Positions 1 to 64,000 of a stretch of 64,000 nt of DNA are shown here, piece after piece. Source of the stretch: Spirochaetia bacterium (GTDB taxonomy: Bacteria > Spirochaetota > Spirochaetia > Sphaerochaetales > Sphaerochaetaceae). The stretch spans positions 682,001-746,000 of the forward strand of contig JAKVOU010000001.1 in assembly GCA_022482625.1 (NCBI GenBank), written 5' to 3'. The notes beneath the pieces were generated by a model. It ran no database searches. It was not told the DNA's origin and worked only from the letters and a program-made list of their open reading frames with translations. Every line of letters begins with the position of its first letter. Position 1 is the stretch's first letter. Made by a program: the position numbers and the translations under genes.

Positions 1-324
1 CATTCGGAGCTACAGCCTGATCCAGGACAAACTGCCCATAGATATTCCATCCAGGCAAGAAAGTATAGCTTAATTCTACATGTGCAATAGCATTGAATTT
101 ACTGCGTGAATTCAAGTTGTGATAAATAAAGGATGGATTGAACACCTGTGGATCAAAGCTCGTATCCTTATACATGACATCTTCACTGACAGCAAAAGTA
201 ATTTTGTCCCATGGACGGAACTCCAACCGATGAGCCATTAAAACACGGAAGTATTCGTCATCATAATTATCATCGTCTTCATCGTCTTCGTCATCTTCAT
301 CGTCATCACTGGCTTTACTTTTTC
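1..324 (-). pseudogene. 3' part of outer-membrane beta-barrel-like protein gene, cut by the insertion sequence
   Basis: The minus strand here is open and continues, in the same frame, the gene fragment at 1836-2837 once the insertion sequence and one copy of its 8-bp target duplication are removed. It encodes a run of about twelve Asp/Glu residues followed by alternating aromatic and polar segments (FRPWDKITFAVSED, FLPGWNIYGQFVLDQ) typical of outer-membrane beta strands. The coding sequence runs off the left edge of the window, so the C-terminus is not seen. The strand pattern is weakly reminiscent of Wzi-like capsule-assembly barrels, but I cannot confirm the family. The fragment no longer has its own start, so it is probably not translated. 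Confidence 0.75.
317..324. repeat. 8-bp target-site duplication, left copy
   Basis: ACTTTTTC directly abuts the left end of the insertion sequence and is repeated exactly at 1836-1843. Eight-base duplications are usual for ISL3 elements. Both copies are identical, so the insertion is young. Confidence 0.95.
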
Positions 325-397
325 GGCTCAATCACTTTTCTTGTGTGATTTTAAATTAACATTTACTAAATAGTGTTTTCTAAAAGGTTGTAAAAAA

Positions 398-452
398 AGG
401 GCAACATCTTTATGTTGTAGTTACCACACATTAAACATAAGAGAGTTGCCCT
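398..452 (+). promoter_or_regulatory. Inverted repeat enclosing the transposase ribosome-binding site
   Basis: AGGGCAAC at 398-405 is exactly complementary to GTTGCCCT at 445-452, just before the transposase start at 455, so a transcript entering from outside could hide the purine-rich ribosome-binding region near 439-445. A competing small hairpin (CAACAT at 402-407 with ATGTTG at 412-417) uses the same left arm. This resembles the structures by which insertion sequences limit transposase synthesis from read-through transcripts. The pairing is seen; the function is inferred. Confidence 0.5.
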
Positions 453-454
453 AA

Positions 455-1828
455 ATGAAATATATCAAATTACCATCAAGATTGGTAGGCTTTAACAATC
501 AAACTACGGAAATCGTAAATACAGTATCAAATAAAGAGATGTATCTTCTTCATGGGACTCTAAAAAAAGATAAAAAGCCTTGTATTTGTCCTTATTGTCA
601 TAAGAAAATGCATGTTAATAATAAATATGAAGTCAATTTAAAGCATCTTTGTTTCGGAAGCAGATTAAGTACTATTAGATTTTCTAAGATTCGATATAGA
701 TGCCCTGAATGCAGCTATACACAGATGCAGGAAGTCCCTTTCCAAGCAAAAGGGCACAGGATTAGTTGTGAGCTCTGCCAATACACTAGAGATCTATTAG
801 CTTATGGCTTTACCAATAAAGAAATAGCAGAACTTACTGGCCTTGGAAAGAATACTGTTAAAGATATTGATTTACAACGATTGAAAGAAAAATATACTAT
901 AGATGATAAAACTCTCATCAAACCAGAAAGGCAAGCAAGGTTCCTTGGAATCGATGAATTTAAGCTACATAATGGTCATAAATATGCGGTAGTAATTATT
1001 GATATGGAAACAGGTCATATCCTCTGGTTAGCGCATGGCAAGAAGAAAGCAACTGTATATGCATTTATAGACCATGTAGGTCTTGATTGGATGGATGGAG
1101 TTGAAGCTATAGCATGCGACATGAACAGTGACTTTGAAGAAGCTTTTGAGCATCGTTGCCCTCATATACAACCTATATTCGATTTCTTTCATATTAAAAA
1201 AAATTTGAATGATAAAGTTGTAGGAGAAGTTAGAAAGGATGAATTTCGAAGGTTAATTGCAGAGGGAGATAACAAGGCTGCAGCTTCTCTTAAGAAGAGC
1301 AGATATATTCTTACATCTTCTGTGCAAACTCTTCAAAAGAAAGACAAAGAAGCAGAAGATGGGAAAGTAATATCAAAAGGCAGCACGCTCTTTCATAAAG
1401 GAGAAGTTGTTAGAAAATCTGGTTATGTTGATAGATACGAAGAATTAATTAAACAAAACAAACTTCTCTTTACTCTAGATATAATTAAAGAAAAGCTCTC
1501 AGATGCATATAAGATGACAGATGAAGCTAAAATGGCAAACGAAATATCTGAGATTATGGATATTTGTAGCAATACCAAAAATAAACATTTTCTTTGGTTT
1601 TATCGGCTTCTAGATAATCACTTTGAAGGTATAATAGCTCATGCTACATATAATATATCTGCAGGTAAGATAGAAGGAATTAACAACAAAATTAAGACGG
1701 CCAGGCGCAAGGCTTTTGGCTATTCTGATGATGAATATTTCTTTCTAAAGCTCTTTGATGCAAGTAGGAAAAGTTATGTGAGAAATCAAGTGTCACATAA
1801 AATCCTTAAAAACCCACAAACTTTATGA
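455..1828 (+). CDS. tnp: ISL3-family transposase
   Basis: This 457-residue protein has the layout of ISL3 transposases, which cut and paste the element through a DDE-type nuclease. A zinc-ribbon-like N-terminus shows cysteines at 43, 45 and 48 and a second CPEC knuckle near residues 83-86. A helix-turn-helix segment follows at about 110-140 (GFTNKEIAELTGLGKNTV). The catalytic core starts at about 165 with GIDEFKLHNGH, has a second acidic cluster near 222 (CDMNSDFEEAF), and ends with a glutamate region near 410 (AGKIEGINNKIKTARRKAFGY). The length is normal for the family and the frame is intact, so the enzyme is probably active. The start is preceded by AAGAGAG, and the stop lies 7 bp inside the right end of the element. 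Confidence 0.95.
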   Translation: MKYIKLPSRLVGFNNQTTEIVNTVSNKEMYLLHGTLKKDKKPCICPYCHKKMHVNNKYEVNLKHLCFGSRLSTIRFSKIRYRCPECSYTQMQEVPFQAKGHRISCELCQYTRDLLAYGFTNKEIAELTGLGKNTVKDIDLQRLKEKYTIDDKTLIKPERQARFLGIDEFKLHNGHKYAVVIIDMETGHILWLAHGKKKATVYAFIDHVGLDWMDGVEAIACDMNSDFEEAFEHRCPHIQPIFDFFHIKKNLNDKVVGEVRKDEFRRLIAEGDNKAAASLKKSRYILTSSVQTLQKKDKEAEDGKVISKGSTLFHKGEVVRKSGYVDRYEELIKQNKLLFTLDIIKEKLSDAYKMTDEAKMANEISEIMDICSNTKNKHFLWFYRLLDNHFEGIIAHATYNISAGKIEGINNKIKTARRKAFGYSDDEYFFLKLFDASRKSYVRNQVSHKILKNPQTL

Positions 1829-1835
1829 TTGAGCC

Positions 1836-1843
1836 ACTTTTTC
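1836..1843. repeat. 8-bp target-site duplication, right copy
   Basis: ACTTTTTC is identical to 317-324 and directly abuts the right terminal repeat of the insertion sequence. On the minus strand it falls within codons for Arg-Lys-Ser of the interrupted protein. Confidence 0.95.
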
Positions 1844-2837
1844 TTTCATTCAGATAAGAATTGTCAAAAAATACACCGAGGGCCTCATATTTGAAATATC
1901 GGGTAAAGACAGTAAATCTTGCATAATCATGGTAGTCAACATGATTGTCTATAATGAAATTCCCGATATGGGAATTGCCCCAGTTGATCCGGTCCCTGCT
2001 GAGATTGAAATTCCAGTTATCCCCACCGAATGACAGGATTGCCCGTTTAGGCCATTGGAAATCAAAGTCCCTGCTAGCCGTGATAAGGTTGGTAGCAAAA
2101 CTTGAGCCATACTGGTTGAGCACAGAGAAACTGTCAACATAATCCAAATCATCATAATCACCTTCAGAATTGTCAATAAGTGCACCCACCGATTTCTCTC
2201 CTAGAGAGGATACGACATCATCATATGTCACGATGCCATAGCCGTATTGTAGGTCACAGTAGGTATAGAACATCGGATCAACAGCCATTTCCACCCGCAG
2301 TTTCGCCAGAGGCTGTCGATCGATAAATCCATAGGTCCAATCATCATAAGAAGAAAAATCACCATCAGTATTTGTATGTGCATAGGCTTCAGCCGAAAGA
2401 TCCATAGTAGCATTGGCAGAAAATCCATCGGAGGTATGCACGCGAAGCGGTTTGGCAAGTGCTCCATCGATACTGTCATACAATTGTTTCGCCGTACCAG
2501 TCAAAGAAGAAGCATCTACCACGGAAAGAAGCTTTTTTGCTTCATTGACTGTCCATGGTCGGGAATCAGAAGGAGTACCGATGCCAAGTACCAGATACAA
2601 ATCATCCATATCAGCATAAATGGCATTTGAAAGAGGAAGGACATCCTGTCCAGGAAGAGATGTCGCATACGCAGTAGCAAACAACGAAATAACTACCAAA
2701 AATAAGCAATTTTTGTATATTAACTTAGGATAGAAGTGCCAGAGCTTTACTTTTTTTTCTAAAATCCTATGGTAAGAATGATATTTCCCTTGGAAAAAAA
2801 AGTTGGTTCGCCAATTACCTACCCTATTGTTTTGCAT
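1836..2837 (-). pseudogene. 5' part of outer-membrane beta-barrel-like protein gene, disrupted by ISL3 element
   Basis: About 334 residues are encoded before the insertion point; the reading frame then runs into the element and stops at 1806. The chosen ATG at 2837 has GAGGAAAAG just upstream; an ATG at 2882 is in frame but lacks such a site. A hydrophobic export signal (LFLVVISLFATAYA) lies unusually far in, at about residues 45-58, so the true start is uncertain. The mature part begins with a helical region (LPLSNAIYADMDDLYLVLG), followed by repeated aromatic-rich strands such as NWNFNLSRDRINWG. The arrangement is compatible with a Wzi-like or other large outer-membrane barrel. Precise removal of the insertion and one target repeat restores an open frame into 1-316. 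Confidence 0.75.
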
Positions 2838-3097
2838 CTTTTCCTCACAGCCTTTTATTTGTGGGGCAAGTATACACTGCAAGAAAGAAAACTGCTATTG
2901 TTTTCGAAACAGTTTCACGATAATGTGTTTTTTTCGTAACATATCATCAGATAAATTTTCAAGCGAGCAATCAGATATCCGTGAATTTTGCAAAATCAAA
3001 ATGATACCACAACAAAACAACGGAAAGAAAGAACTCTTCATGAATAACTGCTACTGAAAATTTGTATATAGATTATAACCTCAAGAGTTCTTTTTAT
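2838..3097. other. Intergenic region between the disrupted barrel gene and the toxin-antitoxin pair
   Basis: No credible gene is visible. It should hold the minus-strand promoter of the barrel gene (a TATACT box is present near 2868-2876 on that strand, without a clear -35). The sequence is AT-rich and ends at the well-formed plus-strand promoter of the toxin gene. Confidence 0.5.
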
Positions 3098-3126
3098 TTG
3101 ACATTTGTATAATTTGTAATTATAGT
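3098..3126 (+). promoter_or_regulatory. Sigma-70-type promoter of the toxin-antitoxin operon
   Basis: TTGACA at 3098-3103 and TATAGT at 3121-3126 are separated by exactly 17 bp. Transcription would start near 3133, which rules out the GTG at 3125 as a toxin start and supports the GTG at 3146. Confidence 0.75.
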
Positions 3127-3145
3127 GCAACTGGTAAGGTTAATT

Positions 3146-3460
3146 GTGAATGTAGAGTTCATCAACAAAGATTTGGAGGAACTGTATATAAACGGTACTT
3201 CCAAAAGATTCAGTAAAGTTCCTCCTGAAGTTGCGCGGAAATTAGTTCGTGCTGTAGATGTCCTTGAAAGTAGTACCAGTATTCAAGGCATCTGGAAATT
3301 TCCAGCATATAAATTCGAAAAGCTACAAGGTAACGAAAGATATTCCATGCGTTTAAACAGAATATGGCGTCTGGAATTAACCGTACGATGGGTTGATGAT
3401 ACTAAAGTAACTATCGATGTCATCAATCTTGTTGATCTGACACACCATTATGGAGGCTAA
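3146..3460 (+). CDS. higB: HigB/RelE-type toxin, type II toxin-antitoxin system
   Basis: This small basic protein (104 residues from GTG 3146) matches the HigB branch of the RelE ribonucleases, which cut mRNA on the ribosome. The signature is visible around residues 50-80: IWKFPAYKFEKLQG followed by ERYSMRLNRIWRLEL, which forms the central beta strands with conserved Arg and Lys. The start was chosen because AAGG lies 6 nt upstream and an in-frame GTG at 3125 falls inside the promoter. It is followed after 2 nt by the antitoxin gene, so the order is toxin first, as usual for higBA loci. Regulation by the partner protein binding the promoter at 3098-3126 is expected but not shown. Confidence 0.85.
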   Translation: MNVEFINKDLEELYINGTSKRFSKVPPEVARKLVRAVDVLESSTSIQGIWKFPAYKFEKLQGNERYSMRLNRIWRLELTVRWVDDTKVTIDVINLVDLTHHYGG

Positions 3461-3462
3461 TT

Positions 3463-4578
3463 ATGTTTGATAAATTACGTCCGTTCTATAATCCAGGACC
3501 AGGTGATGTTATCAGGGATGCCATGGAAGAACTCGGCTGGCAACAGAGTGATTTGGCCGACATTACCGGTCTGACCGGAAAATCAATAAATAAAATAATC
3601 AATAACAAACAGGGGATTACGCCAGAAACAGCTATCCTCTTAGGTAAAGCTTTTTCCACTCCGGCAGAACTGTGGCTCAATCTTGATGCAAAATACCAAC
3701 TGCGTAAACAGGAAACAGATACCTGTGGAAAGGAAGCGCTTGCAGAAAAAAAAGCCCAGATGCGTAAATATATGCCAGTGGCAGAACTAAAGAAGAAAGG
3801 CTGGCTTTTATATGACGTATCTACCGCAAAAGGAATTGAGCAGGAATGTCAGCGACTTTTCGGAAAACCGGAGATTCCAACAGAAGAATACAATCAAGAA
3901 AAGAAATTTGCCGCACGGCAGACGCGGTTTGATTTTCAGTATACGATGTGGTATTGCCGTACATGGTTTGAATATGCAAAGCTGTATGCGCCCGCGGCCG
4001 CTCCAAGACAGGCATATGACAGAGAAAAACTTGCAGACCTAGCGGGAAACTTCTGTATGTTCCTTGCTGCAAAAGATGGAATTGAGAAAGTACTCACTGC
4101 TCTTACTGACTGCGGCGTAGGCTTTTTTGTGCTGAGCCACCTTACAAAGACATATCTTGACGGAGCAGCTTTCCTACAGGATGGTAAACCTTTCATTGTA
4201 TATACCGCACGCTATGACCGCATAGACAACTTCTGGTTTGTACTTGCACATGAGATTTCACACATTCTTCTGCATTTTGACTACCTTTGTGAACCCGTGC
4301 TGGACAATCTTGATTCAAATGCAGAAACGAAGCGTGAACAGGAAGCTGATGAAAACGCCTCGAAAATGCTGAATTCAAAAAAAGTTATTTTACTGGGGCA
4401 ACATTATGGAAAATACCTGTCCGCAGACAGGCTTGAACTGATAAGCAGAGAATCAGGTGTGCCGATTACCGTTGCCCTCGGAATATTACAGCATGCAAAA
4501 ATTATTGAATGGCGGCAGTTCAGCAAATACAAGGAAAAAGTCATGAATAAGATACCAGTAGGTATGGTAAAGGGATAA
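3463..4578 (+). CDS. higA: HigA-type antitoxin fused to ImmA/IrrE-like metallopeptidase domain
   Basis: The first 75 or so residues are an XRE/HigA helix-turn-helix (LGWQQSDLADITGLTGKSINKIINNKQGIT), the part that neutralises and represses HigB operons. Unlike a minimal HigA of about 100 residues, the protein continues to 371 residues. The C-terminal half has a zinc-peptidase motif, HEISH at 263-267, followed by acidic residues near 290-300 (EQEADENASKML), as in ImmA/IrrE proteases. Such fusions are known among HigA-like antitoxins and phage-type regulators. The gene follows the toxin by 2 nt and must be co-translated. Whether the peptidase cleaves its own DNA-binding half, another regulator, or nothing is unknown. 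Confidence 0.85.
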   Translation: MFDKLRPFYNPGPGDVIRDAMEELGWQQSDLADITGLTGKSINKIINNKQGITPETAILLGKAFSTPAELWLNLDAKYQLRKQETDTCGKEALAEKKAQMRKYMPVAELKKKGWLLYDVSTAKGIEQECQRLFGKPEIPTEEYNQEKKFAARQTRFDFQYTMWYCRTWFEYAKLYAPAAAPRQAYDREKLADLAGNFCMFLAAKDGIEKVLTALTDCGVGFFVLSHLTKTYLDGAAFLQDGKPFIVYTARYDRIDNFWFVLAHEISHILLHFDYLCEPVLDNLDSNAETKREQEADENASKMLNSKKVILLGQHYGKYLSADRLELISRESGVPITVALGILQHAKIIEWRQFSKYKEKVMNKIPVGMVKG

Positions 4579-4612
4579 GGTAATCCAAAAATAAACAGAA
4601 ATACATTACCAA

Positions 4613-4630
4613 CATAGGGAAAATCCTATG
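4613..4630. terminator. Weak hairpin after the toxin-antitoxin operon
   Basis: CATAGG at 4613-4618 can pair with CCTATG at 4625-4630 around a six-base loop. No T-run follows, so termination strength is doubtful. It lies between the convergent antitoxin and kinase genes. Confidence 0.3.
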
Positions 4631-4683
4631 GAAAATAAACTTTTGAAATTGGAGACATTTCAACTTGAAATACCAATCAGGTC

Positions 4684-5190
4684 TCATTTCTGCAACTTGA
4701 ACAGCAACAGGTCAAAAGATTCTTCAATTGTCAATCCGGCAGTATCGACATGGACTACAGTCCTGTTTTCCCAAGGTTGGTAGTCCCTGCTGAGAATCTC
4801 AGCCCAACTTGGGAGTTTAAGCCCTTCGATATCAGTAGTTCGCCCCTCGACTCTCCTACGATGTTCAATGACATCACTACAGGACACTTCAATGTTGATA
4901 CAGGAAACCTGTTCTTTTTTTGCAACATTTTCCCATTCTTTCCTTGTCAGATTCCACGGATTACAACAATCGGCTATTACATCAAGGCCAAGACGAAGAT
5001 TATCTGCGGCAATGCGATAAGCAAGACGATACCCCTCGCCTTTGACATCAAAAGAACACAAATCCCGCAATCCCTGCTTAATGACATCAATCCTTAGATA
5101 TGTACAGGACAATTTTTGAGCCAGCAAGGATGCAAGTGTAGATTTGCCAGATCCCGGCAACCCGGAAAAGACATAAAGTATGGGTTTCAT
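4684..5190 (-). CDS. Small P-loop kinase/AAA-type ATPase
   Basis: This 168-residue protein starts with a strand and a clear Walker A motif, GLPGSGKST at about residues 9-17, followed by a helix and YLRIDVIKQGL. The fold resembles the zeta-toxin/chloramphenicol-phosphotransferase-like and gluconate-kinase-like group of small kinases that transfer phosphate to a small molecule. A basic segment (HRRRVEGRTTD, about 110-120) could be the lid. No substrate can be assigned. The ATG at 5190 has GGGAG about 11 nt upstream. The gene is monocistronic and converges on the toxin-antitoxin operon. Confidence 0.7.
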   Translation of the reverse strand: MKPILYVFSGLPGSGKSTLASLLAQKLSCTYLRIDVIKQGLRDLCSFDVKGEGYRLAYRIAADNLRLGLDVIADCCNPWNLTRKEWENVAKKEQVSCINIEVSCSDVIEHRRRVEGRTTDIEGLKLPSWAEILSRDYQPWENRTVVHVDTAGLTIEESFDLLLFKLQK

Positions 5191-5299
5191 GAACAGTAGT
5201 TCTCCCTTTCTTTTCCCTTAAGGATACTATGGGAGACAGTCTGCAACAAGAGTTGACATCCCATCCTACAGGTTCCTGCAATAATAAGGAAAAGTCTGG

Positions 5300-5710
5300 T
5301 CAATCAAAGATCATACAGTTTTTCCCATCTTTATAGATGGCTTCCGTACCAGCTTCCAGGGCCTTCTTATAATACCGACATTTGAAATCAATGACAGACA
5401 GCGTTTTTTTCAATGCTTCCATCTGCTCTTCAACGATTTTCTTCCGCTCAACGAACATGTCGTAACGTTGCTGCAACGTACAATCTCCCTGAGCACACCA
5501 GTCTATGAAATGCCTGATGTCCCTGATGGGCATGCCTGTAGCTTTCAGGCATTCGATTACCCGTAGTGCAGCAACATCCGATTCCCTGAACACCCGGGTA
5601 CCTGATGCAGACCTGCCTACCATCGGCATCAAACCTTCTTTGTCGTAATACCGCAATGTGTACACCGTAAGATCTAACATTTCTGCAACTTCACCGATTG
5701 AATATGTCAT
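5300..5710 (-). CDS. MerR-family transcriptional regulator
   Basis: The N-terminal winged helix of MerR activators is complete: MTYSIGEVAEMLDLTVYTLRYYD, then GLMPMVGRSASGTRVF, with the second helix-turn-helix around residues 40-70. A long dimerisation helix follows (residues 75-115). Cysteines are present in the effector region (WCAQGDC and KCRYY) and near the C-terminus, but there is no classical metal-binding loop, so the group looks more like the AdhR/NmlR-type regulators than CueR or ZntR. The ATG at 5710 (136 residues) was preferred over an in-frame TTG at 5728 because GGGAG lies just upstream. It lies downstream of the DUF362 gene on the same strand; a typical MerR-type promoter is found upstream of that gene at 7183-7213. 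Confidence 0.9.
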   Translation of the reverse strand: MTYSIGEVAEMLDLTVYTLRYYDKEGLMPMVGRSASGTRVFRESDVAALRVIECLKATGMPIRDIRHFIDWCAQGDCTLQQRYDMFVERKKIVEEQMEALKKTLSVIDFKCRYYKKALEAGTEAIYKDGKNCMIFD

Positions 5711-5780
5711 ATCCTGTCTCCCAATCAAACATCGGCCTTCGTGAGTAACCCGAAGACCGACAGTAGTTTCGGTATTCCAT

Positions 5781-5808
5781 ATTTTAATACGACAATTCTA
5801 TATTCCAA
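5781..5808 (-). promoter_or_regulatory. Possible promoter of the merR-type gene
   Basis: On the minus strand TTGGAA (5803-5808) and TAAAAT (5781-5786) are 16 bp apart, about 70 nt before the regulator start and just after the stop of the DUF362 gene. This would allow the regulator to be transcribed independently. Confidence 0.4.
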
Positions 5809-5836
5809 TATGGTCCCGGTTATTTAAAATAGACCC

Positions 5837-6970
5837 TTATTTGACGGTAATCAACTCATAGGTACGGGAACCTAAACCTATCTTCTGGGCATGTTCCAAG
5901 CAAGTCTGCCATTCAGATTCAGGAGCCGAATTGGTAAAATGATCATGATGATCAACGAAACCAGGTTTCATCATATTGGCATAGAGCTGACTTCCAGGAA
6001 GCGGAGTCGCCTTCTGGCAAGCATCCACACAGGCTTGGTCCAGCGCAACAGGATCAAGCGATGCGAACATTCCCAAATTAGGCAGTATAGGCACATCATT
6101 TTCACCATGACAGTCACAGTTCGGTGAAACATCGACAACCAAAGAAATGTGAAAGTTCGGACGCCCATCCACTACAGCCTTGGCATATTCTGCCATCCTG
6201 CAGTTGAGCAACGTGTTGGCAGCATTGTTGTCAAATACGATGGCATCAAAATTACAGGCTCCGAGGCAACGGCCGCAACCGACACAGTTATGATGGTCAA
6301 CCCTCATCTTCCTTGTTGCTGCATCAAAGACCAAGGCTTCGTTGGCACACTCTTTCTGACATCGGCGGCAACCACGGCAAAGATCTTCCTTTACATGTGG
6401 TTTGCCACTGCTATGCTGTTCAGATTTTCCTGCCCGGGAACCACAGCCCATACCGATGTTCTTCATGGTTCCACCGAAGCCGACCATCTCATGTCCCTTG
6501 AAATGTGTCAGGCTGATAAAGACATCCGCATCCATTATAGTCCGTCCGATTCTTGCTTCCTTGACATACTCACCGTTTACCACAGGAACCGCAACATCAT
6601 CGGTCCCTTTCAGTCCATCACCGATCAAGACAGGGCAACCGGCACTCAACGGTGTAAACCCATTTTCCCATGCACATTCCAGATGCTCCAAGGCATTTTT
6701 CCTACTACCAGGATACATAGTATTGCAATCAGTAAGGAACGGTTTGCCGCCAAGTTCCTTCACTACATCAACGACAGCCTTGGCATAGTTAGGCCTCAGG
6801 TAACTGATATTTCCTTTTTCTCCGAAATGCATCTTGATGGCAACGAATTTACCGTCCATGTCAATCTGTCCGATGCCAGCCTTTCTAAGCAACTTCTTCA
6901 GTTTCGTCGGCAATCCATCTCCAAAAGGTTTTGTGTGAAAATCAGTAAAATATACCTTTGCTTTTTCCAT
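5837..6970 (-). CDS. DUF362 protein with two 4Fe-4S ferredoxin motifs
   Basis: This 377-residue protein combines an N-terminal DUF362 domain (KVYFTDFHTK, KMHFGEKGN, LTHFKGHEMVGFGGTMKN) with a bacterial-type double ferredoxin insert at about residues 200-245. Both cysteine sets are intact: CRGCRRCQKEC and CVGCGRCLGAC, each able to hold a 4Fe-4S cluster. Such proteins are common in anaerobes and are presumed to be cytoplasmic electron-transfer or flavin/iron-sulfur accessory proteins; the exact role is not known. The ATG at 6970 has AAGGAG 11 nt upstream, while an ATG at 6991 would lie before that site. A MerR-type promoter lies about 210 nt upstream, and the regulator gene follows downstream. 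Confidence 0.85.
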   Translation of the reverse strand: MEKAKVYFTDFHTKPFGDGLPTKLKKLLRKAGIGQIDMDGKFVAIKMHFGEKGNISYLRPNYAKAVVDVVKELGGKPFLTDCNTMYPGSRKNALEHLECAWENGFTPLSAGCPVLIGDGLKGTDDVAVPVVNGEYVKEARIGRTIMDADVFISLTHFKGHEMVGFGGTMKNIGMGCGSRAGKSEQHSSGKPHVKEDLCRGCRRCQKECANEALVFDAATRKMRVDHHNCVGCGRCLGACNFDAIVFDNNAANTLLNCRMAEYAKAVVDGRPNFHISLVVDVSPNCDCHGENDVPILPNLGMFASLDPVALDQACVDACQKATPLPGSQLYANMMKPGFVDHHDHFTNSAPESEWQTCLEHAQKIGLGSRTYELITVK

Positions 6971-7182
6971 CGTCCGGTACTCCTTCAACATTTATCCCGT
7001 ATCCTGCGGGTCCTTGGCAATGCTGCAGGCATATTGTGCTTGCAGCACATAACATGAAAAGAAACAACTTTCCTTCCCCGTTTTCTTCAACAGTCAATCC
7101 ATGTTCAGGAAAGTCTCTTGATGTCCCAGGATATATCCAATGGTTTTATCGGATACCTACCCTGAAAGGACACTCTTGGATA

Positions 7183-7213
7183 ACCATAAAACATAGAGTC
7201 AACTCTAGGTCAA
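7183..7213 (-). promoter_or_regulatory. MerR-type promoter and operator with 19-bp spacer
   Basis: On the minus strand the -35 box TTGACC (7208-7213) and the -10 box TATGGT (7183-7188) are separated by 19 bp, the over-long spacer that MerR regulators correct by DNA distortion. Inside the spacer is the perfect dyad TAGAGT-tg-ACTCTA (7194-7207), very close to operators of AdhR/NmlR-like regulators. It points at the DUF362 gene, whose neighbour encodes a MerR protein. Confidence 0.75.
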
Positions 7214-7474
7214 GAGCGTTTAAAAAAAATATCAGCCGGAACAGCTGTCAACAGAGCTCACTCACCTTCTTTTTACTGGTACAGCCAATAGTCACAAAAG
7301 AAGACAGCACACGGGTTTCAGTAACCATGGTCGGGTACAATCTGATTTGATTTCTGTCCTAACATAGATTTCTTAAGATCTACACATCAACATCATTGCG
7401 TTTTTTTCCCCGTAATTCTGTCCGTTTCCAACAAAAACAATAAATAAGCAACTCTTTCCCATAATCCACACATC

Positions 7475-7502
7475 TTGCAGTCAGGAGTAACTGGCCTAAT
7501 AC
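7475..7502 (+). promoter_or_regulatory. Possible promoter of the first MFS gene
   Basis: TTGCAG (7475-7480) and TAATAC (7497-7502) are 16 bp apart, followed after about 50 nt by an AGGAAG ribosome-binding site and the ATG at 7555. Confidence 0.45.
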
Positions 7503-7554
7503 TGTAATAATACATTCGATAGATATTTATCTTAATTGATACAGGAAGTTTACC

Positions 7555-8799
7555 ATGCAACATACAATCCGATTCAAATCAAAAGCTATGCCGGTACTGG
7601 TATTAGGTATCTTCATGATGTACTTTTATTCAGGGCTTCAGACAGATCATCTCAACGTATTGACTCCTTACTATACAAAACTCGGTTGGGATGCTGTAAC
7701 TATAACGAATCCTGTAACATGGGCAGGTTTTGCAGTCATACCAGCTACACTTCTGGTAGGTACGCTTCTGCTGAAGAAAGGGATTCCACAAGTTGTGGTA
7801 CCTTCGACAATCATTGTAGCTCTGGCTATGATCGGTCTGGCTTTTGCCGGCACACACATCCTACAGTATGATATCTGCCTTTTTTGCATGCGGTTATTCA
7901 TCCTTCCCTTGCAGATGGGAGCCTTCATGCTCTGTACGAACTGGTTTATTGAGAACAGAGGCAAAGCATTGGGTATCGTCACCATCGGGAGCCCTCTCTG
8001 CACAGCTTCGTTCATCTATTTGCTGTCAAGAGGAGTCACTCGCCGAGGTTTCACCGCCTCATATGCTACGGTCAGTATCATACTGCTTGTCTTGGCTCTT
8101 CTAATCAAATTGTTGATTCACACTGCACCGGAAGAACTTGGAATGCACCCAGACGGCAAGGCAGTACCCTCATCTTTCCAAGATAAGGATACAGACATCC
8201 ATTTGACATTCAGGGAAGTTTTTTCAAAAAAAGAATCCTGGCTGTTGGTCATTTCCTATGGATTTCTGCAATTTTGTATTGTGGGCATCATGTCTTTCTA
8301 TGTCTTCAGGTTGCAGAAAGTCGGTACAGTTCCCTCACTTTACTTTTTCTGGCTTTCTGCTGCTGCCATTCTCGGAATCCCGTTCAGTTGCCTCTTTGGC
8401 TGTATCGATGACAGGTTTTCAACCATCAAAGCTTCGTATTTTCTTTGCCTCACGTTCATAATGTCTTTGCTGGGACTCAGATATATGAAAGCAAACTGCT
8501 CATGGATGCTTGCCCTCACTGCAATCGGAATTGCCGGCGTAACAGGTGGTACACCTACCTTACATCCATCCATCACTTCCTATGTTTTCGGCAGAAAGCA
8601 ATATCAAGCAGCAAACCGTTGGATTATGACAGTCCAAGCTATCCTAATGGCGTTTTCCCTTTATTTTATGTCATCGATACTGGATTTGACAGGAAGCCTG
8701 GACCTTGCATATGACATCATGGTGATTCTCATAGTCATCGCAATCATCTGCCTTGCAGTCATTGGGAAAAAGCCAGACTACGACAGGCAAAGAAATTGA
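7555..8799 (+). CDS. MFS transporter, OFA-like (paralogue of 10976-12226)
   Basis: The 414-residue protein has twelve hydrophobic segments in two six-helix halves, with a charged central loop at about 195-220. It resembles carboxylate carriers of the oxalate/formate-antiporter branch of the major facilitator superfamily. The first 90 residues are nearly the same as in the second carrier in this cluster (GLQ-DHLNVLTPYYTKLGW, AVTITNPVTWAGF). The ATG has AGGAAG 7 nt upstream. The substrate is unknown; the neighbouring flavoprotein suggests an unsaturated carboxylate or a similar acid. It is transcribed towards the flavoprotein gene and converges on its terminator. Confidence 0.85.
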   Translation: MQHTIRFKSKAMPVLVLGIFMMYFYSGLQTDHLNVLTPYYTKLGWDAVTITNPVTWAGFAVIPATLLVGTLLLKKGIPQVVVPSTIIVALAMIGLAFAGTHILQYDICLFCMRLFILPLQMGAFMLCTNWFIENRGKALGIVTIGSPLCTASFIYLLSRGVTRRGFTASYATVSIILLVLALLIKLLIHTAPEELGMHPDGKAVPSSFQDKDTDIHLTFREVFSKKESWLLVISYGFLQFCIVGIMSFYVFRLQKVGTVPSLYFFWLSAAAILGIPFSCLFGCIDDRFSTIKASYFLCLTFIMSLLGLRYMKANCSWMLALTAIGIAGVTGGTPTLHPSITSYVFGRKQYQAANRWIMTVQAILMAFSLYFMSSILDLTGSLDLAYDIMVILIVIAIICLAVIGKKPDYDRQRN

Positions 8800-8958
8800 A
8801 ACAGATCTTTTGTAACAACTGATAATAACAAAGCAGGGATGTAACTATACAAATCAAAAACACGATAGGCTCCAGGTTGATTCCGCTACCATCATAAAGC
8901 TTACAAACAAGTCTCTTTCAGGCTTTACAGATCAAGAATCGTCCTCATCTGCTATGTC

Positions 8959-8994
8959 AAAAAAAGGAACTGTTGCAGATAAGACAACAGTTCC
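8959..8994 (-). terminator. Rho-independent terminator of the flavoprotein operon
   Basis: A perfect 10-bp stem (GGAACTGTTG at 8966-8975 with CAACAGTTCC at 8985-8994) is followed on the minus strand by seven T residues (8959-8965). It sits about 35 nt past the stop of the flavoprotein gene. Confidence 0.9.
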
Positions 8995-9030
8995 TTCATC
9001 GGGCAGTACAAGCTCACTACATACTCTACA

Positions 9031-10962
9031 TCAGATTTGAATGGCAGCAGCATATGCCGTAGCCATGGCCGTCTCCACGGTCCCTACCCCCGCACAGTCT
9101 CCGATAGGAACGTAGCGTTTCGCGACATCTGTAAAAGCTGAAGCTTCCTGACGCCTAGGCCGCATACCAACCGAGACAATGATATCCTGTCCCTCAACCA
9201 AATGGGGATTACCTTCCCCATCCAGACAGTTGACACCCTTGTCCGTAATGGAAGTACACTTATAGGAAGTGATATACTCCAGACCAAGCGTCTCGTCAAG
9301 TTTATTGAGCAACTCAGTCCTATGAGTCGGAGAAGCATCAGGAGCAAGCCGTTCCTGCATCTCTATGATAGTAACTTTCTTGCCCATCATAGCAAGATGA
9401 AGACCTGTCTCACAGCCTACTTGTCCTCCTCCGATAATAACTATCTTACCAGAAAGAGATGCTTCATTGCCGTAGGTAGGCAAAGCCATATGGACATTGC
9501 TGCCATCCATACCAGGTAACCTTGGACGTACAGGTTCTGCACCCACCGCAGCTACCAATACATCGGCTTTTTCCTTAGCCAGAAGCCCAGAAGTTGCCGT
9601 GCAGTTCAACTTGACTGAAATACCGGATTTTGCTACTTGGTCGACCATATACCGTTTGAATTTGGCCAGATCATACTTGAATGATACTTTCTCAGAAAAC
9701 TGGAGAGTACCTCCCAATTCTTTTCCCTTTTCGTAGAGGATAACCTCATGCCCTCTTTGATCAAGCACAAGGGCAGCCTCCATTCCTGCAGGTCCACCGC
9801 CGACAACAAGTACTTTTTTCTTTCTTTCCACAGGACGGCAAAGAGAAGGAAGTACATGCTGCAGGCCCATCTCTGGATTGACGGTACAAGCAAAACGCAC
9901 ATCAAAACAAGCACTGTCATGACAACGCATACACTTGATGCAAGGTCTGACGTCTTCACCTCGTCCTTCATAGGCCTTTTCGCCCAGATCAGGATCAGCT
10001 ATGAATCCACGGCCTACTGCAACGATATCCGCTTTCCCGTCAGCAAGTATCTGATCTGCACCATCAAGGTCCTGTATGCCTCCTACAGCAATGACAGGAA
10101 TCTTGACTCCAGAAGCTTTCACGGCCTGTGCCAGATACACATTTGGCATAGGAGGAAGAAAGTCACACGGGTGGGTGACTGTCATATACTTTTCCCCAAT
10201 CATACCGGCTGAGACATGGATCATGTCAATTTTATCCTCAATAAGTTTGGTAAACTTGATGGCCTCGTCGATAGTAATACCGCCCGGAGCTATCTCGCTA
10301 CCACTGATTCGCACAGAAATCAACAGCCTACGGCCTACTTCCTCCCGGATCCGGTCAATGATCATACAAGCAAAACGTGCACGGTTTTCAAAGGAACCAC
10401 CGAATCTGTCAGTCCTCTTGTTGGTAAGCGGTGATAAAAATGATCCCACCAACAGACCATGCCCGAAATGAAGCATAGCCACGTCAAAACCTGTTTCAAC
10501 CAGCACTTTGGCAGCATGTCCATACCCATCGACAATTTTCTGGATGACTTCCTCAGGCATTTCCTTTGCAGGCTGTCCTGTCATCAAAGGGGCTCCGTCA
10601 CTCACACCGTACGGCATACCTACGACGCCTGACACTCCTAATTCCATCGAAGCCTTGGCTCCATAGAAATGGAGCCTATGGGCAAGTTGTGCCAAACCAT
10701 ATTTGTGATTGGTCTGATACATATCAAAGTCAGAATGAATACCGTCCGTTTCCTTCAAAGGGAAAAGGCTTGCCCCGACGCAGGATACACAGGCTGCCCC
10801 ACCTTTTGCTTTGTCTGCATAATAGGCAATCACAGACTCGGTCGGGTACGGTACCGGCATATTGAGGGAATGTACACCGGTAGGTGCTGCAAAAATACGA
10901 TTGCGGAACGTTGTCCGTCCAACGGTCAGCGGTTCCAATAAATGAACATATTTCTTTTCCAT
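9031..10962 (-). CDS. NADH:flavin oxidoreductase, 2-enoate/2,4-dienoyl-CoA reductase type
   Basis: This 643-residue enzyme has the three-part build of 2-enoate reductase, 2,4-dienoyl-CoA reductase and BaiCD. An Old-Yellow-Enzyme TIM barrel binding FMN occupies about residues 1-335. A cysteine cluster for one 4Fe-4S centre follows at about 345-365 (CIKCMRC and a fourth Cys in FACTVNP). The C-terminal FAD/NAD(P)H region has two Rossmann motifs (VVGGGPAGMEAAL near 390 and IIGGGQVGCETGL near 515). Such enzymes reduce activated C=C double bonds of carboxylates, enoyl-CoAs or steroids. ATG 10962 has GGAG 7 nt upstream; an in-frame TTG at 10974 overlaps that site. It follows the MFS gene by 13 nt, so import and reduction are probably coupled. 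Confidence 0.9.
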   Translation of the reverse strand: MEKKYVHLLEPLTVGRTTFRNRIFAAPTGVHSLNMPVPYPTESVIAYYADKAKGGAACVSCVGASLFPLKETDGIHSDFDMYQTNHKYGLAQLAHRLHFYGAKASMELGVSGVVGMPYGVSDGAPLMTGQPAKEMPEEVIQKIVDGYGHAAKVLVETGFDVAMLHFGHGLLVGSFLSPLTNKRTDRFGGSFENRARFACMIIDRIREEVGRRLLISVRISGSEIAPGGITIDEAIKFTKLIEDKIDMIHVSAGMIGEKYMTVTHPCDFLPPMPNVYLAQAVKASGVKIPVIAVGGIQDLDGADQILADGKADIVAVGRGFIADPDLGEKAYEGRGEDVRPCIKCMRCHDSACFDVRFACTVNPEMGLQHVLPSLCRPVERKKKVLVVGGGPAGMEAALVLDQRGHEVILYEKGKELGGTLQFSEKVSFKYDLAKFKRYMVDQVAKSGISVKLNCTATSGLLAKEKADVLVAAVGAEPVRPRLPGMDGSNVHMALPTYGNEASLSGKIVIIGGGQVGCETGLHLAMMGKKVTIIEMQERLAPDASPTHRTELLNKLDETLGLEYITSYKCTSITDKGVNCLDGEGNPHLVEGQDIIVSVGMRPRRQEASAFTDVAKRYVPIGDCAGVGTVETAMATAYAAAIQI

Positions 10963-10975
10963 ATCTTTCTCCAAA

Positions 10976-12226
10976 TCAATTCATTGGTTTTTGTTGGCTA
11001 CGGTCAAAATCGGGTTTCCTACCGATGACAAGCAGACAAATGACAGCTATTACGACCAATCCGATCATAATCTCGTAGGCCAGATCCAAGCTCCCTGTAG
11101 CATCCATTACGGAAGACATGAAATAAATACCGAAAGCCATGATAATCGACTGCACAGTCATAATCCAACGATTTGCTGCCTGATATTGCTTACGGCCATA
11201 GACATATGTAGTAATGGAAGGATGCAACGTACCTGTCCCACCGCTGATACCGGCAATACCGATGGCAGTGACGACCAACATCGGAATATTGTTTTTTGTC
11301 ATAAGCAAAAGACCTACGATAGTAAGAAAATAGGCAATACAAAGAGCCAGACTCGCCTTTACGGTACCGAACTTATCATCAAGGAAACCAAAGAAATTAC
11401 TAGAAAACATACCGCCGATAGCAGCGACAGAAAGGAAGGAAAGATAAAGGGCCGGTGTTGATCCTGACATATTCATGCGAACGACAAAAAACGGCATGAT
11501 ACAACAGATACAGAATTGGAGCCACCCCAACGAAAAAACCAACATCCAAGCATCCAACTTGCTGAAAACAGCTTTGAAGGACAGTTTCTCTTCATCTTTC
11601 TCATGGGTAGGAGCCACAGTTGCGCCATCGGGGAACAGACCGACATCCTCAGGGCTTGAAACTACAAAGATTGCGATAAGCAAGGCAAGTACCAGAATAA
11701 TACCTCCGGTCAGCGAGTAGGTAAGCCTCAAACCGATTCTGTCGACTCCAATAGTCAACAAGGCAATGAAAGTTGCAGTACACAATGGACTTCCCATTAC
11801 CATCGTTCCCAATGCCCGTCCACGGGTCTTTATGAACCAATTGGTGCAGAGCATGAAGGCACCCATCTGAAGCGGAAGTATAAAAAGTCTCATGCAGAAC
11901 AGACAAATGCTATACATGACCAAGTTGGTACCGGAAAGGGACAATCCAATCGTAGATATACCGACGATAATCGTCGAAGGTACTACTACGTTCTTTACAC
12001 CGAACTTGATCAACAATGTTCCGACAAGCAAGGTAGCAGGAATAACAACAAAACCGGCCCATGTAACCGGGTTGGTAATCGTTACGGCACTCCAGCCCAA
12101 TTTCGTATAGTAAGGTGTCAGCACATTCAGGTGATCTGCCTGCAGTCCTGAATAAAAGTACATCATGAAGACACCCAAGACAAGGATAGGAATAGTCCGT
12201 TTCCTGAAAGCAACTCTAGTATCCAT
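10976..12226 (-). CDS. MFS transporter, OFA-like (paralogue of 7555-8799)
   Basis: The 416-residue carrier has twelve predicted membrane helices and is very similar to the carrier at 7555-8799, particularly over the first 90 and last 100 residues (GGTGTLHPSITTYVYGRKQYQAANRWIMT). Both look like carboxylate-type carriers of the major facilitator superfamily. It is the first gene of a two-gene operon with the flavoprotein; the gap is 13 nt. The ATG is preceded by AGAGG. A promoter candidate lies at 12293-12320, and the divergent AraC gene probably controls it. The specificity cannot be read from sequence. Confidence 0.85.
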   Translation of the reverse strand: MDTRVAFRKRTIPILVLGVFMMYFYSGLQADHLNVLTPYYTKLGWSAVTITNPVTWAGFVVIPATLLVGTLLIKFGVKNVVVPSTIIVGISTIGLSLSGTNLVMYSICLFCMRLFILPLQMGAFMLCTNWFIKTRGRALGTMVMGSPLCTATFIALLTIGVDRIGLRLTYSLTGGIILVLALLIAIFVVSSPEDVGLFPDGATVAPTHEKDEEKLSFKAVFSKLDAWMLVFSLGWLQFCICCIMPFFVVRMNMSGSTPALYLSFLSVAAIGGMFSSNFFGFLDDKFGTVKASLALCIAYFLTIVGLLLMTKNNIPMLVVTAIGIAGISGGTGTLHPSITTYVYGRKQYQAANRWIMTVQSIIMAFGIYFMSSVMDATGSLDLAYEIMIGLVVIAVICLLVIGRKPDFDRSQQKPMN

Positions 12227-12292
12227 ATATCATTTACCTCTTTGTTACGGAAAAAAGACAATCGCTCTTTTTTTACCGTTTTGATAACTTAG

Positions 12293-12320
12293 ATTGTAAT
12301 GGGAAATCTGTGCTTCTCAA
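12293..12320 (-). promoter_or_regulatory. Promoter candidate of the MFS-flavoprotein operon
   Basis: On the minus strand TTGAGA (12315-12320) and TACAAT (12293-12298) are separated by 16 bp. The start of transcription would give a leader of about 60 nt. Confidence 0.5.
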
Positions 12321-12351
12321 GGTATATGACAAATTGAAATAAGTGGTTTAT

Positions 12352-12410
12352 TCTTTGATTTCAGACTTTGGATTCCATCTGATATCTAAAATTGTCCAAC
12401 AAATCAAAGA
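12352..12410. promoter_or_regulatory. Inverted repeat, possible AraC-regulator operator pair
   Basis: TCTTTGATTT (12352-12361) is the exact complement of AAATCAAAGA (12401-12410), with 39 bp between. The arms sit upstream of both divergent promoters. Binding by the adjacent AraC protein is inferred. Confidence 0.45.
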
Positions 12411-12463
12411 CAAATTATCAGAATTTGCTGAGATTCGCCGTACATATTCGGGAACTTGACGCA

Positions 12464-12491
12464 TTGACAGATAATTAATCCATTATATTAT
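12464..12491 (+). promoter_or_regulatory. Promoter candidate of the araC-type gene
   Basis: TTGACA (12464-12469) is followed 16 bp later by TATTAT (12486-12491), about 57 nt before the ATG at 12549. Confidence 0.55.
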
Positions 12492-12548
12492 TATGATTGT
12501 CACATAAATCTTTTCTAATAATTGTTCACTCTTGATAAGGAGACAGGA

Positions 12549-13433
12549 ATGGGATTCAACATTGAACAGGCCATATTGGACAATCTGAAAAAATCCAATC
12601 TACCCGAAGATTGTGGTTATAGGCTGATCTGTGAAAGTTCACAGAATATCATTTCCCATAAATCTACGTTCCTTACCATATGTTTTGTCCATTGTTCTGC
12701 CAGGATAGTACTGGATGGCAACAAGTTCAATGCTTCTGCAGGCAATTACATCATGGTGAAAGAAAGTTGCCCGTTCAGTACCCAGGTACTCCCGCTGAAA
12801 GCTGGTGAGATCGGTATCTTTATCCTTGATTTCAGCAAGGATTTCTTCGACGAACTTTACTATTTACAGATCTCTGACTGTCCTATATTTTATGATTTCT
12901 TCAGACCGTTGTCCGGTGAAAAGGAATACCTGGTTTTTGACAATACAGAAAATGAATTGCCTGCATGGAGTTCCAGATTGCTGCTTTATGAAGCCAGTAA
13001 GGAATATGTCGGGAAAAAAAAGGCGATACTTGCATGCCTGGTCATTTTCCTTACACAATTGCATAGGACACACCAGAATCACCTGCTCATCAGCAAATCA
13101 TCCATGATGACTACATATCCTTTCAAAGCCGGCAGATATCTCAAGTATATGGCAGACAACTATAGGACAGTGACACTTAATTCCATGGCAAAGGAATTCG
13201 GATATACTCCTGCGTATTTCTCAACCTTGTTCAAGAAAATGGTATGGACTACTTTTTCTGAAAAGCTTATGGAGCTGAAATTGGAACAGGCAAAGTCATT
13301 GCTGACAACGACCTCACAGTCCATCGAAGGAATTACACAACTCGTCGGATTTACGGATAAAAGCTATTTTCACCGCTGCTTCAAAAAGAAATTTGGGCTT
13401 ACTCCCGGAGCCTACAGGAAACTTCATACCTAA
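12549..13433 (+). CDS. AraC-family transcriptional regulator
   Basis: The 294-residue protein has a cupin-like sensory N-terminal half (residues 1-175; VLDGNKFNASAGNYIMVKE is a typical strand pattern) and a C-terminal pair of helix-turn-helix motifs at about 195-290. The second half shows family hallmarks: TLNSMAKEFGYTPAYFSTLFKK, then IEGITQLVGFTDKSYFHRCFKKKFGLTPGAYR. ATG 12549 has AAGGAG 6 nt upstream; an in-frame TTG at 12522 lacks such a site. It is divergent from the MFS-flavoprotein operon, so it most likely activates that operon in response to its substrate. Confidence 0.9.
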   Translation: MGFNIEQAILDNLKKSNLPEDCGYRLICESSQNIISHKSTFLTICFVHCSARIVLDGNKFNASAGNYIMVKESCPFSTQVLPLKAGEIGIFILDFSKDFFDELYYLQISDCPIFYDFFRPLSGEKEYLVFDNTENELPAWSSRLLLYEASKEYVGKKKAILACLVIFLTQLHRTHQNHLLISKSSMMTTYPFKAGRYLKYMADNYRTVTLNSMAKEFGYTPAYFSTLFKKMVWTTFSEKLMELKLEQAKSLLTTTSQSIEGITQLVGFTDKSYFHRCFKKKFGLTPGAYRKLHT

Positions 13434-13636
13434 GAACTACACAAATATAACATCCTTGCCAGCATAAGGTTTTTCAATCTCCAAGGTAGCTTCCTTATTT
13501 TATTGCCATTTTCACAAGATAAGGTATAAGTATTGATTATAATTGGATTTATTCTTACAAATGTGATGACCTCGCATCTCATTGAAAAGTTTTCTCATAC
13601 CGCAAGTTGCCAACTTGAATAATTTTTATTGACACT

Positions 13637-13664
13637 TTGACATTTTTTGTAATTTTGTTAGAAT
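13637..13664 (+). promoter_or_regulatory. Promoter of the nitronate-monooxygenase-like gene
   Basis: TTGACA at 13637-13642 and TAGAAT at 13659-13664 are 16 bp apart in a very AT-rich stretch. A second TTGACA begins 8 bp earlier. The remaining 200 bp back to the AraC stop contain no gene that I can support. Confidence 0.7.
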
Positions 13665-13720
13665 AAAAGAGAAAGTGCACCAAGACTTTCTCAAAAGACT
13701 TACCAATGAAGGAAAAAACT

Positions 13721-15199
13721 ATGGACATCTCACACTTCACTGACATCATCGATTCACTGAAATCAGTATCAGGCAAACTGGTCGAACAGTTACCGACAGA
13801 CAGGATATCAGATTCCATCAAAAGCATGCAGCACCTTGGGAAGCTATGGCCTCCCCTGCGCATAGGGAACCACACAGCCCGCATCCCGATTGTCCAAGGC
13901 GGTATGGGAGTAGGTATATCACTTTCTTCTCTTGCGTCAGCAGTAGCAAATGCAGGAGGCATCGGTGTCATTGCTGCCAATGGTATCGGCCTTCTGGAAA
14001 AGGACTACTACCAGGAGGGAAGGAATGCCGGCCTCCGGGCATTGAGAAAGGAAATACGAAAAGCCAGGGAGCTGACAAAAGGCATCATCGGCGTCAATAT
14101 CATGGTAGCGCTCAATGATTTTCATCAGATGCTTGATGTTGCAATTGAGGAAAAAGTCGATGTCATCTTCATGGGTGCAGGCCTTCCCATCAAGGGAATT
14201 CCTATCCGGAAGCTAAGAGAAAACAACGTCGCCGTTGCCCCTATCGTCAGTTCCGCAAGGGCAGCCGGCCTGATCTTCAGGATGTGGGACAAACTGTATA
14301 AGGATATTCCCGACGCAGTAGTCATCGAAGGGCCGATGGCAGGAGGCCATCTTGGTTTTTCTGCTGACCAGATAGAGAAAAAAGAATTCCAGCTGGAAAA
14401 CATCATACCGCAGGTACGGGATTCCCTTGTTCCCTTTTCACACACATATGGGAGAGAAATTCCTATTGTGGCAGGAGGGGGTGTATTTACAGGAAAGGAT
14501 ATCCACACCATCCTCAGCCTCGGAGCCTCCGGTGTACAGATGGCAACACGTTTCGTTGCTACTGACGAGTGCGATGCTGACATACACTTCAAGAAGGCTT
14601 ACGTCAACTGCACAAAGGACCAGATCGGCCTTATCAAAAGCCCCGTAGGTATGCCAGGAAGAGCCATACGGAATAAATTCATTGAAAACAGCGAGCAAGG
14701 CAGGCACCCTGCTTTCCGATGTGCATGGAAATGTCTGGCAAACTGCAAGGCACAGGAAGCCAACTATTGCATTTCAATTGCACTCAACAATGCCAGAAAA
14801 GGCATGATAGACAGCGGCTACGTATTTGCAGGAGCGAAAGCATATCTTATAGATAAAATAGTGCCTGTAGCCGACCTGTTCCAGGAACTTGGCAACGGTT
14901 ATTGGATTGCAACCCATAAAAAAGCAACACAGAGATTGGCACAGCTGGTAAGCAGTACCAGGAACCTGTGGGAAAAATATGAGGAATTGGAAAACAAGTC
15001 CAGAACCGCCGGACAAATCTATGCACAGTCATTGGCAAATCTGCCAAACCATTCTCTCAGTGAAGCCAGAAAGCAATACAAATCGGCTCTGGCAAAGGCG
15101 AATAGCCTGCAACTGCAGTTGATCGAAAAGGTAATGTGTGCATGGAAGCTAGTCAATGAAGTACCGGGACCAAGCGAAACATTGCCGATAAAAGCCTAA
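13721..15199 (+). CDS. Nitronate monooxygenase/FabK-like FMN enzyme
   Basis: The protein is a TIM-barrel flavoprotein of the 2-nitropropane dioxygenase/FabK family. Family landmarks are IVQGGMGVGISLSSLA near residue 55, GPMAGGHLGF near 205 and GGGVFTGKDIHTILSLGASGVQMATRF near 250. At 492 residues it is longer than usual (about 320-370). The extra C-terminal part (about 370-492) has a cysteine-bearing segment (CAWKCLANCKAQEANYC) and then a helical, basic tail. This longer form is known to me from anaerobes, but its substrate is unclear; it may oxidise nitronates or serve fatty-acid-related chemistry. ATG 13721 has AAGGA 7 nt upstream and was preferred to ATG 13706. Confidence 0.8.
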   Translation: MDISHFTDIIDSLKSVSGKLVEQLPTDRISDSIKSMQHLGKLWPPLRIGNHTARIPIVQGGMGVGISLSSLASAVANAGGIGVIAANGIGLLEKDYYQEGRNAGLRALRKEIRKARELTKGIIGVNIMVALNDFHQMLDVAIEEKVDVIFMGAGLPIKGIPIRKLRENNVAVAPIVSSARAAGLIFRMWDKLYKDIPDAVVIEGPMAGGHLGFSADQIEKKEFQLENIIPQVRDSLVPFSHTYGREIPIVAGGGVFTGKDIHTILSLGASGVQMATRFVATDECDADIHFKKAYVNCTKDQIGLIKSPVGMPGRAIRNKFIENSEQGRHPAFRCAWKCLANCKAQEANYCISIALNNARKGMIDSGYVFAGAKAYLIDKIVPVADLFQELGNGYWIATHKKATQRLAQLVSSTRNLWEKYEELENKSRTAGQIYAQSLANLPNHSLSEARKQYKSALAKANSLQLQLIEKVMCAWKLVNEVPGPSETLPIKA

Positions 15200-15250
15200 G
15201 GATTCCTCCCCTGAAAGCCGTTTTTCTCTTGCCTGTCCTTTTTCCTGTCA

Positions 15251-16582
15251 ATGCAGTACCATAGCAAGCATCTTATCAGACAGGGAAATCACAAGGTGAA
15301 GAAAAACGGCACAGGATTCTATCTGTTCTGGTCAACACAGATGGTGTCGACCCTCGGCAGTTCCATGACCAGTTATGCCCTGATCCTTTGGATATACGAA
15401 AGGACACATCGGGCATTCCCCGTTTCCCTTTTATCTTTCTATTCCTATATTTCATATATAATTGCCAGTTTTCTTACAGGACCGTTCATTGACCGCGGCA
15501 ACCGGAAACGGACGCTGGTCCTCTGCGATTCCATTGCAGCCCTCTGTTCCCTTCTCATCTGCATCGTTTCCCTTCAGCACAACCTGAATACCGGGTATGT
15601 CTTTGCTGCTGCAGTCATTGTCGGAGCAACAAATGCAGTATCAGCTCCGATCCAGACAATTGTAGCAGGATGCCTCATCCCTCAGAGAAATTATGAAAAA
15701 GCCAGCGGCCTAAAATCTTTTTCCTCATCCCTGACCGCGGCATGCACCCCCGCATTTGCCACGGTCTTTTACAGCATCTGGGGCTTGAGCGGTATCCTTA
15801 TAGTAGACCTGTGTAGTTTTTTTGTAGCCGTTTCGGCCCTCCTGTTTGTCATCAACGTACCAGAACCAGCCCCTACTGAAAGAAAGGACCAAGGTTCATA
15901 TATTGAAGAGGGCAAAATCGGGTATCTATTCCTCCTACAACACAAAGGACTCTTCCAAATCATCATCAGTATGTGCATCATGAATTTCTTTTCCCGTCTG
16001 ACCTATGAGAACATCCTTCCCGCAATGATCTTGGGACGGTCAGGCTCTTCCACTGTACTTGCATGGGTAACAGGAGTCATCGGCATCGGAGGAATCGTGG
16101 GAGGTTTGATGGTCTCACTGTTTCCGCTTCCAAAGCATAAAGTCAAATTGCTTTATGTCGCCGCTGGCTTTTCTTTCCTTTTCGGAGACCTGCTGATGGG
16201 TTTCGGAAAGAGCCTATGGCTTTGGCTGCCAGCTGCAGTTGCAGCCAGCATACCTATTCCTTTCATCATAGCCACCCAACAATATCTGCTCTATCAGACC
16301 GTACCGGAACAGCTCCAAGGAAAAGTATTTGCAGCCCGCAATGCAATCCAATATGCAACGATTCCTATCGGCATCCTTTTGGGAGGCTGGCTTTCTGATT
16401 CTGTATTCGAACCTCTGATCGGCATGCAGGGTTCCATTCCCAGTCTGCTGAGAAAGTTTCTTGGCTCGACTCCAGGTTCAGGAATGGGAGCTATGTTCCT
16501 CTGCACAGGAATCCTCGGAACCCTGACATGTATCATTGCAGCAAGAAATAAGCACGTCAAGAAACTTGACAGTAGCATGTAG
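15251..16582 (+). CDS. MFS efflux-type transporter
   Basis: This membrane protein of about 443 residues has twelve hydrophobic segments and resembles the MFS group of drug and siderophore exporters (EntS/MdtH-like). The first loop holds the motif GPFIDRGNRKR (about residues 75-85), equivalent to the conserved GxxxDRxGRR of MFS proteins. The start is not certain: the ATG at 15251 lacks a good ribosome-binding site, and a GTG at 15296 with AGGGAAA upstream would give 428 residues beginning just before the first helix. It follows the flavoprotein gene by 51 nt on the same strand. The substrate is unknown. Confidence 0.8.
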   Translation: MQYHSKHLIRQGNHKVKKNGTGFYLFWSTQMVSTLGSSMTSYALILWIYERTHRAFPVSLLSFYSYISYIIASFLTGPFIDRGNRKRTLVLCDSIAALCSLLICIVSLQHNLNTGYVFAAAVIVGATNAVSAPIQTIVAGCLIPQRNYEKASGLKSFSSSLTAACTPAFATVFYSIWGLSGILIVDLCSFFVAVSALLFVINVPEPAPTERKDQGSYIEEGKIGYLFLLQHKGLFQIIISMCIMNFFSRLTYENILPAMILGRSGSSTVLAWVTGVIGIGGIVGGLMVSLFPLPKHKVKLLYVAAGFSFLFGDLLMGFGKSLWLWLPAAVAASIPIPFIIATQQYLLYQTVPEQLQGKVFAARNAIQYATIPIGILLGGWLSDSVFEPLIGMQGSIPSLLRKFLGSTPGSGMGAMFLCTGILGTLTCIIAARNKHVKKLDSSM

Positions 16583-16593
16583 TTGTGGGGCTT

Positions 16594-17949
16594 TCAGCTT
16601 TTCTGCAGACCAGCAAGATGTGAAATGACAGACCTGTAATAGAGGCACGCAATAAGTACTGCACTCCAGTTTACCACGACAATTCCGACATAAACGCCGC
16701 TGATGCCCATATATCGTCCAAGGATAGTAAACAGAAACCATGGCATGCATATCTGCCGATACAGTCCGATATAGACAGCAAAATCCGGTTTCTTGATTCC
16801 CTGCAGGGCGCTGACCAGTATCCCTAGGATGACATAGGTCGGAAAGGCAAACAACTCAATATGAAGATATTGGACTCCGGCGGCAATTACAGCCTTGTCA
16901 GATGAAAACAGACCAAGTAAGAACGAAACCAGAGGATAGATGATTATGCCGCCTATGCTGATCATCGAGACACCCCAGACAAGGGTGTGCTGCACTACTT
17001 TGTGAATCCTGTCCATCCGTCCTGCACCAAAACTTTGCCCGCAGATAGCCAATGCAGCTGTATTGAGTCCCATGGTCGGGATCAAGGCAAGTTGTTCCAC
17101 CCGCATTGCAGCCCCATAGGCAGCAATGGTCTGGGAACCTGGAGCAAGTTTCAGGATAAAATAATTTATCACGAATATGCCAAGCGCAGTTGTTCCGATA
17201 TTCAGCATTGCAGGAACCCCCTGCCTCAAAAGTTCCCCCAGTTCCCGTAGACTTGCCCGTGCCTTGAGAAACAGCAAGCGGTCAAAATTCTTGCTATGGA
17301 TACATCTGAAAGCCAGGTAGATACTTCCGCTCGCCTGGATCAATACCGTTGACAGTGCTACGCCGACAGCCCCCAGCCGTGGCAGGCCTCCCCATCCCAT
17401 GACAAACAGAGGATCAAGCAAGACATTGAGGAAGAATCCGAGTATCAGGAAATTACGGTAGCTCCTTGAGTCACCCTGGCTGTTGAGAAAACCGTTCATG
17501 ACTGCATTGAGACAAAAAAAGACAGCACCGAAGAAAATGACATCTATGTACTTCAATCCTTCAACCAAACTCTGTCCCTCTGCTCCCGCAAGCAACATGA
17601 GGAACCTAAGCAAAGGTACCATGCAAGCCAGCAGAACACCTGCTGCAAGAGAAAGCAAAAGGGAACCGACCGCAAAGTGATGGAACTTTGTCCGGTCATC
17701 CTTCCCCAAGGCAATCGAACATAGGGCAGTAGTACCGCTGCCAAGTCCTCCGGACACAGCAGTGACAATGAAATAGATGGGAAATGCAATGGTAATTCCT
17801 GACAAGGCTGCCGTGCCGACCTGCCGTCCGGCAAAATAAGTATCGACGACATTGTATAGGGTATTGAACAACAGACCGGTGCTCGCAGGTACAGCAAGTT
17901 CCCTGACAATATGTCCAACCGGCTTTTCCATATGTACCTGCCCGCTCAT
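16594..17949 (-). CDS. MATE-family efflux transporter
   Basis: A 451-residue integral membrane protein with twelve hydrophobic segments in two similar halves. It carries MATE-typical stretches at the N-terminus (FNTLYNVVDTYFAGRQVGTAALSGITIAFPI) and mid-protein (AAYGAAMRVEQLALIPTMGLNTAALAICGQSFGAG). MATE proteins export cationic drugs or metabolites against Na+ or H+. The length is standard. The ATG at 17949 has AGGAGG 8 nt upstream. It converges on the MFS gene with only 11 nt between stops. Confidence 0.9.
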   Translation of the reverse strand: MSGQVHMEKPVGHIVRELAVPASTGLLFNTLYNVVDTYFAGRQVGTAALSGITIAFPIYFIVTAVSGGLGSGTTALCSIALGKDDRTKFHHFAVGSLLLSLAAGVLLACMVPLLRFLMLLAGAEGQSLVEGLKYIDVIFFGAVFFCLNAVMNGFLNSQGDSRSYRNFLILGFFLNVLLDPLFVMGWGGLPRLGAVGVALSTVLIQASGSIYLAFRCIHSKNFDRLLFLKARASLRELGELLRQGVPAMLNIGTTALGIFVINYFILKLAPGSQTIAAYGAAMRVEQLALIPTMGLNTAALAICGQSFGAGRMDRIHKVVQHTLVWGVSMISIGGIIIYPLVSFLLGLFSSDKAVIAAGVQYLHIELFAFPTYVILGILVSALQGIKKPDFAVYIGLYRQICMPWFLFTILGRYMGISGVYVGIVVVNWSAVLIACLYYRSVISHLAGLQKS

Positions 17950-18056
17950 GCTACCGAACCTCCTGTTGTCCAGTGATATTCCAAGAAAAACAAACCAGTA
18001 TCCATGCTATCCGAAAACAGATTCCTTTGCTATGATATCAGAAAAAGGAGCCATGC

Positions 18057-18359
18057 ATGGACTTTACCATTGAGAAAAACATCATCACCCTGCACCAGCA
18101 GGACAAACAGTACGGATTCATCGACTTTTCCATGGAAAACGAACATCTGGTCAGTCTGAAAAAGGTTTATGTCAATCCTGAATACAGAGGACAGGGAATA
18201 GCAGGAAAACTGATGGACTTTGCAGCCGCTACGTTTCACGATAAAGGCTACACGGTCAGGCCTGTCTGTCCATACGCCTTTACATGGTATAAGAGGCACC
18301 CACAGTTTGAAAGTGAAGTCATCTATCCTGACCAGGATCAGCTTTCCTGTCAGCTCTGA
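18057..18359 (+). CDS. Small GNAT-type N-acetyltransferase (YjdJ-like)
   Basis: The 100-residue protein matches the small single-domain GNAT group (COG2388 type). The acetyl-CoA-binding loop RGQGIAGKL at about residues 42-50 is complete, and it is followed by a helix and VRPVCPYAFTWYKRHPQF, the usual C-terminal signature. These small proteins have no firmly known substrate. The start has AAAGGAG 7 nt upstream. The 3' end overlaps the convergent trmB gene by 10 nt. Confidence 0.85.
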   Translation: MDFTIEKNIITLHQQDKQYGFIDFSMENEHLVSLKKVYVNPEYRGQGIAGKLMDFAAATFHDKGYTVRPVCPYAFTWYKRHPQFESEVIYPDQDQLSCQL

Positions 18360-19090
18360 TCCTTTTCAAACCAGACTTCACTGATTTCATAGTCCAGGTC
18401 CCTGCCCCGTCGCTCATATTTTGTCGTAGGCCGCCATGGTCTGGTAGGAGCAAAACCACCATAGGGGTTGTGCAGTCCCTTTGTTGCTGAAAATACCGAA
18501 AGCATCTGGTCAGCATAGTCCTGCCAATCAGTCGTACAGTAGATGTAGCCTCCAGCTCTCAGCTTCCTTGTCAGCAACGCTGCAAAATCCGGTTGGATCA
18601 ACCGCCGTTTACGGTGTTTTTTCTTTGGCCAGGGATCAGGGAAGAATATATGGAAACCTGCAAGGCTCCCGTCACTGATCATATCTTCCAATATCCGGAC
18701 TGCATCGAATCGCATCAGCCTGATGTTTTCTATCCCTGTATCGCCGACAGTTGCAAGCAACTTGGTAAAACCGCTGAGGAAGACTTCAACTCCCAGATAG
18801 TTGAACTGCTCACGTTCCTTTGCAATCCTGGCAGTGCTCTGTCCCATACCGAACCCTATTTCCATGATCACCGGCCTGTCATTGCCGAAGATCTCTTGGA
18901 AATCAAGCAGCTGTTTTCCATAAGGGACACAGTAGTGGCTGTAATATTTCCGTACAGCTTCTACCTGAAACGTATGCAATGCTCCCGTACGGAGTACATA
19001 TGAATGTATCCTACGGTTTCCGTCAGCCTCAGGTTCCACGAACTGCAGTTCAGGTATATCTTCAAAAACTACTTTCGGTCTTTCCTTCAT
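18350..19090 (-). CDS. trmB: tRNA (guanine-N7)-methyltransferase
   Basis: TrmB makes m7G46 in the variable loop of tRNA using S-adenosylmethionine. The SAM-binding motif EIGFGMGQSTARIAKE lies at about residue 76-91 and the family signature FPDPWPKKKHRKRRLI at about 150-165. The C-terminal motif TKYERRGRDLDYEI is also present. At 246 residues it is of usual length with a short N-terminal extension. The gene follows mfd by 8 nt and is probably co-transcribed with it. Confidence 0.95.
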   Translation of the reverse strand: MKERPKVVFEDIPELQFVEPEADGNRRIHSYVLRTGALHTFQVEAVRKYYSHYCVPYGKQLLDFQEIFGNDRPVIMEIGFGMGQSTARIAKEREQFNYLGVEVFLSGFTKLLATVGDTGIENIRLMRFDAVRILEDMISDGSLAGFHIFFPDPWPKKKHRKRRLIQPDFAALLTRKLRAGGYIYCTTDWQDYADQMLSVFSATKGLHNPYGGFAPTRPWRPTTKYERRGRDLDYEISEVWFEKDQS

Positions 19091-19098
19091 ATCCTTTC

Positions 19099-22000
19099 CT
19101 ATGCAAGCCTTTCCAACATCTCAAGGATGAACAGGCTCTTGTCCTTCAATGATACGGCTCCAGTCCTGAGTTTGACATCACATGGATGGGCAGTATCGAA
19201 CTTGACGTTTCCATTGCTATACTTGAGCAAGGCAAGCAGTTTCTCAGCATGGATATACTTGACGGACCGATATGTTACCGTCACGGTCCCCTTCTTTTCC
19301 TTGAGATGGATGATGCCAAGCTTACGGCAGACTATCTTCAATTGCGCGATATAGATAAGGTTTGACACTTCTTCAGGAGGAGGTCCAAATCTATCTGACA
19401 GTTCACTGATAAGCAGATTCAACTGCTGCCGGTCCTGGACACTGGCAATCTTCTTATAGATTTCGAATTTGATCGAAGGTTCCTTGATGTAGGAATCAGG
19501 GATGAACCCGGTATAGTCAAGTTCCATGAATACTTCCTGTTCAAGTTCTTCCTTTCCTTCACTGCGGATCTTGTTCACCGCCTCATCCAGGATCCTTATG
19601 TACATATCCAGACCCACGCTTGCAAGCTGTCCCGACTGTTCCCTTCCCAACAGGTTGCCCGCTCCACGGATTTCCATATCCTTCATGCTGACCTTGAACC
19701 CGGCGCCCAGACCGGTATTCTCGCTGATTGTCCTAAGCCGTTTCACGGCAACCTCGCTCAGGGACTGCTCATTGGGATAAAACAGATATGCATAGGCCTG
19801 ATGGTCACTTCTACCTACCCTCCCCCTCAGCTGATAGAGCTGCGATATCCCGTAGAGATCAGCCCTGTCAATGATGATCGTATTGACATTCGGAATATCG
19901 ATGCCGTTTTCGATTATCGTCGTAGAAACCAACACCTGTATGCCTTCATGGATGAAACGTCTCATGGTATCCTCGAGGTCCGCAGGTTCCATCTGACCAT
20001 GGGCACTGGCAATGGCGACATCAGGCAACAGCTGGGACAGCAACCTTACCGTTGCATCCAGGCTGTCAATCCTGTTATGGAGATAGAACACCTGTCCATG
20101 ACGGGCAATCTCATCCCTGATTGCCTGGGCTGCAACTGAGATATCGAAGGGAATAATCTTCGTCGCAATGGCATGTCGGGCCATAGGAGGTGTCGTAAGC
20201 AGTGACATATCCCTGATCTTCAGCAGTGACATGTAGAGGGTCCGGGGAATCGGAGTGGCAGAAAGTGCAAGGGAATCGATACTGGTACGCATCTTCTTTA
20301 TTTTCTCCTTGTCCTTGACCCCGAAGCGCTGTTCCTCATCAATTACAAGCAATCCCAAGTCCCGGAAAAGGATATCCTTCTGCAATATCCTATGGGTACC
20401 GAACAATACATCGATCTGTCCTCCCGCAATCCGGTTCTTGACCTCCGTCTGCTGTTTCTTCGGAACGACACGTGACAGCAAGCCGATGTTGATCGGAAAA
20501 TCCTGGCATCTCTGGATGAAATTGTTATAATGCTGTTCTGCCAGAATCGTTGTCGGCGCCAGGAATGCGACCTGCTTTCCACTCATCACTGCCTTGAAAG
20601 CAGCCCTGAAGGCGACTTCAGTCTTCCCAAAGCCGACATCACCGCAGATAAGCCGGTCCATCGCAGTAGAACTTTCCATATCTGCCTTGACATCATCGAT
20701 GCAGGTCAACTGGTCCGGTGTCTCCTCATATGGAAACATTGCCTCAAACTGGAGCTGCATATCATTGTCGGGTTCAAAAGGAAAACCAATCGTAGCTTTT
20801 CTTCTCGCATAGAGCTCGATCAGATATTTTGCAAGGTCTTCGGCTTTTGCCCTTGCTTTTGCTTTCTTCTTTTCCCAGCTCGCCGTACCGATCCGGTCCA
20901 ACGTCGGGGCACTGCCGGACGAGCCTATGTACCGCTGGACCAGGTTCGCCTGTTCGATCGGTACATAGATGGTATCGCCGCCAGCATATGCTATCTTTAT
21001 GTAATCCCGTTCCCTGTCAAATGATTTGACACGATCAATCTTGATGAAACGTCCCACGCCATAGTTGACATGGACTACATAATCACCTTCATGAAGATCG
21101 ACAAATGAATCCAAAGGAGAACTCTTGGTTGTCCGAAGGGTCTTTATCACCTGTTTTCGCCGGCCGAAAATCTCATGCTCACACAGGACAATGACCTTGC
21201 GCTCGGGAATGGAAAAACCACCTGAAAGCTCCACATCCATATAGCGAATCTGAGGAAAAGACGACAGCATCTGCTTCAACCGCTGTGTCTGCAGGGCATT
21301 TCCGCTGGAAATGAAAATCTGCCACCCATCGGAAGAGAGACTCTTCAGCTCACCTTTCAGCCTTGAAAAATCGCCGAAATAAGAATGAGGTCCCTCAAGA
21401 TTGAACCGATAGCATTCTTTGTCATTGTCGATGTCGACCAACGTCAGGCTATGCGGATGCCGGCTGACAAAGTCTGGAAAATCGAGCAATATCTCATCAG
21501 GTCTGGGACAGTTCCTGTCTTCCTGGAACGCAGTCCTGTACAGACTTTTTGCTTCCGCCTGGAGGCTCTTGTAACTGGTATCCAGCATCAGATCTCCCAG
21601 AAGACAAAAGAAGTCATGGGATCCGACATAGCTGTCGATCAGACAGGTCTCAACAGGACTTGTCTCATCAACAAGGCTGACGGCAAAGTTCCTGAGGTTC
21701 CCGGAAGTTTCCTGGGTCAATGGATCGAAAGGTGCAATTTTCTCAACTTCATTCCAAGCCGAATAGATCCGTACCGGCTCGTCTTGGTTGAACGGAAAGA
21801 TATCCAGTACCTCTCCCCGTACCGAAAAATCACCTGGAAGCTGGGTGGAAGGACCCCTGGTATAGCCGGCAGAAGAAAGCCGTGCCGCAATTGAGACAGG
21901 GTCAAAGGTTCCCCCTACCTTGATTTTGAGACTGGAAGCCTCTATTGTGCCTGAAGCAACCACAGAGCTTACAAATGGCCGCAGATGCGTGACGATAATT

Positions 22001-22377
22001 GCTTCCTTGATCTCACGGATTCGGGTAAGGACCTGAAGCTGCATATATTCCAGAGGCCCTGGTTGCCAAGGGGAGTAGAGCTTCTTGTCCGTACCGGGGA
22101 AATAGACGACAGGCACTTCACTGCTGCTGAGGTCCCTGGCAATATTCCCATAGGAATCAATCGTAATGCCAAGATCCTTGAGCATCTGGAGACAGCTTTC
22201 CTTCGTCGGGCAGATCACCCATATCTTGCCCTTTTGGCTCCGATAAGCCAACCGGACCAGCTGGGCCAGAGGATATCCTTCGATACCAAAGACCCTAAGA
22301 TTACCAATCCCGGCACTCAAGCTCTTGTAAGCAGGTGTAGTTTTAATATATCCTTGGATAATATCTGAAAGTTGCAT
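19099..22377 (-). CDS. mfd: Transcription-repair coupling factor Mfd
   Basis: Mfd removes RNA polymerase stalled at DNA lesions and recruits the UvrAB repair proteins. The 1092-residue protein has the full domain set. A UvrB-like N-terminal part covers about 1-330. The polymerase-interaction Tudor-like domain is at about 420-490 (LHEGDYVVHVNYGVGRF). The RecG-like translocase follows, with Walker A GDVGFGKTEVAF near 578, DEEQRFGV near 677 and SATPIPRTLYMSL near 700. The C-terminal TRCF domain is at about 950-1060. All helicase motifs are intact. trmB follows directly. Confidence 0.97.
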   Translation of the reverse strand: MQLSDIIQGYIKTTPAYKSLSAGIGNLRVFGIEGYPLAQLVRLAYRSQKGKIWVICPTKESCLQMLKDLGITIDSYGNIARDLSSSEVPVVYFPGTDKKLYSPWQPGPLEYMQLQVLTRIREIKEAIIVTHLRPFVSSVVASGTIEASSLKIKVGGTFDPVSIAARLSSAGYTRGPSTQLPGDFSVRGEVLDIFPFNQDEPVRIYSAWNEVEKIAPFDPLTQETSGNLRNFAVSLVDETSPVETCLIDSYVGSHDFFCLLGDLMLDTSYKSLQAEAKSLYRTAFQEDRNCPRPDEILLDFPDFVSRHPHSLTLVDIDNDKECYRFNLEGPHSYFGDFSRLKGELKSLSSDGWQIFISSGNALQTQRLKQMLSSFPQIRYMDVELSGGFSIPERKVIVLCEHEIFGRRKQVIKTLRTTKSSPLDSFVDLHEGDYVVHVNYGVGRFIKIDRVKSFDRERDYIKIAYAGGDTIYVPIEQANLVQRYIGSSGSAPTLDRIGTASWEKKKAKARAKAEDLAKYLIELYARRKATIGFPFEPDNDMQLQFEAMFPYEETPDQLTCIDDVKADMESSTAMDRLICGDVGFGKTEVAFRAAFKAVMSGKQVAFLAPTTILAEQHYNNFIQRCQDFPINIGLLSRVVPKKQQTEVKNRIAGGQIDVLFGTHRILQKDILFRDLGLLVIDEEQRFGVKDKEKIKKMRTSIDSLALSATPIPRTLYMSLLKIRDMSLLTTPPMARHAIATKIIPFDISVAAQAIRDEIARHGQVFYLHNRIDSLDATVRLLSQLLPDVAIASAHGQMEPADLEDTMRRFIHEGIQVLVSTTIIENGIDIPNVNTIIIDRADLYGISQLYQLRGRVGRSDHQAYAYLFYPNEQSLSEVAVKRLRTISENTGLGAGFKVSMKDMEIRGAGNLLGREQSGQLASVGLDMYIRILDEAVNKIRSEGKEELEQEVFMELDYTGFIPDSYIKEPSIKFEIYKKIASVQDRQQLNLLISELSDRFGPPPEEVSNLIYIAQLKIVCRKLGIIHLKEKKGTVTVTYRSVKYIHAEKLLALLKYSNGNVKFDTAHPCDVKLRTGAVSLKDKSLFILEMLERLA

Positions 22378-22422
22378 GACGTGCTACAACGTAGCATAGA
22401 GCAAAAAGGAAATCAATGAGAC

Positions 22423-23226
22423 ATGGTATTGGATGGCGAAAAATTAGACATATTGATGGAAGAACTGGAAAGCTGTGCGACTGTTGCCTATGAAATGCAG
22501 GCTGACATCGCACGGGGATACAAGGATGACGGTTCGGTACTGACAAAAGCCGATACCACCATCTCCAGAAGAGTAATGGTAATGCTCTCCCGGCTGTTTC
22601 CCACCTGCAACAGGATAAGCGAAGAAGAAAGGTCCGCTTACAAGGAAGATGCACCTTATACGTTCATCTTGGACCCGATTGACGGTACTGATGTCTATTC
22701 CCAAGGGCTGCCCTGCTTTGCCATAGCGCTGGGTATCCTTGACAGCTGCAGGCAACCGGTAGGAGCAATGGTCATCGCACCCCGTTTCGGCATTGCACAG
22801 GAACGGTTCAGCATAAGGCTTGATCCCGGACAAAAGCCCATCCTCGACTCAAAGCCTTTGAGATATCCACAGGGAAAGGATATGCCTACACAGATTACGT
22901 TAAGCAGCAAAAGTCAGAAACTTGTAGATTTCAGCCACTTCCATGGCAAGGTCAGGACATTCGGATCGTCAATCATACACATCCTTGCCCCCGCAATCTA
23001 TCCCTATATCCAAGGATGCATCAACCAACCGGCATATGCATGGGACATAGCTGCGGCCCATGCTGTACTACGGGCTGTAGGAATGGATATCGAATATGCC
23101 GACGGTACACCTTTTGTCTATGACCGTTCGATGCTGGAAGACAGGATGCCTTGCCACGGCACCATCTACTGCGGTACCGAGACATGCCGGCATAACCTAA
23201 GGGAACTTCTTCCCCTCAGGAGCTAA
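22423..23226 (+). CDS. Inositol monophosphatase-family phosphatase
   Basis: The 267-residue protein belongs to the Mg-dependent, Li-sensitive phosphatase superfamily that includes inositol monophosphatase, CysQ and HisN. Metal-binding motifs are visible: the Glu of SEEERSAYK near 67, FILDPIDGTDVY near 86-97, and YAWDIAAAHAVLRAVG near 205-220. The substrate may be inositol phosphate, histidinol phosphate or PAP; the sequence alone does not decide. It is divergent from mfd with a 45-bp gap, and its stop overlaps by 4 bp the stop of the convergent transporter gene. Confidence 0.85.
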   Translation: MVLDGEKLDILMEELESCATVAYEMQADIARGYKDDGSVLTKADTTISRRVMVMLSRLFPTCNRISEEERSAYKEDAPYTFILDPIDGTDVYSQGLPCFAIALGILDSCRQPVGAMVIAPRFGIAQERFSIRLDPGQKPILDSKPLRYPQGKDMPTQITLSSKSQKLVDFSHFHGKVRTFGSSIIHILAPAIYPYIQGCINQPAYAWDIAAAHAVLRAVGMDIEYADGTPFVYDRSMLEDRMPCHGTIYCGTETCRHNLRELLPLRS

Positions 23227-23915
23227 AGCGTACAGCTGATTTTTCCTTGGTCAAACCATCTGCGTGCAAGGTAAATGAACGGTGTATCACAGATAGCAAC
23301 GATCCATTTGAGCAGATAGGTAGAAATCATGATCTGGATGAGTACATCCCAGGGATAGACCCCAAGGAAAGCCCCTAAGGTAAATATCACCGTATCAATC
23401 AACTGTGAGACAAACGTCGAAGCATTGTTGCGCAGCCAAAGCATCCGGGTACTTGGAAAACGTGCCTTCCAGAACTCAAACGCCCAGATATCATGTGAAT
23501 TGCTGCATAGGTAGGCAATCAATGACGCAGCAGCAATCCTAGGCATCAGTCCGAACAGTTCCTTCATGGACTGCTGTATGTAGTCGGAAGGTGCCGGAAT
23601 GAACAGAATCGCCATCTGCATGAAAACTGTCATGACAATCAAGGCAAAGAAACCCATCGGAACTGCCTTGGACGAGGCTTTTCTTCCATAGCACTCGGAC
23701 AGTATGTCGGTTGCAAGGAAGCCGGTAGCATAGACAATGTTACCAAGCGTAGCCTCGATACCGAAAAGGTTGACGGTCTTTGCAACCTGAAGGTTTGCCA
23801 CAATCACATAGATAGGAATCCATAGGTACAAGCCAAGCTTGCCCCAGAAACGAAAGGCGACCATAATAGCCGCAAAATTGAGAATAAGCAGGATGAACCA
23901 ATATAATTCATTCAT
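23223..23915 (-). CDS. yhhQ: Queuosine precursor transporter (YhhQ/VUT family)
   Basis: The 230-residue membrane protein has six hydrophobic segments and fits the COG1738 family, represented by E. coli YhhQ, which takes up preQ0/preQ1 for synthesis of the queuosine tRNA base. Typical features are GNIVYATGFLATDILSECYGRKAS at about 58-80, and LRNNASTFVSQLIDTVIFTLGAF at about 155-178. The start ATG 23915 has an unusually strong GAGGGGG site 7 nt upstream. A 114-nt strongly folded leader with its own promoter lies directly before that site, suggesting ligand-controlled expression. No other queuosine genes are in the window. Confidence 0.9.
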   Translation of the reverse strand: MNELYWFILLILNFAAIMVAFRFWGKLGLYLWIPIYVIVANLQVAKTVNLFGIEATLGNIVYATGFLATDILSECYGRKASSKAVPMGFFALIVMTVFMQMAILFIPAPSDYIQQSMKELFGLMPRIAAASLIAYLCSNSHDIWAFEFWKARFPSTRMLWLRNNASTFVSQLIDTVIFTLGAFLGVYPWDVLIQIMISTYLLKWIVAICDTPFIYLARRWFDQGKISCTL

Positions 23916-23931
23916 GCTGATACCCCCTCAG

Positions 23932-24045
23932 ATAGAATAGCCAGGAGCAACGCTCCCCTACGCCAAGATGCTGTCAGTTTCCCGACGTGCCACATCCACC
24001 TTGGTTCTGATGGCTGCATGATATGCAAGGGCCACTTTACCCTAT
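23932..24045 (-). ncRNA. Structured leader RNA of yhhQ, candidate riboswitch of unrecognised class
   Basis: The minus-strand transcript can form a closed multi-branch fold. P1 is AUAGGGUA (24045-24038) with UAUUCUAU (23939-23932). P2 is GUGGC (24035-24031) with GCCAU (24014-24010), topped by UGCAU (24027-24023) and AUGCA (24019-24015), with a CCU bulge. P3 is CCAAGGUG (24004-23997) with CAUCUUGG (23970-23963), capped by GUCGG-GAAA-CUGAC (23986-23973), a GNRA loop. P4 is GGAGC-GUU-GCUCC (23956-23944). The P2 bulge CCCUU can pair with the yhhQ ribosome-binding site GAGGG, giving a possible pseudoknot. The RNA starts about 6 nt after the expected transcription start. It does not match the preQ1 or other riboswitch consensus sequences I remember. 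Confidence 0.6.
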
Positions 24046-24057
24046 TTCACAAACAGA

Positions 24058-24085
24058 ATTATACTTAACATAATTAAAGCATCAA
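24058..24085 (-). promoter_or_regulatory. Promoter of yhhQ and its leader RNA
   Basis: On the minus strand TTGATG (24080-24085) and TATAAT (24058-24063) are 16 bp apart. The -35 box overlaps the last codons of the upstream NTPase gene. Transcription would begin near 24051, immediately before helix P1 of the leader. Confidence 0.7.
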
Positions 24086-24568
24086 TTTCTCCGTTCCGTT
24101 CCAGGGTACTACCTGTTCAACGGACCAGCCTGACAATCCATAGGCAGCAATCACGGCAGGCATAAATTCATCCCTGACTGCAAGCACAAGCTCTATGCGT
24201 TCATTACGCAACAAAGTACGTAACAGTCCGTCAAATCCAAGTCCCATAGAAAATTCAAGCCGACCGATTTCATCGAGAAATACAGTTGCATGGCCCACCG
24301 CCTGCTGCAGGCTGTCCAAAAGTTCAGCCTGCGCCGAAGCAAAAGCTTCTTCACGTACATAGTAACGGCCAAGCCTGAGACCCGGAGGGCAGTCTGCAAG
24401 ACTGAGATATTGCCTGCCGGTAGCCAAGCTAAGAAGTGTATAGAAACTTTTGTTTTTCCCTCCGATGGAAAGAAAACCGAAACAGGGACCCGTCTCTTGA
24501 GCTGCAAGTTGCCGTAATCTGGTCGTCTTGCCTCCATGCCATGGGGCAGTAACCAGCAGGTTTCCCAT
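24074..24568 (-). CDS. P-loop NTPase, THEP1-like
   Basis: This 164-residue protein begins with a strand and an atypical Walker A, APWHGGKTT at about residues 8-16, and has a Walker B-like TVFLDEIGRLEF near 96-107. The build is that of the THEP1/NTPase_1 group of small nucleotide-triphosphatases. Their cellular role is not established. ATG 24568 lies one base past the stop of the ACT-domain gene; an in-frame ATG at 24604 would sit inside that gene. There is no clear ribosome-binding site, so translation is probably coupled to the upstream gene, implying the two proteins work together. Confidence 0.7.
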   Translation of the reverse strand: MGNLLVTAPWHGGKTTRLRQLAAQETGPCFGFLSIGGKNKSFYTLLSLATGRQYLSLADCPPGLRLGRYYVREEAFASAQAELLDSLQQAVGHATVFLDEIGRLEFSMGLGFDGLLRTLLRNERIELVLAVRDEFMPAVIAAYGLSGWSVEQVVPWNGTEKLML

Positions 24569-24569
24569 C

Positions 24570-25229
24570 TCAGTGTTCGCCCAAAAACGACTGGAGCACA
24601 GCAAAAGCTTTCATGCTGTCTTCGCGAAGTATGACAAACGTCAGCTCGTTCATTGTCGATACGATTTCTATGACGTTGATTACTTCCCATGCAAGCTTTC
24701 TTACAGCTTCATAGACAATGCCTGGTGTCTGGAGAAAACGACCCGAAAACACAAGAGTAAGGGCAACAAGGTCATTCATTTCATTGAGGACATCCTCGCC
24801 TTCTGCAATTTCTTTTACAAGGTCACGATATTTGTCACTCACTGCAACCGAAATCTCGTGTGAGCCAAGAGAAATATTGAGAAAGTCTCCCTTTTCAGTT
24901 GCCACTGTCGCATAAATGCGGCCAAGCTTGGAAAGGAAACTGTCATTCCGAACTACATTGAGATCATAGATATTGGTCTTCATGACAATCTCATAGTCCA
25001 CCTTCGGACGGCTGTTCATTTCTTCCCTGAGCTTGAGCTCATCCCCATAGCGGCGTACAGCCATGACGATTGCACTGTGCTTGACTTCCCTTCCGTACAG
25101 CTTCTCCACTTCACCTTGGATGGAAGAAGCATAGTTGCTGAAAGAAAGCACACCTCTTACCAACATTTCATGGATGAAAGGAGACCTGTCTATGATATGC
25201 TTGACGCATCCGCTTACCGATTCTGCCAT
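24570..25229 (-). CDS. ACT-domain protein of unknown function
   Basis: The 219-residue protein has an N-terminal helical part with a helix-turn-helix look (residues 20-65: SNYASSIQGEVEKLYGREVKHSAIVMAVRRY) and a C-terminal half with two ACT-like beta-alpha segments, the last one VINVIEIVSTMNELTFVILREDSMKAFAVLQSFL. ACT domains usually bind amino acids or other small ligands. There is no kinase domain, although ACT repeats of this kind occur in aspartate kinase. ATG 25229 has GGAGGAA 5 nt upstream. The gene is followed immediately by the NTPase gene, with stop and next start one base apart. I cannot name a pathway. Confidence 0.65.
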   Translation of the reverse strand: MAESVSGCVKHIIDRSPFIHEMLVRGVLSFSNYASSIQGEVEKLYGREVKHSAIVMAVRRYGDELKLREEMNSRPKVDYEIVMKTNIYDLNVVRNDSFLSKLGRIYATVATEKGDFLNISLGSHEISVAVSDKYRDLVKEIAEGEDVLNEMNDLVALTLVFSGRFLQTPGIVYEAVRKLAWEVINVIEIVSTMNELTFVILREDSMKAFAVLQSFLGEH

Positions 25230-25503
25230 GGATTCCTCCAAATTCTCTATAGGTGTTATATTAATCACAAATTGTAAACATTTCAACAGAAAAGGCACTA
25301 AATCTCTACATGAACTAAGAATTGTTTTTTTTACACGAAATTAATTCAATTTACACCTAAAAGTTGAAAAGCCAGGGCAATTGTCAAGAAAAATAGTTAC
25401 ATTCTCCACCTGACTGAATAAATATTACCAAAGGCAATGGCAATGTTCAGCTATCTGTGCCATACTGGTCCTACAGACATATGCGAAGGGGAAACACAGC
25501 AGG

Positions 25504-26025
25504 ATGATGAACATCATAGACAATCTTAAGCAAGAAATGATCAGCTACTTTTCAGGTGACCCTCAGAGAATACAGCATTTCATAAAAGTCCATGCTTTTG
25601 CGGCATTCATTGCAAAGAAGGAACAGCTTGCTGAAGAACAAAGAGTCGTCTGTGAATGTGCAGCCTTGGTACATGATATCGGCATCAAGGCTGCAGAAAC
25701 AACTTACGGACATAACACGGGCAAGTTACAGGAAAAGCTTGGCCCTGAACTTGCTTATCGATTGGTGCAAGCCGTCAATGAGAAACAAAAATCACTTTAT
25801 AAACTCACGGACCAGCAGATTGACAGGATATGTTATCTGGTAGGACATCATCATACCTACACCGGAGTCGACGGACTGGACTACAGGATACTCGTTGAAT
25901 CTGATTTCCTTGTCAACATGTACGAAGACCATTATCCGATGGATGCCATAAAGAGAGCATATTCACTTTTTTTCAGGACCCGGACGGGCCGGATGATCTG
26001 TAGGACGATATATGGACTGTCATGA
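25504..26025 (+). CDS. HD-domain phosphohydrolase
   Basis: The 173-residue protein is a stand-alone HD domain. Metal ligands are visible: H in IQHFIKVHAFAAFI, the HD pair in ALVHDIGIK near residue 57, and GHHHTYTG near 118. Members hydrolyse phosphate esters of nucleotides or related molecules; no specific substrate can be named. Two adjacent ATG codons at 25504 and 25507 could serve as start. Its 3' end overlaps nfo by 14 nt, so the two are co-expressed. Confidence 0.8.
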   Translation: MMNIIDNLKQEMISYFSGDPQRIQHFIKVHAFAAFIAKKEQLAEEQRVVCECAALVHDIGIKAAETTYGHNTGKLQEKLGPELAYRLVQAVNEKQKSLYKLTDQQIDRICYLVGHHHTYTGVDGLDYRILVESDFLVNMYEDHYPMDAIKRAYSLFFRTRTGRMICRTIYGLS

Positions 26026-26842
26026 ACAAAGATTGCTAGGTTGTCACCTGAGTATAAGCGGCGGACTGGCTGCAATGGCAAAGACCGCCCATTCCCTGGG
26101 AGCAACAACCTTTCAGTTCTTCAGCAGCAATCCAAGAAGTGCCAGAGGAAAAGAATGGGCCAAGTCCGATATCGAAGCATTCAAATCTGCTTGGGACCGT
26201 CCGTTCGTGGCTCATGCACCCTATATCCTGAATCTGGCCAGTACCTTCCCAGAAAAAAGACAGAAAGCAATCTCAGCAATGCAATCCGACCTAAAGAGGA
26301 TCATGTCGATAGACTGCCCCTACTACAACATTCATCCAGGCTGTCATCTTGGCACTGGAAGCGAGAAAGGTACAAGTCTCGTAGCCGAAGGGCTTGACCA
26401 GATCCTCGACCAAGGATGTTCTTCAATGATTCTTCTTGAAACGATGGCTGGCAAAGGAACGGAGCTGGGACGTACCTTGGAGGAATTGGCAAGGATACGG
26501 CACCTGAGCCAGCACGAAAACCAGATAGGTTATCTGGTGGATACCTGTCATGTCTGGGATGCCGGCTATGACCTCAGGGATGGCAGCTCCTTCATCAGTC
26601 TCCTTGATAGGGTCCTGGGCCTTGAAAATATCCATGCAATACATCTCAATGACAGCATGAACCCTCTGGCAAGTCATAAGGACCGCCATCAGAAACTCGG
26701 CAAAGGCTGCATAGGCTTTGATGCATTGGCCTCGCTTACCTGTAACCCAGCCCTTTCCCACCTGCCTTTCATCCTTGAAACCCCAGGAGGGCTTCCGACC
26801 TATCAAGTTGAACTCAAATTGCTGAGAGGCTATTGTCCATAG
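26012..26842 (+). CDS. nfo: Endonuclease IV (AP endonuclease)
   Basis: Endonuclease IV cuts DNA 5' of abasic sites in base-excision repair and uses three zinc ions. The TIM-barrel zinc ligands are present in order: GCHLSISGGL at about 9, FVAHAPYILNLAS near 68, YYNIHPGCHLGTG near 105, ILLETMAGKGTE near 142, VDTCHVWDAGYDL near 176, IHLNDSM near 211, KDRHQKLGKGCIGF near 223 and FILETPGG near 255. The 276-residue length is typical. It overlaps the HD-domain gene by 14 nt. Confidence 0.96.
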   Translation: MDCHEQRLLGCHLSISGGLAAMAKTAHSLGATTFQFFSSNPRSARGKEWAKSDIEAFKSAWDRPFVAHAPYILNLASTFPEKRQKAISAMQSDLKRIMSIDCPYYNIHPGCHLGTGSEKGTSLVAEGLDQILDQGCSSMILLETMAGKGTELGRTLEELARIRHLSQHENQIGYLVDTCHVWDAGYDLRDGSSFISLLDRVLGLENIHAIHLNDSMNPLASHKDRHQKLGKGCIGFDALASLTCNPALSHLPFILETPGGLPTYQVELKLLRGYCP

Positions 26843-26957
26843 TGTCAATTTTCATATAAATTACATTTTATCCCCACATAAACCACTAGAAAAACTTATT
26901 ACGACCCGTTATCCTACCAAAGAAGGCATACTATCCAGTATGCGGGGAGAAGAGACA

Positions 26958-27449
26958 ATGAGATGCCCGAATTGTGGATATCCTCATGACAAGGTACTTG
27001 AATCACGATTGAACTCTACAGGTTCCACCACAAGGCGACGAAGGGAATGCCTACGATGTGGCTATCGTTTTACCAGTTATGAGCGGATTGAAGAAAAACC
27101 TATTACCGTCATAAAGAAAGACGGCAGACTGGAACGTTTTGATATCAAGAAAGTCGAACGTGGCATACGTACATGCACAGACAAGCTCAAGATCAGCGAA
27201 GATGTACTGGAAAAATTACTGCAGGACATAGAAGACAACGTAGACAAGCAAGCTGGCAGCAAAAGGGAGATAGCTTCCTCCGCAATTGGGGAAGAAGCAC
27301 TGAGACAGCTTTCCAGGATAAGCACCGTTGCCTATGTAAGGTTTGCTTCCGTTTACAGAGCCTTCGATACATTGGACCAGTTCATCCAGGAAATCGAAAG
27401 ACTTGATGCTGCAGGCAAAGAAAACAGGAAACAGGAAGAAAAAGACTAG
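26958..27449 (+). CDS. nrdR: Transcriptional repressor NrdR
   Basis: NrdR represses ribonucleotide reductase genes when ATP/dATP occupy its ATP-cone. The N-terminal zinc ribbon is intact (CPNC at 3-6 and CLRC at about 31-34), then the ATP-cone begins at about 46 (PITVIKKDGRLERFDIKKVERGI). The length of 163 residues is standard. ATG 26958 was chosen because family members begin MRCP and GGGGAG lies upstream; an in-frame ATG at 26940 is less likely. The stop overlaps by 4 nt the stop of the convergent dGTPase gene; both act on dNTP supply. Confidence 0.97.
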   Translation: MRCPNCGYPHDKVLESRLNSTGSTTRRRRECLRCGYRFTSYERIEEKPITVIKKDGRLERFDIKKVERGIRTCTDKLKISEDVLEKLLQDIEDNVDKQAGSKREIASSAIGEEALRQLSRISTVAYVRFASVYRAFDTLDQFIQEIERLDAAGKENRKQEEKD

Positions 27450-28603
27450 TCGCCGTCGATCCATCGTCCCTTGAGAGAGTATTCTATGCTGTCATCCAGA
27501 TGTTCAGGAATCAGTATTTCATTGGCGCATGACTGCGCAAAATTATCACTCATTCCCGCAACATAGTCAAAGATGAGACGATCAGTTGTCCCGTCATGGT
27601 CTCGGTATGGCTCCTCCATTTCCCTTACGTATCTGCCGAATCCCACTGCAAGAAGATTCTTTTCACTGCAGTAACCGTTTATGTCATTCCCATATTGGGT
27701 CAACAGCTCACCGAGATAACTGACGATCAAATCAAGCAATCTGGTATAGTACTTCCTATAGCCGCCAAGCATCGGAGATCGATAGATATGCTGGTAGTTA
27801 TACTCTTTCATCAGGCATACGGCCTCATATACCCTGTCGCTGAAACTGATACCGCTCTGCTCATCGGAATTCTCGATGACATCCTTTACCAACGTATCAA
27901 TGATCTTGCTGTTGCTGTTCCCCAACACTTTTGCAACCGTTTCCGGCAATTCATTACGATGTATGAGCCTAAGTCTGCAGGCATCTTCCCAATCCCTTCC
28001 CAGATAGGCTATTGAATCGGAGAAACGGACGACGACTCCTTCCCAGGTGCTTGGTACCAAGCCATCCTTTGAGGTAATGGCACCAAGGTCCTTTACTTCC
28101 TGTTCCGGCTTCAGATGATGAAGGAATTTTTCTCCGCAGTGGCAGACGATACCATCACGCACGGCATATGTCAGGTCCATGCCCTGCCCATGGTTGGAAA
28201 TGAAATCCACAATCCTCAGACTATGGACCTCATGCTCGAACGGTCCGACCCCGGCTTTTTCCATCATTGAACTAAGAATGGTTTCCCCGATATGTCCGAA
28301 AGGGGTGTGTCCAAGGTCATGGCCCATACCGATTGCCCATGAAAGCTCATCATCCAGGCCAAGGCCCTTGCAGATTGTCGAAGCAATGGAAGAAACATGC
28401 AAGGCATGCTCTATCCGGGTACAGATATGGTCATTGCTCGGGGCAAAGAAAACCTGTGTCTTGTGCTTCATCCTGCGGAATGCAGAGGAATGGATGATAG
28501 CTGTCGTATCCCTGTAATAATCTCCCCTGACATCGCTCGATCTAGGCCGGATGCGATGTCTGAGGCTGTCTTCAGGCAACAAGTCCTGCAGAATCTTGGA
28601 CAT
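27446..28603 (-). CDS. dgt: dGTPase-like HD hydrolase
   Basis: The 385-residue protein matches deoxyguanosinetriphosphate triphosphohydrolase. The N-terminal motif YYRDTTAIIHSSAFRRMKHKTQVF lies at about 30-53. The HD metal site is at TRIEHALHVSSIA (about 62-74) and GMGHDLGHTPFGHIGE (about 92-107), and a downstream VRFSDSIAYLGRD near 205-217. Such enzymes cleave dGTP (or other dNTPs) to nucleoside and tripolyphosphate. The ATG has GGAGG 9 nt upstream. It converges on nrdR. Confidence 0.92.
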   Translation of the reverse strand: MSKILQDLLPEDSLRHRIRPRSSDVRGDYYRDTTAIIHSSAFRRMKHKTQVFFAPSNDHICTRIEHALHVSSIASTICKGLGLDDELSWAIGMGHDLGHTPFGHIGETILSSMMEKAGVGPFEHEVHSLRIVDFISNHGQGMDLTYAVRDGIVCHCGEKFLHHLKPEQEVKDLGAITSKDGLVPSTWEGVVVRFSDSIAYLGRDWEDACRLRLIHRNELPETVAKVLGNSNSKIIDTLVKDVIENSDEQSGISFSDRVYEAVCLMKEYNYQHIYRSPMLGGYRKYYTRLLDLIVSYLGELLTQYGNDINGYCSEKNLLAVGFGRYVREMEEPYRDHDGTTDRLIFDYVAGMSDNFAQSCANEILIPEHLDDSIEYSLKGRWIDGD

Positions 28604-28666
28604 CTTTTACAACCTCCGTGAAATATGGTATCATATACGAATCAGAATTTCTACAGGAGATATGAT

Positions 28667-29158
28667 ATGTACTTTATTGCTACATTGACGACATTGGTCT
28701 ACATCATCTGCCTGATCATGCTTATCCGCTTTGCATTTTCCAGGACGTTCCTTTATTGGATATTTCCTCTGATCATCAGTGCGGCATTGCTTGTAGGCCA
28801 AGTCGAATCACTCATTGTTTCTGTAGGCGGTACGGTCCCGGAACAACTGCGCATCCAGTTGCCTATCGGACTGTTTTCTGACATTGCAAGAACCAGGTTG
28901 GCCTTTCCTCTTCTGTTTTCCATACTCTTCATGTGCATGATCATCACGTTTCATCACGCAGTCGATGCAAGAAGACCTCCGGTCAGCCGAAGGAAAAAGA
29001 TGATGATGAAAAACTATGCTGCCGTCCAGTATGTCCAGATGATGGAAAACAACGCAATACGCACCGCAGACCTCCGACATAGCATGGCCAGTCATTACAG
29101 ATGTACGGTCCCCCATGGTGACCGTTATCCGAAATCCTGGGAAAATCTCTATGACTGA
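28667..29158 (+). CDS. Membrane protein of unknown function
   Basis: The 163-residue protein has three or four hydrophobic segments: about residues 3-22, 28-47 and 75-97. A strongly basic cytoplasmic-looking tail follows (SRRKKMMMKNYAAVQYVQMM, about 108-127). I do not recognise the family. ATG 28667 has AGGAG 7 nt upstream; an earlier in-frame ATG at 28625 lacks such a site. It is divergent from dgt and overlaps the shikimate kinase gene by 8 nt. Confidence 0.65.
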   Translation: MYFIATLTTLVYIICLIMLIRFAFSRTFLYWIFPLIISAALLVGQVESLIVSVGGTVPEQLRIQLPIGLFSDIARTRLAFPLLFSILFMCMIITFHHAVDARRPPVSRRKKMMMKNYAAVQYVQMMENNAIRTADLRHSMASHYRCTVPHGDRYPKSWENLYD

Positions 29159-29720
29159 GAAGGACATGCATATTTTCATTGCAGGAATAAAACATTGCGG
29201 CAAGACGACACTGGCAGAAAGACTGGCAAATGCCATGGATATACCTTATGTGGATGCAGATTCACTGATGCTACAGCAGATTCATCCTATGACAGTCCGT
29301 GGGTATTATAGGAACGTAGGAAAGGAATGCTTCCAACAGACGGAAGCAGACACGCTTGAATGCTACCTTTCCGAAGTACATGCAGACAGCATCGTGAGCC
29401 TTGGCGGAGGCGCATGCGAAAACAAGACCTGCATGGAACTGTGCCATCGCTACGGGTTGCTCCTGTATCTCAATGTCGGAGAACAGACGCTTTGGGAAAG
29501 AATCATCAGGGATGGCATCCCACCTTTTCTGGAAACAGAAGATCCCAGGAATACGTTCCATGGGCTTTACCTGATGAGAGACGGCCTCTACCGCAAGGAA
29601 GCGGACCTCATCGTCGACATACCCTGTGGCAGCAGCAGGGAAGCAACTTTTGAAAAAGTCTGGAATGAACTGAAGAACAGGGAGGAGATATGGCAAGCAA
29701 TTCCTTCGGAAAAGCACTGA
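29151..29720 (+). CDS. aroK: Shikimate kinase
   Basis: The enzyme phosphorylates shikimate to shikimate-3-phosphate in the aromatic amino-acid pathway. The Walker A motif is GIKHCGKTT at about residues 11-19 of a 189-residue protein. The shikimate-binding Asp-Ala-Asp region YVDADSL follows at about 36-42, and SLGGGACEN, the central glycine motif, at about 84-92. An RxxxY-like lid region with LYRKEADLIVD ends the domain. The start could be ATG 29151 or ATG 29166; the second has GAGAAGG close upstream. The 3' end overlaps aroC by 31 nt, so both are translated from one message. Confidence 0.85.
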   Translation: MTEKDMHIFIAGIKHCGKTTLAERLANAMDIPYVDADSLMLQQIHPMTVRGYYRNVGKECFQQTEADTLECYLSEVHADSIVSLGGGACENKTCMELCHRYGLLLYLNVGEQTLWERIIRDGIPPFLETEDPRNTFHGLYLMRDGLYRKEADLIVDIPCGSSREATFEKVWNELKNREEIWQAIPSEKH

Positions 29721-30763
29721 CCGTCACTACATTCGGCGAGAGCCACGGCCCGGCGCTTGGAGCCGTCATCGATGGACTGCGCCCAGGGCTGAAGCTCGAC
29801 GTGGAGCAGCTTCAGGCCATGATGGACAGAAGACGTCCTGGCGGAAATCAGCTTGGTACACATCGGAATGAAAAAGACAAAATAAAAATCCTTTCAGGGA
29901 TATATGAAGGCATCATTACAGGAACGCCATTGACACTCATCGTCGAAAATGAAAACCAGCACAGCAAGGACTATGAAGCAATTGCCCATTGTTTTCGCCC
30001 CGGGCATGCAGATTATACCTACCAGCAGAAATATGGCATAAGGGATCCCAGAGGCGGCGGGAGGGCCAGCGGCCGTGAAACGCTTGCAAGGACAGCAGCA
30101 GGAGCCGTTGCCATGCAGTATCTTGAAAAGGAAGGCATCAGCATAGAAGCCGGGACTGTCAGGATCGGCACACTGCACGTCGGCAAGGATGACCCACGGT
30201 ATGACTGGAACGGAAGGAAAGACAATCCGCTCTATTGCCCGCAGCAGGAAACAGCAGCACAGATGGAGGAACTGATCCTCGACTGCCAAAAGCGTGGTGA
30301 CAGTGTCGGAGGCATCGTTGAATGCAGAATGACCGGTCTGCCGAGCGGCATAGGAGAACCTGCATTCGACAAATTGGATGCAATGCTTGCACATGCAATG
30401 CTGAGCATAGGAGCAGCAAAAGGCTTTGAAGTCGGTGAAGGATTCGCAGCGGCAAGCCTATTCGGGTCACAGAACAATGACCAGATGGCTCACAAAGGTT
30501 TCCTTTCCAACCACGCAGGAGGCATCCTCGGAGGCATATCCACAGGAGAAGAAGTCATATTCCGGGTAGCTTTCAAGCCTACCCCGTCGATTTCCATCCC
30601 ACAAAAAACCATTACTGACGAAGGAATGGATACAGAGATATCCATCAGCGGACGGCATGATCCATGCATCGTTCCCAGGGCCGTCGTCGTCGTTGAGGCA
30701 ATGGCAGCACTGACAGTCCTTGACCTTCTTCTGGAAAAACAGGCAAGGAGACCATTGCAATGA
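29690..30763 (+). CDS. aroC: Chorismate synthase
   Basis: AroC uses reduced FMN to convert EPSP to chorismate, the last common step to aromatic compounds. Signatures are clear: TFGESHGPALGAVIDG near the N-terminus (about 14-29), GGGRASGRETLARTAAGAVA (about 122-141), and GGILGGISTGEE near 278-290, then the arginine-rich end. The 357-residue length is normal. ATG 29690 follows GGAGGAG closely. It overlaps shikimate kinase upstream and the helicase gene downstream (ATGA), giving a mixed aromatic-biosynthesis and helicase operon. Confidence 0.97.
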   Translation: MASNSFGKALTVTTFGESHGPALGAVIDGLRPGLKLDVEQLQAMMDRRRPGGNQLGTHRNEKDKIKILSGIYEGIITGTPLTLIVENENQHSKDYEAIAHCFRPGHADYTYQQKYGIRDPRGGGRASGRETLARTAAGAVAMQYLEKEGISIEAGTVRIGTLHVGKDDPRYDWNGRKDNPLYCPQQETAAQMEELILDCQKRGDSVGGIVECRMTGLPSGIGEPAFDKLDAMLAHAMLSIGAAKGFEVGEGFAAASLFGSQNNDQMAHKGFLSNHAGGILGGISTGEEVIFRVAFKPTPSISIPQKTITDEGMDTEISISGRHDPCIVPRAVVVVEAMAALTVLDLLLEKQARRPLQ

Positions 30764-32610
30764 AAGATTCACCTTTGATCGTACAAAGTGACAGGACACT
30801 TCTCCTTGATGTACACCACCGGCTTGCAGACCAATGCAGGGCTGATATCAGCCGATTCTGTGACTTGGTCAAGAGTCCTGAACATATGCACACCTATGCA
30901 CTTACAGCAATTTCACTATGGAATGCCGCATCCTGCGGATTGACCTGCGACAAGGTACTTGACTCCCTTGAGAAATGGTCACGTTATGACCTGACGGACG
31001 CCATACGCTTCTTCGTGACCGATGTCTCAGGAAGATTCGGCAAGCTCATACTTACGAAAGAAAGGGACTTGGAAATTCCCCAGGCTACAGTTTCTCCCCT
31101 ACCTGAAGTCTCAAGTCAGCAGGAAGCTGCTTCCTACCAAGTGGAAAACGACCGGCTCAACCAATCACTCATGAACCTGCTGCAGGACAAGAAAGAAAAG
31201 AAAAAACAGCAGGAAGCAGAAGACTTTCCCGTTGCTGAAGATGACCTTCAGGAAGAGCACTACTATCTGCATGTCAGTGACAGGAACATTGCCATGATCC
31301 TTGAGAACCACAAGGAAATCGAAGCACTCATGATCCATACGGAAGAGCTGGGCCTCTATGCAGTCCCACAGCTTTACAGAGGAGAACTGAAGCTTCGGTT
31401 AATCAAGCTTGGCTATCCAGTGGACGACAGGATACCGCTGAGCAGGGGACTTCCCATAGATTTCAGGCTAAGGAAGACTACCTTGTCAGGCGAAAACTTT
31501 GCAATACGGTCATACCAAGAAGCAGCTGCAAATGCCATTTACAGCACAGATGGCAGCGGCAGTGGGTATGGGACGTTGGTATTGCCCTGTGGTTCGGGGA
31601 AAACCATCATAGGACTTGAAATCCTGGCAAGGCTGAAAACACGTACGTTGATCATCACGACCAATGTGGCAGCTGTGCATCAATGGATAGATGAAATCAG
31701 GGACAAGAGCTTTACCGATGAAGTAGGAGAATACACTGGCAACAGGAAGGATATCAAAGACATTACGGTCTGTTCCTACCAGGTGCTCACATGGCGGCCT
31801 GACACAGCAGGAAATTTCCCCCACTTTGACTTGCTCAAGAAGGGCAACTGGGGATTGATAATCTATGACGAAGTACACATGCTCCCAGCTCCGGTTTTCA
31901 AGGTCACTGCAGAACTGCAAAGTGTATGCAGGGTCGGTCTGACGGCCACGTTGGTAAGGGAAGACGGCCGACAGGATGAAGTCTTTTCCCTCGTCGGCCC
32001 CAAACGCTATGATATTCCATGGAGCGAACTTGAGGCCAAGGGATTCATTGCCCAGGCTTTCTGCCATGAGATCAGGGTACCGCTTCCGGTCTACCTTGAG
32101 CTTCCTTTTGCCTTGGCCGGCAAAAAGGATCAGTTCAGGATTGCAAGTGAAAATCCTGCAAAGATTCCCATCGTCGAGAGCCTGTTGAAAAGACATGAAG
32201 GAGAATGCATACTGGTCATCGGACAATATCTGCAACAGCTCAAGCTTGTTGCAGAGCAGATAGGAGCACCATTGCTCACAGGTTCGACCGCCAACAAGAA
32301 GCGGGATGAGCTCTACAGGAAATTCAGGGAAAAGGAACTGAAAGTGCTGGTGGTCAGCAAAGTAGCGAATTTTGCAATAGACCTTCCTGATGCTTCCGTA
32401 GCTATACAGATATCAGGAACGTTCGGGTCAAGAAGCGAAGAGGCCCAACGGTTGGGAAGGATACTCCGGCCAAAAAAGCTGAACAGCAATTTCTATTCAT
32501 TGGTAACCCTGCATTCAACGGAAGAAGACTTTGCGATGAACCGCCAGAAATTCCTTGCAGAACAAGGATACCAATATGATGTGGAAATTTGGAATGAAGA
32601 AAAGAACTGA
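30760..32610 (+). CDS. XPB/Rad25-like superfamily II helicase
   Basis: The 616-residue protein has a C-terminal half with the XPB set of helicase motifs: LPCGSGKTIIGLEIL at about 275-289, IYDEVHMLPAPVFKV at about 367-381 (a DEVH box), VGLTATLVREDGRQDEVF near 393-410, and QISGTFGSRSEEAQRLGRILRPKK near 548-571 (motif VI). The N-terminal 120 residues resemble the helicase-C-like domain of bacterial XPB proteins, with a low-complexity Lys/Gln/Glu linker. Bacterial XPB homologues unwind DNA 3' to 5'; their function is uncertain. The gene overlaps aroC (ATGA) and precedes the companion protein by 39 nt. Confidence 0.9.
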   Translation: MKDSPLIVQSDRTLLLDVHHRLADQCRADISRFCDLVKSPEHMHTYALTAISLWNAASCGLTCDKVLDSLEKWSRYDLTDAIRFFVTDVSGRFGKLILTKERDLEIPQATVSPLPEVSSQQEAASYQVENDRLNQSLMNLLQDKKEKKKQQEAEDFPVAEDDLQEEHYYLHVSDRNIAMILENHKEIEALMIHTEELGLYAVPQLYRGELKLRLIKLGYPVDDRIPLSRGLPIDFRLRKTTLSGENFAIRSYQEAAANAIYSTDGSGSGYGTLVLPCGSGKTIIGLEILARLKTRTLIITTNVAAVHQWIDEIRDKSFTDEVGEYTGNRKDIKDITVCSYQVLTWRPDTAGNFPHFDLLKKGNWGLIIYDEVHMLPAPVFKVTAELQSVCRVGLTATLVREDGRQDEVFSLVGPKRYDIPWSELEAKGFIAQAFCHEIRVPLPVYLELPFALAGKKDQFRIASENPAKIPIVESLLKRHEGECILVIGQYLQQLKLVAEQIGAPLLTGSTANKKRDELYRKFREKELKVLVVSKVANFAIDLPDASVAIQISGTFGSRSEEAQRLGRILRPKKLNSNFYSLVTLHSTEEDFAMNRQKFLAEQGYQYDVEIWNEEKN

Positions 32611-32649
32611 AAAGGAGGAAGCCTAGGCTAACGGTCAGGCAAGAAATTG

Positions 32650-34542
32650 ATGGAACAGAAATTAGAGCAGTTCATTGCCTATCTGACTGAAATGGATGAG
32701 GAAAAATTCTTTTATCTTGCAAGGAATTTCCTGCCTGAGACAACGACACCATACAACAAACAGTTGGTAGCCGAGCGTCTTGCATCCTTCTTCCTCAACG
32801 AATCAAAGAAAGAAGCATTGCTTTCTACATTGGGTCCTCTGGACTGTCTTATACTTGCCTTGCTTCAGCTGCGGCCCTCGGCAACACTTGCCGATCTGTT
32901 GGGCATGCTTGAACCTTTTGAAAAAGTAAGTTGGGACGAAGAACAGAATGATTATCATTCCTATGACTTGTTTTCGGGTATTACCTACCCCGATTTCGTC
33001 GCCCATCTTTCTTCCATGGCGAAACGTCTTATCCTCATCTTTGACAATGGCATGATCAAGGAAAACCCATTGCTTGAGGATGATCTGAAAAAGAAAGCTA
33101 CCCTTTATCCCCTCTCCGCCTATTTTTCGACACATGTTCCTTCTGCTGAGCCCGTCGAACGAATCACCGGTACGGGCTACCTCAATCAGGAATTCCTAAA
33201 GGCATTCCTCAGCTGCGGGGGCAGAAACCTGTCACCACACTCATTTCCCCAACTGGAAGTCATACAGCTCAACTACTTCCAGACATTGCTCGATGCCTAT
33301 GCAAGGGAATACGGTAATCTGGAAAACCTCCTGATGGCCAAAGATGACAAAAGCTTCCTGGCTCAGCTACTTTCCCAGCAACCGGAAGAAAAGGCATTCT
33401 ATATGGAAGCTTTTGCCCTACTGTCCAAGAACAGGAACATGGAATTCGGTCTGGCCGATTATCTGCTACGTCAGCTTGCTGTATACCACAAGCTCAGGAC
33501 TGACAGCGCAGAGCTTCTTGATAAACTTGAAATACTTGGTATTGCAAGACGGCAGAAAGATTATCTGCTCACCAATGAACTGTTCATAGACTCAGAGCAG
33601 GAAAGACAGGGAACCCTTTTGGTTGACTCTGACCTGAGCATCAGTTACATCGGCAAAAGAAATGGTTCCGATTTACTGTGGAAATTCAGCCATATAGAGC
33701 GCCTTGACCTACGGACAATCTACAAAGTAGACAAAAAGGATATTGTCAGGGCTTTTGACTCCGGATGCACCTTGGAACAACTCGTCTGTTATCTCAAGGA
33801 AAACACACAGCAGGACAACCTTGGTTTCCTACTGGATTTCCTCCGTTTTACCAAAGATGAATACAGCCAGGTCTCACTGCTGCATGGAACGGTGCTGAAA
33901 GGAAATGAACGGATTGCAAATATCATGGAACACCATCCACAGATCCAGCAGTTTATCCTTGCACGGCTTGCCCCAGGCATATTTCTCATGGACAGCAACC
34001 AAGAAGAGGCATGGACTGCCATCTTGCAGGGTGCTGGTATATTGGTTCCGAAACCACAGCATCCCCATACAGACAGGATCTGTATTCCGGTTGCAGAAGA
34101 ACCCAAGGCAATACCGGCAGTAATCTGCCCGTTGGACAGGAAACCCCAGCAAATGACTTTTGATTCGGATTCCCTGCGCAAGCAGATTGAGTTGTCCGAT
34201 TTCAAGCAAAATGAAAAGAAAGACCTGCTGAAGCGACTTGATGAAAAAATGATTGTCGATGCTTCACAACTGGGAGCCAATGTCCTGGAACAAAGGCCAT
34301 CAGCAAGCGGTTTTGCTTACAGAAGCAAAGTGAACATCTGCCAAATGGCTACGAAGGATCCTTCTTCCCTGTTGGTTCTCAACTACAGGGGAAAGAAAAT
34401 GCTGGTTGCAGCCAAGAAGGTCTTGGACAAAGGAAAAGAAAAGGCAATCCTCATCGGTCTGAAACTTCCGGGATACAAAGAAGTACAGTTGGACATTACC
34501 AAAATGTTCCAGGTGGAACTGACAAAGACAATGCTTGGCTAG
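32650..34542 (+). CDS. XPB-associated protein with helicase-C-3-like domain
   Basis: The 630-residue protein lies directly behind the XPB-like helicase. The central and C-terminal parts are rich in leucine-zipper-like helices and include FSHIERLDLRTIYKV, then EHHPQIQQFILARLAPGIFLM. This fits the helicase XPB/Ssl2 N-terminal/C-3 family that travels with XPB in bacteria. No ATPase motif is present. The ATG at 32650 follows a TTG; the nearest purine-rich site is AGG about 12 nt upstream, which is weak, so translation may be poor or coupled. I infer that it forms a complex with the helicase. Confidence 0.65.
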   Translation: MEQKLEQFIAYLTEMDEEKFFYLARNFLPETTTPYNKQLVAERLASFFLNESKKEALLSTLGPLDCLILALLQLRPSATLADLLGMLEPFEKVSWDEEQNDYHSYDLFSGITYPDFVAHLSSMAKRLILIFDNGMIKENPLLEDDLKKKATLYPLSAYFSTHVPSAEPVERITGTGYLNQEFLKAFLSCGGRNLSPHSFPQLEVIQLNYFQTLLDAYAREYGNLENLLMAKDDKSFLAQLLSQQPEEKAFYMEAFALLSKNRNMEFGLADYLLRQLAVYHKLRTDSAELLDKLEILGIARRQKDYLLTNELFIDSEQERQGTLLVDSDLSISYIGKRNGSDLLWKFSHIERLDLRTIYKVDKKDIVRAFDSGCTLEQLVCYLKENTQQDNLGFLLDFLRFTKDEYSQVSLLHGTVLKGNERIANIMEHHPQIQQFILARLAPGIFLMDSNQEEAWTAILQGAGILVPKPQHPHTDRICIPVAEEPKAIPAVICPLDRKPQQMTFDSDSLRKQIELSDFKQNEKKDLLKRLDEKMIVDASQLGANVLEQRPSASGFAYRSKVNICQMATKDPSSLLVLNYRGKKMLVAAKKVLDKGKEKAILIGLKLPGYKEVQLDITKMFQVELTKTMLG

Positions 34543-36032
34543 ATTGAAGGCTTGATCCAGTAAGGATAGTGATAACCGGTAAAAGCCTCAAACTGGAGCA
34601 ATCCCTGCTCCAGAAGCATCCGCTTGCCGTTGTAGACAGTACATCCACTCGCCTTTGCCCTGTCAAGAAAACGTGTATGTTCAGGCGAATAGATCAGGTC
34701 ATAGACGATCTCATTGCCTGTAAATTGCAGGGCAGGTGCAGGATCGGCATCGGAATGAGGAGCCATCCCCACGCTTGTAGTCTGGACTACGAGATCCACT
34801 TTTCCACTATAGGAAGCAACATGGTCAAGGCTATCAAAAGCACTCATCGATTCCTTTGCAAGCTCTCTTGCCCTTTCAATGGTCCTGTTGAGCACCGTTA
34901 CCTTGACCCCATGGTTGACCAGAGCCCATACGACAGAACGTGCGGCACCTCCGGCTCCGATGACCAAGGCCTTCTTCACCTTACCTTCCTTCAGCAGATC
35001 ATTGATCGGGGCAATGAATCCATAATAATCCGTATTAGTCCCCTTCCACATACCTTGGATCCTTGTAACGGTATTGCAAGCACCGATCTGAAGTACTTCC
35101 CTGGTAACTTTGCCAAGATACGGAAGCACTTCCCTTTTGTAGGGAACAGTGACTGAGAAACCATGGATATGAATCATTTCTGCAAGCCGGAAGAACGATC
35201 TGATTTTGTCAACAAGAAACGGTACATAGATGGCATTGTAATGTATGCCGGCAAAACCGGGGTTATGGATCTCAGGTGAACAGCTATGGAGCACAGGATT
35301 GCCGATGATACCATAGATGGCTGTCTTTCCATCGACCTTGTCGGCCCTGTAGAGCATCTTGAGCTTCTTTGCAGAAAGTTGCCCAGGTGCTACCGCATCG
35401 CCCTCAGCACAGGCAAAAGTCAGCATGGAACCCAAACGATGATAAAGAATCCGTGTACAGACACCGTAATCTCCCATTCCTATGACGATCTTATCCTTTA
35501 CATCGACAAGTTCCTCTTCCATCCTGAACAAGGTCACCACATCGACAATGGTATTCGGGGTAACCGCAACCTTGGGAATATCACCTTTACGCGCTATTTT
35601 TTCAACGAGGGCATAGAGTCCTGCCGGCACTTTTTCAAAATCATGGAGACTTCGGATTATCCTGACTCCCTTCTCATGTAATTCTTCTTCGAAATCGACC
35701 TTTGCTGCTGTCTTTTCGTCCTTCACCTTGAAATCTGATTTCTTCAGATCCTGTTCCAAGTCGACATAAGCAAATTTTCCAGCAAGGACAACCTTGCGCA
35801 ACAAGGAAATCCGGGTCTTGTTGGAAAGCACGCACAGCCCGCCGTCGACCTTTCTGCGGAACGTCGCTATAACCGGCAGCTGGCAGGCCTCTGGAAAAGC
35901 AGAGGCTTCATCCAACTGCTGCGGTTCCAGCTTGTCAAGCCTCAGTTCGACAAGATCAATATAGCCTCTGTTTTCTTCAACCTGACGCAAGGCATCGGAA
36001 ACCGTACTGGCAGTCGTAGTAAGACATATCAT
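34539..36032 (-). CDS. aroDE: Bifunctional 3-dehydroquinate dehydratase (type I) / shikimate dehydrogenase
   Basis: The 497-residue protein joins two steps of the shikimate pathway. Residues 1 to about 225 form a type I dehydroquinase: ELRLDKL at 28-34, catalytic His in RSLHDFEK near 132, and the Schiff-base lysine in KVAVTPNT near 155. From about 240, AroE begins: GIIGNPVLHSCSPEIHN, then VTVPYKREVLPYL with the catalytic Lys, and the NADP-binding GAGGAARSVVWAL near 370. The ATG has AAGGGG 8 nt upstream. Its end overlaps by 4 nt the convergent XPB partner. Such fusions are common in plants and are found in several bacteria including spirochaetes and Chlamydiae. Confidence 0.95.
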   Translation of the reverse strand: MICLTTTASTVSDALRQVEENRGYIDLVELRLDKLEPQQLDEASAFPEACQLPVIATFRRKVDGGLCVLSNKTRISLLRKVVLAGKFAYVDLEQDLKKSDFKVKDEKTAAKVDFEEELHEKGVRIIRSLHDFEKVPAGLYALVEKIARKGDIPKVAVTPNTIVDVVTLFRMEEELVDVKDKIVIGMGDYGVCTRILYHRLGSMLTFACAEGDAVAPGQLSAKKLKMLYRADKVDGKTAIYGIIGNPVLHSCSPEIHNPGFAGIHYNAIYVPFLVDKIRSFFRLAEMIHIHGFSVTVPYKREVLPYLGKVTREVLQIGACNTVTRIQGMWKGTNTDYYGFIAPINDLLKEGKVKKALVIGAGGAARSVVWALVNHGVKVTVLNRTIERARELAKESMSAFDSLDHVASYSGKVDLVVQTTSVGMAPHSDADPAPALQFTGNEIVYDLIYSPEHTRFLDRAKASGCTVYNGKRMLLEQGLLQFEAFTGYHYPYWIKPSI

Positions 36033-36138
36033 TGCTATAACCCCTTGAAAACCCTTGTTGTAATCAAAAACGCAGTATGCTACACTCCATCATAGCGTCA
36101 AATACGCCATGTTTCAACAATAAACGGAGAAATGACCT

Positions 36139-38070
36139 ATGGGAACGCTCCAGATTACTTCCCTGAACCTTGCTTTTGCGGACAGGGACATCTTGGACAA
36201 CATCAGTCTTACTTTGGATGAGCATTCCAGGAGTGCACTCGCCGGCAGCAACGGCTGCGGCAAGTCCACTATGCTCAAATGCATATGTCATATCATGGTC
36301 CCGGATTCCATGAACCTTGCAATGACAAAGGACCTGCGTGTCTCCTACCTGCCTCAAAGCGATATCGTCTTGGAAAGCGGAACCGTAATCGAAGAAGCAG
36401 AAAACGGATACAAAAGATTCCTACCGGCCGTGAAAAGAATAAAGGAAATCGAGGCAAGACTTGCCCATGCAAGCGAAGGAGAACAGCTTGACCCGCTGTT
36501 GCTTGAATTGCATGAGCTACAGGAAAAGCTGCTGAACGGCGGTTGGCATGACCGTCGGCGCAGGAGCGAACAGATACTCAAGGGGCTGGGATTCAAGCAA
36601 GAAGACCTGGAACGTACCTGCAGTGAATTCTCGGGAGGTTGGCAGATGCGCATTGCCCTGGCAAAGGTATTGCTGGAATCTCCTGATATATTGTTGCTGG
36701 ACGAACCGACCAATTATCTTGATATCGAAGCCAAGACTTGGCTGAAGAACTATCTGGCTGCTTTCAGAGGCGGACTCATGCTCGTGTCCCACGACCAAGG
36801 CTTCCTTGATGCCACAGTCAACGAAGTATATGAGCTCTATAGAGGACAACTTACCCGATACAGCGGAAATTATTCTTCCTATCTTGTACAGCGGGAAGCA
36901 GAACTGCAGCAACTTGAAGAAAAGTGGAAACAGCAGCAGGCAATGATCGGCAAGACAGAGCAGTTCATCGAACGGTTCAGATACAAGGCAACGAAAAGCA
37001 AACAGGTACAGAGCAGGCTCAAGATGCTGGATAAGGTTGAGGAAATCCAAGTCCCATCCCACCTGAAGAAACTGCACTTTTCCTTTCCTCCTGCACCACA
37101 CAGCGGCAATGACGTGCTTACTGTCAGCAATCTGAAGAAAAGCTGGGGTGACAATGTCATCTTTGATGGTCTTTCTTTCCTCGTAAGGAAGCAGGACCGC
37201 CTGGCTGTAACAGGAAGGAACGGCGAAGGTAAAAGTACACTGCTGAGGATGCTCTGCGGCCGGGACAGGGAGTATGGCGGAGTAATCAAACTGGGTGCAG
37301 GAGTACGGATCGGTTACTTTGCCCAGGATACTGAGCATACGCTTGATCCTTCCAATACGGTAATCGGCGAGCTTGAAGGTATCGCTACTACAGCGGATGT
37401 TCCACGACTGAGGAATTACCTAGGGGCTTTCCTGTTTGAAGGTGATGATGTATTCAAGCCCATTTCGGTACTTTCCGGTGGAGAAAGAAGCAGGCTGGCA
37501 CTGCTGAAGATCCTGTTGCATCCTGTCAACCTGCTCATCTTGGATGAACCGACGAACCATCTTGATATCAACGCCAAGGAAATGCTTGCAGAGGCATTGC
37601 GCAGCTATGAAGGCACGATGATATTCGTCAGCCACGATACTTATTTCATTGAACAGTTGGCAACAAGGATACTCTACCTCAGTGAAGACGCCCCTCAGTT
37701 CTTTGAAGGAGATTATGGTTATTTTGCCCGCAAATTGGATGAAAAGGAACGGTGGGAAGAAAAGGAAGACACACCGGACAAGCAAAGCACCAAGCAGGCA
37801 CTCGGCTACAAGGAAACCAAGGAAAAGAACAACAGGATGAAAAAGCTCCAAAGGGAAAACGAACTGTTGCTCTCGCAGGACGAAGTCCTTCAGCAGAAAA
37901 TTGACAAAGTCAGCCAAGATATGAGCAAATCAGAAAATTACAGTGATGCAACCAAGATCACAAAACTGATGGAAGACAAACAGAAACTGGAAAAAGAACT
38001 CAAGGAAAAAGAAGACCTCTGGTTGAAACAGGAAGAGGAAATCGAAGAATTGCAGGCAGAGCTCCAATGA
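36139..38070 (+). CDS. ABC-F family ATPase (Uup/YkpA-like)
   Basis: The 643-residue cytoplasmic protein has two ABC ATPase domains and no membrane part, the arrangement of ribosome-acting ABC-F factors. Domain 1 has GSNGCGKST near 36-44 and FSGGWQMRIALAKVLLE with LLDEPTNYLD near 155-195. Domain 2 has GRNGEGKST near 357-365 and LSGGERSRLALLKIL, LILDEPTNHLD near 445-475. Between them lies the P-site tRNA interaction linker. A long C-terminal coiled coil (about 545-643) resembles Uup. The function is probably translation rescue or ribosome assembly. maf follows with an ATGA overlap. Confidence 0.92.
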   Translation: MGTLQITSLNLAFADRDILDNISLTLDEHSRSALAGSNGCGKSTMLKCICHIMVPDSMNLAMTKDLRVSYLPQSDIVLESGTVIEEAENGYKRFLPAVKRIKEIEARLAHASEGEQLDPLLLELHELQEKLLNGGWHDRRRRSEQILKGLGFKQEDLERTCSEFSGGWQMRIALAKVLLESPDILLLDEPTNYLDIEAKTWLKNYLAAFRGGLMLVSHDQGFLDATVNEVYELYRGQLTRYSGNYSSYLVQREAELQQLEEKWKQQQAMIGKTEQFIERFRYKATKSKQVQSRLKMLDKVEEIQVPSHLKKLHFSFPPAPHSGNDVLTVSNLKKSWGDNVIFDGLSFLVRKQDRLAVTGRNGEGKSTLLRMLCGRDREYGGVIKLGAGVRIGYFAQDTEHTLDPSNTVIGELEGIATTADVPRLRNYLGAFLFEGDDVFKPISVLSGGERSRLALLKILLHPVNLLILDEPTNHLDINAKEMLAEALRSYEGTMIFVSHDTYFIEQLATRILYLSEDAPQFFEGDYGYFARKLDEKERWEEKEDTPDKQSTKQALGYKETKEKNNRMKKLQRENELLLSQDEVLQQKIDKVSQDMSKSENYSDATKITKLMEDKQKLEKELKEKEDLWLKQEEEIEELQAELQ

Positions 38071-38744
38071 AATCATTGCCGGAACATATCATCCTCGCCT
38101 CTGCTTCACCGGCAAGGAAAAAGGTACTTGAAGACCTTGGAATCAAAGTCGAGACAGCCCCGACAGGCTGTGATGAACAGACGGATGAAAAGGATCCTGC
38201 AAGTTCGGTCACTCTCCTTGCCCGCAGGAAACTGCATGCATACCTGCAGATGACAGAAAGGAATGATGCCTTGGCTACCAACGACTGGACTGATATTTCC
38301 ATTGATGGGAAAGGCAGGTTTTTCCCCTCCCTCCTTCAATGTGCACAACGGCCCTTCAAGGGCCCATCGGTATTGACGTGTGATACGATGGTTGTCTTTG
38401 AAGACCGTCTGATCGGCAAACCGAAGGATAGCAATGAAGCCTTTCAACTGCTGCAATCCTTCAGTGGCAAGGAACAGACAGTCGTTACAGGTTTTGCACT
38501 GCTGCTTGAAGGAAAATGCCTGCTATCGGGCTGTGACCATGCTACGGTACAGTTCAGGACCTATGGCCTGCAGGAAATCAAAGATTATCTGGCAACGGAA
38601 GAGTGGAAAGGTGCGGCAGGGGGTTATAGGATACAAAAGGAAGGAAAGCATCTGGTTGAACGGACAATCGGCGACATACACACAGTCGTGGGGTTGCCAC
38701 TCTTTCTGATTTCTGCTTTAATAGGTTCGAACTTTGTCTTGTGA
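38067..38744 (+). CDS. maf: Maf-like nucleotide pyrophosphatase with insertion
   Basis: Maf proteins hydrolyse non-canonical or canonical nucleoside triphosphates. The N-terminal motif LASASPARKKVLEDLG at 9-24 and the core VLTCDTMVVFEDRLIGKPKD near 105-124 are complete. Compared with the usual 190 or so residues, the protein is longer, 225; the extra segment lies at about 68-102 between the first helices and the DTMV strand. The gene overlaps the ABC-F gene by 4 nt (ATGA). Function as a house-cleaning enzyme is likely, with uncertain specificity. Confidence 0.85.
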   Translation: MKSLPEHIILASASPARKKVLEDLGIKVETAPTGCDEQTDEKDPASSVTLLARRKLHAYLQMTERNDALATNDWTDISIDGKGRFFPSLLQCAQRPFKGPSVLTCDTMVVFEDRLIGKPKDSNEAFQLLQSFSGKEQTVVTGFALLLEGKCLLSGCDHATVQFRTYGLQEIKDYLATEEWKGAAGGYRIQKEGKHLVERTIGDIHTVVGLPLFLISALIGSNFVL

Positions 38745-38753
38745 CAAAGAAAT

Positions 38754-38850
38754 TTCCGCTCCTTATGGAGTGAGATACATACGAAGGGTGGCGACCCTGC
38801 TTTATACTGCAACGTGTGCAAAAGCTTGAAGTTACTTATGTCGCCGGCAC
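38754..38850 (+). promoter_or_regulatory. rpsB upstream leader region with two hairpins
   Basis: Between maf and rpsB the sequence can form CGCTCC-TTAT-GGAGTG and AGGGT-GGCG-ACCCT, both compact stems with four-base loops. They may be part of a ribosomal-protein leader or terminate maf transcription; no T-run follows either stem. A TATACT box follows the second hairpin, without a good -35. Confidence 0.35.
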
Positions 38851-38861
38851 AGGAGGATATT

Positions 38862-39782
38862 ATGTCCGTAGTTACTATGAAGAGCCTGCTTGAGTCAGGT
38901 GTGCACTTTGGTCACCAGACCAAAAGATGGAATCCAAAGATGGCTCGTTACATCTTCTCCCAGAGAAATGGAATCCATATCATTGACCTGCAGAAAACTT
39001 CAACTTGCATCGTTGAGGCTTATGATGCAGTACGCAACATCGTAAAGGACGGCAAGACCATCCTGTTCGTCGGCACAAAGAAACAAGCACAGCTTGCAAT
39101 AGAGACCGAAGCAAAACGATGCGGCATGCCCTATGTGAACAATCGATGGCTTGGCGGTATGTTGACAAACTTTACTACTATCAAGAAATCCATCGCAACA
39201 TTGAAGAAAATTGAAAAGATGGAAAGTGACGGCACTTTCGATTCACTTACCAAGAAGGAAGTTTCCCTACTCACCAAACAGAAATCAAAACTGGAAAAGA
39301 ACCTCGGTGGCATCAAGGAAATGAAGGACCTGCCGGGTGCTCTTTTTGTCATTGACACCAAGAAGGAAGCAATCGCCGTCGCTGAAGCAAAACGCCTTGG
39401 CATTCCTATTGTTGCAGTAGTTGATACAAACTGTGATCCTACGGATATTACCTATCCGATTCCTGGCAACGATGATGCTATCCGTGCAATTCAGCTTTTC
39501 GTTGAAATCATTGCAAATGCTGTAGTTGATGCAGACAATGAAGCAGGTATCCAGATCATCGAGTCCCTTGACTCTGTAGATGAGACTGCACCTGAAGAAA
39601 AGAAAGATGCCGACGAGAGTGAAGAAAATGTCGTATTCTCATCCGATGACACAGAAAATCAGGATTATTCCAAATTTGAGCATACTGACGAAGAAAAGAA
39701 AGAAGCCCCAGAAGAGGAAAAGGATGATACCGTCGTCACAGCTGGTATTGAAGTTGATGAAAAGACACTCTATCAGGACTAA
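38862..39782 (+). CDS. rpsB: 30S ribosomal protein S2 with acidic C-terminal extension
   Basis: Ribosomal protein uS2 is recognised from the opening [22 protein letters not shown] and from [19 protein letters not shown] near 88-106. ATG 38862 was chosen because AGGAGG lies 6 nt upstream. The protein has 306 residues, against about 240-260 for typical S2. The last 65 or so residues form a Glu/Asp/Lys-rich low-complexity tail ([14 protein letters not shown] and later). It starts a run of genes that continues with tsf, frr, uppS, cdsA, dxr and rseP on the same strand. Confidence 0.97.
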
Positions 39783-39796
39783 GGAGAAGAAAAACC

Positions 39797-40636
39797 ATGG
39801 CTAAGATTACAGCATCACTGGTAAAGGAGCTTCGGGATTCAACCGGAGCAGGTATGATGGACTGCAAGAAGGCACTTGTCCAGGCAGACGGCGATTTTGA
39901 AGCTGCCAACAAGATCCTGATGGAAATGGGATTGGCCGCAGTCGCAAAAAGAGCTGACAGAGCAACAGAAAACGGCAGTATTTTTACAAAAATTACTGCA
40001 ACCAAGGCTGTCATCGTAGAATTGACCTGTGAGACTGATTTCGTTGCTCAGAATACTGACTTCCAGAAGTTGGGGAATGACATCTGCACGGAAATCCTTG
40101 AAAAGGGTTACACAGAAATCAACGATGCACTTACTGAAATGGTAAATGGCCTGATTGCCACAATCAAGGAAAACATGCTCCTCAGAAAATTCGAAGTAAT
40201 TGATCTGGCGGAAAATGGATATGCATCGACTTATATTCATGACGGTGGCAAGAAAGGCGTACTGGTAGAGTTCAGTGCAGACAAGAAGGAAGCTTTTGAA
40301 GATGCTTCCATAAAGGAATTCTGTCATGACTGTGCTTTGCATGTAGCAGCCTATACGCCAACCTTCCTTAAGCCGGAAGAAATTCCTGCAGAAAAGGTTG
40401 AAGAACTTACCGGTATCTTCACGAAACAGGCTGAAGGCATGGGCAAACCTGCAAAGATTATTCCGAATATCGTCAAAGGTATGCTTAAGAAACACTATGA
40501 CCAGATTTGTTTCCTTAATCAGACTTTCATTAAAGATGACAAGTGTTCCGTCGCGGCAAAGGCTCGGGAAATCGGTAAAGCAGCAGGCTACGACCTGCAG
40601 ATTGTCGGTTACCAGCTCTATACGACCGGCGAATAG
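39797..40636 (+). CDS. tsf: Elongation factor Ts
   Basis: EF-Ts recycles EF-Tu by exchanging GDP for GTP. The N-terminal UBA-like domain carries VKELRDSTGAGMMDCKKAL at 10-28, and the core has ELTCETDFVAQN near 75-86. The 279-residue length is normal. It lies 14 nt behind rpsB with a GGAG site, and the two are typically co-transcribed. Confidence 0.97.
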   Translation: MAKITASLVKELRDSTGAGMMDCKKALVQADGDFEAANKILMEMGLAAVAKRADRATENGSIFTKITATKAVIVELTCETDFVAQNTDFQKLGNDICTEILEKGYTEINDALTEMVNGLIATIKENMLLRKFEVIDLAENGYASTYIHDGGKKGVLVEFSADKKEAFEDASIKEFCHDCALHVAAYTPTFLKPEEIPAEKVEELTGIFTKQAEGMGKPAKIIPNIVKGMLKKHYDQICFLNQTFIKDDKCSVAAKAREIGKAAGYDLQIVGYQLYTTGE

Positions 40637-40655
40637 GGTCATAATCAATCCATAG

Positions 40656-40685
40656 GCTCATCACGGTCGTCAGACAGTGATGGGC
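40656..40685 (+). promoter_or_regulatory. Hairpin between tsf and frr
   Basis: GCTCATCAC (40656-40664) pairs with GTGATGGGC (40677-40685) in nine base pairs with one G-T. No strong T-run follows, so it may be an attenuator or an mRNA-processing site. pyrH, often found at this place in other bacteria, is absent. Confidence 0.45.
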
Positions 40686-40707
40686 TGATTTGTTTAGGAG
40701 GAACATA

Positions 40708-41262
40708 ATGCAGACTGTACTATCCAACAGTGAAAACAAAATGCAAAAATCCATTACGGCCTTGGAAAAGGAGTATCAGGGATTGAGGACCGGCCGTGCC
40801 AGTGCCGCTCTTTTCAGCAATCTTACCGTCACGTATTACGGTGCACCCACTCCGCTCTCCCAAGTCGGTTCCATAAGTGTCCCTGAAGCCCGAATGGTAG
40901 TCATCCAACCGTGGGACAAAAGTGTGCTTCCCGAAATTGAAAAAGCAATCCTGAAAAGTGACCTCGGGTTGACTCCCAACAATGATGGAAAGCTTATCCG
41001 CATCAATTTTCCTGCCCTTACTTCAGACAGGAGGAAGGAACTTGCAAAACAAGCCAAGCAGATAGCTGAAAAAACAAAGGTAGCTATCCGCAACATCCGC
41101 AGAGAAGCCATTGATGAACTCAAGGCAATGGAAAAGAAGAGTACCATCAGTGAGGATGATCTGAAAACCGGAGAAGATAAGGTTCAGAAACTGACTGATA
41201 AGTATATCAATCAGGCCAGTGACATCGCCACTGGTAAAGAAAAGGAAATCATGGAGATCTAA
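40708..41262 (+). CDS. frr: Ribosome recycling factor
   Basis: RRF splits ribosomes after termination together with EF-G. The 184-residue protein starts MQTVLSNSENKMQKSITALEKEYQGLRTGRAS, matching the family, and the middle has PWDKSVLPEIEKAILKSDLGLTPNNDGKLIR. ATG 40708 follows AGGAGG by 6 nt; an in-frame TTG at 40690 lies before that site. The gene is 71 nt behind tsf and 3 nt before uppS. Confidence 0.96.
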   Translation: MQTVLSNSENKMQKSITALEKEYQGLRTGRASAALFSNLTVTYYGAPTPLSQVGSISVPEARMVVIQPWDKSVLPEIEKAILKSDLGLTPNNDGKLIRINFPALTSDRRKELAKQAKQIAEKTKVAIRNIRREAIDELKAMEKKSTISEDDLKTGEDKVQKLTDKYINQASDIATGKEKEIMEI

Positions 41263-41265
41263 CCG

Positions 41266-41961
41266 ATGGAGACTGCATCGCTCAGGCACCTAGGAATCAT
41301 TATGGACGGCAATGGCAGATGGGCTAACCAGCACAATCTGCCAAGGGCAGCCGGACATCTCGAAGGTTCAAAGGCTGTAAAACGTATCACCGTAGCTTGC
41401 AGGGACCTGGGCATTGCTTATCTGACGCTCTATGCCTTTTCTACCGAAAACTGGAAACGTCCGCAACAGGAAGTACATTATCTGATGGGAATGATTGCTT
41501 CCAAACTTCATGGAGAACTTTCTTTCTATGTAAAGCATGGCATCAGGATTCTTGTCCGGGGAGATATTTCCAAGCTTCCGGTCGAAGCACGGGATGCTGT
41601 GGTTGACACTATGGATGCCACAAAAGCCATGCGTCAGCTGACTTGTATCCTGGCAATCAATTATGGTGGCCAAGATGAAATCTGCAAAGCTGTCGATTCC
41701 CTTCTGAAGGAAAATATGGTTCCGCCGATTTCCCCGATAGCATTGAGAGCTCATATGCAGTACCCGGATATCCCACCAGTCGACATGATCTGCAGAAGTG
41801 CAGGAGAAAAAAGACTAAGTAATTTCTTACTTTGGGATAGTGCCTATGCAGAACTTGGTTTTTATGACAAACTGTTTCCGGATTGGGACGAAACCGACAT
41901 TCGACGCATTATGGCCGACTTCAGCTCAAGGACCAGAAAATTCGGAGGTTTAGCAACATGA
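41266..41961 (+). CDS. uppS: Isoprenyl transferase (undecaprenyl diphosphate synthase)
   Basis: UppS extends farnesyl diphosphate with isopentenyl units to make the C55 lipid carrier of cell-wall synthesis. The signature HLGIIMDGNGRWA is at about 7-19 with the catalytic Asp and the following Asn and Arg. TLYAFSTENWKRP lies near 51-63, and RSAGEKRLSNFLLWDSAYAEL with DKLFPDWDE near the C-terminus. The 231-residue length is usual. Its stop overlaps the cdsA start (ATGA). Confidence 0.96.
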   Translation: METASLRHLGIIMDGNGRWANQHNLPRAAGHLEGSKAVKRITVACRDLGIAYLTLYAFSTENWKRPQQEVHYLMGMIASKLHGELSFYVKHGIRILVRGDISKLPVEARDAVVDTMDATKAMRQLTCILAINYGGQDEICKAVDSLLKENMVPPISPIALRAHMQYPDIPPVDMICRSAGEKRLSNFLLWDSAYAELGFYDKLFPDWDETDIRRIMADFSSRTRKFGGLAT

Positions 41962-42806
41962 CTTCACTCAAGGGACGTCTGTTGACCACATTCGTAGGCA
42001 TTCCAGCTGTGGCTATTATCGTCTTTGCACTACCACAGTTTGCCCACTTAGGATTTGCCTTGCTAGCTGCCGTGGCAGGTATTCTCGGTACATACGAAAT
42101 GAAACAGATGATGGAAAAATCCCTTGACATCCACATTTTCTTTCCTTGTTGGTTCGGAACCTTGTTACCGCTTGCAAGTTGGGCTGAAGTATACTTCAAT
42201 CTTGAAAGTTTGATGGAAATTGTCTTTGTGCTGATGCTTTTCTGCAATTTCATCTCAGAATTGAGAACCGGAACAAAAGATGAAGATCCTTTCAGCAAAA
42301 GTATCATTCGCATCGCAACTTCTTCTCTACTTGTGTTCTATCCAAGTTTCCTGCTGACTTTCCTTGTGGCGGCCGATCAATTACCTCATGGCCCTTTTTT
42401 TCTTGGATTGTTCTTCATCTGTGTCTTTTCGAATGACATATTTGCCTTCCTCTGTGGAATGACCTTTGGCCGCCATAACAGAGGTTTCATCAAAGTAAGC
42501 CCCAACAAGTCAATCGCGGGTTTTGTAGGAGGCACTGTTGCCTCAATGTTCTTCGCAACACTCTATGTCTATCTTTTCCCCAGCCTACGGGCTCTTCTCA
42601 GTATTCCGATGTCCTTGGTCCTAGGATTTGTCCTTGCATTTTCAGGTTCATTGGGCGATCTGCTTGAGTCAGTATTCAAACGTAGTGCAAAGGTCAAGGA
42701 CAGCGGACATCTGGTACCTGGGAGGGGCGGAGCTCTGGACAATCTTGATTCCTTGGTTGTTGCTGCACCGCTTTTCTATCTTGCCCTGAGGATCCTGCTC
42801 ACATGA
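41958..42806 (+). CDS. cdsA: Phosphatidate cytidylyltransferase
   Basis: CdsA makes CDP-diacylglycerol, precursor of all anionic phospholipids. The membrane protein has about eight hydrophobic segments and ends with the family signature SGSLGDLLESVFKRSAKVKDSGHLVPGRGGALDNLDS, in which Asp, Lys and Arg bind metal and CTP. ATG 41958 has GGAGG 9 nt upstream and overlaps the uppS stop by 4 nt. The dxr start overlaps its stop in the same way, so these genes are translationally linked. Confidence 0.95.
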   Translation: MTSLKGRLLTTFVGIPAVAIIVFALPQFAHLGFALLAAVAGILGTYEMKQMMEKSLDIHIFFPCWFGTLLPLASWAEVYFNLESLMEIVFVLMLFCNFISELRTGTKDEDPFSKSIIRIATSSLLVFYPSFLLTFLVAADQLPHGPFFLGLFFICVFSNDIFAFLCGMTFGRHNRGFIKVSPNKSIAGFVGGTVASMFFATLYVYLFPSLRALLSIPMSLVLGFVLAFSGSLGDLLESVFKRSAKVKDSGHLVPGRGGALDNLDSLVVAAPLFYLALRILLT

Positions 42807-43963
42807 AGCGCTTGGTTATCCTAGGGGCTACAGGAAGCATCGGGACGACTTGTCTTTCTGCAATCCGCAGATTCTCTCTTCCAGTTGAAATCGTAGGTAT
42901 TTCTGCAAACAGCAACTATTGTAAATTGGAACAGATTGCAAAGGAATTTTCTGTACATCATGTTGCATTGACCAGACACAGGAGCACCATTGACGTGGAA
43001 AATGTTTCTTTGCCGAAAATTCCTGAAAATACCGATGAATTGACATGGTATGACAATATTCCTGCATTGTTGGATACAGTCGAATGCGACATCGTACTCA
43101 ATGCAGTAGCTGGGTTTGACGGATTGCAAGCAACCTTGGCATGTCTGGAAAGACATCTGGACATTGCATTGGCAAACAAGGAAAGTGTCGTCACCGGAGG
43201 TAATTTCATCTTCGAAATGGCACAGCGATCAGCCTGCTCCATCATTCCGGTAGACAGTGAACATTCTGCAATCTATCATCTGATTGCCGCACATGACAGG
43301 AAATCGGTAGATTCCTTGCTCGTCACTGCAAGCGGTGGACCATTCAGAACATGGGAAGCCTCCCTGTTCAGCTCAATTACACCGGAACAGGCCCTGCAGC
43401 ATCCAACATGGAAAATGGGAAAGAAGATTACCATTGACAGTGCAACTTTGGCAAACAAGGCCCTGGAAGTCATAGAAGCATCCTATCTGTTTGGATTCCC
43501 TCCCGAGAAAATCAAAGTCGTGGTCCATCCACAAAGCATTGTCCATTCCATGGTCAGGATGAAAGATGGTGCAGTATATGCCCAGATGGCAACCCCTGAC
43601 ATGAGCCTTCCGATCATCGAGGCCATTCTCGGCAGACAGATGCAAGAACTGGTTTCTCCACTCTCGTTTACCGATCTTGACCTCCACTTCGAACAGCCTG
43701 ACACTGCGCGTTTTCCATTGCTTAAGGCTGCTTACGAAGTCATCAGATTACAGGGCGGTTATCCAACGGCTTTCAATGGCGCCAATGAAGAGGCTGTCAA
43801 CGCTTTTCTGAATCACAGGATCAGCTTTACGGATATCAGTACCCTGACACTAAAAGTGCTGGAGCAGGATTTTTCATCACCAGTCCATTGCTATGCAGAC
43901 GTACTGGAAGCAGACGTACTGGCGCGAAAAACCTGCAAGGCCTTGATAAGACAAATATCATGA
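42803..43963 (+). CDS. dxr: 1-deoxy-D-xylulose-5-phosphate reductoisomerase
   Basis: Dxr commits deoxyxylulose phosphate to isoprenoid synthesis through the MEP pathway. The NADPH-binding GATGSIGTTCLSAIRR is at 6-21, ALANKESVVTGG near 122-133, the metal and substrate motif IIPVDSEHSAIYHL near 146-159, and ITIDSATLANKALEVIEA near 210-227. The 386-residue length is standard. The gene joins the operon through ATGA overlaps at both ends and supplies precursors for uppS, two genes earlier. Confidence 0.97.
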   Translation: MKRLVILGATGSIGTTCLSAIRRFSLPVEIVGISANSNYCKLEQIAKEFSVHHVALTRHRSTIDVENVSLPKIPENTDELTWYDNIPALLDTVECDIVLNAVAGFDGLQATLACLERHLDIALANKESVVTGGNFIFEMAQRSACSIIPVDSEHSAIYHLIAAHDRKSVDSLLVTASGGPFRTWEASLFSSITPEQALQHPTWKMGKKITIDSATLANKALEVIEASYLFGFPPEKIKVVVHPQSIVHSMVRMKDGAVYAQMATPDMSLPIIEAILGRQMQELVSPLSFTDLDLHFEQPDTARFPLLKAAYEVIRLQGGYPTAFNGANEEAVNAFLNHRISFTDISTLTLKVLEQDFSSPVHCYADVLEADVLARKTCKALIRQIS

Positions 43964-45384
43964 ATATTCCTGCGACATTGCTCTATTATGCACTGGGTAT
44001 CATCTGCATCGGCTGTGTCGTACTGTTCCATGAAGCAGCACATTTGTTTGCTGCAGGTATCTGTGGCATTGAGGTTGAGGTATTTTCCTTCGGTTTCGGT
44101 CCTAGGCTTGTAGGATGGCAGAAAGGAAATACTGAATTCAGAATATCGCTTCTGCCTTTTGGTGGTTATTGCAGGATGAAAGGTTCCGATGATCTGCTTA
44201 GGGCACTTGATGACAAAAGCGATACATTTACCCATGTTGAAAACGGCTCTCTCTTTTCAGTACATCCATTGCCCAGGGCAATGACCTATCTTGCAGGTCC
44301 TCTTGCGAATATCTTCCTGGCCATCATTTTATGTATTCTGCTGCAAGCAACACCTTATCAAGTACTCTCCCTCCCCGCTACAGTTGCGACAGTCAACGAT
44401 TACCCGACGCTCTTTACAGGTACATCGGCAAGTCCCGCATATGACCAAGGACTGCGGACAGGAGATATATTGCTTTCTATCGGTTCGATACCGATTACAG
44501 ACTGGGAACAGGCCTCTACGGTGCTACAGACATTGCAAAATGGACAGGCTGCAGTCAAAATCAGTAGGAATGGCAAGGAAGCTACATATACCATACAAGG
44601 AGAAGATACCGGAAATGGTACCTATCGTTTTGGCTTGACAAATCTCATACCTGCCCACGTTTCCTTGGTCAAACCATGGACACCGGAAAGAAAAGCTGGT
44701 TTGAAGGCCGGAGATTGGATCATAGGTTGCAACGGACAGGCAGTAACAAACAATCTCGACCTGCTTGCAGCTCTTGCGACTGTCACACCGTCATCAGGCG
44801 ATATACAACTGACCATACGGCATGCAGGAACAGATAAAAAGCAGGTCATTGCATACACGCCGATCTTTGTCAACAGCAAATTGCAGAACGGGTTCTCACT
44901 TGCGGCTCCCACAAGATGGATTGAAGGAAAAAAACTGGGCAAGGCAATAGGAAAAGGTACAGTTATGGCTTTTGGGTTGTTCACAGAAACAATCCATAGC
45001 TTATACAGTATTTTGACAGGAAAACAAGATGACGTAAGGCAGGTGCTGACAGGTCCTATGCGCGCAAGTTATATGATAGGAAACATCACGGCCCTAGGAT
45101 GGGAACACAGTGCTTACTCAGCCTTCAAGGCCTTGCTCTACCTGTTGGGTGTGGTTTCAGTTTCTCTTGCAATTGCAAACCTGATTCCACTTCCGAGCTT
45201 TGACGGCGGGCAGATACTCATTGCCTTGGGCGAAGCCATAACAAAACATAGGATCAATCCAAAAAATTATTGGCGGATACAGTTGATAGGTCTGGCCTGC
45301 ATCATACTGATTTTCATTCTTATGTATTATGTCGATATCAGGTATTTCTGGAATTCGCGTCATACAACGCACCTTCTTCCCTGA
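43960..45384 (+). CDS. rseP: RIP metalloprotease RseP (site-2 protease)
   Basis: RseP cleaves membrane-spanning substrates within the lipid bilayer, often anti-sigma factors. The zinc motif HEAAH sits at about 24-28 in the first membrane helix and the third catalytic part NLIPLPSFDGGQI near 406-418. Between them lie two PDZ domains (around 130-205 and 215-300; GLRTGDILLSIGSIPI and GLKAGDWIIGCNGQAV). The 474-residue length fits. ATG 43960 overlaps the dxr stop (ATGA). A ribosome-binding site is weak, so coupling is likely. Confidence 0.95.
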   Translation: MNIPATLLYYALGIICIGCVVLFHEAAHLFAAGICGIEVEVFSFGFGPRLVGWQKGNTEFRISLLPFGGYCRMKGSDDLLRALDDKSDTFTHVENGSLFSVHPLPRAMTYLAGPLANIFLAIILCILLQATPYQVLSLPATVATVNDYPTLFTGTSASPAYDQGLRTGDILLSIGSIPITDWEQASTVLQTLQNGQAAVKISRNGKEATYTIQGEDTGNGTYRFGLTNLIPAHVSLVKPWTPERKAGLKAGDWIIGCNGQAVTNNLDLLAALATVTPSSGDIQLTIRHAGTDKKQVIAYTPIFVNSKLQNGFSLAAPTRWIEGKKLGKAIGKGTVMAFGLFTETIHSLYSILTGKQDDVRQVLTGPMRASYMIGNITALGWEHSAYSAFKALLYLLGVVSVSLAIANLIPLPSFDGGQILIALGEAITKHRINPKNYWRIQLIGLACIILIFILMYYVDIRYFWNSRHTTHLLP

Positions 45385-45583
45385 CCTACAGTTATTCTCA
45401 AAAAGATAAAGATAATAAACTATATAATGGCACTATGGACAGGCCAACAAATCATGTAATCTGTTACATTATTTACCATCAGAAGGGCTTTTGACCGTGT
45501 TTATTTACAAAAGTTCCCGATATGGTTCCAATGATAATATGTAAATAATTCAATGCATCTAGGCAAGATGCTGGAGGAATAGT

Positions 45584-47041
45584 ATGGAATTACAACATAA
45601 GGCAACAAGAGTAGCAATCGGAACAGCCATTGATGTAGCTATCAGACATGCCAGAAAGAACAAAGAAGAAGGCATAAGGGACATAGTGAATCTTTTCACC
45701 AAGTATTTTGCGCCTACAAAAGCTGATGAGAAAGTTGGAGCCGGTGGCAACGCTTTTTCCGGAATTGCCAAGTTTGCACAGGATCCTGACTCAAAATGGG
45801 TCCGATATATTTCCAGACTGTTTGAAGAAATTGATCCAAAGGTTGCAAAGACACTCATTCTTAACCTTGCCTATGAAGCAGGTTACAGAGGACTTGCAAA
45901 GGTCCGGGAAACCAGCGTAAAGAATGATTGCAATGTCCCTTGGGCAATCATATTTGACCCGACAAGTGCCTGTAACATGCATTGCAAAGGCTGCTGGTCC
46001 GGTGAATATGGAACCAAGCAGAACCTGAGTTTTGACGATATGGATTCCATCGTTACCCAGGCAAAGGAATTGGGTGCTCACTTTTTCCTGATGACCGGAG
46101 GCGAACCACTGGTAAGGAAAAAGGATATAGTCAAACTTGCAAAGAAACATGACGACTGTGTCTTCCATTGCTTTACAAACGGAACATTGGTAGATGAACA
46201 GTTCTGTCAGGATATGTTGGATTGCGGGAATATCCTGCTTGCAATCAGCTTGGAAGGTTTCAAGGAAGAGAATGACTTCAGACGTGGTGATGGTAGCTTT
46301 GATGCAGTCATGAAAGCCATGGATTTGCTTAATGCACATCATCTGGGCTTCGGTACCTCCGTCTGTTGGACCAGCAAGAACTACAAGACAGTCATCAGTG
46401 ATGAATTCATCGACATGATCATTGAAAAAGGTTGCCGTTATGCTTGGTATTTCCATTTCATGCCAGTCGGACAATATACAGGAACAGATCTTATTCCTAC
46501 TCCGGAAGACCGTGAATATATGATGAAGCATCTGAGAGCCGTCCGTAATGCACATAGTGACAAGCTGATAGTTCCCCTTGATTTCCAGGATGACGGAGAA
46601 TTCGTAGGTGGCTGTATTGCAGGAGGAAAGCATTACCTCCACATAAATTCTAATGGTGATGTCGAACCTTGTGTCTTCATCCATTACTCCAGCGCAAATA
46701 TTCATGATGTCAGCTTGCTTGATGCGCTCAAACAGCCTCTGTTCATGGAATACCATCGTAACCAACCTTTCAACAAAAACCTCTACAAGCCTTGCCCAAT
46801 GCTGGAGAATCCCGATTTCCTGCCTAAGCTAGTCAAGGAAGCCGGTGCTCATTCCACGGATTTGGAAGCGCCTGAGGATGTGGATCATCTTTGTGCAAAG
46901 TGTGCTACATATGCAAAAGAATGGGCTCCTGTAGCTGACAGGCTCTGGGAACAGGTACCTGAAACTTCAAGAATAAAGGCTGAGAAGGCAGTCTTGCTGA
47001 AAGAAACTGCACAGAAAAATGCTAAAAGAGAAGATGCATAA
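45584..47041 (+). CDS. Radical SAM protein with C-terminal cysteine motifs
   Basis: The 485-residue enzyme has the radical SAM cluster motif CNMHCKGC at about 129-136 and the GGE motif MTGGEPL near 170, so it uses S-adenosylmethionine and a 4Fe-4S cluster for radical chemistry. The C-terminal part shows further cysteines in a SPASM-like pattern (CIAGG, GDVEPCVFIH, CPML) and HLCAKCATYA, likely for an auxiliary cluster. The first 110 residues form an unusual helical N-terminal extension. The ATG has GGAGGAA 5 nt upstream. It stands alone between rseP and a terminator, so no substrate can be proposed. Confidence 0.85.
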   Translation: MELQHKATRVAIGTAIDVAIRHARKNKEEGIRDIVNLFTKYFAPTKADEKVGAGGNAFSGIAKFAQDPDSKWVRYISRLFEEIDPKVAKTLILNLAYEAGYRGLAKVRETSVKNDCNVPWAIIFDPTSACNMHCKGCWSGEYGTKQNLSFDDMDSIVTQAKELGAHFFLMTGGEPLVRKKDIVKLAKKHDDCVFHCFTNGTLVDEQFCQDMLDCGNILLAISLEGFKEENDFRRGDGSFDAVMKAMDLLNAHHLGFGTSVCWTSKNYKTVISDEFIDMIIEKGCRYAWYFHFMPVGQYTGTDLIPTPEDREYMMKHLRAVRNAHSDKLIVPLDFQDDGEFVGGCIAGGKHYLHINSNGDVEPCVFIHYSSANIHDVSLLDALKQPLFMEYHRNQPFNKNLYKPCPMLENPDFLPKLVKEAGAHSTDLEAPEDVDHLCAKCATYAKEWAPVADRLWEQVPETSRIKAEKAVLLKETAQKNAKREDA

Positions 47042-47097
47042 CATGCGGTGGAAAAACTGTAAGTTGTAACATCCGAAAAGATATAGCAATTGCCTTG

Positions 47098-47127
47098 AAG
47101 CTGCCACTGAAAAAGTGGCAGCTTTTT
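47098..47127 (+). terminator. Rho-independent terminator of the radical SAM gene
   Basis: AAGCTGCCAC (47098-47107) pairs with GTGGCAGCTT (47115-47124) and the stem is followed by TTT. It lies about 57 nt after the stop at 47041. Confidence 0.92.
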
Positions 47128-47344
47128 CGTCATCAGACGAGATTCCTGCAAGTAACAAAAACCATAAGTTCATGTTATCGTGATGCTGTCACGGTGGCAC
47201 AAGAAAGGTCACCTTATTCTTTTTCATCGAAGGCCTTGTTTTGATCTAGCATATATAGACAAGGTAATCATCAGAAATTTTGACTACTTCCATTGATTTC
47301 CCTATGATTCCATTGCAAATCCAAATTTTGCGTTGACAGTTGTT
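47128..47344. other. Intergenic region after the radical SAM terminator
   Basis: Together with the terminator this makes a 303-bp gap. I see no gene, tRNA or strong promoter. It should carry the end of the minus-strand lipoprotein transcript. Confidence 0.5.
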
Positions 47345-48088
47345 TTATTTGATATAAAGTTCTGGTTCCTTGGTATTAATCAAGATAGTCATCGGTATTT
47401 CAATACAGGTCATTTCCGGTAACACATAAAATACAGGATCATCTATGATAGCCGTTGTTCCATCAGCTTTTTGTGCACATAAATATACACTTGAAACATC
47501 AGAGACTACATTTTTGTCAATATAAATGCGATATTTCAAATCGGAAAGCATTGCATCGACGATTGCCTGCATATTTGCATCATCAGAAGAAGACGTATTA
47601 TCATTACCTTCAGCAAAAAAATCAAGCAACGGAACAACCAGATACTTTGTAGATTTGTATGGTATGAACATAGCCGTATCGGGATCTGACGCATCTGCAG
47701 ATCCTGCAAGTTCGTTAGTGTCAATACCAAACGCTATTCCACTTTCTGTATCTGTATCAATTTTCTGCACATTGTAAAGATAATCAGGAAGAGCATCTGT
47801 GGGAATATTCGAAATAATATTATTGATGCCTGTTTCCGTATCTTTGCAGTTCTCAAGGCATTCAGACAACGACTCATTCTCGACAGTGGATGTAGATACT
47901 GCATTATCCTTTGAATCTAAGTCAGACATAGACAGCAAGGCTTTGGAGATGGTAATACGGTAATTGGTAAAATAGCCACCCTTGGTATTTGCAGAAACGT
48001 TTTGTACGACATCAACACACGATATACAACATAGACTACAGACTATGACAATGACTACTGAGGCATGTAGTCTTACGGATGATTTCAT
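47345..48088 (-). CDS. Putative lipoprotein of unknown function
   Basis: The 247-residue protein begins with a basic residue-poor hydrophobic signal and a lipobox-like CCISC, with the lipidated Cys at about 24. The mature part is acidic, Ser/Asp/Thr-rich, with no domain that I recognise. The ATG at 48088 has GGAG 6 nt upstream. It lies in the accessory patch between the radical SAM gene and the degraded dnaB fragment. Its companion lipoprotein is at 48448-50010. It may be surface-exposed. Confidence 0.6.
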   Translation of the reverse strand: MKSSVRLHASVVIVIVCSLCCISCVDVVQNVSANTKGGYFTNYRITISKALLSMSDLDSKDNAVSTSTVENESLSECLENCKDTETGINNIISNIPTDALPDYLYNVQKIDTDTESGIAFGIDTNELAGSADASDPDTAMFIPYKSTKYLVVPLLDFFAEGNDNTSSSDDANMQAIVDAMLSDLKYRIYIDKNVVSDVSSVYLCAQKADGTTAIIDDPVFYVLPEMTCIEIPMTILINTKEPELYIK

Positions 48089-48165
48089 TTTTTCTCCTTT
48101 TTTACCCTTTTTTCAATATAATAGGATTTTAGAAGAACAATAACTGCTTCACCCACATATAAGCC

Positions 48166-48395
48166 TTATTGCTGTCGATTTTTCTTCGCATACCCCTGTT
48201 TGTTCTGGTTATTTGCAGCCGGAGAAACATAATCATTTGCCAACTCTTCGAATTTGACCAAGCTCTTGTTGAAACCAAGCATCAGACGATCAGTGACACC
48301 ATTGTTTTACTTATGGGCAAAACAATAAGAGGAATATCAAGCTGCCATGCAAGTTGCTTCAGAGTCAAGGAAATACCGCTAATGACTCCGTGTCC
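48166..48395 (-). pseudogene. Degraded partial copy of the dnaB 3' end
   Basis: Positions 48166-48303 match the end of intact dnaB (50667-50804) at 136 of 138 positions, including the stop codon. After a deletion of about 170 bp relative to dnaB, positions 48318-48395 still match the region around dnaB 50970-51045, but at only about three-quarters identity. In frame the second block reads GISLTLKQLAWQLDIPLIVL, against GISRALKQLARELDIPIIVL in DnaB. There is no start codon and the helicase motifs are missing, so it is not functional. It is in the same orientation as dnaB, with the 48448-50010 lipoprotein gene in between. Confidence 0.9.
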
Positions 48396-48447
48396 GAAAA
48401 ATCTGTCTCTGCAACTCCTTTCAAAATAGTCAAAAACAAACAGGCAA

Positions 48448-50010
48448 TCAGAAAGCCCGTATAGCTCGAACCCTGTAGGAATAACTCTTGAGGCGGGCCA
48501 TCGTGGTGCAACTGCCAAAATAAACCATAAATGCAAGGTTGTCGGAGTTTCCCTGAGTAGAACTCCAATAACAAAAATCATTTAGGATTCCTCCGATGTT
48601 ACCTTTTTTGTATTGATTATATATTTCTACCAACTCGCCTAGTGTCGGCAAAAACCAGTTGCTATATGTTTTACCGTTACAGGACACTGTCTTACTAGCA
48701 CACACACTTATCGCCTTATCCCAATTATACTCTCCTTCATCCTCAGAAGCAGCTTCAAGTCGTTGGCCATTATAATAAAACACAAAGCCACCAGCAGGTC
48801 CTGTATCTCCCACGGAATAAGTTTTTCCTAATGTATAGGTTGCACTTGCGACACTGCTATTTGCCATACCACTCTTTACTGCCATGGCTTTTATTGTAGT
48901 CGTAGCACTCAGGGGAATGCTTCCTCCCGATGTAATATGGCTGCTGCTGGTTGTCGGTGTAGTACCGTCCGTCGTATAGTAGATGGTTGCACCACTGGTA
49001 CTTGTCATTGTCACTGTCTGGGTACTGGTAAAGGTCGTCCCACCTGCAGGACTGAAGGTCGGTGTTGCTACGGCAGAAACCGTGACGACTTGGCTGGCTC
49101 CCTCTGAATCCAGCAGGTCTGCCTTCACGGCAACTGCCTTTATCGTCTTGCTCTCTGCCAAGGTGAACGGAGCCGTATAGCTCTCTCTCGTACTGCTGGT
49201 GGCAGGGTCAGTCCCATCTGTCGTGTAGTAGATTGCCGCTTCTGCTGTATCGGTTGCTATGGTCACCTGCTTGCCGCCGGTAACATCACCTGTGCTTATC
49301 GTCGGTTGTGCTGCCTTGGAAAAGTCAGCGTCCTCGAAGCTTATCGTCCCGCTCGACTCCAGCCCCGTGAACACGTTCACCATGTCCATCCCTGAGAAAG
49401 TAATCTGGGTACCGGAAGGATTGGTAAACCTCACCCCTACCATGTAGTCGCCGGCATCGGCAGTGCCGCTTACTGCCACACTGCTGCTACTTATCGTCCC
49501 GGCAACATAGTCTTCTCCTATGTCTGCCCCTACTTCCTTGAAGGATGCCCCTAGGTCTTCCGGCCAGCTTATCCCTATGCTATAGGTCCCGGTATCACTT
49601 GTAAGGTAATGTAGGGTGAAGCTGATGGAACTCGTCTTACCTGAATTGACTGCGACTCCGGTTGCATCGGCCTGTTCGGTGATCACCGTCCCGTCGCTGT
49701 TCATCCCTTCCACATAGAAGTCCCAGGTGCCTACGGGAATGCTGGAGACCGTATTCTTTTCACCTAATATCAAGGTCTGCTTGGAAAGTGTCTTGCTGCT
49801 GTTCGTCTCTTCGCCCCAGAAGGACACCTGGGTGACCTTGGCACTGCTTCCGGGAGTTATTGACTTGGAGGTACTTTCACTTAGGCTAAACTGAAGGCTT
49901 CCATGGGGATCAGGTTCCTTGCAACCTGAAAGTAATAGCAAGGTAAAAAATAAAATGAACAAAAGTCCATATAAATATATAGGAAATCTAAGTTTTTTGT
50001 TTACAGACAT
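48448..50010 (-). CDS. Lipoprotein with chitobiase-C-like repeats and C-terminal DUF1566-like domain
   Basis: The 520-residue protein starts with a hydrophobic signal ending in a lipobox (LLLLSGC, Cys at about 29). The mid-part has two repeats of the chitobiase/beta-hexosaminidase C-terminal type, with YYTTDGTDPATSS and YYTTDGTTPTTSS motifs at about 255-400. The last 120 residues resemble DUF1566: NWFLPTLGELVEIYNQYK and a WSSTQ motif, ending VRAIRAF. It is probably anchored outside and binds sugar or protein. ATG 50010 follows AAAGGTG by 8 nt. The 5' two-thirds is clearly richer in G+C than the DUF1566-like end, suggesting a modular, recombined gene. Confidence 0.75.
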   Translation of the reverse strand: MSVNKKLRFPIYLYGLLFILFFTLLLLSGCKEPDPHGSLQFSLSESTSKSITPGSSAKVTQVSFWGEETNSSKTLSKQTLILGEKNTVSSIPVGTWDFYVEGMNSDGTVITEQADATGVAVNSGKTSSISFTLHYLTSDTGTYSIGISWPEDLGASFKEVGADIGEDYVAGTISSSSVAVSGTADAGDYMVGVRFTNPSGTQITFSGMDMVNVFTGLESSGTISFEDADFSKAAQPTISTGDVTGGKQVTIATDTAEAAIYYTTDGTDPATSSTRESYTAPFTLAESKTIKAVAVKADLLDSEGASQVVTVSAVATPTFSPAGGTTFTSTQTVTMTSTSGATIYYTTDGTTPTTSSSHITSGGSIPLSATTTIKAMAVKSGMANSSVASATYTLGKTYSVGDTGPAGGFVFYYNGQRLEAASEDEGEYNWDKAISVCASKTVSCNGKTYSNWFLPTLGELVEIYNQYKKGNIGGILNDFCYWSSTQGNSDNLAFMVYFGSCTTMARLKSYSYRVRAIRAF

Positions 50011-50666
50011 AGCAGACACCTTTTGCTCTACAAAGATTGTGGTTCTATGCGGATACAAGGATACCTTTTCTGAGTAGATTTTCATTTTGTCGGTTCTGAT
50101 TATGTCATAACTTTCATTATTTACAATAGACAACTATTATACAAATGTAAGAAAAATCATATATCTTAAATAAATCTTGTATTACTTCTGATAATTCTTT
50201 TCTCGCTGAAATCAAAAAAACAAGGTCATGATTAAGTTTTATCAAGATCAAATAGACGAAAGTCCATTAAAGATTAATTAACAATTCTTCATGCCAGCAA
50301 GCAATAACCTGCTGCAATATCATTGTCACTGAAATTGGACATCACATGTTTTTTCCCTAGGAAAAATCATATAACTATTTATAAAACATAGAATAACTAA
50401 ACAAATAATTGTAGCAAATCATACAGTTTTCCCAAAGCAATTCAGTCCAATAGCATTTAGGTTGCTTGCCTTGTTACATTTAGCAACAATACTGCTACAG
50501 AGTGCCCAGGCTTCTGGGAACATAACCAATCGGCTTCATAAGCCTTGATATGCTTTGAATCTTCTAGTTTTTTTCATGCAATAAATATGTCATAACTTTT
50601 GTATGAATTACACTACATAAAGAGTTGTTACATGGATTTCTCAATATCAATCTGACAATTATAACT
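50011..50666. other. AT-rich intergenic region before the lipoprotein gene and after dnaB
   Basis: I see no gene in these 656 bp. Very AT-rich tracts follow 50134. One short stem, CCCAG-GCTT-CTGGG, occurs near 50507-50520 without a T-run. A 14-bp string, TATGTCATAACTTT, appears at about 50101 and again near 50587 in the same orientation; its meaning is unknown. Probable content: the end of the ribosomal-protein-dnaB operon transcript and the lipoprotein promoter. Confidence 0.5.
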
Positions 50667-52067
50667 TTATTGCTGTCGATTTTTCTTCGCATAACCCTGT
50701 TTGTTCTGGTTATTTGCAGCCGGAGGAACATAATCATTTGCCAACTCTTCGAATTTGACCAAGCTCTTGTTGAAACCAAGCATCAGACGATCAGTGACAC
50801 CATTACGGTTTTTTGCAACAACAACTTCCGTATTCTGCACTGCATTGTCTTCCATTTTGTCACGATGCAGAAAAATGACTACATCTGCATCTTGTTCGAT
50901 AGAACCGGATTCCCTCAAATCGGCAAGCTTAGGCATGACCCCATCACTTTGTCTACCGACCTGAGATAAGACAATGATAGGAATATCAAGCTCTCGAGCA
51001 AGTTGCTTCAGGGCCCTGGAAATACCGGCAATTACTTCGTGTCTAGGAGTCTGGCTATTGACATCAGTTGCTTGGATCAAGCCAATATAGTCAATGAAAA
51101 GGACATCAATATGCCGTTCCCTCTTCATCTTTCTTGCTTGGCTTCTCAACTCAACCAAAGTCATATTCGGAGTATCTTGGATATAAAGTTTACAATTGTT
51201 GAGAATATCAGCTGCATTGATGATTGCATCAAGCTCATTCTGGGTAAGAACCCCAGACCTGATATGGGCAAAGTTCACTCGGCTTATGCTGGCAATCATC
51301 CGTTCCACCAAGGAAGTCGCCGGCATCTCAAGAGACATGAATCCGACACATTTCTTTTCACGGGTAATCATATTCAGGGCAAGAGAAAGTGCAAAGGCTG
51401 TTTTTCCGATTGAAGGACGTGCACCGATAATTATATATTCCTGAGGTTTGAACCCACCGGAAATGAATGAATCAAGTTTTGTAAAGTCCGTTTTTACAGC
51501 CCTAGGATTACCGCCATTGTTCATCCTGTCCTGGATATTCTGAACGGCATCAAGAAGAAGCTTATCGACTTCCTTGTATTCATTCTCTGCCATATTGAGG
51601 TCATTGAGACGGGAAAACTGTTCTTCACCTTTATCAACGACATCCTGGATATTCTCACCTTCATCAAAGGCTTTGTCCCGCAACGAAGAAGTCAGCACAA
51701 GCAACTGACGCCGCAGAGACAGACTCTTGAGTATCCTGGCATAATAAGTAGCATTCGTTGTTGACGGGACATCATCCGTCAGTGACGAAATATAGGCCAG
51801 ACCACCACACTTCTCAATCAAATCATGTGATTTTACATAATCAGCCAATGTAATCAAATCAATGGTCTGGGCACTGTTTTCATTATGGAAATCAAGCATC
51901 GCCTGGTATATGGTCTGGTGTCCGAGCTTATAGAAATCCTCTTTGGCCAATATAGGCTGAATTTCCAAAAGTACCGTACTATCCAACAGGATAGCACCTA
52001 ACACAGCCCGTTCCGCCTCAATATTATTGGGCGGAACAAGTCCAATACCTGACGATGCCGTTGACAC
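50667..52067 (-). CDS. dnaB: Replicative DNA helicase DnaB
   Basis: DnaB is the hexameric helicase of the replication fork. The 466-residue protein has the N-terminal helical domain (AERAVLGAILLDSTVL at 18-33) and a RecA-like motor with Walker A GARPSIGKTAFALSLAL at about 213-229, CVGFMSLEMPATSLVERM near 237-254, the Walker B FIDYIGLIQ near 322-330 and IIVLSQVGRQSDG. It starts with GTG at 52067, one base inside the rplI stop. The last 46 codons are duplicated at 48166-48303. Confidence 0.96.
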   Translation of the reverse strand: MSTASSGIGLVPPNNIEAERAVLGAILLDSTVLLEIQPILAKEDFYKLGHQTIYQAMLDFHNENSAQTIDLITLADYVKSHDLIEKCGGLAYISSLTDDVPSTTNATYYARILKSLSLRRQLLVLTSSLRDKAFDEGENIQDVVDKGEEQFSRLNDLNMAENEYKEVDKLLLDAVQNIQDRMNNGGNPRAVKTDFTKLDSFISGGFKPQEYIIIGARPSIGKTAFALSLALNMITREKKCVGFMSLEMPATSLVERMIASISRVNFAHIRSGVLTQNELDAIINAADILNNCKLYIQDTPNMTLVELRSQARKMKRERHIDVLFIDYIGLIQATDVNSQTPRHEVIAGISRALKQLARELDIPIIVLSQVGRQSDGVMPKLADLRESGSIEQDADVVIFLHRDKMEDNAVQNTEVVVAKNRNGVTDRLMLGFNKSLVKFEELANDYVPPAANNQNKQGYAKKNRQQ

Positions 52068-52738
52068 TACTGTGTATCCTCAGCAGAAGCAGCGGTACTC
52101 TCTTCTGCAGCAACTTCAGCAGTTTCTTCTGCAGGAGCAGCCTCAGCTTCTGCAGCAGCTTTTGCTTTTGCAGCTTCTTCAGCTTCTGCAGCGGCCTTTG
52201 CCTTTGCAGCTTCTTCAGCTTCTGCAATGGCCTTTGCCTTTGCAGCAGCCTCAGCAGCCTTACGGGCTTCAGCTTCCCTCTGTCTGATGATTGCTTCGCT
52301 TTCAACGATAAGTTTCACAGTAGCGGATTCATTTTCATACAAACGGATACGGACACTATATGTACCTACCATCTTTATGAGATGGGAAGAAACCTCAATA
52401 CGTTTCCGTTCAATTTCAATACCTTCCTTGGCCAATGCCGCCTGCACCATACTGGAAGTAACGCTACCAAACAACTTGCCACTGTCACCTGCGGAAACCA
52501 CAAGGTTAAGGGTAAGTCCATCCAGACGCTCCTTCAAAGAAGCAGCTGCCTTCCTCTTTTCAGTCTTTCTTGATTCAATAGCAGCCGCACGGCTGGCAAA
52601 CAAAGCTACATTAGCTCTGTTATAGGCAACAGCAGCACCGGTCGGCAATAAAAAATTACGGCCATATCCGTCTTTGACGGTAACGACATCGCCCTCTTCT
52701 CCGAGGTTCACAACATCCTGATTGAGAATGATCTTCAT
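52067..52738 (-). CDS. rplI: 50S ribosomal protein L9 with Ala/Glu-rich tail
   Basis: bL9 binds 23S rRNA near the L1 stalk. The N-terminal motif MKIILNQDVVNLGEEGDVVTVKDGYGRNFLLPTGAA is typical. At 223 residues it is about 75 longer than most L9 proteins; the extra part (about 145-223) is a low-complexity Ala/Lys/Glu repeat with units like AEAEEAAKAKAA, visible at DNA level as direct repeats at 52090-52265. The tail probably forms a long exposed helix. Its stop overlaps the dnaB GTG start by one base. Confidence 0.95.
   Translation of the reverse strand: MKIILNQDVVNLGEEGDVVTVKDGYGRNFLLPTGAAVAYNRANVALFASRAAAIESRKTEKRKAAASLKERLDGLTLNLVVSAGDSGKLFGSVTSSMVQAALAKEGIEIERKRIEVSSHLIKMVGTYSVRIRLYENESATVKLIVESEAIIRQREAEARKAAEAAAKAKAIAEAEEAAKAKAAAEAEEAAKAKAAAEAEAAPAEETAEVAAEESTAASAEDTQ
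52090..52265. repeat. Imperfect tandem repeat encoding the L9 tail
   Basis: On the plus strand the unit GCAGCTTCTTCAGCTTCTGC followed by a GGCCTTTGCCTTT-like stretch recurs about three times, with the ends of the copies diverging. It encodes alternating Ala-rich and Lys/Glu-rich blocks of rplI. Such repeats can change copy number. Confidence 0.75.
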
Positions 52739-52757
52739 ATCGAAAACTCCTTCTTCG

Positions 52758-53714
52758 TTACTTTCTCAAAGTAAACCAAGTCTCCATCACCCCAAGCAGG
52801 GGAAAAACAAAGACTATCACAATATTCAAGCCAGGAAGCAAAATAGCAAGCAATCCGGTAATAACAAACAACTTGACTGCGCTGACTTGTTTTCCTTTAT
52901 GCACCATACGGTAGGTCACGATACTCATACCCTGGATTGCATAGACCAGAGCGAAGAACAAAGCAATATTCAACACTACAATGGACAGTATCTGATTATT
53001 TCCGAACTTGGCCACTGCAACAAATGCCAGCCACGCACAAAGAAAGAACCAAACGTAATCCGACGGAATGTGGAAATCCGAAATCTTCCGAGTAAATTCC
53101 ATGGAATCACGAAACCGAGAAGCAAGCTGAAGAAAGGCACTGAATCCAAAGAAAGCAGCCACAACCGGCAACAGCAGTGATGCAATCACATGCTTAAGCA
53201 GGTAGTAAAGCTGAACAGGTTCAACACCCATCACAAGCTTCTGGTTCCCGTCGGAACCTACAGTAGTGAACATACTGTTCAACAAGTCAATGTATTGCTT
53301 GTCCAAAGCCTGTACTGAAGCATCATGCCTCATAAACCAAACTCCGAATATAACAATGACAAGCCCTATGAAGGAAGCGCATATCAAAAAACGGGACAAC
53401 ACATCGATTTTCTTCAATATCGTCCAAATAACCGAACTGCCAATCAATGCAACCGGCAGGAACAATCCCATCGCCAGAAGCCCTTTCCCCAACGGCTGAC
53501 CAAGTGTAGACAACTGTGGAATCAGTTCCACAAGAAATACGACTATAGCCAACAGACCGAACGGCAAAAGCTTTTCTTCCAGCGATACCAGCTGGTCGGT
53601 CAGCAGTAAGAGCGGCAATACAAACAAAAACGCTGTAAAACCGAAAACATAAAGAACTGCACCCAGTCCGATGCCAAAGCCTACTCTAGGCCAATAGTTC
53701 CGTTCTACCCTCAC
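52758..53714 (-). CDS. DUF2232-like (YybS-like) membrane protein
   Basis: The 318-residue protein has about eight hydrophobic segments and lies between rpsR and rplI, the place of YybS-like proteins in Bacillus. Its function is not known in any organism that I am aware of. The start is at 53714; the gene follows rpsR by 13 nt and precedes rplI by 19 nt, so it is part of the ribosomal operon. Confidence 0.7.
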   Translation of the reverse strand: MRVERNYWPRVGFGIGLGAVLYVFGFTAFLFVLPLLLLTDQLVSLEEKLLPFGLLAIVVFLVELIPQLSTLGQPLGKGLLAMGLFLPVALIGSSVIWTILKKIDVLSRFLICASFIGLVIVIFGVWFMRHDASVQALDKQYIDLLNSMFTTVGSDGNQKLVMGVEPVQLYYLLKHVIASLLLPVVAAFFGFSAFLQLASRFRDSMEFTRKISDFHIPSDYVWFFLCAWLAFVAVAKFGNNQILSIVVLNIALFFALVYAIQGMSIVTYRMVHKGKQVSAVKLFVITGLLAILLPGLNIVIVFVFPLLGVMETWFTLRK

Positions 53715-53727
53715 TGCATCCGCCCGT

Positions 53728-54015
53728 TCATTTCTTCTCGAAAGGAAGATAGGCCAGAACGCGAGCCTTCTTGATCTCCGCAGTCACAGCTCTCTGGTGT
53801 TTTGCACAGTTGCCAGTGATGCGGGCAGGAAGAATCTTGCCTCTTTCCGTGGTATACCTTCTCAGCTGATCAGGATTCTTGTAATCAGGCTCAGTGTGCT
53901 GAGCGCAGAAACGACAGACTTTCTTCCGAAAATTATTCCTTCGGTTGTTGTTGTTTCTCCTATCCCTCTGAGTTGTTTTCTCTGCATCTTTCTTTGCGTC
54001 AGTTTCTTCACGCAT
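53728..54015 (-). CDS. rpsR: 30S ribosomal protein S18 (zinc-containing type)
   Basis: bS18 pairs with bS6 on the small subunit platform. The core [25 protein letters not shown] is diagnostic. Cysteines CRFC and then CAKH can hold zinc, so this is the C+ paralogue. A basic Asn/Arg-rich leader of about 30 residues precedes the core. The gene follows ssb by 23 nt. Confidence 0.95.
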
Positions 54016-54038
54016 AACCCTTTGTCTCCTTAGAATCT

Positions 54039-54617
54039 TTAAAATGGAATCTCGTCATCAAAGCCTTCAGGGCCAAGTCCCAAGTCATCCATATCACCCA
54101 TGGATGGAGCCGATTGCTGTGCGGGAGGTGTAGCCTGGGCATTTTGCTGATACCCACCAGCCTGGCCATTCGGTACTTGGCGAACATTGTTGCCCTGTGA
54201 TCCTTGATTACCATATCCATTGTTTCTGAATTGATCGTTTCTTCCCTGGAATTGATTCCCCGGGCCGTTATTGCCCGCGGAAGTTCGGGAACTTGAAAGC
54301 AATGACAGACCGTTGACATAGATTTCAACATCATAGCGCTTTTGGCCATTCTGCTCCCAGACATTCTGGTGCAGTTCTCCTGCTACCGAAACCTGTTGAC
54401 CTTTTGTGAGGTACTGGGTAATACCTGCGCTGGAACCGAGGAAATAAACACAATTGAAGTAATTTACCTCATCAGCCCAATTCCCGTCAGCCGATTTCCG
54501 TCTCTTGTTGACAGCCAACGAGAAACTGCATACCGTCCTTCCACTGTTCGTAGATCTGATGGTACAATCCTTCGTAAGCCTGCCTACCAATGCTACCATG
54601 TTCAAGTCACTTGCCAT
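54039..54617 (-). CDS. ssb: Single-stranded DNA-binding protein
   Basis: SSB coats single-stranded DNA in replication and repair. The OB fold covers about residues 1-110 ([18 protein letters not shown] at the start and [12 protein letters not shown] near 80). A flexible Gly/Asn/Gln-rich linker follows, and the acidic C-terminal tip ends DDEIPF, which recruits partner proteins. The length of 192 residues is ordinary. It sits between rpsF and rpsR as in many bacteria. Confidence 0.96.
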
Positions 54618-54638
54618 ACAGCTATCTCTCCATTATCT

Positions 54639-54920
54639 CTATTTTTCCTTGCTGACGAACAAAAACTTCAATATTGAGTTAGCAAGCAAAAATTTCTTTT
54701 CAAATTCAGAAATCGATGCAGGATCAGCTGTAATCTCATAGTAGAAATAATGACCTTTGTCCTGCTTCTTGATTTCATAGGCAAGCATCCTGATGTCCAT
54801 GTCATCTTTTTTGGTGATTTCCACACCGGCATCTTTAAATGCGCCTTCGACAAGAGCCAAGCCTTTCTGGGTCTTTTCTTCGTTGGAGTCGAAGATTATT
54901 GTGAACTCATAATTTCTCAT
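54639..54920 (-). CDS. rpsF: 30S ribosomal protein S6
   Basis: bS6 forms a complex with bS18. The 93-residue protein starts MRNYEFTIIFDSNEE and has MDIRMLAYEIKKQDKGHYFYYEI, the usual strand pattern. It begins the minus-strand operon rpsF-ssb-rpsR-membrane protein-rplI-dnaB. GGAGG lies 4 nt upstream of the ATG. A structured leader precedes it. Confidence 0.95.
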   Translation of the reverse strand: MRNYEFTIIFDSNEEKTQKGLALVEGAFKDAGVEITKKDDMDIRMLAYEIKKQDKGHYFYYEITADPASISEFEKKFLLANSILKFLFVSKEK

Positions 54921-55061
54921 GGTTCCTCCTTACGGACGTTAAGATCCACCACAAGGTGGATAAGGGGGTTTCTCTGTATCGCCGAAAATCTTACTTCCGG
55001 CTTCTCCTGACACAAAGCCAATGCTCACCATCGAGCATGGTATTGATAATCCACACAAGAA
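54921..55061 (-). promoter_or_regulatory. Folded leader of rpsF, possible S6:S18 autoregulatory site
   Basis: The minus-strand leader can form several stems: AUCCACC-UUGU-GGUGGAU (54961-54944), AUGCUC/GAGCAU (55038-55021) and a GCCG/CGGC stem near 54981-55001. CUUA and UAAG next to the ribosome-binding site can also pair. Leaders of rpsF in other bacteria bind the S6:S18 complex; I infer the same here but cannot verify the motif. Confidence 0.4.
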
Positions 55062-55081
55062 TCCGCCGGGATACCGGCGGA
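55062..55081. terminator. GC-rich hairpin after the bS22-like gene
   Basis: TCCGCCGG (55062-55069) pairs perfectly with CCGGCGGA (55074-55081) around GATA. On the minus strand TTCTTG follows, on the plus strand ATCCTTTT; either way it can end transcription, most likely that of the small gene at 55112-55201. Confidence 0.6.
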
Positions 55082-55111
55082 ATCCTTTTCATGAAGCAAT
55101 GAAACAACAGA

Positions 55112-55201
55112 TTACTTATTCTTATGTCTGTTCTTTCTCAGTTGCTTTTTCCTCTTGTGAGTAGCAATCTTATGCTTCTTTCTTTTTCTTCCACAAGGCA
55201 C
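55112..55201 (-). CDS. AURKAIP1/COX24-domain (bS22/mS38-like) mini ribosomal protein, 29 residues
   Basis: A GTG-started frame encodes a 29-residue, extremely basic peptide containing GRKRKKHKIATHKRKKQLRK. This is the AURKAIP1/COX24 (DUF1713) type, known as the tiny ribosomal protein bS22 in mycobacteria and mS38 in mitochondria. AAGGAG lies 7 nt before the GTG. It is followed by a terminator-like hairpin and then by the rpsF operon, fitting a ribosomal role. It is so short that usual gene callers may miss it. Confidence 0.85.
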   Translation of the reverse strand: MPCGRKRKKHKIATHKRKKQLRKNRHKNK

Positions 55202-55277
55202 TGTAGAACTCCTTAACTATAATTTCCGAAAGCAAATGTCAGACATATCACTTCGGTGATAACCAACATACTGGATT

Positions 55278-55306
55278 ATTGTGCCGATTCATCCCTGAGG
55301 TGTCAA
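55278..55306 (-). promoter_or_regulatory. Possible promoter of the bS22-like gene
   Basis: On the minus strand TTGACA (55301-55306) and CACAAT (55278-55283) are 17 bp apart, about 75 nt before the GTG. A nearer CTGACA with TATAGT, 15 bp apart, is an alternative closer to the gene. Confidence 0.35.
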
Positions 55307-55415
55307 GAGGTCAGCCTTACATCAAGCAGGAATCATTTCTTCAGTCTGCCCAGACCTATAGCCTGAACTCATGATTTCCTATATAGTATGGAATAGGAGA
55401 CATACTGACAACCTT

Positions 55416-56732
55416 ATGAAAGTTTTGATCTACGGACTTGGACTCAAAGGTGGAGGCCTTGCTTCTGCAAATTATTTTTTGGAACATGGCAACGAAGTGC
55501 GGGTTACAGACCAGAAAAGTGCAGACACATTCGGTACTGCAATTGAACGCCTGGAAAGCAAAGGCTGCAGATGTATTATGGGGGAACACCGCCAAGAGGA
55601 TTTTCTTTGGGCGGACATTGTAGTCAAAAATCCTGCAATAAGTCCTGACAACCCTAACCTGCGCCTATGCAGGAAGATTACCAATGACCTGGGATATCTG
55701 TTCCAAAGCCATTTGCTTGACAACACTAAGATCATAGCAATTACGGGAACCAAAGGGAAAACCACCACATCAAGTCTCATAAGCCATGTCCTGAAATCAA
55801 ACGGACACGATATAATGCAGTGTGGGAATATGGGCATCAGTGCTTTTTCCGTCCTTTCCCGACTTGAACAACGCAAGGGAAAGAAACGTCCAGCTCCTGA
55901 ATATCTGGTCATAGAATTCTCATCCTGGCAGATTCGTGACACGCTGATTGCAACAGGCGGAAACCTTCCTTGTTTCTATCTTGCCATCGTCACCAATTTC
56001 ATGGAAGACCATCAGAATTACTATCGATCCATGCATGATTATCTCAATGACAAACTTGGATTATTCCAAGGGGGATGTAGTTATGCACTGGTACCCAAAA
56101 CTCTCAGGGCCCAAGTAATGGGAATTACCGGACTGAAAAAAAAACAGGTCCTTCAGATAAATGCAACAGTTCCGATGGAACTCATGCAGCGTCCGGAACT
56201 GCTCATCGGTTATCAAGCTTTGAGAATCCTGGGACTTTCAAAAAAGAAATTACTTGTCGATCTGCCGAAATTCAAGGGTGTTCCCCATCGTATCGAATGG
56301 TTGGGCATGAAACATAACGTAGCATTCGTAAATGACAGTGCAGCAACCATTCCTGAAGCAGTCAGCTTCACAAGCAATCATTTCAGAAAGGAAATGGTGC
56401 ATCTCATCACAGGAGGCACTGATAAAAACCTCAAACCAGATGCGATGCTTCCTGCCCTGAAGGAAGCCACAAGCATCACAGTACTGGCAGGAAGCTTCAC
56501 TTCCAAGAAACTGCTACCTCTTCTGGAAGCAAACAACCTTTCTTTTTCCGGTCCATATACCACAATGCCGGAAGCCGTTTCCTCATGCTATCAGGCAGCA
56601 AAGGAAAAGGCAAAGGAAACGGGGCTAAGCCAGTTGATCCTATTGTCCCCGGGTGCAGCTTCCTTTGATCTGTTCCAAAACGAATTTGACAGAGGCAATC
56701 AGTTCAAGGCATTCTATGGCTCAATTGAATGA
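55416..56732 (+). CDS. murD: UDP-N-acetylmuramoyl-L-alanine:D-glutamate ligase
   Basis: MurD adds D-glutamate to the peptidoglycan precursor, using ATP. The N-terminal Rossmann part begins KVLIYGLGLKGGGLASANYF. ATP-binding AITGTKGKTTTSSLISHVL is near 108-126. VPHRIEWLGMKHNVAFVNDSAATIPEAV lies near 287-314, and the end has LLSPGAASFDLFQNEFDRGNQF. The 438-residue length is standard. ATG 55416 is favoured by alignment with the family, although the ribosome-binding site AGGAG is about 17 nt away; ATG 55371 is possible. It converges on the FemAB-like gene without a gap. Confidence 0.93.
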   Translation: MKVLIYGLGLKGGGLASANYFLEHGNEVRVTDQKSADTFGTAIERLESKGCRCIMGEHRQEDFLWADIVVKNPAISPDNPNLRLCRKITNDLGYLFQSHLLDNTKIIAITGTKGKTTTSSLISHVLKSNGHDIMQCGNMGISAFSVLSRLEQRKGKKRPAPEYLVIEFSSWQIRDTLIATGGNLPCFYLAIVTNFMEDHQNYYRSMHDYLNDKLGLFQGGCSYALVPKTLRAQVMGITGLKKKQVLQINATVPMELMQRPELLIGYQALRILGLSKKKLLVDLPKFKGVPHRIEWLGMKHNVAFVNDSAATIPEAVSFTSNHFRKEMVHLITGGTDKNLKPDAMLPALKEATSITVLAGSFTSKKLLPLLEANNLSFSGPYTTMPEAVSSCYQAAKEKAKETGLSQLILLSPGAASFDLFQNEFDRGNQFKAFYGSIE

Positions 56733-57763
56733 TCAGTGGCGATGCATCCTGAAACGGACAGATTCCATAAAACTGGCCACTGCATATATCATTGGCCTTG
56801 CAGCATAGTTGACGGTCAACATCCGTTCCCATAGGTTACCCCCGAAAGCCTGCTTGAACAGCAGCAATGAGGACAGATGGCTTCCGTTCCCGGAGCCTGA
56901 AGGTACTCCATAGAAATCATAACAGCTGCATTTCCGTCGGACAGCTTCTGCAATCGCACTATCCTGGAGGCTGTAGCTTACACTATATCCACAAGTCCTG
57001 TCGGCTCCACCGAAAAGATACAGGCCTTTGTATCGGCTGTAAAGGACTATGATTCCCCCTTCCATTTTTTCATCCACATAAGCAAACAGCAGCATGCAAT
57101 CAAGAGATGACGAGGCATCACCGCCTTTGCATTCTTCCAGTACAGCTTTGATATATCCATAGCTCCGATGGGTAAATCCGTCATTCCGTGCTGTCTTGCA
57201 ATAAATATCATACCACTTGAGCAATTCCTGTTCATTTCCCTGCCAAGGCCTGACCTCAACAATACCTTTGTTTTTTGCCAGGTGTCGGCGAGCCCGTTTC
57301 CTATATCCTTCCTCACTTCTTCCAGACCGCTCCGCAAATCCACGACCCATGTACCGGTAGGTTGTGTACTTTCCTTGCACACATGGATTCTGGCGGTACT
57401 TTGTATGTCGGCTGACTGCGTATGCCAAGGCAGGTCCCATTGTATCTGGAACACCGCAGTACCGATATAGGTATGCAACTGCCGTGAAATGGATTCCAGC
57501 CAGCTGGCATCCGATTCCATGCATTCGGGAAGCCTCACGCCCTGCAATGACAAAGGGCCCAACGGTATATAAGCGAGGGAAAATCCAGGAAACAGCTGCC
57601 GTACCAAGCAAAGGAAGATGGCAAGTTCCTTCCCTTTTTCATCAGTGATAAAGAATGCATATCCTTTCCAACCAAGGTACTGCTTTACTCGAGCCCACTG
57701 TTCGCTTTGAAAGGGTTCAAGACCCGTCAAGTCATGTAAAGAAGCAGGAATCAAAGCATACAT
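56733..57763 (-). pseudogene. Frameshifted FemAB/FemX-like peptidyltransferase gene
   Basis: Two overlapping frames together give one FemAB-like protein. FemAB enzymes add amino acids from aminoacyl-tRNA to the peptidoglycan stem or bridge. The first frame (from ATG 57763, with GGGGAGG upstream) covers the N-terminal GNAT-like half, ending TWVVDLRSGLEEVRK. The second frame continues with GYRKRARRHLAKNKG and contains KWYDIYCKTARNDGF and GGADRTCGYSVSYSLQDSAI. Joining needs one extra base near 57307-57308, so a single G deleted from GGG is the simplest cause. A sequencing error or a programmed -1 shift are alternatives; no slippery heptamer is seen. The gene lies beyond metG on the same strand. 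Confidence 0.8.
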
Positions 57764-57786
57764 TGCAACGGCCTCCCCCATACAGA

Positions 57787-57814
57787 CAAAAGAAGGGCAG
57801 TCAATTGCCTGCCC
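57787..57814 (-). terminator. Terminator or attenuator after metG
   Basis: GGGCAG (57795-57800) pairs with CTGCCC (57809-57814); on the minus strand TTCTTTTG follows. It sits between the metG stop and the FemAB-like start, which begins only 24 nt further. Confidence 0.55.
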
Positions 57815-57845
57815 CCTGTGGATATATCAATTTTCAGCCTATTCC

Positions 57846-60089
57846 TCAGCCGACATTGCCATTAATATAGACATGGGCCTTTACCGCCTTTCCATCAAAA
57901 GAACAAAGTTTTTTCCCATCAATCTTTACAATTCCATCTTCAGTATAAATCGGCATGGAGAAGAATTGGTCGGCTTTGACGTATGTCTGCTTTTCCTCAG
58001 GCCTGGTTTCACCCTCTGGCTCGAGTACAGTACCTACGGGAAGCTCGTCTGCAAAAAGGACTTCACAGGTTTCATGTGCATCATCCTGCCGGTCACTGGC
58101 CGCCAGAAGCATTCCCCGGCTCTTGACTCCACGGAAATTCGCAGGCTTGAGATTGCTTACGAGAATGATATTCCTCCCAAGCAGTTCATCGGCTTTATAG
58201 AATGGTACGATGGAAGATACGATTGTCCGCTTTTCTTCCTCTCCCGTGTCAAGCGTCAGGATATAAAGCTTGTCACCGTTGGGGTGCTTCACTACTTCCA
58301 CAATCTTGCTGACAAGCAAGGTCACCTTCTGGGCAAATCGCTGTGAGACAGTCAATGTTTCTTCATCTTTTTCCATTTTTTCACTACCTTCCTTCTTATT
58401 ATCGGACACAGCACTGTCATTACCCTTTACGGCTTGCTGCCGCTGTGCCTGGCTACCACTGTATTTTTCCCGCAGTGTCTCTATCAGCCCATCATCAAGT
58501 TTTTCAAAAAGCAGATTTGTCGGGTTGATCACTTCAACTCCTTCGAAACTGCCCAGATTCTTCCAATCGTCATGTTCCCTGCCGACAAACTTCAGGATAG
58601 AATTACCGGTCACCGGCATATACGGTCCGACCAAGATGCCGATATCCCTGATGAGATAAACCAAGGTACGTAGCAAACCTGCGGCCTTGTCAGGCTCTTC
58701 TTTCCTTGTTCTCCAAGGTTCACCGTCCTGGAAAGCCTTGTTGCCGATCGAAGAAAGAAAACATATCTGATGAAGGGCGTCCCTCTCCTCTGCTCTTTCA
58801 AGCAGGGAATCAATAAGTCGCTCTTTTTCATGGATAGCTGCAATCACTTTTTCATCAAGTTCCCCCTGAGGAACCTTGCCGTCGTAGAAACGGTTGATGA
58901 ATGTAAGCGTACGGTTGACCAAGTTTGAAATATTGCCGATAAGTTCTCCGTTTACCTTTTCCTGGAAATCACTCCAAGTAAACGTGACATCAGATTTCTC
59001 CGGCCTGTTGTAGAACATATAGAAACGCCACACATCGCTTGGAATACCGGTTTCGATGACATCATTGCCGAAAATGCCTATGCCTAGGCTCTTGGAAAAT
59101 TTACCACCCTCATAATTTAGATACTCAGTGGCACTCATATGATGCAGCATCGTCCAGTTTTCTCCGCTTGCGAGTAACGTAGACGGAAAGATAACCGTAT
59201 GGAAAGGAATATTGTCCTTTCCTATGAACTGGAACAGTTCCGTATCATCAGGGCTCTTCCACCAGCGTTCCCAATCTTTGGTCGCATAGGAGGAAATCGA
59301 AATATATCCTATCGGAGCATCGAACCACACATAAAAGACCTTGTCTTCAAAACCTTTCTTCGGTACTGGTATCCCCCATTTCAAATCCCGCGTGATTGCC
59401 CTTGCCTTCAGTCCGTCCCTGATCCAGCTCTTGGTAACCTGGATAGCATTGTTTGACCAGAAGCCATCCACCGAAGCCTTCTCCATCCATTTTTCAAGCA
59501 ATGGCCGGGCTTTCGGAAGATCCAGATAAAGATGCTTGGTCTTTTTCATTATGGGAGTAGTTCCGCATACACTGCATTTCGGATCAATCAGTTCACTTGG
59601 TTCGAGTAGTGTCTGGCAGTTGTCACACTGATCCCCCCGCGCGCCTTCGTAGCCACAGTGTGGACAGGTCCCATTGACGAAACGGTCTGCAAGGAAACGC
59701 CCACAGTGGGGACAATAAAGCTGCTCAATTTCTGCTTCCGTGATATACCCGTTGGCATCGACTTCCTTGAACAGTTTCTGCACGATTTCAGTCTGGTGAG
59801 GCATACTTGTCCTACCGAAATAGTCAAAGTCAATATTGAACCAATCATATATCTTACAGTGGATCTCATGGTAATGGTCACACAACTGCTGAGGCGTCAC
59901 CCCCTGCTGGAGAGCCCTGGTTTCCGTTGCTGTTCCATACTCATCGGTACCACAGACATACAGAGTCTCATATCCCTTGGAACGGCAGAATCTTGCAAAG
60001 ACATCTGCCGACAATACCTGAGTTAAATTTCCCAGATGCGGAATATTGTTCACATAGGGAAGTGCTGATGTAACAAGTCTCTTTTTCAT
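57846..60089 (-). CDS. metG: Methionyl-tRNA synthetase with C-terminal tRNA-binding domain
   Basis: MetRS charges tRNA-Met. The class I signature PHLGN lies at about 17-21, followed by the zinc knuckles CPHCG and CPHCGYEG with CDNC and CSVC in the 125-185 region. The KMSKS-like motif is GKFSKSLG near 330. A linker rich in Gln, Lys and Asp (about 545-590) leads to a C-terminal EMAP/Arc1p-like OB domain that binds tRNA (VTLLVSKIVEVVKHPNGDKLYILTLDTG and SRGMLLAAS). Total 747 residues. ATG 60089 fits family starts; ATG 60101, 12 nt upstream, is also in frame. Confidence 0.96.
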   Translation of the reverse strand: MKKRLVTSALPYVNNIPHLGNLTQVLSADVFARFCRSKGYETLYVCGTDEYGTATETRALQQGVTPQQLCDHYHEIHCKIYDWFNIDFDYFGRTSMPHQTEIVQKLFKEVDANGYITEAEIEQLYCPHCGRFLADRFVNGTCPHCGYEGARGDQCDNCQTLLEPSELIDPKCSVCGTTPIMKKTKHLYLDLPKARPLLEKWMEKASVDGFWSNNAIQVTKSWIRDGLKARAITRDLKWGIPVPKKGFEDKVFYVWFDAPIGYISISSYATKDWERWWKSPDDTELFQFIGKDNIPFHTVIFPSTLLASGENWTMLHHMSATEYLNYEGGKFSKSLGIGIFGNDVIETGIPSDVWRFYMFYNRPEKSDVTFTWSDFQEKVNGELIGNISNLVNRTLTFINRFYDGKVPQGELDEKVIAAIHEKERLIDSLLERAEERDALHQICFLSSIGNKAFQDGEPWRTRKEEPDKAAGLLRTLVYLIRDIGILVGPYMPVTGNSILKFVGREHDDWKNLGSFEGVEVINPTNLLFEKLDDGLIETLREKYSGSQAQRQQAVKGNDSAVSDNKKEGSEKMEKDEETLTVSQRFAQKVTLLVSKIVEVVKHPNGDKLYILTLDTGEEEKRTIVSSIVPFYKADELLGRNIILVSNLKPANFRGVKSRGMLLAASDRQDDAHETCEVLFADELPVGTVLEPEGETRPEEKQTYVKADQFFSMPIYTEDGIVKIDGKKLCSFDGKAVKAHVYINGNVG

Positions 60090-60177
60090 AGATGGAATCA
60101 TAGCCTCGATAGCCTATTTGTTCAACTGCAAAAGGTCCAGAAAGCAAACACACGGCAATACAATCTGAAGACTTGAA

Positions 60178-60201
60178 GGCAAAGGTTAACAGACCTTTGC
60201 C
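60178..60201. other. Hairpin between metG and hflK
   Basis: GGCAAAGGT (60178-60186) pairs exactly with ACCTTTGCC (60193-60201) around TAACAG. No T-run follows on either strand, so I leave the function open. Confidence 0.5.
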
Positions 60202-60220
60202 TCTCAGCAAGGTTTTACTC

Positions 60221-60249
60221 TTGACGCATAAATCAAACACCAGTACATT
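60221..60249 (+). promoter_or_regulatory. Promoter of hflK-hflC
   Basis: TTGACG (60221-60226) and TACATT (60244-60249) are 17 bp apart, about 46 nt before the hflK ATG. A 6-bp hairpin (TGCGGT with ACCGCA) follows and lies just before the AAAAGGAG ribosome-binding site. Confidence 0.6.
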
Positions 60250-60294
60250 CTAAGTACATGATTCTGCGGTTTTCTTACCGCAAAAGGAGTTTTC

Positions 60295-61335
60295 ATGGAC
60301 AATTTCCAGCAATCGGATCATCCGACGAGCAAGCCTCTGAACCTAACTCCGAAATTGCTCCTGGCTATCATTGTAATAATAGTGGTTGCAATAACAGCTC
60401 TGACGAGTTTTTTCGTCGTTGACCAAACAGAGCAATCGGTCATCTGCCGATTCGGAAAATACAACAGGACCGTTGGTTCTGGCTTGCATTATAAGATTCC
60501 ATTCGGTATCGAGAAAAGTTATAATGTCCCCACGCAGGTAGTACAGACATTGACCTTCGGCTATAGAAGCAATACAACATCCAGTCCGCTCATTGCCAGT
60601 ACAGACTACCCGAAGGAATCAATCATGTTGACCGGGGACCTCAATATCATTGATGTAGAATGGATTGTCCAGTATCAGATCAACAACCCGAAGAACTGGC
60701 TGTTCAATGTCAAGGAAAGGGAGACGACAATCAGGGATATCAGCCAATCCATCATGAACATGCTGGTAGGAGACCTCCCCATCCTTTCCGTCATGACCAG
60801 TGAAAGGACAAAGATTGAAGTACAGGCCCAGCAACTCATGCAGGAAAAGTTCGATACCTATGGGCTTGGTGTCAAGATAGTAACCGTCAAGCTCCAGAAC
60901 ATCGTTCCACCGGAAGGTGACGTACAGGATGCTTTCGAAGATGTCAACAAGGCCATCCAAGACATGAACCGATATATCAACGAAGGCAAGGAACAGTACA
61001 ACTCAGTAATTCCAAAGGCACAAGGTGAAGCAAAGCAGGTCATTCAGCAGGCACAGGGCTATGCAGCAGAAAGAGTAAACAATGCCGAAGGTGACGTGGC
61101 TAGGTTCGATGCTGTCAGAAAGGAATATGAAAAGAGCAAGGAGGTCACTGCAGATCGCCTGTACATAGAAACCATGGAAGATATCCTTTCAGAAAACAAA
61201 GGAAATATCACGTTGGTTGACAAGAACCTTGAGAATTTCCTCCCGATTTCTCAAATTGACCTTGGTACGGCTACAGCACCGGCTGCAACTGCTACTGACG
61301 CAACTACGGCTGCCACCGCAGGAGGAAACAAATGA
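60295..61335 (+). CDS. hflK: HflK, membrane protease modulator
   Basis: HflK and HflC form a large membrane cage around FtsH and regulate it. The 346-residue protein has a short N-terminus, one membrane helix at about 23-44, and the SPFH/band-7 domain at about 45-240 (RFGKYNRTVGSGLHYKIPFGIEK). A coiled helix (GEAKQVIQQAQGYAAERVNNAEGD) and an Ala/Thr-rich tail follow. AAAAGGAG precedes the ATG. The last codon overlaps hflC (ATGA). Confidence 0.94.
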   Translation: MDNFQQSDHPTSKPLNLTPKLLLAIIVIIVVAITALTSFFVVDQTEQSVICRFGKYNRTVGSGLHYKIPFGIEKSYNVPTQVVQTLTFGYRSNTTSSPLIASTDYPKESIMLTGDLNIIDVEWIVQYQINNPKNWLFNVKERETTIRDISQSIMNMLVGDLPILSVMTSERTKIEVQAQQLMQEKFDTYGLGVKIVTVKLQNIVPPEGDVQDAFEDVNKAIQDMNRYINEGKEQYNSVIPKAQGEAKQVIQQAQGYAAERVNNAEGDVARFDAVRKEYEKSKEVTADRLYIETMEDILSENKGNITLVDKNLENFLPISQIDLGTATAPAATATDATTAATAGGNK

Positions 61336-62327
61336 AAAAAGCAGTAACAACCATCGTAATCATTGCGGTCATCGTCATCATATTTCTTCTGCTCGGGCCT
61401 TTCTACATCCTTAATGAAGGTGAACAGTCAGTTGTGACAAGATTCGGCAAGATTGTCGATACCCAAACGGAAGCAGGTCTCAAGTTCAAGATGCCGATGA
61501 TAGACAACGTCGTTGTCTATCCTAAGAAAGTCATGAGCTGGGACGGTGAAGCACAGAGGATCCCGACAAAGGAAAACCAATTCATATGGGTTGATACAAC
61601 AGCCAGATGGATCATCAGTAATCCAGCAAAATACTATGAGTCGGTCACTACGCTGGCAGGTGGTATCTCAAAGCTGAATGATATCCTTGACTCTACAGTC
61701 AGGACCATCATCAGTGAGAATTACCTCAATGAGGCAGTAAGGAATTCAAACCAGATCAATGACATCAAGGTAGATGAGACAGTGCAGAATGTGGAAAACC
61801 TCCAGGATGCAGAAAACCTCAGATCCCTTACCCAAACAAAATCACTGCAGGAAAACATCAAGATAGGACGTGAGGGTCTCTCTCAGGAAATGTACAAGAT
61901 GGCCAGTGAATTCACCTCCGCCTATGGCATCAAAGTGATTGATATCATCATCAGACAGATCCGTTACAGTGATGATCTGACCCAATCAGTCTATCAGAGG
62001 ATGATCAAGGAAAGGAATCAGATTGCTGAAGCATACCGGTCCTATGGGCAAGGCCAGCTGGCCCAATGGGAAGGCAAGACAGAAAGCGAACAGAAGAACA
62101 TCATTTCCACGGCTTATGCTGAAAGTGAAAAAATCAAAGGTGTTGCAGATGCAAAAGCTACACAGATTTACGCTGATGCATATGACCAGGATCCTAAGTT
62201 CTTCCTGCTGTGGAGAACCCTTGAATCCTACAAGAAGACAATACCTGACCTGAAGAAGATCCTGTCAACGAACATGGACTACTTCAAGTTGATGTATACG
62301 CCGACATGGCAACCGGACAGCAAATAA
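61332..62327 (+). CDS. hflC: HflC, membrane protease modulator
   Basis: Partner of HflK. The 331-residue protein has an N-terminal membrane helix at about 5-25 and a band-7 domain with VVTRFGKIVDTQTEAGLKFKMPMID near 36-60. The C-terminal part RMIKERNQIAEAYRSYGQGQ is the coiled segment typical of HflC. The start overlaps the hflK stop and has GGAGG directly upstream. A terminator lies 20 nt after the stop. ftsH is not in the window. Confidence 0.94.
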   Translation: MKKAVTTIVIIAVIVIIFLLLGPFYILNEGEQSVVTRFGKIVDTQTEAGLKFKMPMIDNVVVYPKKVMSWDGEAQRIPTKENQFIWVDTTARWIISNPAKYYESVTTLAGGISKLNDILDSTVRTIISENYLNEAVRNSNQINDIKVDETVQNVENLQDAENLRSLTQTKSLQENIKIGREGLSQEMYKMASEFTSAYGIKVIDIIIRQIRYSDDLTQSVYQRMIKERNQIAEAYRSYGQGQLAQWEGKTESEQKNIISTAYAESEKIKGVADAKATQIYADAYDQDPKFFLLWRTLESYKKTIPDLKKILSTNMDYFKLMYTPTWQPDSK

Positions 62328-62347
62328 AACCTATCCGATTTGCATCA

Positions 62348-62379
62348 AAAAGCTGCATCCGACCAAGGATGCAGCTTTT
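62348..62379. terminator. Bidirectional terminator after hflC
   Basis: AAAAGCTGCATCC (62348-62360) pairs perfectly with GGATGCAGCTTTT (62367-62379) around a six-base loop. T-runs follow on both strands, so it can serve hflC and the convergent small membrane-protein gene. Confidence 0.93.
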
Positions 62380-62398
62380 CTTATGCCTACTGCCTACT

Positions 62399-62719
62399 TT
62401 AGTTGCTTTTCTTCAAAAAATAGGCAACAGTCGGCATCAGTATATCTGCAACAATAGCAATGATGAACAATGGCGTCATTTTTCCTGTACCGATCCATTT
62501 GAACAACGTCATAAGTACGGCACCTGCACTGAAACAGCACCAGATGACAAACCCATCCTTATTGCCGCGAAGGAAAATGACCAAGCCTGTGACCATTCCG
62601 ATCTTTATCAAAATAAAAAGGACATTCAACGATACCGGTCCGATCGGATACAAAAGCACCGCTCCGGCAACTGCTGTTACAATAGAAATCCATAGCCATA
62701 CCTTCAACACACCATGCAT
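62399..62719 (-). CDS. Small membrane protein of unknown function
   Basis: A 106-residue protein with three or four hydrophobic segments (about 5-23, 30-49, 56-75 and 82-100) separated by very short loops. I do not recognise a family. The ATG at 62719 follows AAGGAGG by 8 nt, which supports a real gene. It is transcribed alone and ends at the bidirectional terminator shared with hflC. Confidence 0.65.
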   Translation of the reverse strand: MHGVLKVWLWISIVTAVAGAVLLYPIGPVSLNVLFILIKIGMVTGLVIFLRGNKDGFVIWCCFSAGAVLMTLFKWIGTGKMTPLFIIAIVADILMPTVAYFLKKSN

Positions 62720-62912
62720 AAGACGAACCTCCTTACATATTGAATTCTATTTTCAATAGTACTGCGTTCCTTAGCAAGAAACAATGCAATTACTTTCCAT
62801 ATAGACAATGATTACGCAAAAACATGCTGACTGCCCGTGATCTTTCAAATCGATTCTGCGATTGAAAAATCCCTGCAGTCAGCTACAGGCAGATAAAACC
62901 AGCAAAGGCTCC

Positions 62913-63776
62913 TTATCCCTTGACAGCTCCCGCTGTAAGTCCTTCGACCAATCTTTTCTGAAAAATATAAATAAGCACCAGCAGAGGAATGGTAACCACG
63001 ACAGATGCAGCCATTATTTCTCCGAAAGGTTCCTGCCTTGCAACAGTTCCGCTGAACAGTGCCATTGCAACAGGAACTGTCCTGGCGCTACTCTCAATGG
63101 AAGTAAACGTCAAAGCAAACAGATACTCGTTCCAAGCCGCAATAAAAGCCAGCAATCCTGTCGTTACCATTGCAGGAACAGTCAATGGCAGCAAAATCAT
63201 ATAAAAGGCTTGAAAATTGGTAGCACCGTCAACATTTGCAGCTTGCAAGAGAGAATCAGGAATTCCCTTGAAGAATGATGTCATGACCCAAATTGTAAAC
63301 GGCAATGTAAAGAGCATATAGGAAAGGATCATTGCAGGAATTGCATCTATATGCAATCTGTTGATGACCGAGTACAGTCCCGTCAAAACAGAAATCTGAG
63401 GAAACATTGTCATGGAAAGAATAAGATACAGACTGAACGTCTTGCCTTTGAATCGCAGCTTTCCCAAGGCAAAGGCAACAAAGGCACCGACCACAAGGCA
63501 GATCAAGGTAACTGAAATTGAGACAATAGCGGAATTCTTGATACCTCTGAGAAACGTAGCATTGCTGAACACAGCTTTGTAATTGATCAAAGAAGCCTTG
63601 GCTTCATGTGTAACAGGATCCCTTGGTATAAAAGTAGCCGGGGTCATCATAAGTTGTGATTCTGTCTTCAGTGAAGTAACAATCGTCCAATAGAATGGAA
63701 ATACCAGATAGAAAAACATGACTATAACCAATATCCAGAAAGCAATATGGCCTATTGTCTTTGATTTACTTTTCAT
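62913..63776 (-). CDS. Sugar ABC transporter permease, MalG-type
   Basis: The 287-residue protein is a binding-protein-dependent permease with six hydrophobic segments. The EAA loop that contacts the ATPase is visible as AANVDGATNFQAFYMILLPLTVPA at about 205-228, written here with a Asn-Val-Asp core in place of EAA. Carbohydrate-uptake permeases of the MalG/UgpE group have this look. GGAGG lies 8 nt before the ATG. Its start overlaps by 11 nt the end of the other permease gene, so the two form one operon. Confidence 0.9.
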   Translation of the reverse strand: MKSKSKTIGHIAFWILVIVMFFYLVFPFYWTIVTSLKTESQLMMTPATFIPRDPVTHEAKASLINYKAVFSNATFLRGIKNSAIVSISVTLICLVVGAFVAFALGKLRFKGKTFSLYLILSMTMFPQISVLTGLYSVINRLHIDAIPAMILSYMLFTLPFTIWVMTSFFKGIPDSLLQAANVDGATNFQAFYMILLPLTVPAMVTTGLLAFIAAWNEYLFALTFTSIESSARTVPVAMALFSGTVARQEPFGEIMAASVVVTIPLLVLIYIFQKRLVEGLTAGAVKG

Positions 63777-64000
63777 TTGCTACACCTCCTGAGATCCGGG
63801 TATAGATAATGATGAACAACAAGATGATAAAGAATATTACGACACTCGCAGCGGAAGAGTATCCCATCATCTTGTTGTCAATCAACTGATAATACGCGAA
63901 GGAAGCCATTGAATAGCGTTTCTGGGCAAAGACAATCTGGAACAAGTCAAACACACGCAAGGCATCCAAGGTCCTGAAGACCAAGGCAACCAGAAGTGTA
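63766..64000 (-). CDS. Sugar ABC transporter permease, MalF-type, 3' part
   Basis: Only the last 77 codons lie in the window, the gene continues beyond 64000. The part seen has the end of the EAA loop region (LVFRTLDALRVFDLFQIVFA) and the final two membrane helices of a MalF/UgpA-like permease. It overlaps the MalG-type gene by 11 nt and must be its partner in one heterodimeric channel. The substrate-binding protein and ATPase are not in the window. Confidence 0.85.
   Translation of the reverse strand, partial: TLLVALVFRTLDALRVFDLFQIVFAQKRYSMASFAYYQLIDNKMMGYSSAASVVIFFIILLFIIIYTRISGGVANEK

Follow-up and report, generated by a model that had tools for sequence, protein, structure and literature searches.

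On comparative grounds, namely homologous leaders, a match to a model from which it had been left out, and covariation, the leader of a queuosine precursor transporter gene in a Spirochaetia bacterium is a real RNA, structured beyond what chance would produce. The fold that it shares with its relatives is a three-way junction composed of the helices P1, P2 and P3, located directly ahead of the transporter gene. We favor, with a probability of about 0.6, the reading that the leader is a cis-acting riboswitch sensing a queuosine precursor, most likely preQ1, and repressing translation of the transporter. We also consider it somewhat better than an even chance that this RNA would constitute a fourth structural class of preQ1 riboswitches, i.e. 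a nested, non-pseudoknot three-way-junction aptamer found in few spirochaete lineages, at the position at which distant orthologues of the gene carry preQ1-I.

The window, i.e. the whole stretch of 64,000 nucleotides that was analyzed, carries the transporter gene on its minus strand (Table 1). The encoded protein falls within PF02592 (1.5e-51) and matches TIGR00697, 'queuosine precursor transporter', with 221.9 bits (cut-off 51); on these two matches, the gene is what the original prediction had taken it for, and the promoter sequence and the strong ribosome-binding site at the leader end that it had described are likewise present. From this promoter, the RNA is expected to start near position 24050. 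The predicted promoters sit upstream of the conserved core. The product of the gene located upstream (24074-24604, minus strand) shows a weak match to NTPase_1 (PF03266). In many relatives the transporter gene starts directly after a similar upstream coding sequence and has no leader, hence the leader seems to accompany an independent promoter. The same genome also codes for a distant paralogue of the transporter (L114, G000:C1:500113-500691, 34% identity), and the region upstream of this paralogue gave no match to the leader model R2.

Table 1. Transporter gene, expression signals and structural parts of its leader, listed in the direction of transcription (positions of the window)
Feature	Positions	Strand	Details
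Predicted promoter TTGATG-16-TATAAT	24085-24058	minus	10/12 consensus matches
5' bulged hairpin GUGGC-CCUU-GCAU-AUC-AUGC-A-GCCAU	24035-24010	minus	outside conserved core; read from sequence
Conserved three-way-junction RNA (candidate aptamer)	24010-23923	minus	extends into Shine-Dalgarno; R1 match 24010-23928
P1 5' strand UCAGA	24010-24006	minus	pairs with 23932-23928
P2	24004-23963	minus	CCAAGGUG (24004-23997) pairs with CAUCUUGG (23970-23963)
P3	23961-23937	minus	GUAG (23961-23958) with CUAU (23940-23937); GGAGC (23956-23952) with GCUCC (23948-23944); loop GUU
J3/1 joint UCUA	23936-23933	minus	invariant columns
P1 3' strand UCUGA	23932-23928	minus	overlaps first two Shine-Dalgarno bases
Strong Shine-Dalgarno GAGGGGG	23929-23923	minus	7 nt ahead of ATG 23915; read from sequence
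Queuosine precursor transporter gene (QPTR/YhhQ, COG1738 family)	23915-23223	minus	230 aa, ATG start

Transporter orthologues were gathered within the family and beyond it, and the sequences preceding their start codons were compared. A block shared with the window was found in six relatives, three belonging to the same genus (g1; L023, L024 and L025) and three to a second genus (g2; L093, L094 and L095), whose transporter proteins are just ~65-70% identical to that of the window. The RNA is thus carried by seven genomes of two genera in one Sphaerochaetaceae-like family, always directly upstream of the transporter gene. Upstream of the gene in most other family members inspected, no such block was present and the start codon closely follows an apparent upstream coding sequence. 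In the transporter tree, each of the two groups of members is coherent; the union of both as one group is not firmly resolved.

The covariance model R1, trained on the five short relatives only and from which the window leader had been left out, retrieves this leader at 24010-23928 with 42 bits and E = 8.3e-9. It also finds L023, and gives no second match at E <= 1 in the 3.47-Mb genome. Scanning the 139 genomes of the family with R1 returned exactly seven matches at E <= 1.4e-6; each of them immediately precedes the transporter gene, i.e. all seven significant matches are associated with a single metabolic function. No additional member was found in 395 genomes of the class or 393 of the phylum, nor in viral contigs scanned for the exact pattern. 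Of the weaker model matches obtained in scanning the family and the class, three were rejected as they lie within reading frames resembling CinA (L125), L-serine dehydratase (L122) or an ABC transporter (L128), and three other weaker matches (L126, L127 and L129) are low-scoring. On our best reading, the RNA is rare and restricted to few spirochaete lineages.

The search for homologous leaders and the building of a covariance model, both suggested with the original prediction, thus brought six relatives and strong covariation. In the seven-sequence alignment, which had been fitted to the structure, 95.2% of cells form standard pairs and double changes occur in 12 of 22 pairs; shifting the partners by 1-3 columns as a control leaves 37-56% of cells paired and double changes in at most 3 pairs. 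From the five short relatives, aligned by MAFFT without guidance, RNAalifold predicted the same junction, again with double changes in 12 pairs, and P3 alone was recovered from the poorer seven-sequence MAFFT alignment. Double changes affect 4/6 pairs of P1 (helix 1), 5/7 pairs of P2 (helix 2) and 3/5 pairs of helix 4, located in P3. The P3 base helix GUAG/CUAY (helix 3) is nearly invariant, its sole change being a U to C in L025 that converts a G-U into a G-C pair. P1 is the weakest helix, with 88% of cells paired. Compensatory changes in a 5' leader structure are therefore seen across seven leaders, and since these represent two genera, few independent events underlie them.

Folding of single sequences is less telling. 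Energies are unremarkable when compared with shuffled sequences (z = -0.4 for 24046-23912 and z = -1.8 for 24046-23927). The minimum-energy structure of the 135-nt window segment includes the conserved P1, P2 and P3, and shorter segments fold otherwise. In several species, P1 and P2 are not dominant when the longer leaders are folded without constraint, as other pairings compete with them; this behavior without ligand would be expected of a ligand-stabilized switch, and is also compatible with a wrong or incomplete structure. Energies so close to those of shuffles are also what could be expected from chance similarity, i.e. from an ordinary leader that merely folds. The sequence comparisons already contradict this explanation, given the independent model match at E = 8e-9, the location of 7/7 members ahead of the same gene and the compensatory changes, and we regard its probability as negligible.

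The conserved core measures about 61-93 nt (61 nt in L095 and 66 nt in L025). Across the seven leaders, the joints are invariant and read ACC ... GGCGUAGG ... UGNCUAYUCUAU. Joint J3/1 together with C23962 (J2/3) is likely part of the ligand site, as judged from this conservation pattern. In the window leader, P2 encloses an extra GAAA-capped hairpin, GUCGG/CUGAC (23986-23973), and a CCAAGGUGGAUGUGGCACG stretch in the P2 region is common to this leader and that of L023 only.

The proposal of a new riboswitch class before the transporter gene therefore survives in part: related leaders covary and no Rfam family matches, and neither its closing helix nor its CCCUU pseudoknot found support. Its P4 is identical to the conserved P3, and its long GAAA-capped P3 equals the conserved P2, except for an extension whose 5' part is common to L023 only. 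Its bulged P2 lies outside the conserved core; at this position, L023-L025 of the same genus carry another hairpin (GCACNUUGUGC), and the bulged one is not shared by the g2 genus. As for the closing helix, the conserved P1 is formed by other strands (UCAGA with UCUGA, Table 1). In L023-L025, the 5' strand of the proposed helix occupies, by eye, the place of an extended -10 element (TGTTATAGT or TGTTATATT), and in L093-L095 that of a probable -35 hexamer, TAGACA, so that it would fall outside the RNA in these relatives. This helix would also compete with the conserved P3 base, and the short UAG/CUA complementarity left in most leaders derives from two inherited sequences only.

The suggested pairing of CCCUU with the Shine-Dalgarno does not exceed what shuffled sequences give (p = 0.37). 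Any upstream anti-Shine-Dalgarno pairing likewise remains at chance level in the window and in L023-L025. A strong pairing of this type in L093 and L094 (UGUUAUCCUC with GAGGUUAACA) was discounted because its sequence coincides in part with a likely promoter (TAGACA-17-TATCCT with TG) and is probably not transcribed.

P1 itself offers a candidate mechanism. In the window leader and those of g2, the first Shine-Dalgarno bases are part of the 3' strand of P1, and in the g1 relatives this strand stops just short of them; given this location on or adjoining the Shine-Dalgarno, a ligand-stabilized P1 would hinder ribosome binding. In our model, preQ1 would bind at the junction, contacting the C of J2/3, the GUAG/CUAY helix with its G/UGN internal loop, and the UCUA of J3/1. 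Binding would stabilize P1, which in turn would keep the Shine-Dalgarno from ribosomes (translational OFF), so that ample preQ1 would lower import through negative feedback. Without ligand, P1 would open and the transporter gene would be translated.

Covariation and sequence conservation alone do not separate a metabolite-binding RNA from a protein-binding one. The leader could accordingly be a structured site for a repressor or for the transporter system itself, or an attenuator operating without any small ligand, for which the U-rich stretch following P3, flagged as terminator-like, could be invoked. We consider this unlikely: as in aptamers, the invariant positions are concentrated at the joints and the internal loop of a junction of several helices, and no other copy was found in the genome. 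Moreover, the supposed terminator tail is the conserved CUAUUCUAU, which belongs to helices and is no U-run.

If the leader is indeed a riboswitch, its relationship to known classes has to be considered. The Rfam models were run as had been advised, and no known class matched: no family of Rfam 15 reached its gathering score anywhere in the window, and the isolated leaders of the window and L095 gave unrelated weak matches only, up to E = 10. Specifically, neither of these two leaders was matched up to that threshold by the models of preQ1-I (RF00522), preQ1-II, preQ1-III (RF02680) or the purine riboswitch. The same search detects preQ1-I upstream of two distant orthologues, L068 (21.4 bits, E = 0.019 over 4227 families) and L065 (14.6 bits, E = 1.2), with matches that stay below the gathering score but are full length and have the expected strand and location. 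Preq1-I-like leaders, with ACAGUUC ... CUGU followed by an A-rich segment, are seen in L065, L066, L068, L111 and L112. The type I signature consists of UU after the P1 5' strand and UC before the P1 3' strand (PMC11625349); it was recognized by eye only in L066, L111 and L112, and the L111 leader gave no PreQ1 match in Rfam.

Other leaders precede the same gene elsewhere. Those of L103 (G116) and L106 (G077) share a different sequence, GAGGUGACAUA ... AUGUCAUG, covering approximately the 75 nt that precede the start codon. Their ends can pair over the start codon (GUGACAU with AUGUCAU), and both lie behind a TGCTATAGT promoter-like element. This leader, which gave no match to R2, is possibly another regulator of the transporter gene. 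A third shared block occupies the last 70 nt before the orthologue in L091, L092 and L038 (genus g16). It reads about GAAAGGTCTTGTGTTTCTTCGGTCTCTTGCGGTATACCCTTC in L091 and L092 and is similar in L038; it has no clear Shine-Dalgarno and no match to R2.

Given that preQ1 resembles guanine and that purine (guanine) riboswitches, whose ligand is guanine-like, are nested P1-P2-P3 three-way junctions with conserved joints, one might see in the window RNA, which shares this architecture, a very divergent member of the purine type. It might similarly be a divergent member of preQ1-I, -II or -III, as preQ1-I-like leaders precede the same gene in relatives. Both versions of this explanation are highly improbable. 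No Rfam match appears up to E = 10 for the window or L095 with a search that detects preQ1-I in L068 and L065, and the joint sequences and loops conserved here differ from those of purine riboswitches. A stretch, GUGGAUGUGGCACG, which we take to resemble the P2 loop of purine riboswitches, occurs in the window and L023 only and is not supported by Rfam; it was treated as a chance likeness.

The three preQ1 classes reviewed so far are all pseudoknots (PMC11625349), whereas our model is a nested junction with a different conserved sequence. Like the window RNA, preQ1-I is associated with genes for queuosine precursor uptake, and also with synthesis genes; its translational versions bury part of the Shine-Dalgarno, and it occurs ahead of distant orthologues of the very same transporter gene (L068 and L065). 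It is, however, a small H-type pseudoknot with an A-rich loop, while that of the window forms a three-way junction of greater size, without a match to RF00522. PreQ1-II resembles the window RNA in its ligand (as proposed here for the latter), its association with a transporter and the inclusion of the Shine-Dalgarno within the fold. PreQ1-III is bigger than preQ1-I, as is the window RNA, and is also found ahead of a preQ1 transporter gene (queT). Both classes differ from the window RNA in being HLout pseudoknots, and neither matches it in Rfam. PreQ1-II has been described as limited to Bacillota, mainly Streptococcaceae and Lactococcus, and preQ1-III as occurring in Ruminococcaceae and metagenomes (PMC11625349). 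On sequence evidence, the fold of the candidate aptamer differs from those of preQ1-I, -II and -III. In the literature that we searched, no paper was found on a fourth preQ1 class or on a Sphaerochaeta riboswitch.

The proposed ligand is suggested by the genome content of the host. TGT is present in the host, as in 75/75 high-quality genomes of the family, and the host genome codes for a full-length QueA. No QueF and no genuine QueC were found in this genome, the QueC matches being short or weak. By the established pathway, bacteria with TGT and QueA that lack QueC and QueF make queuosine only from imported preQ1. Queuosine synthesis in the host would thus need imported preQ1, and the genome context is one in which preQ1 is the salvaged precursor. 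QueC matches at E<1e-25 occur in two other genomes only, G087 (3.8e-47) and G121 (5.1e-26), which stand alone in the family in having a clear full-length match; G087 is listed with 8% contamination, so its QueC may be foreign DNA. Weak QueF matches in G078 and G079 were rejected because the proteins were read by eye as GTP cyclohydrolase I (FolE)-like.

Members of the transporter family vary in substrate. E. coli YhhQ has been linked to preQ0 (PMC5372724), and in some intracellular pathogens queuine has taken the place of preQ1 as the substrate (PMC11570991). A genuine riboswitch responding to preQ0, queuine, queuosine or another compound carried by the transporter is accordingly conceivable, and in our view rather unlikely. 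The presence of QueA, dispensable to a cell that salvages queuine only, the absence of QueF, without which preQ0 is not convertible to preQ1, and the preQ1-I-like riboswitches of orthologues all argue against it. Because of this preQ1-salvage gene content and the preQ1-I-like leaders, preQ1 is the most likely ligand.

If a preQ1 riboswitch controlling the transporter is indeed what these leaders encode, it would be a further independent RNA solution for the recognition of preQ1, beside the three reviewed pseudoknot classes, and would show riboswitch classes replacing one another ahead of one gene. With a core of just about 61-93 nt, it would be an easy test system. Such a riboswitch would also speak in favor of these spirochaetes living on scavenged preQ1.
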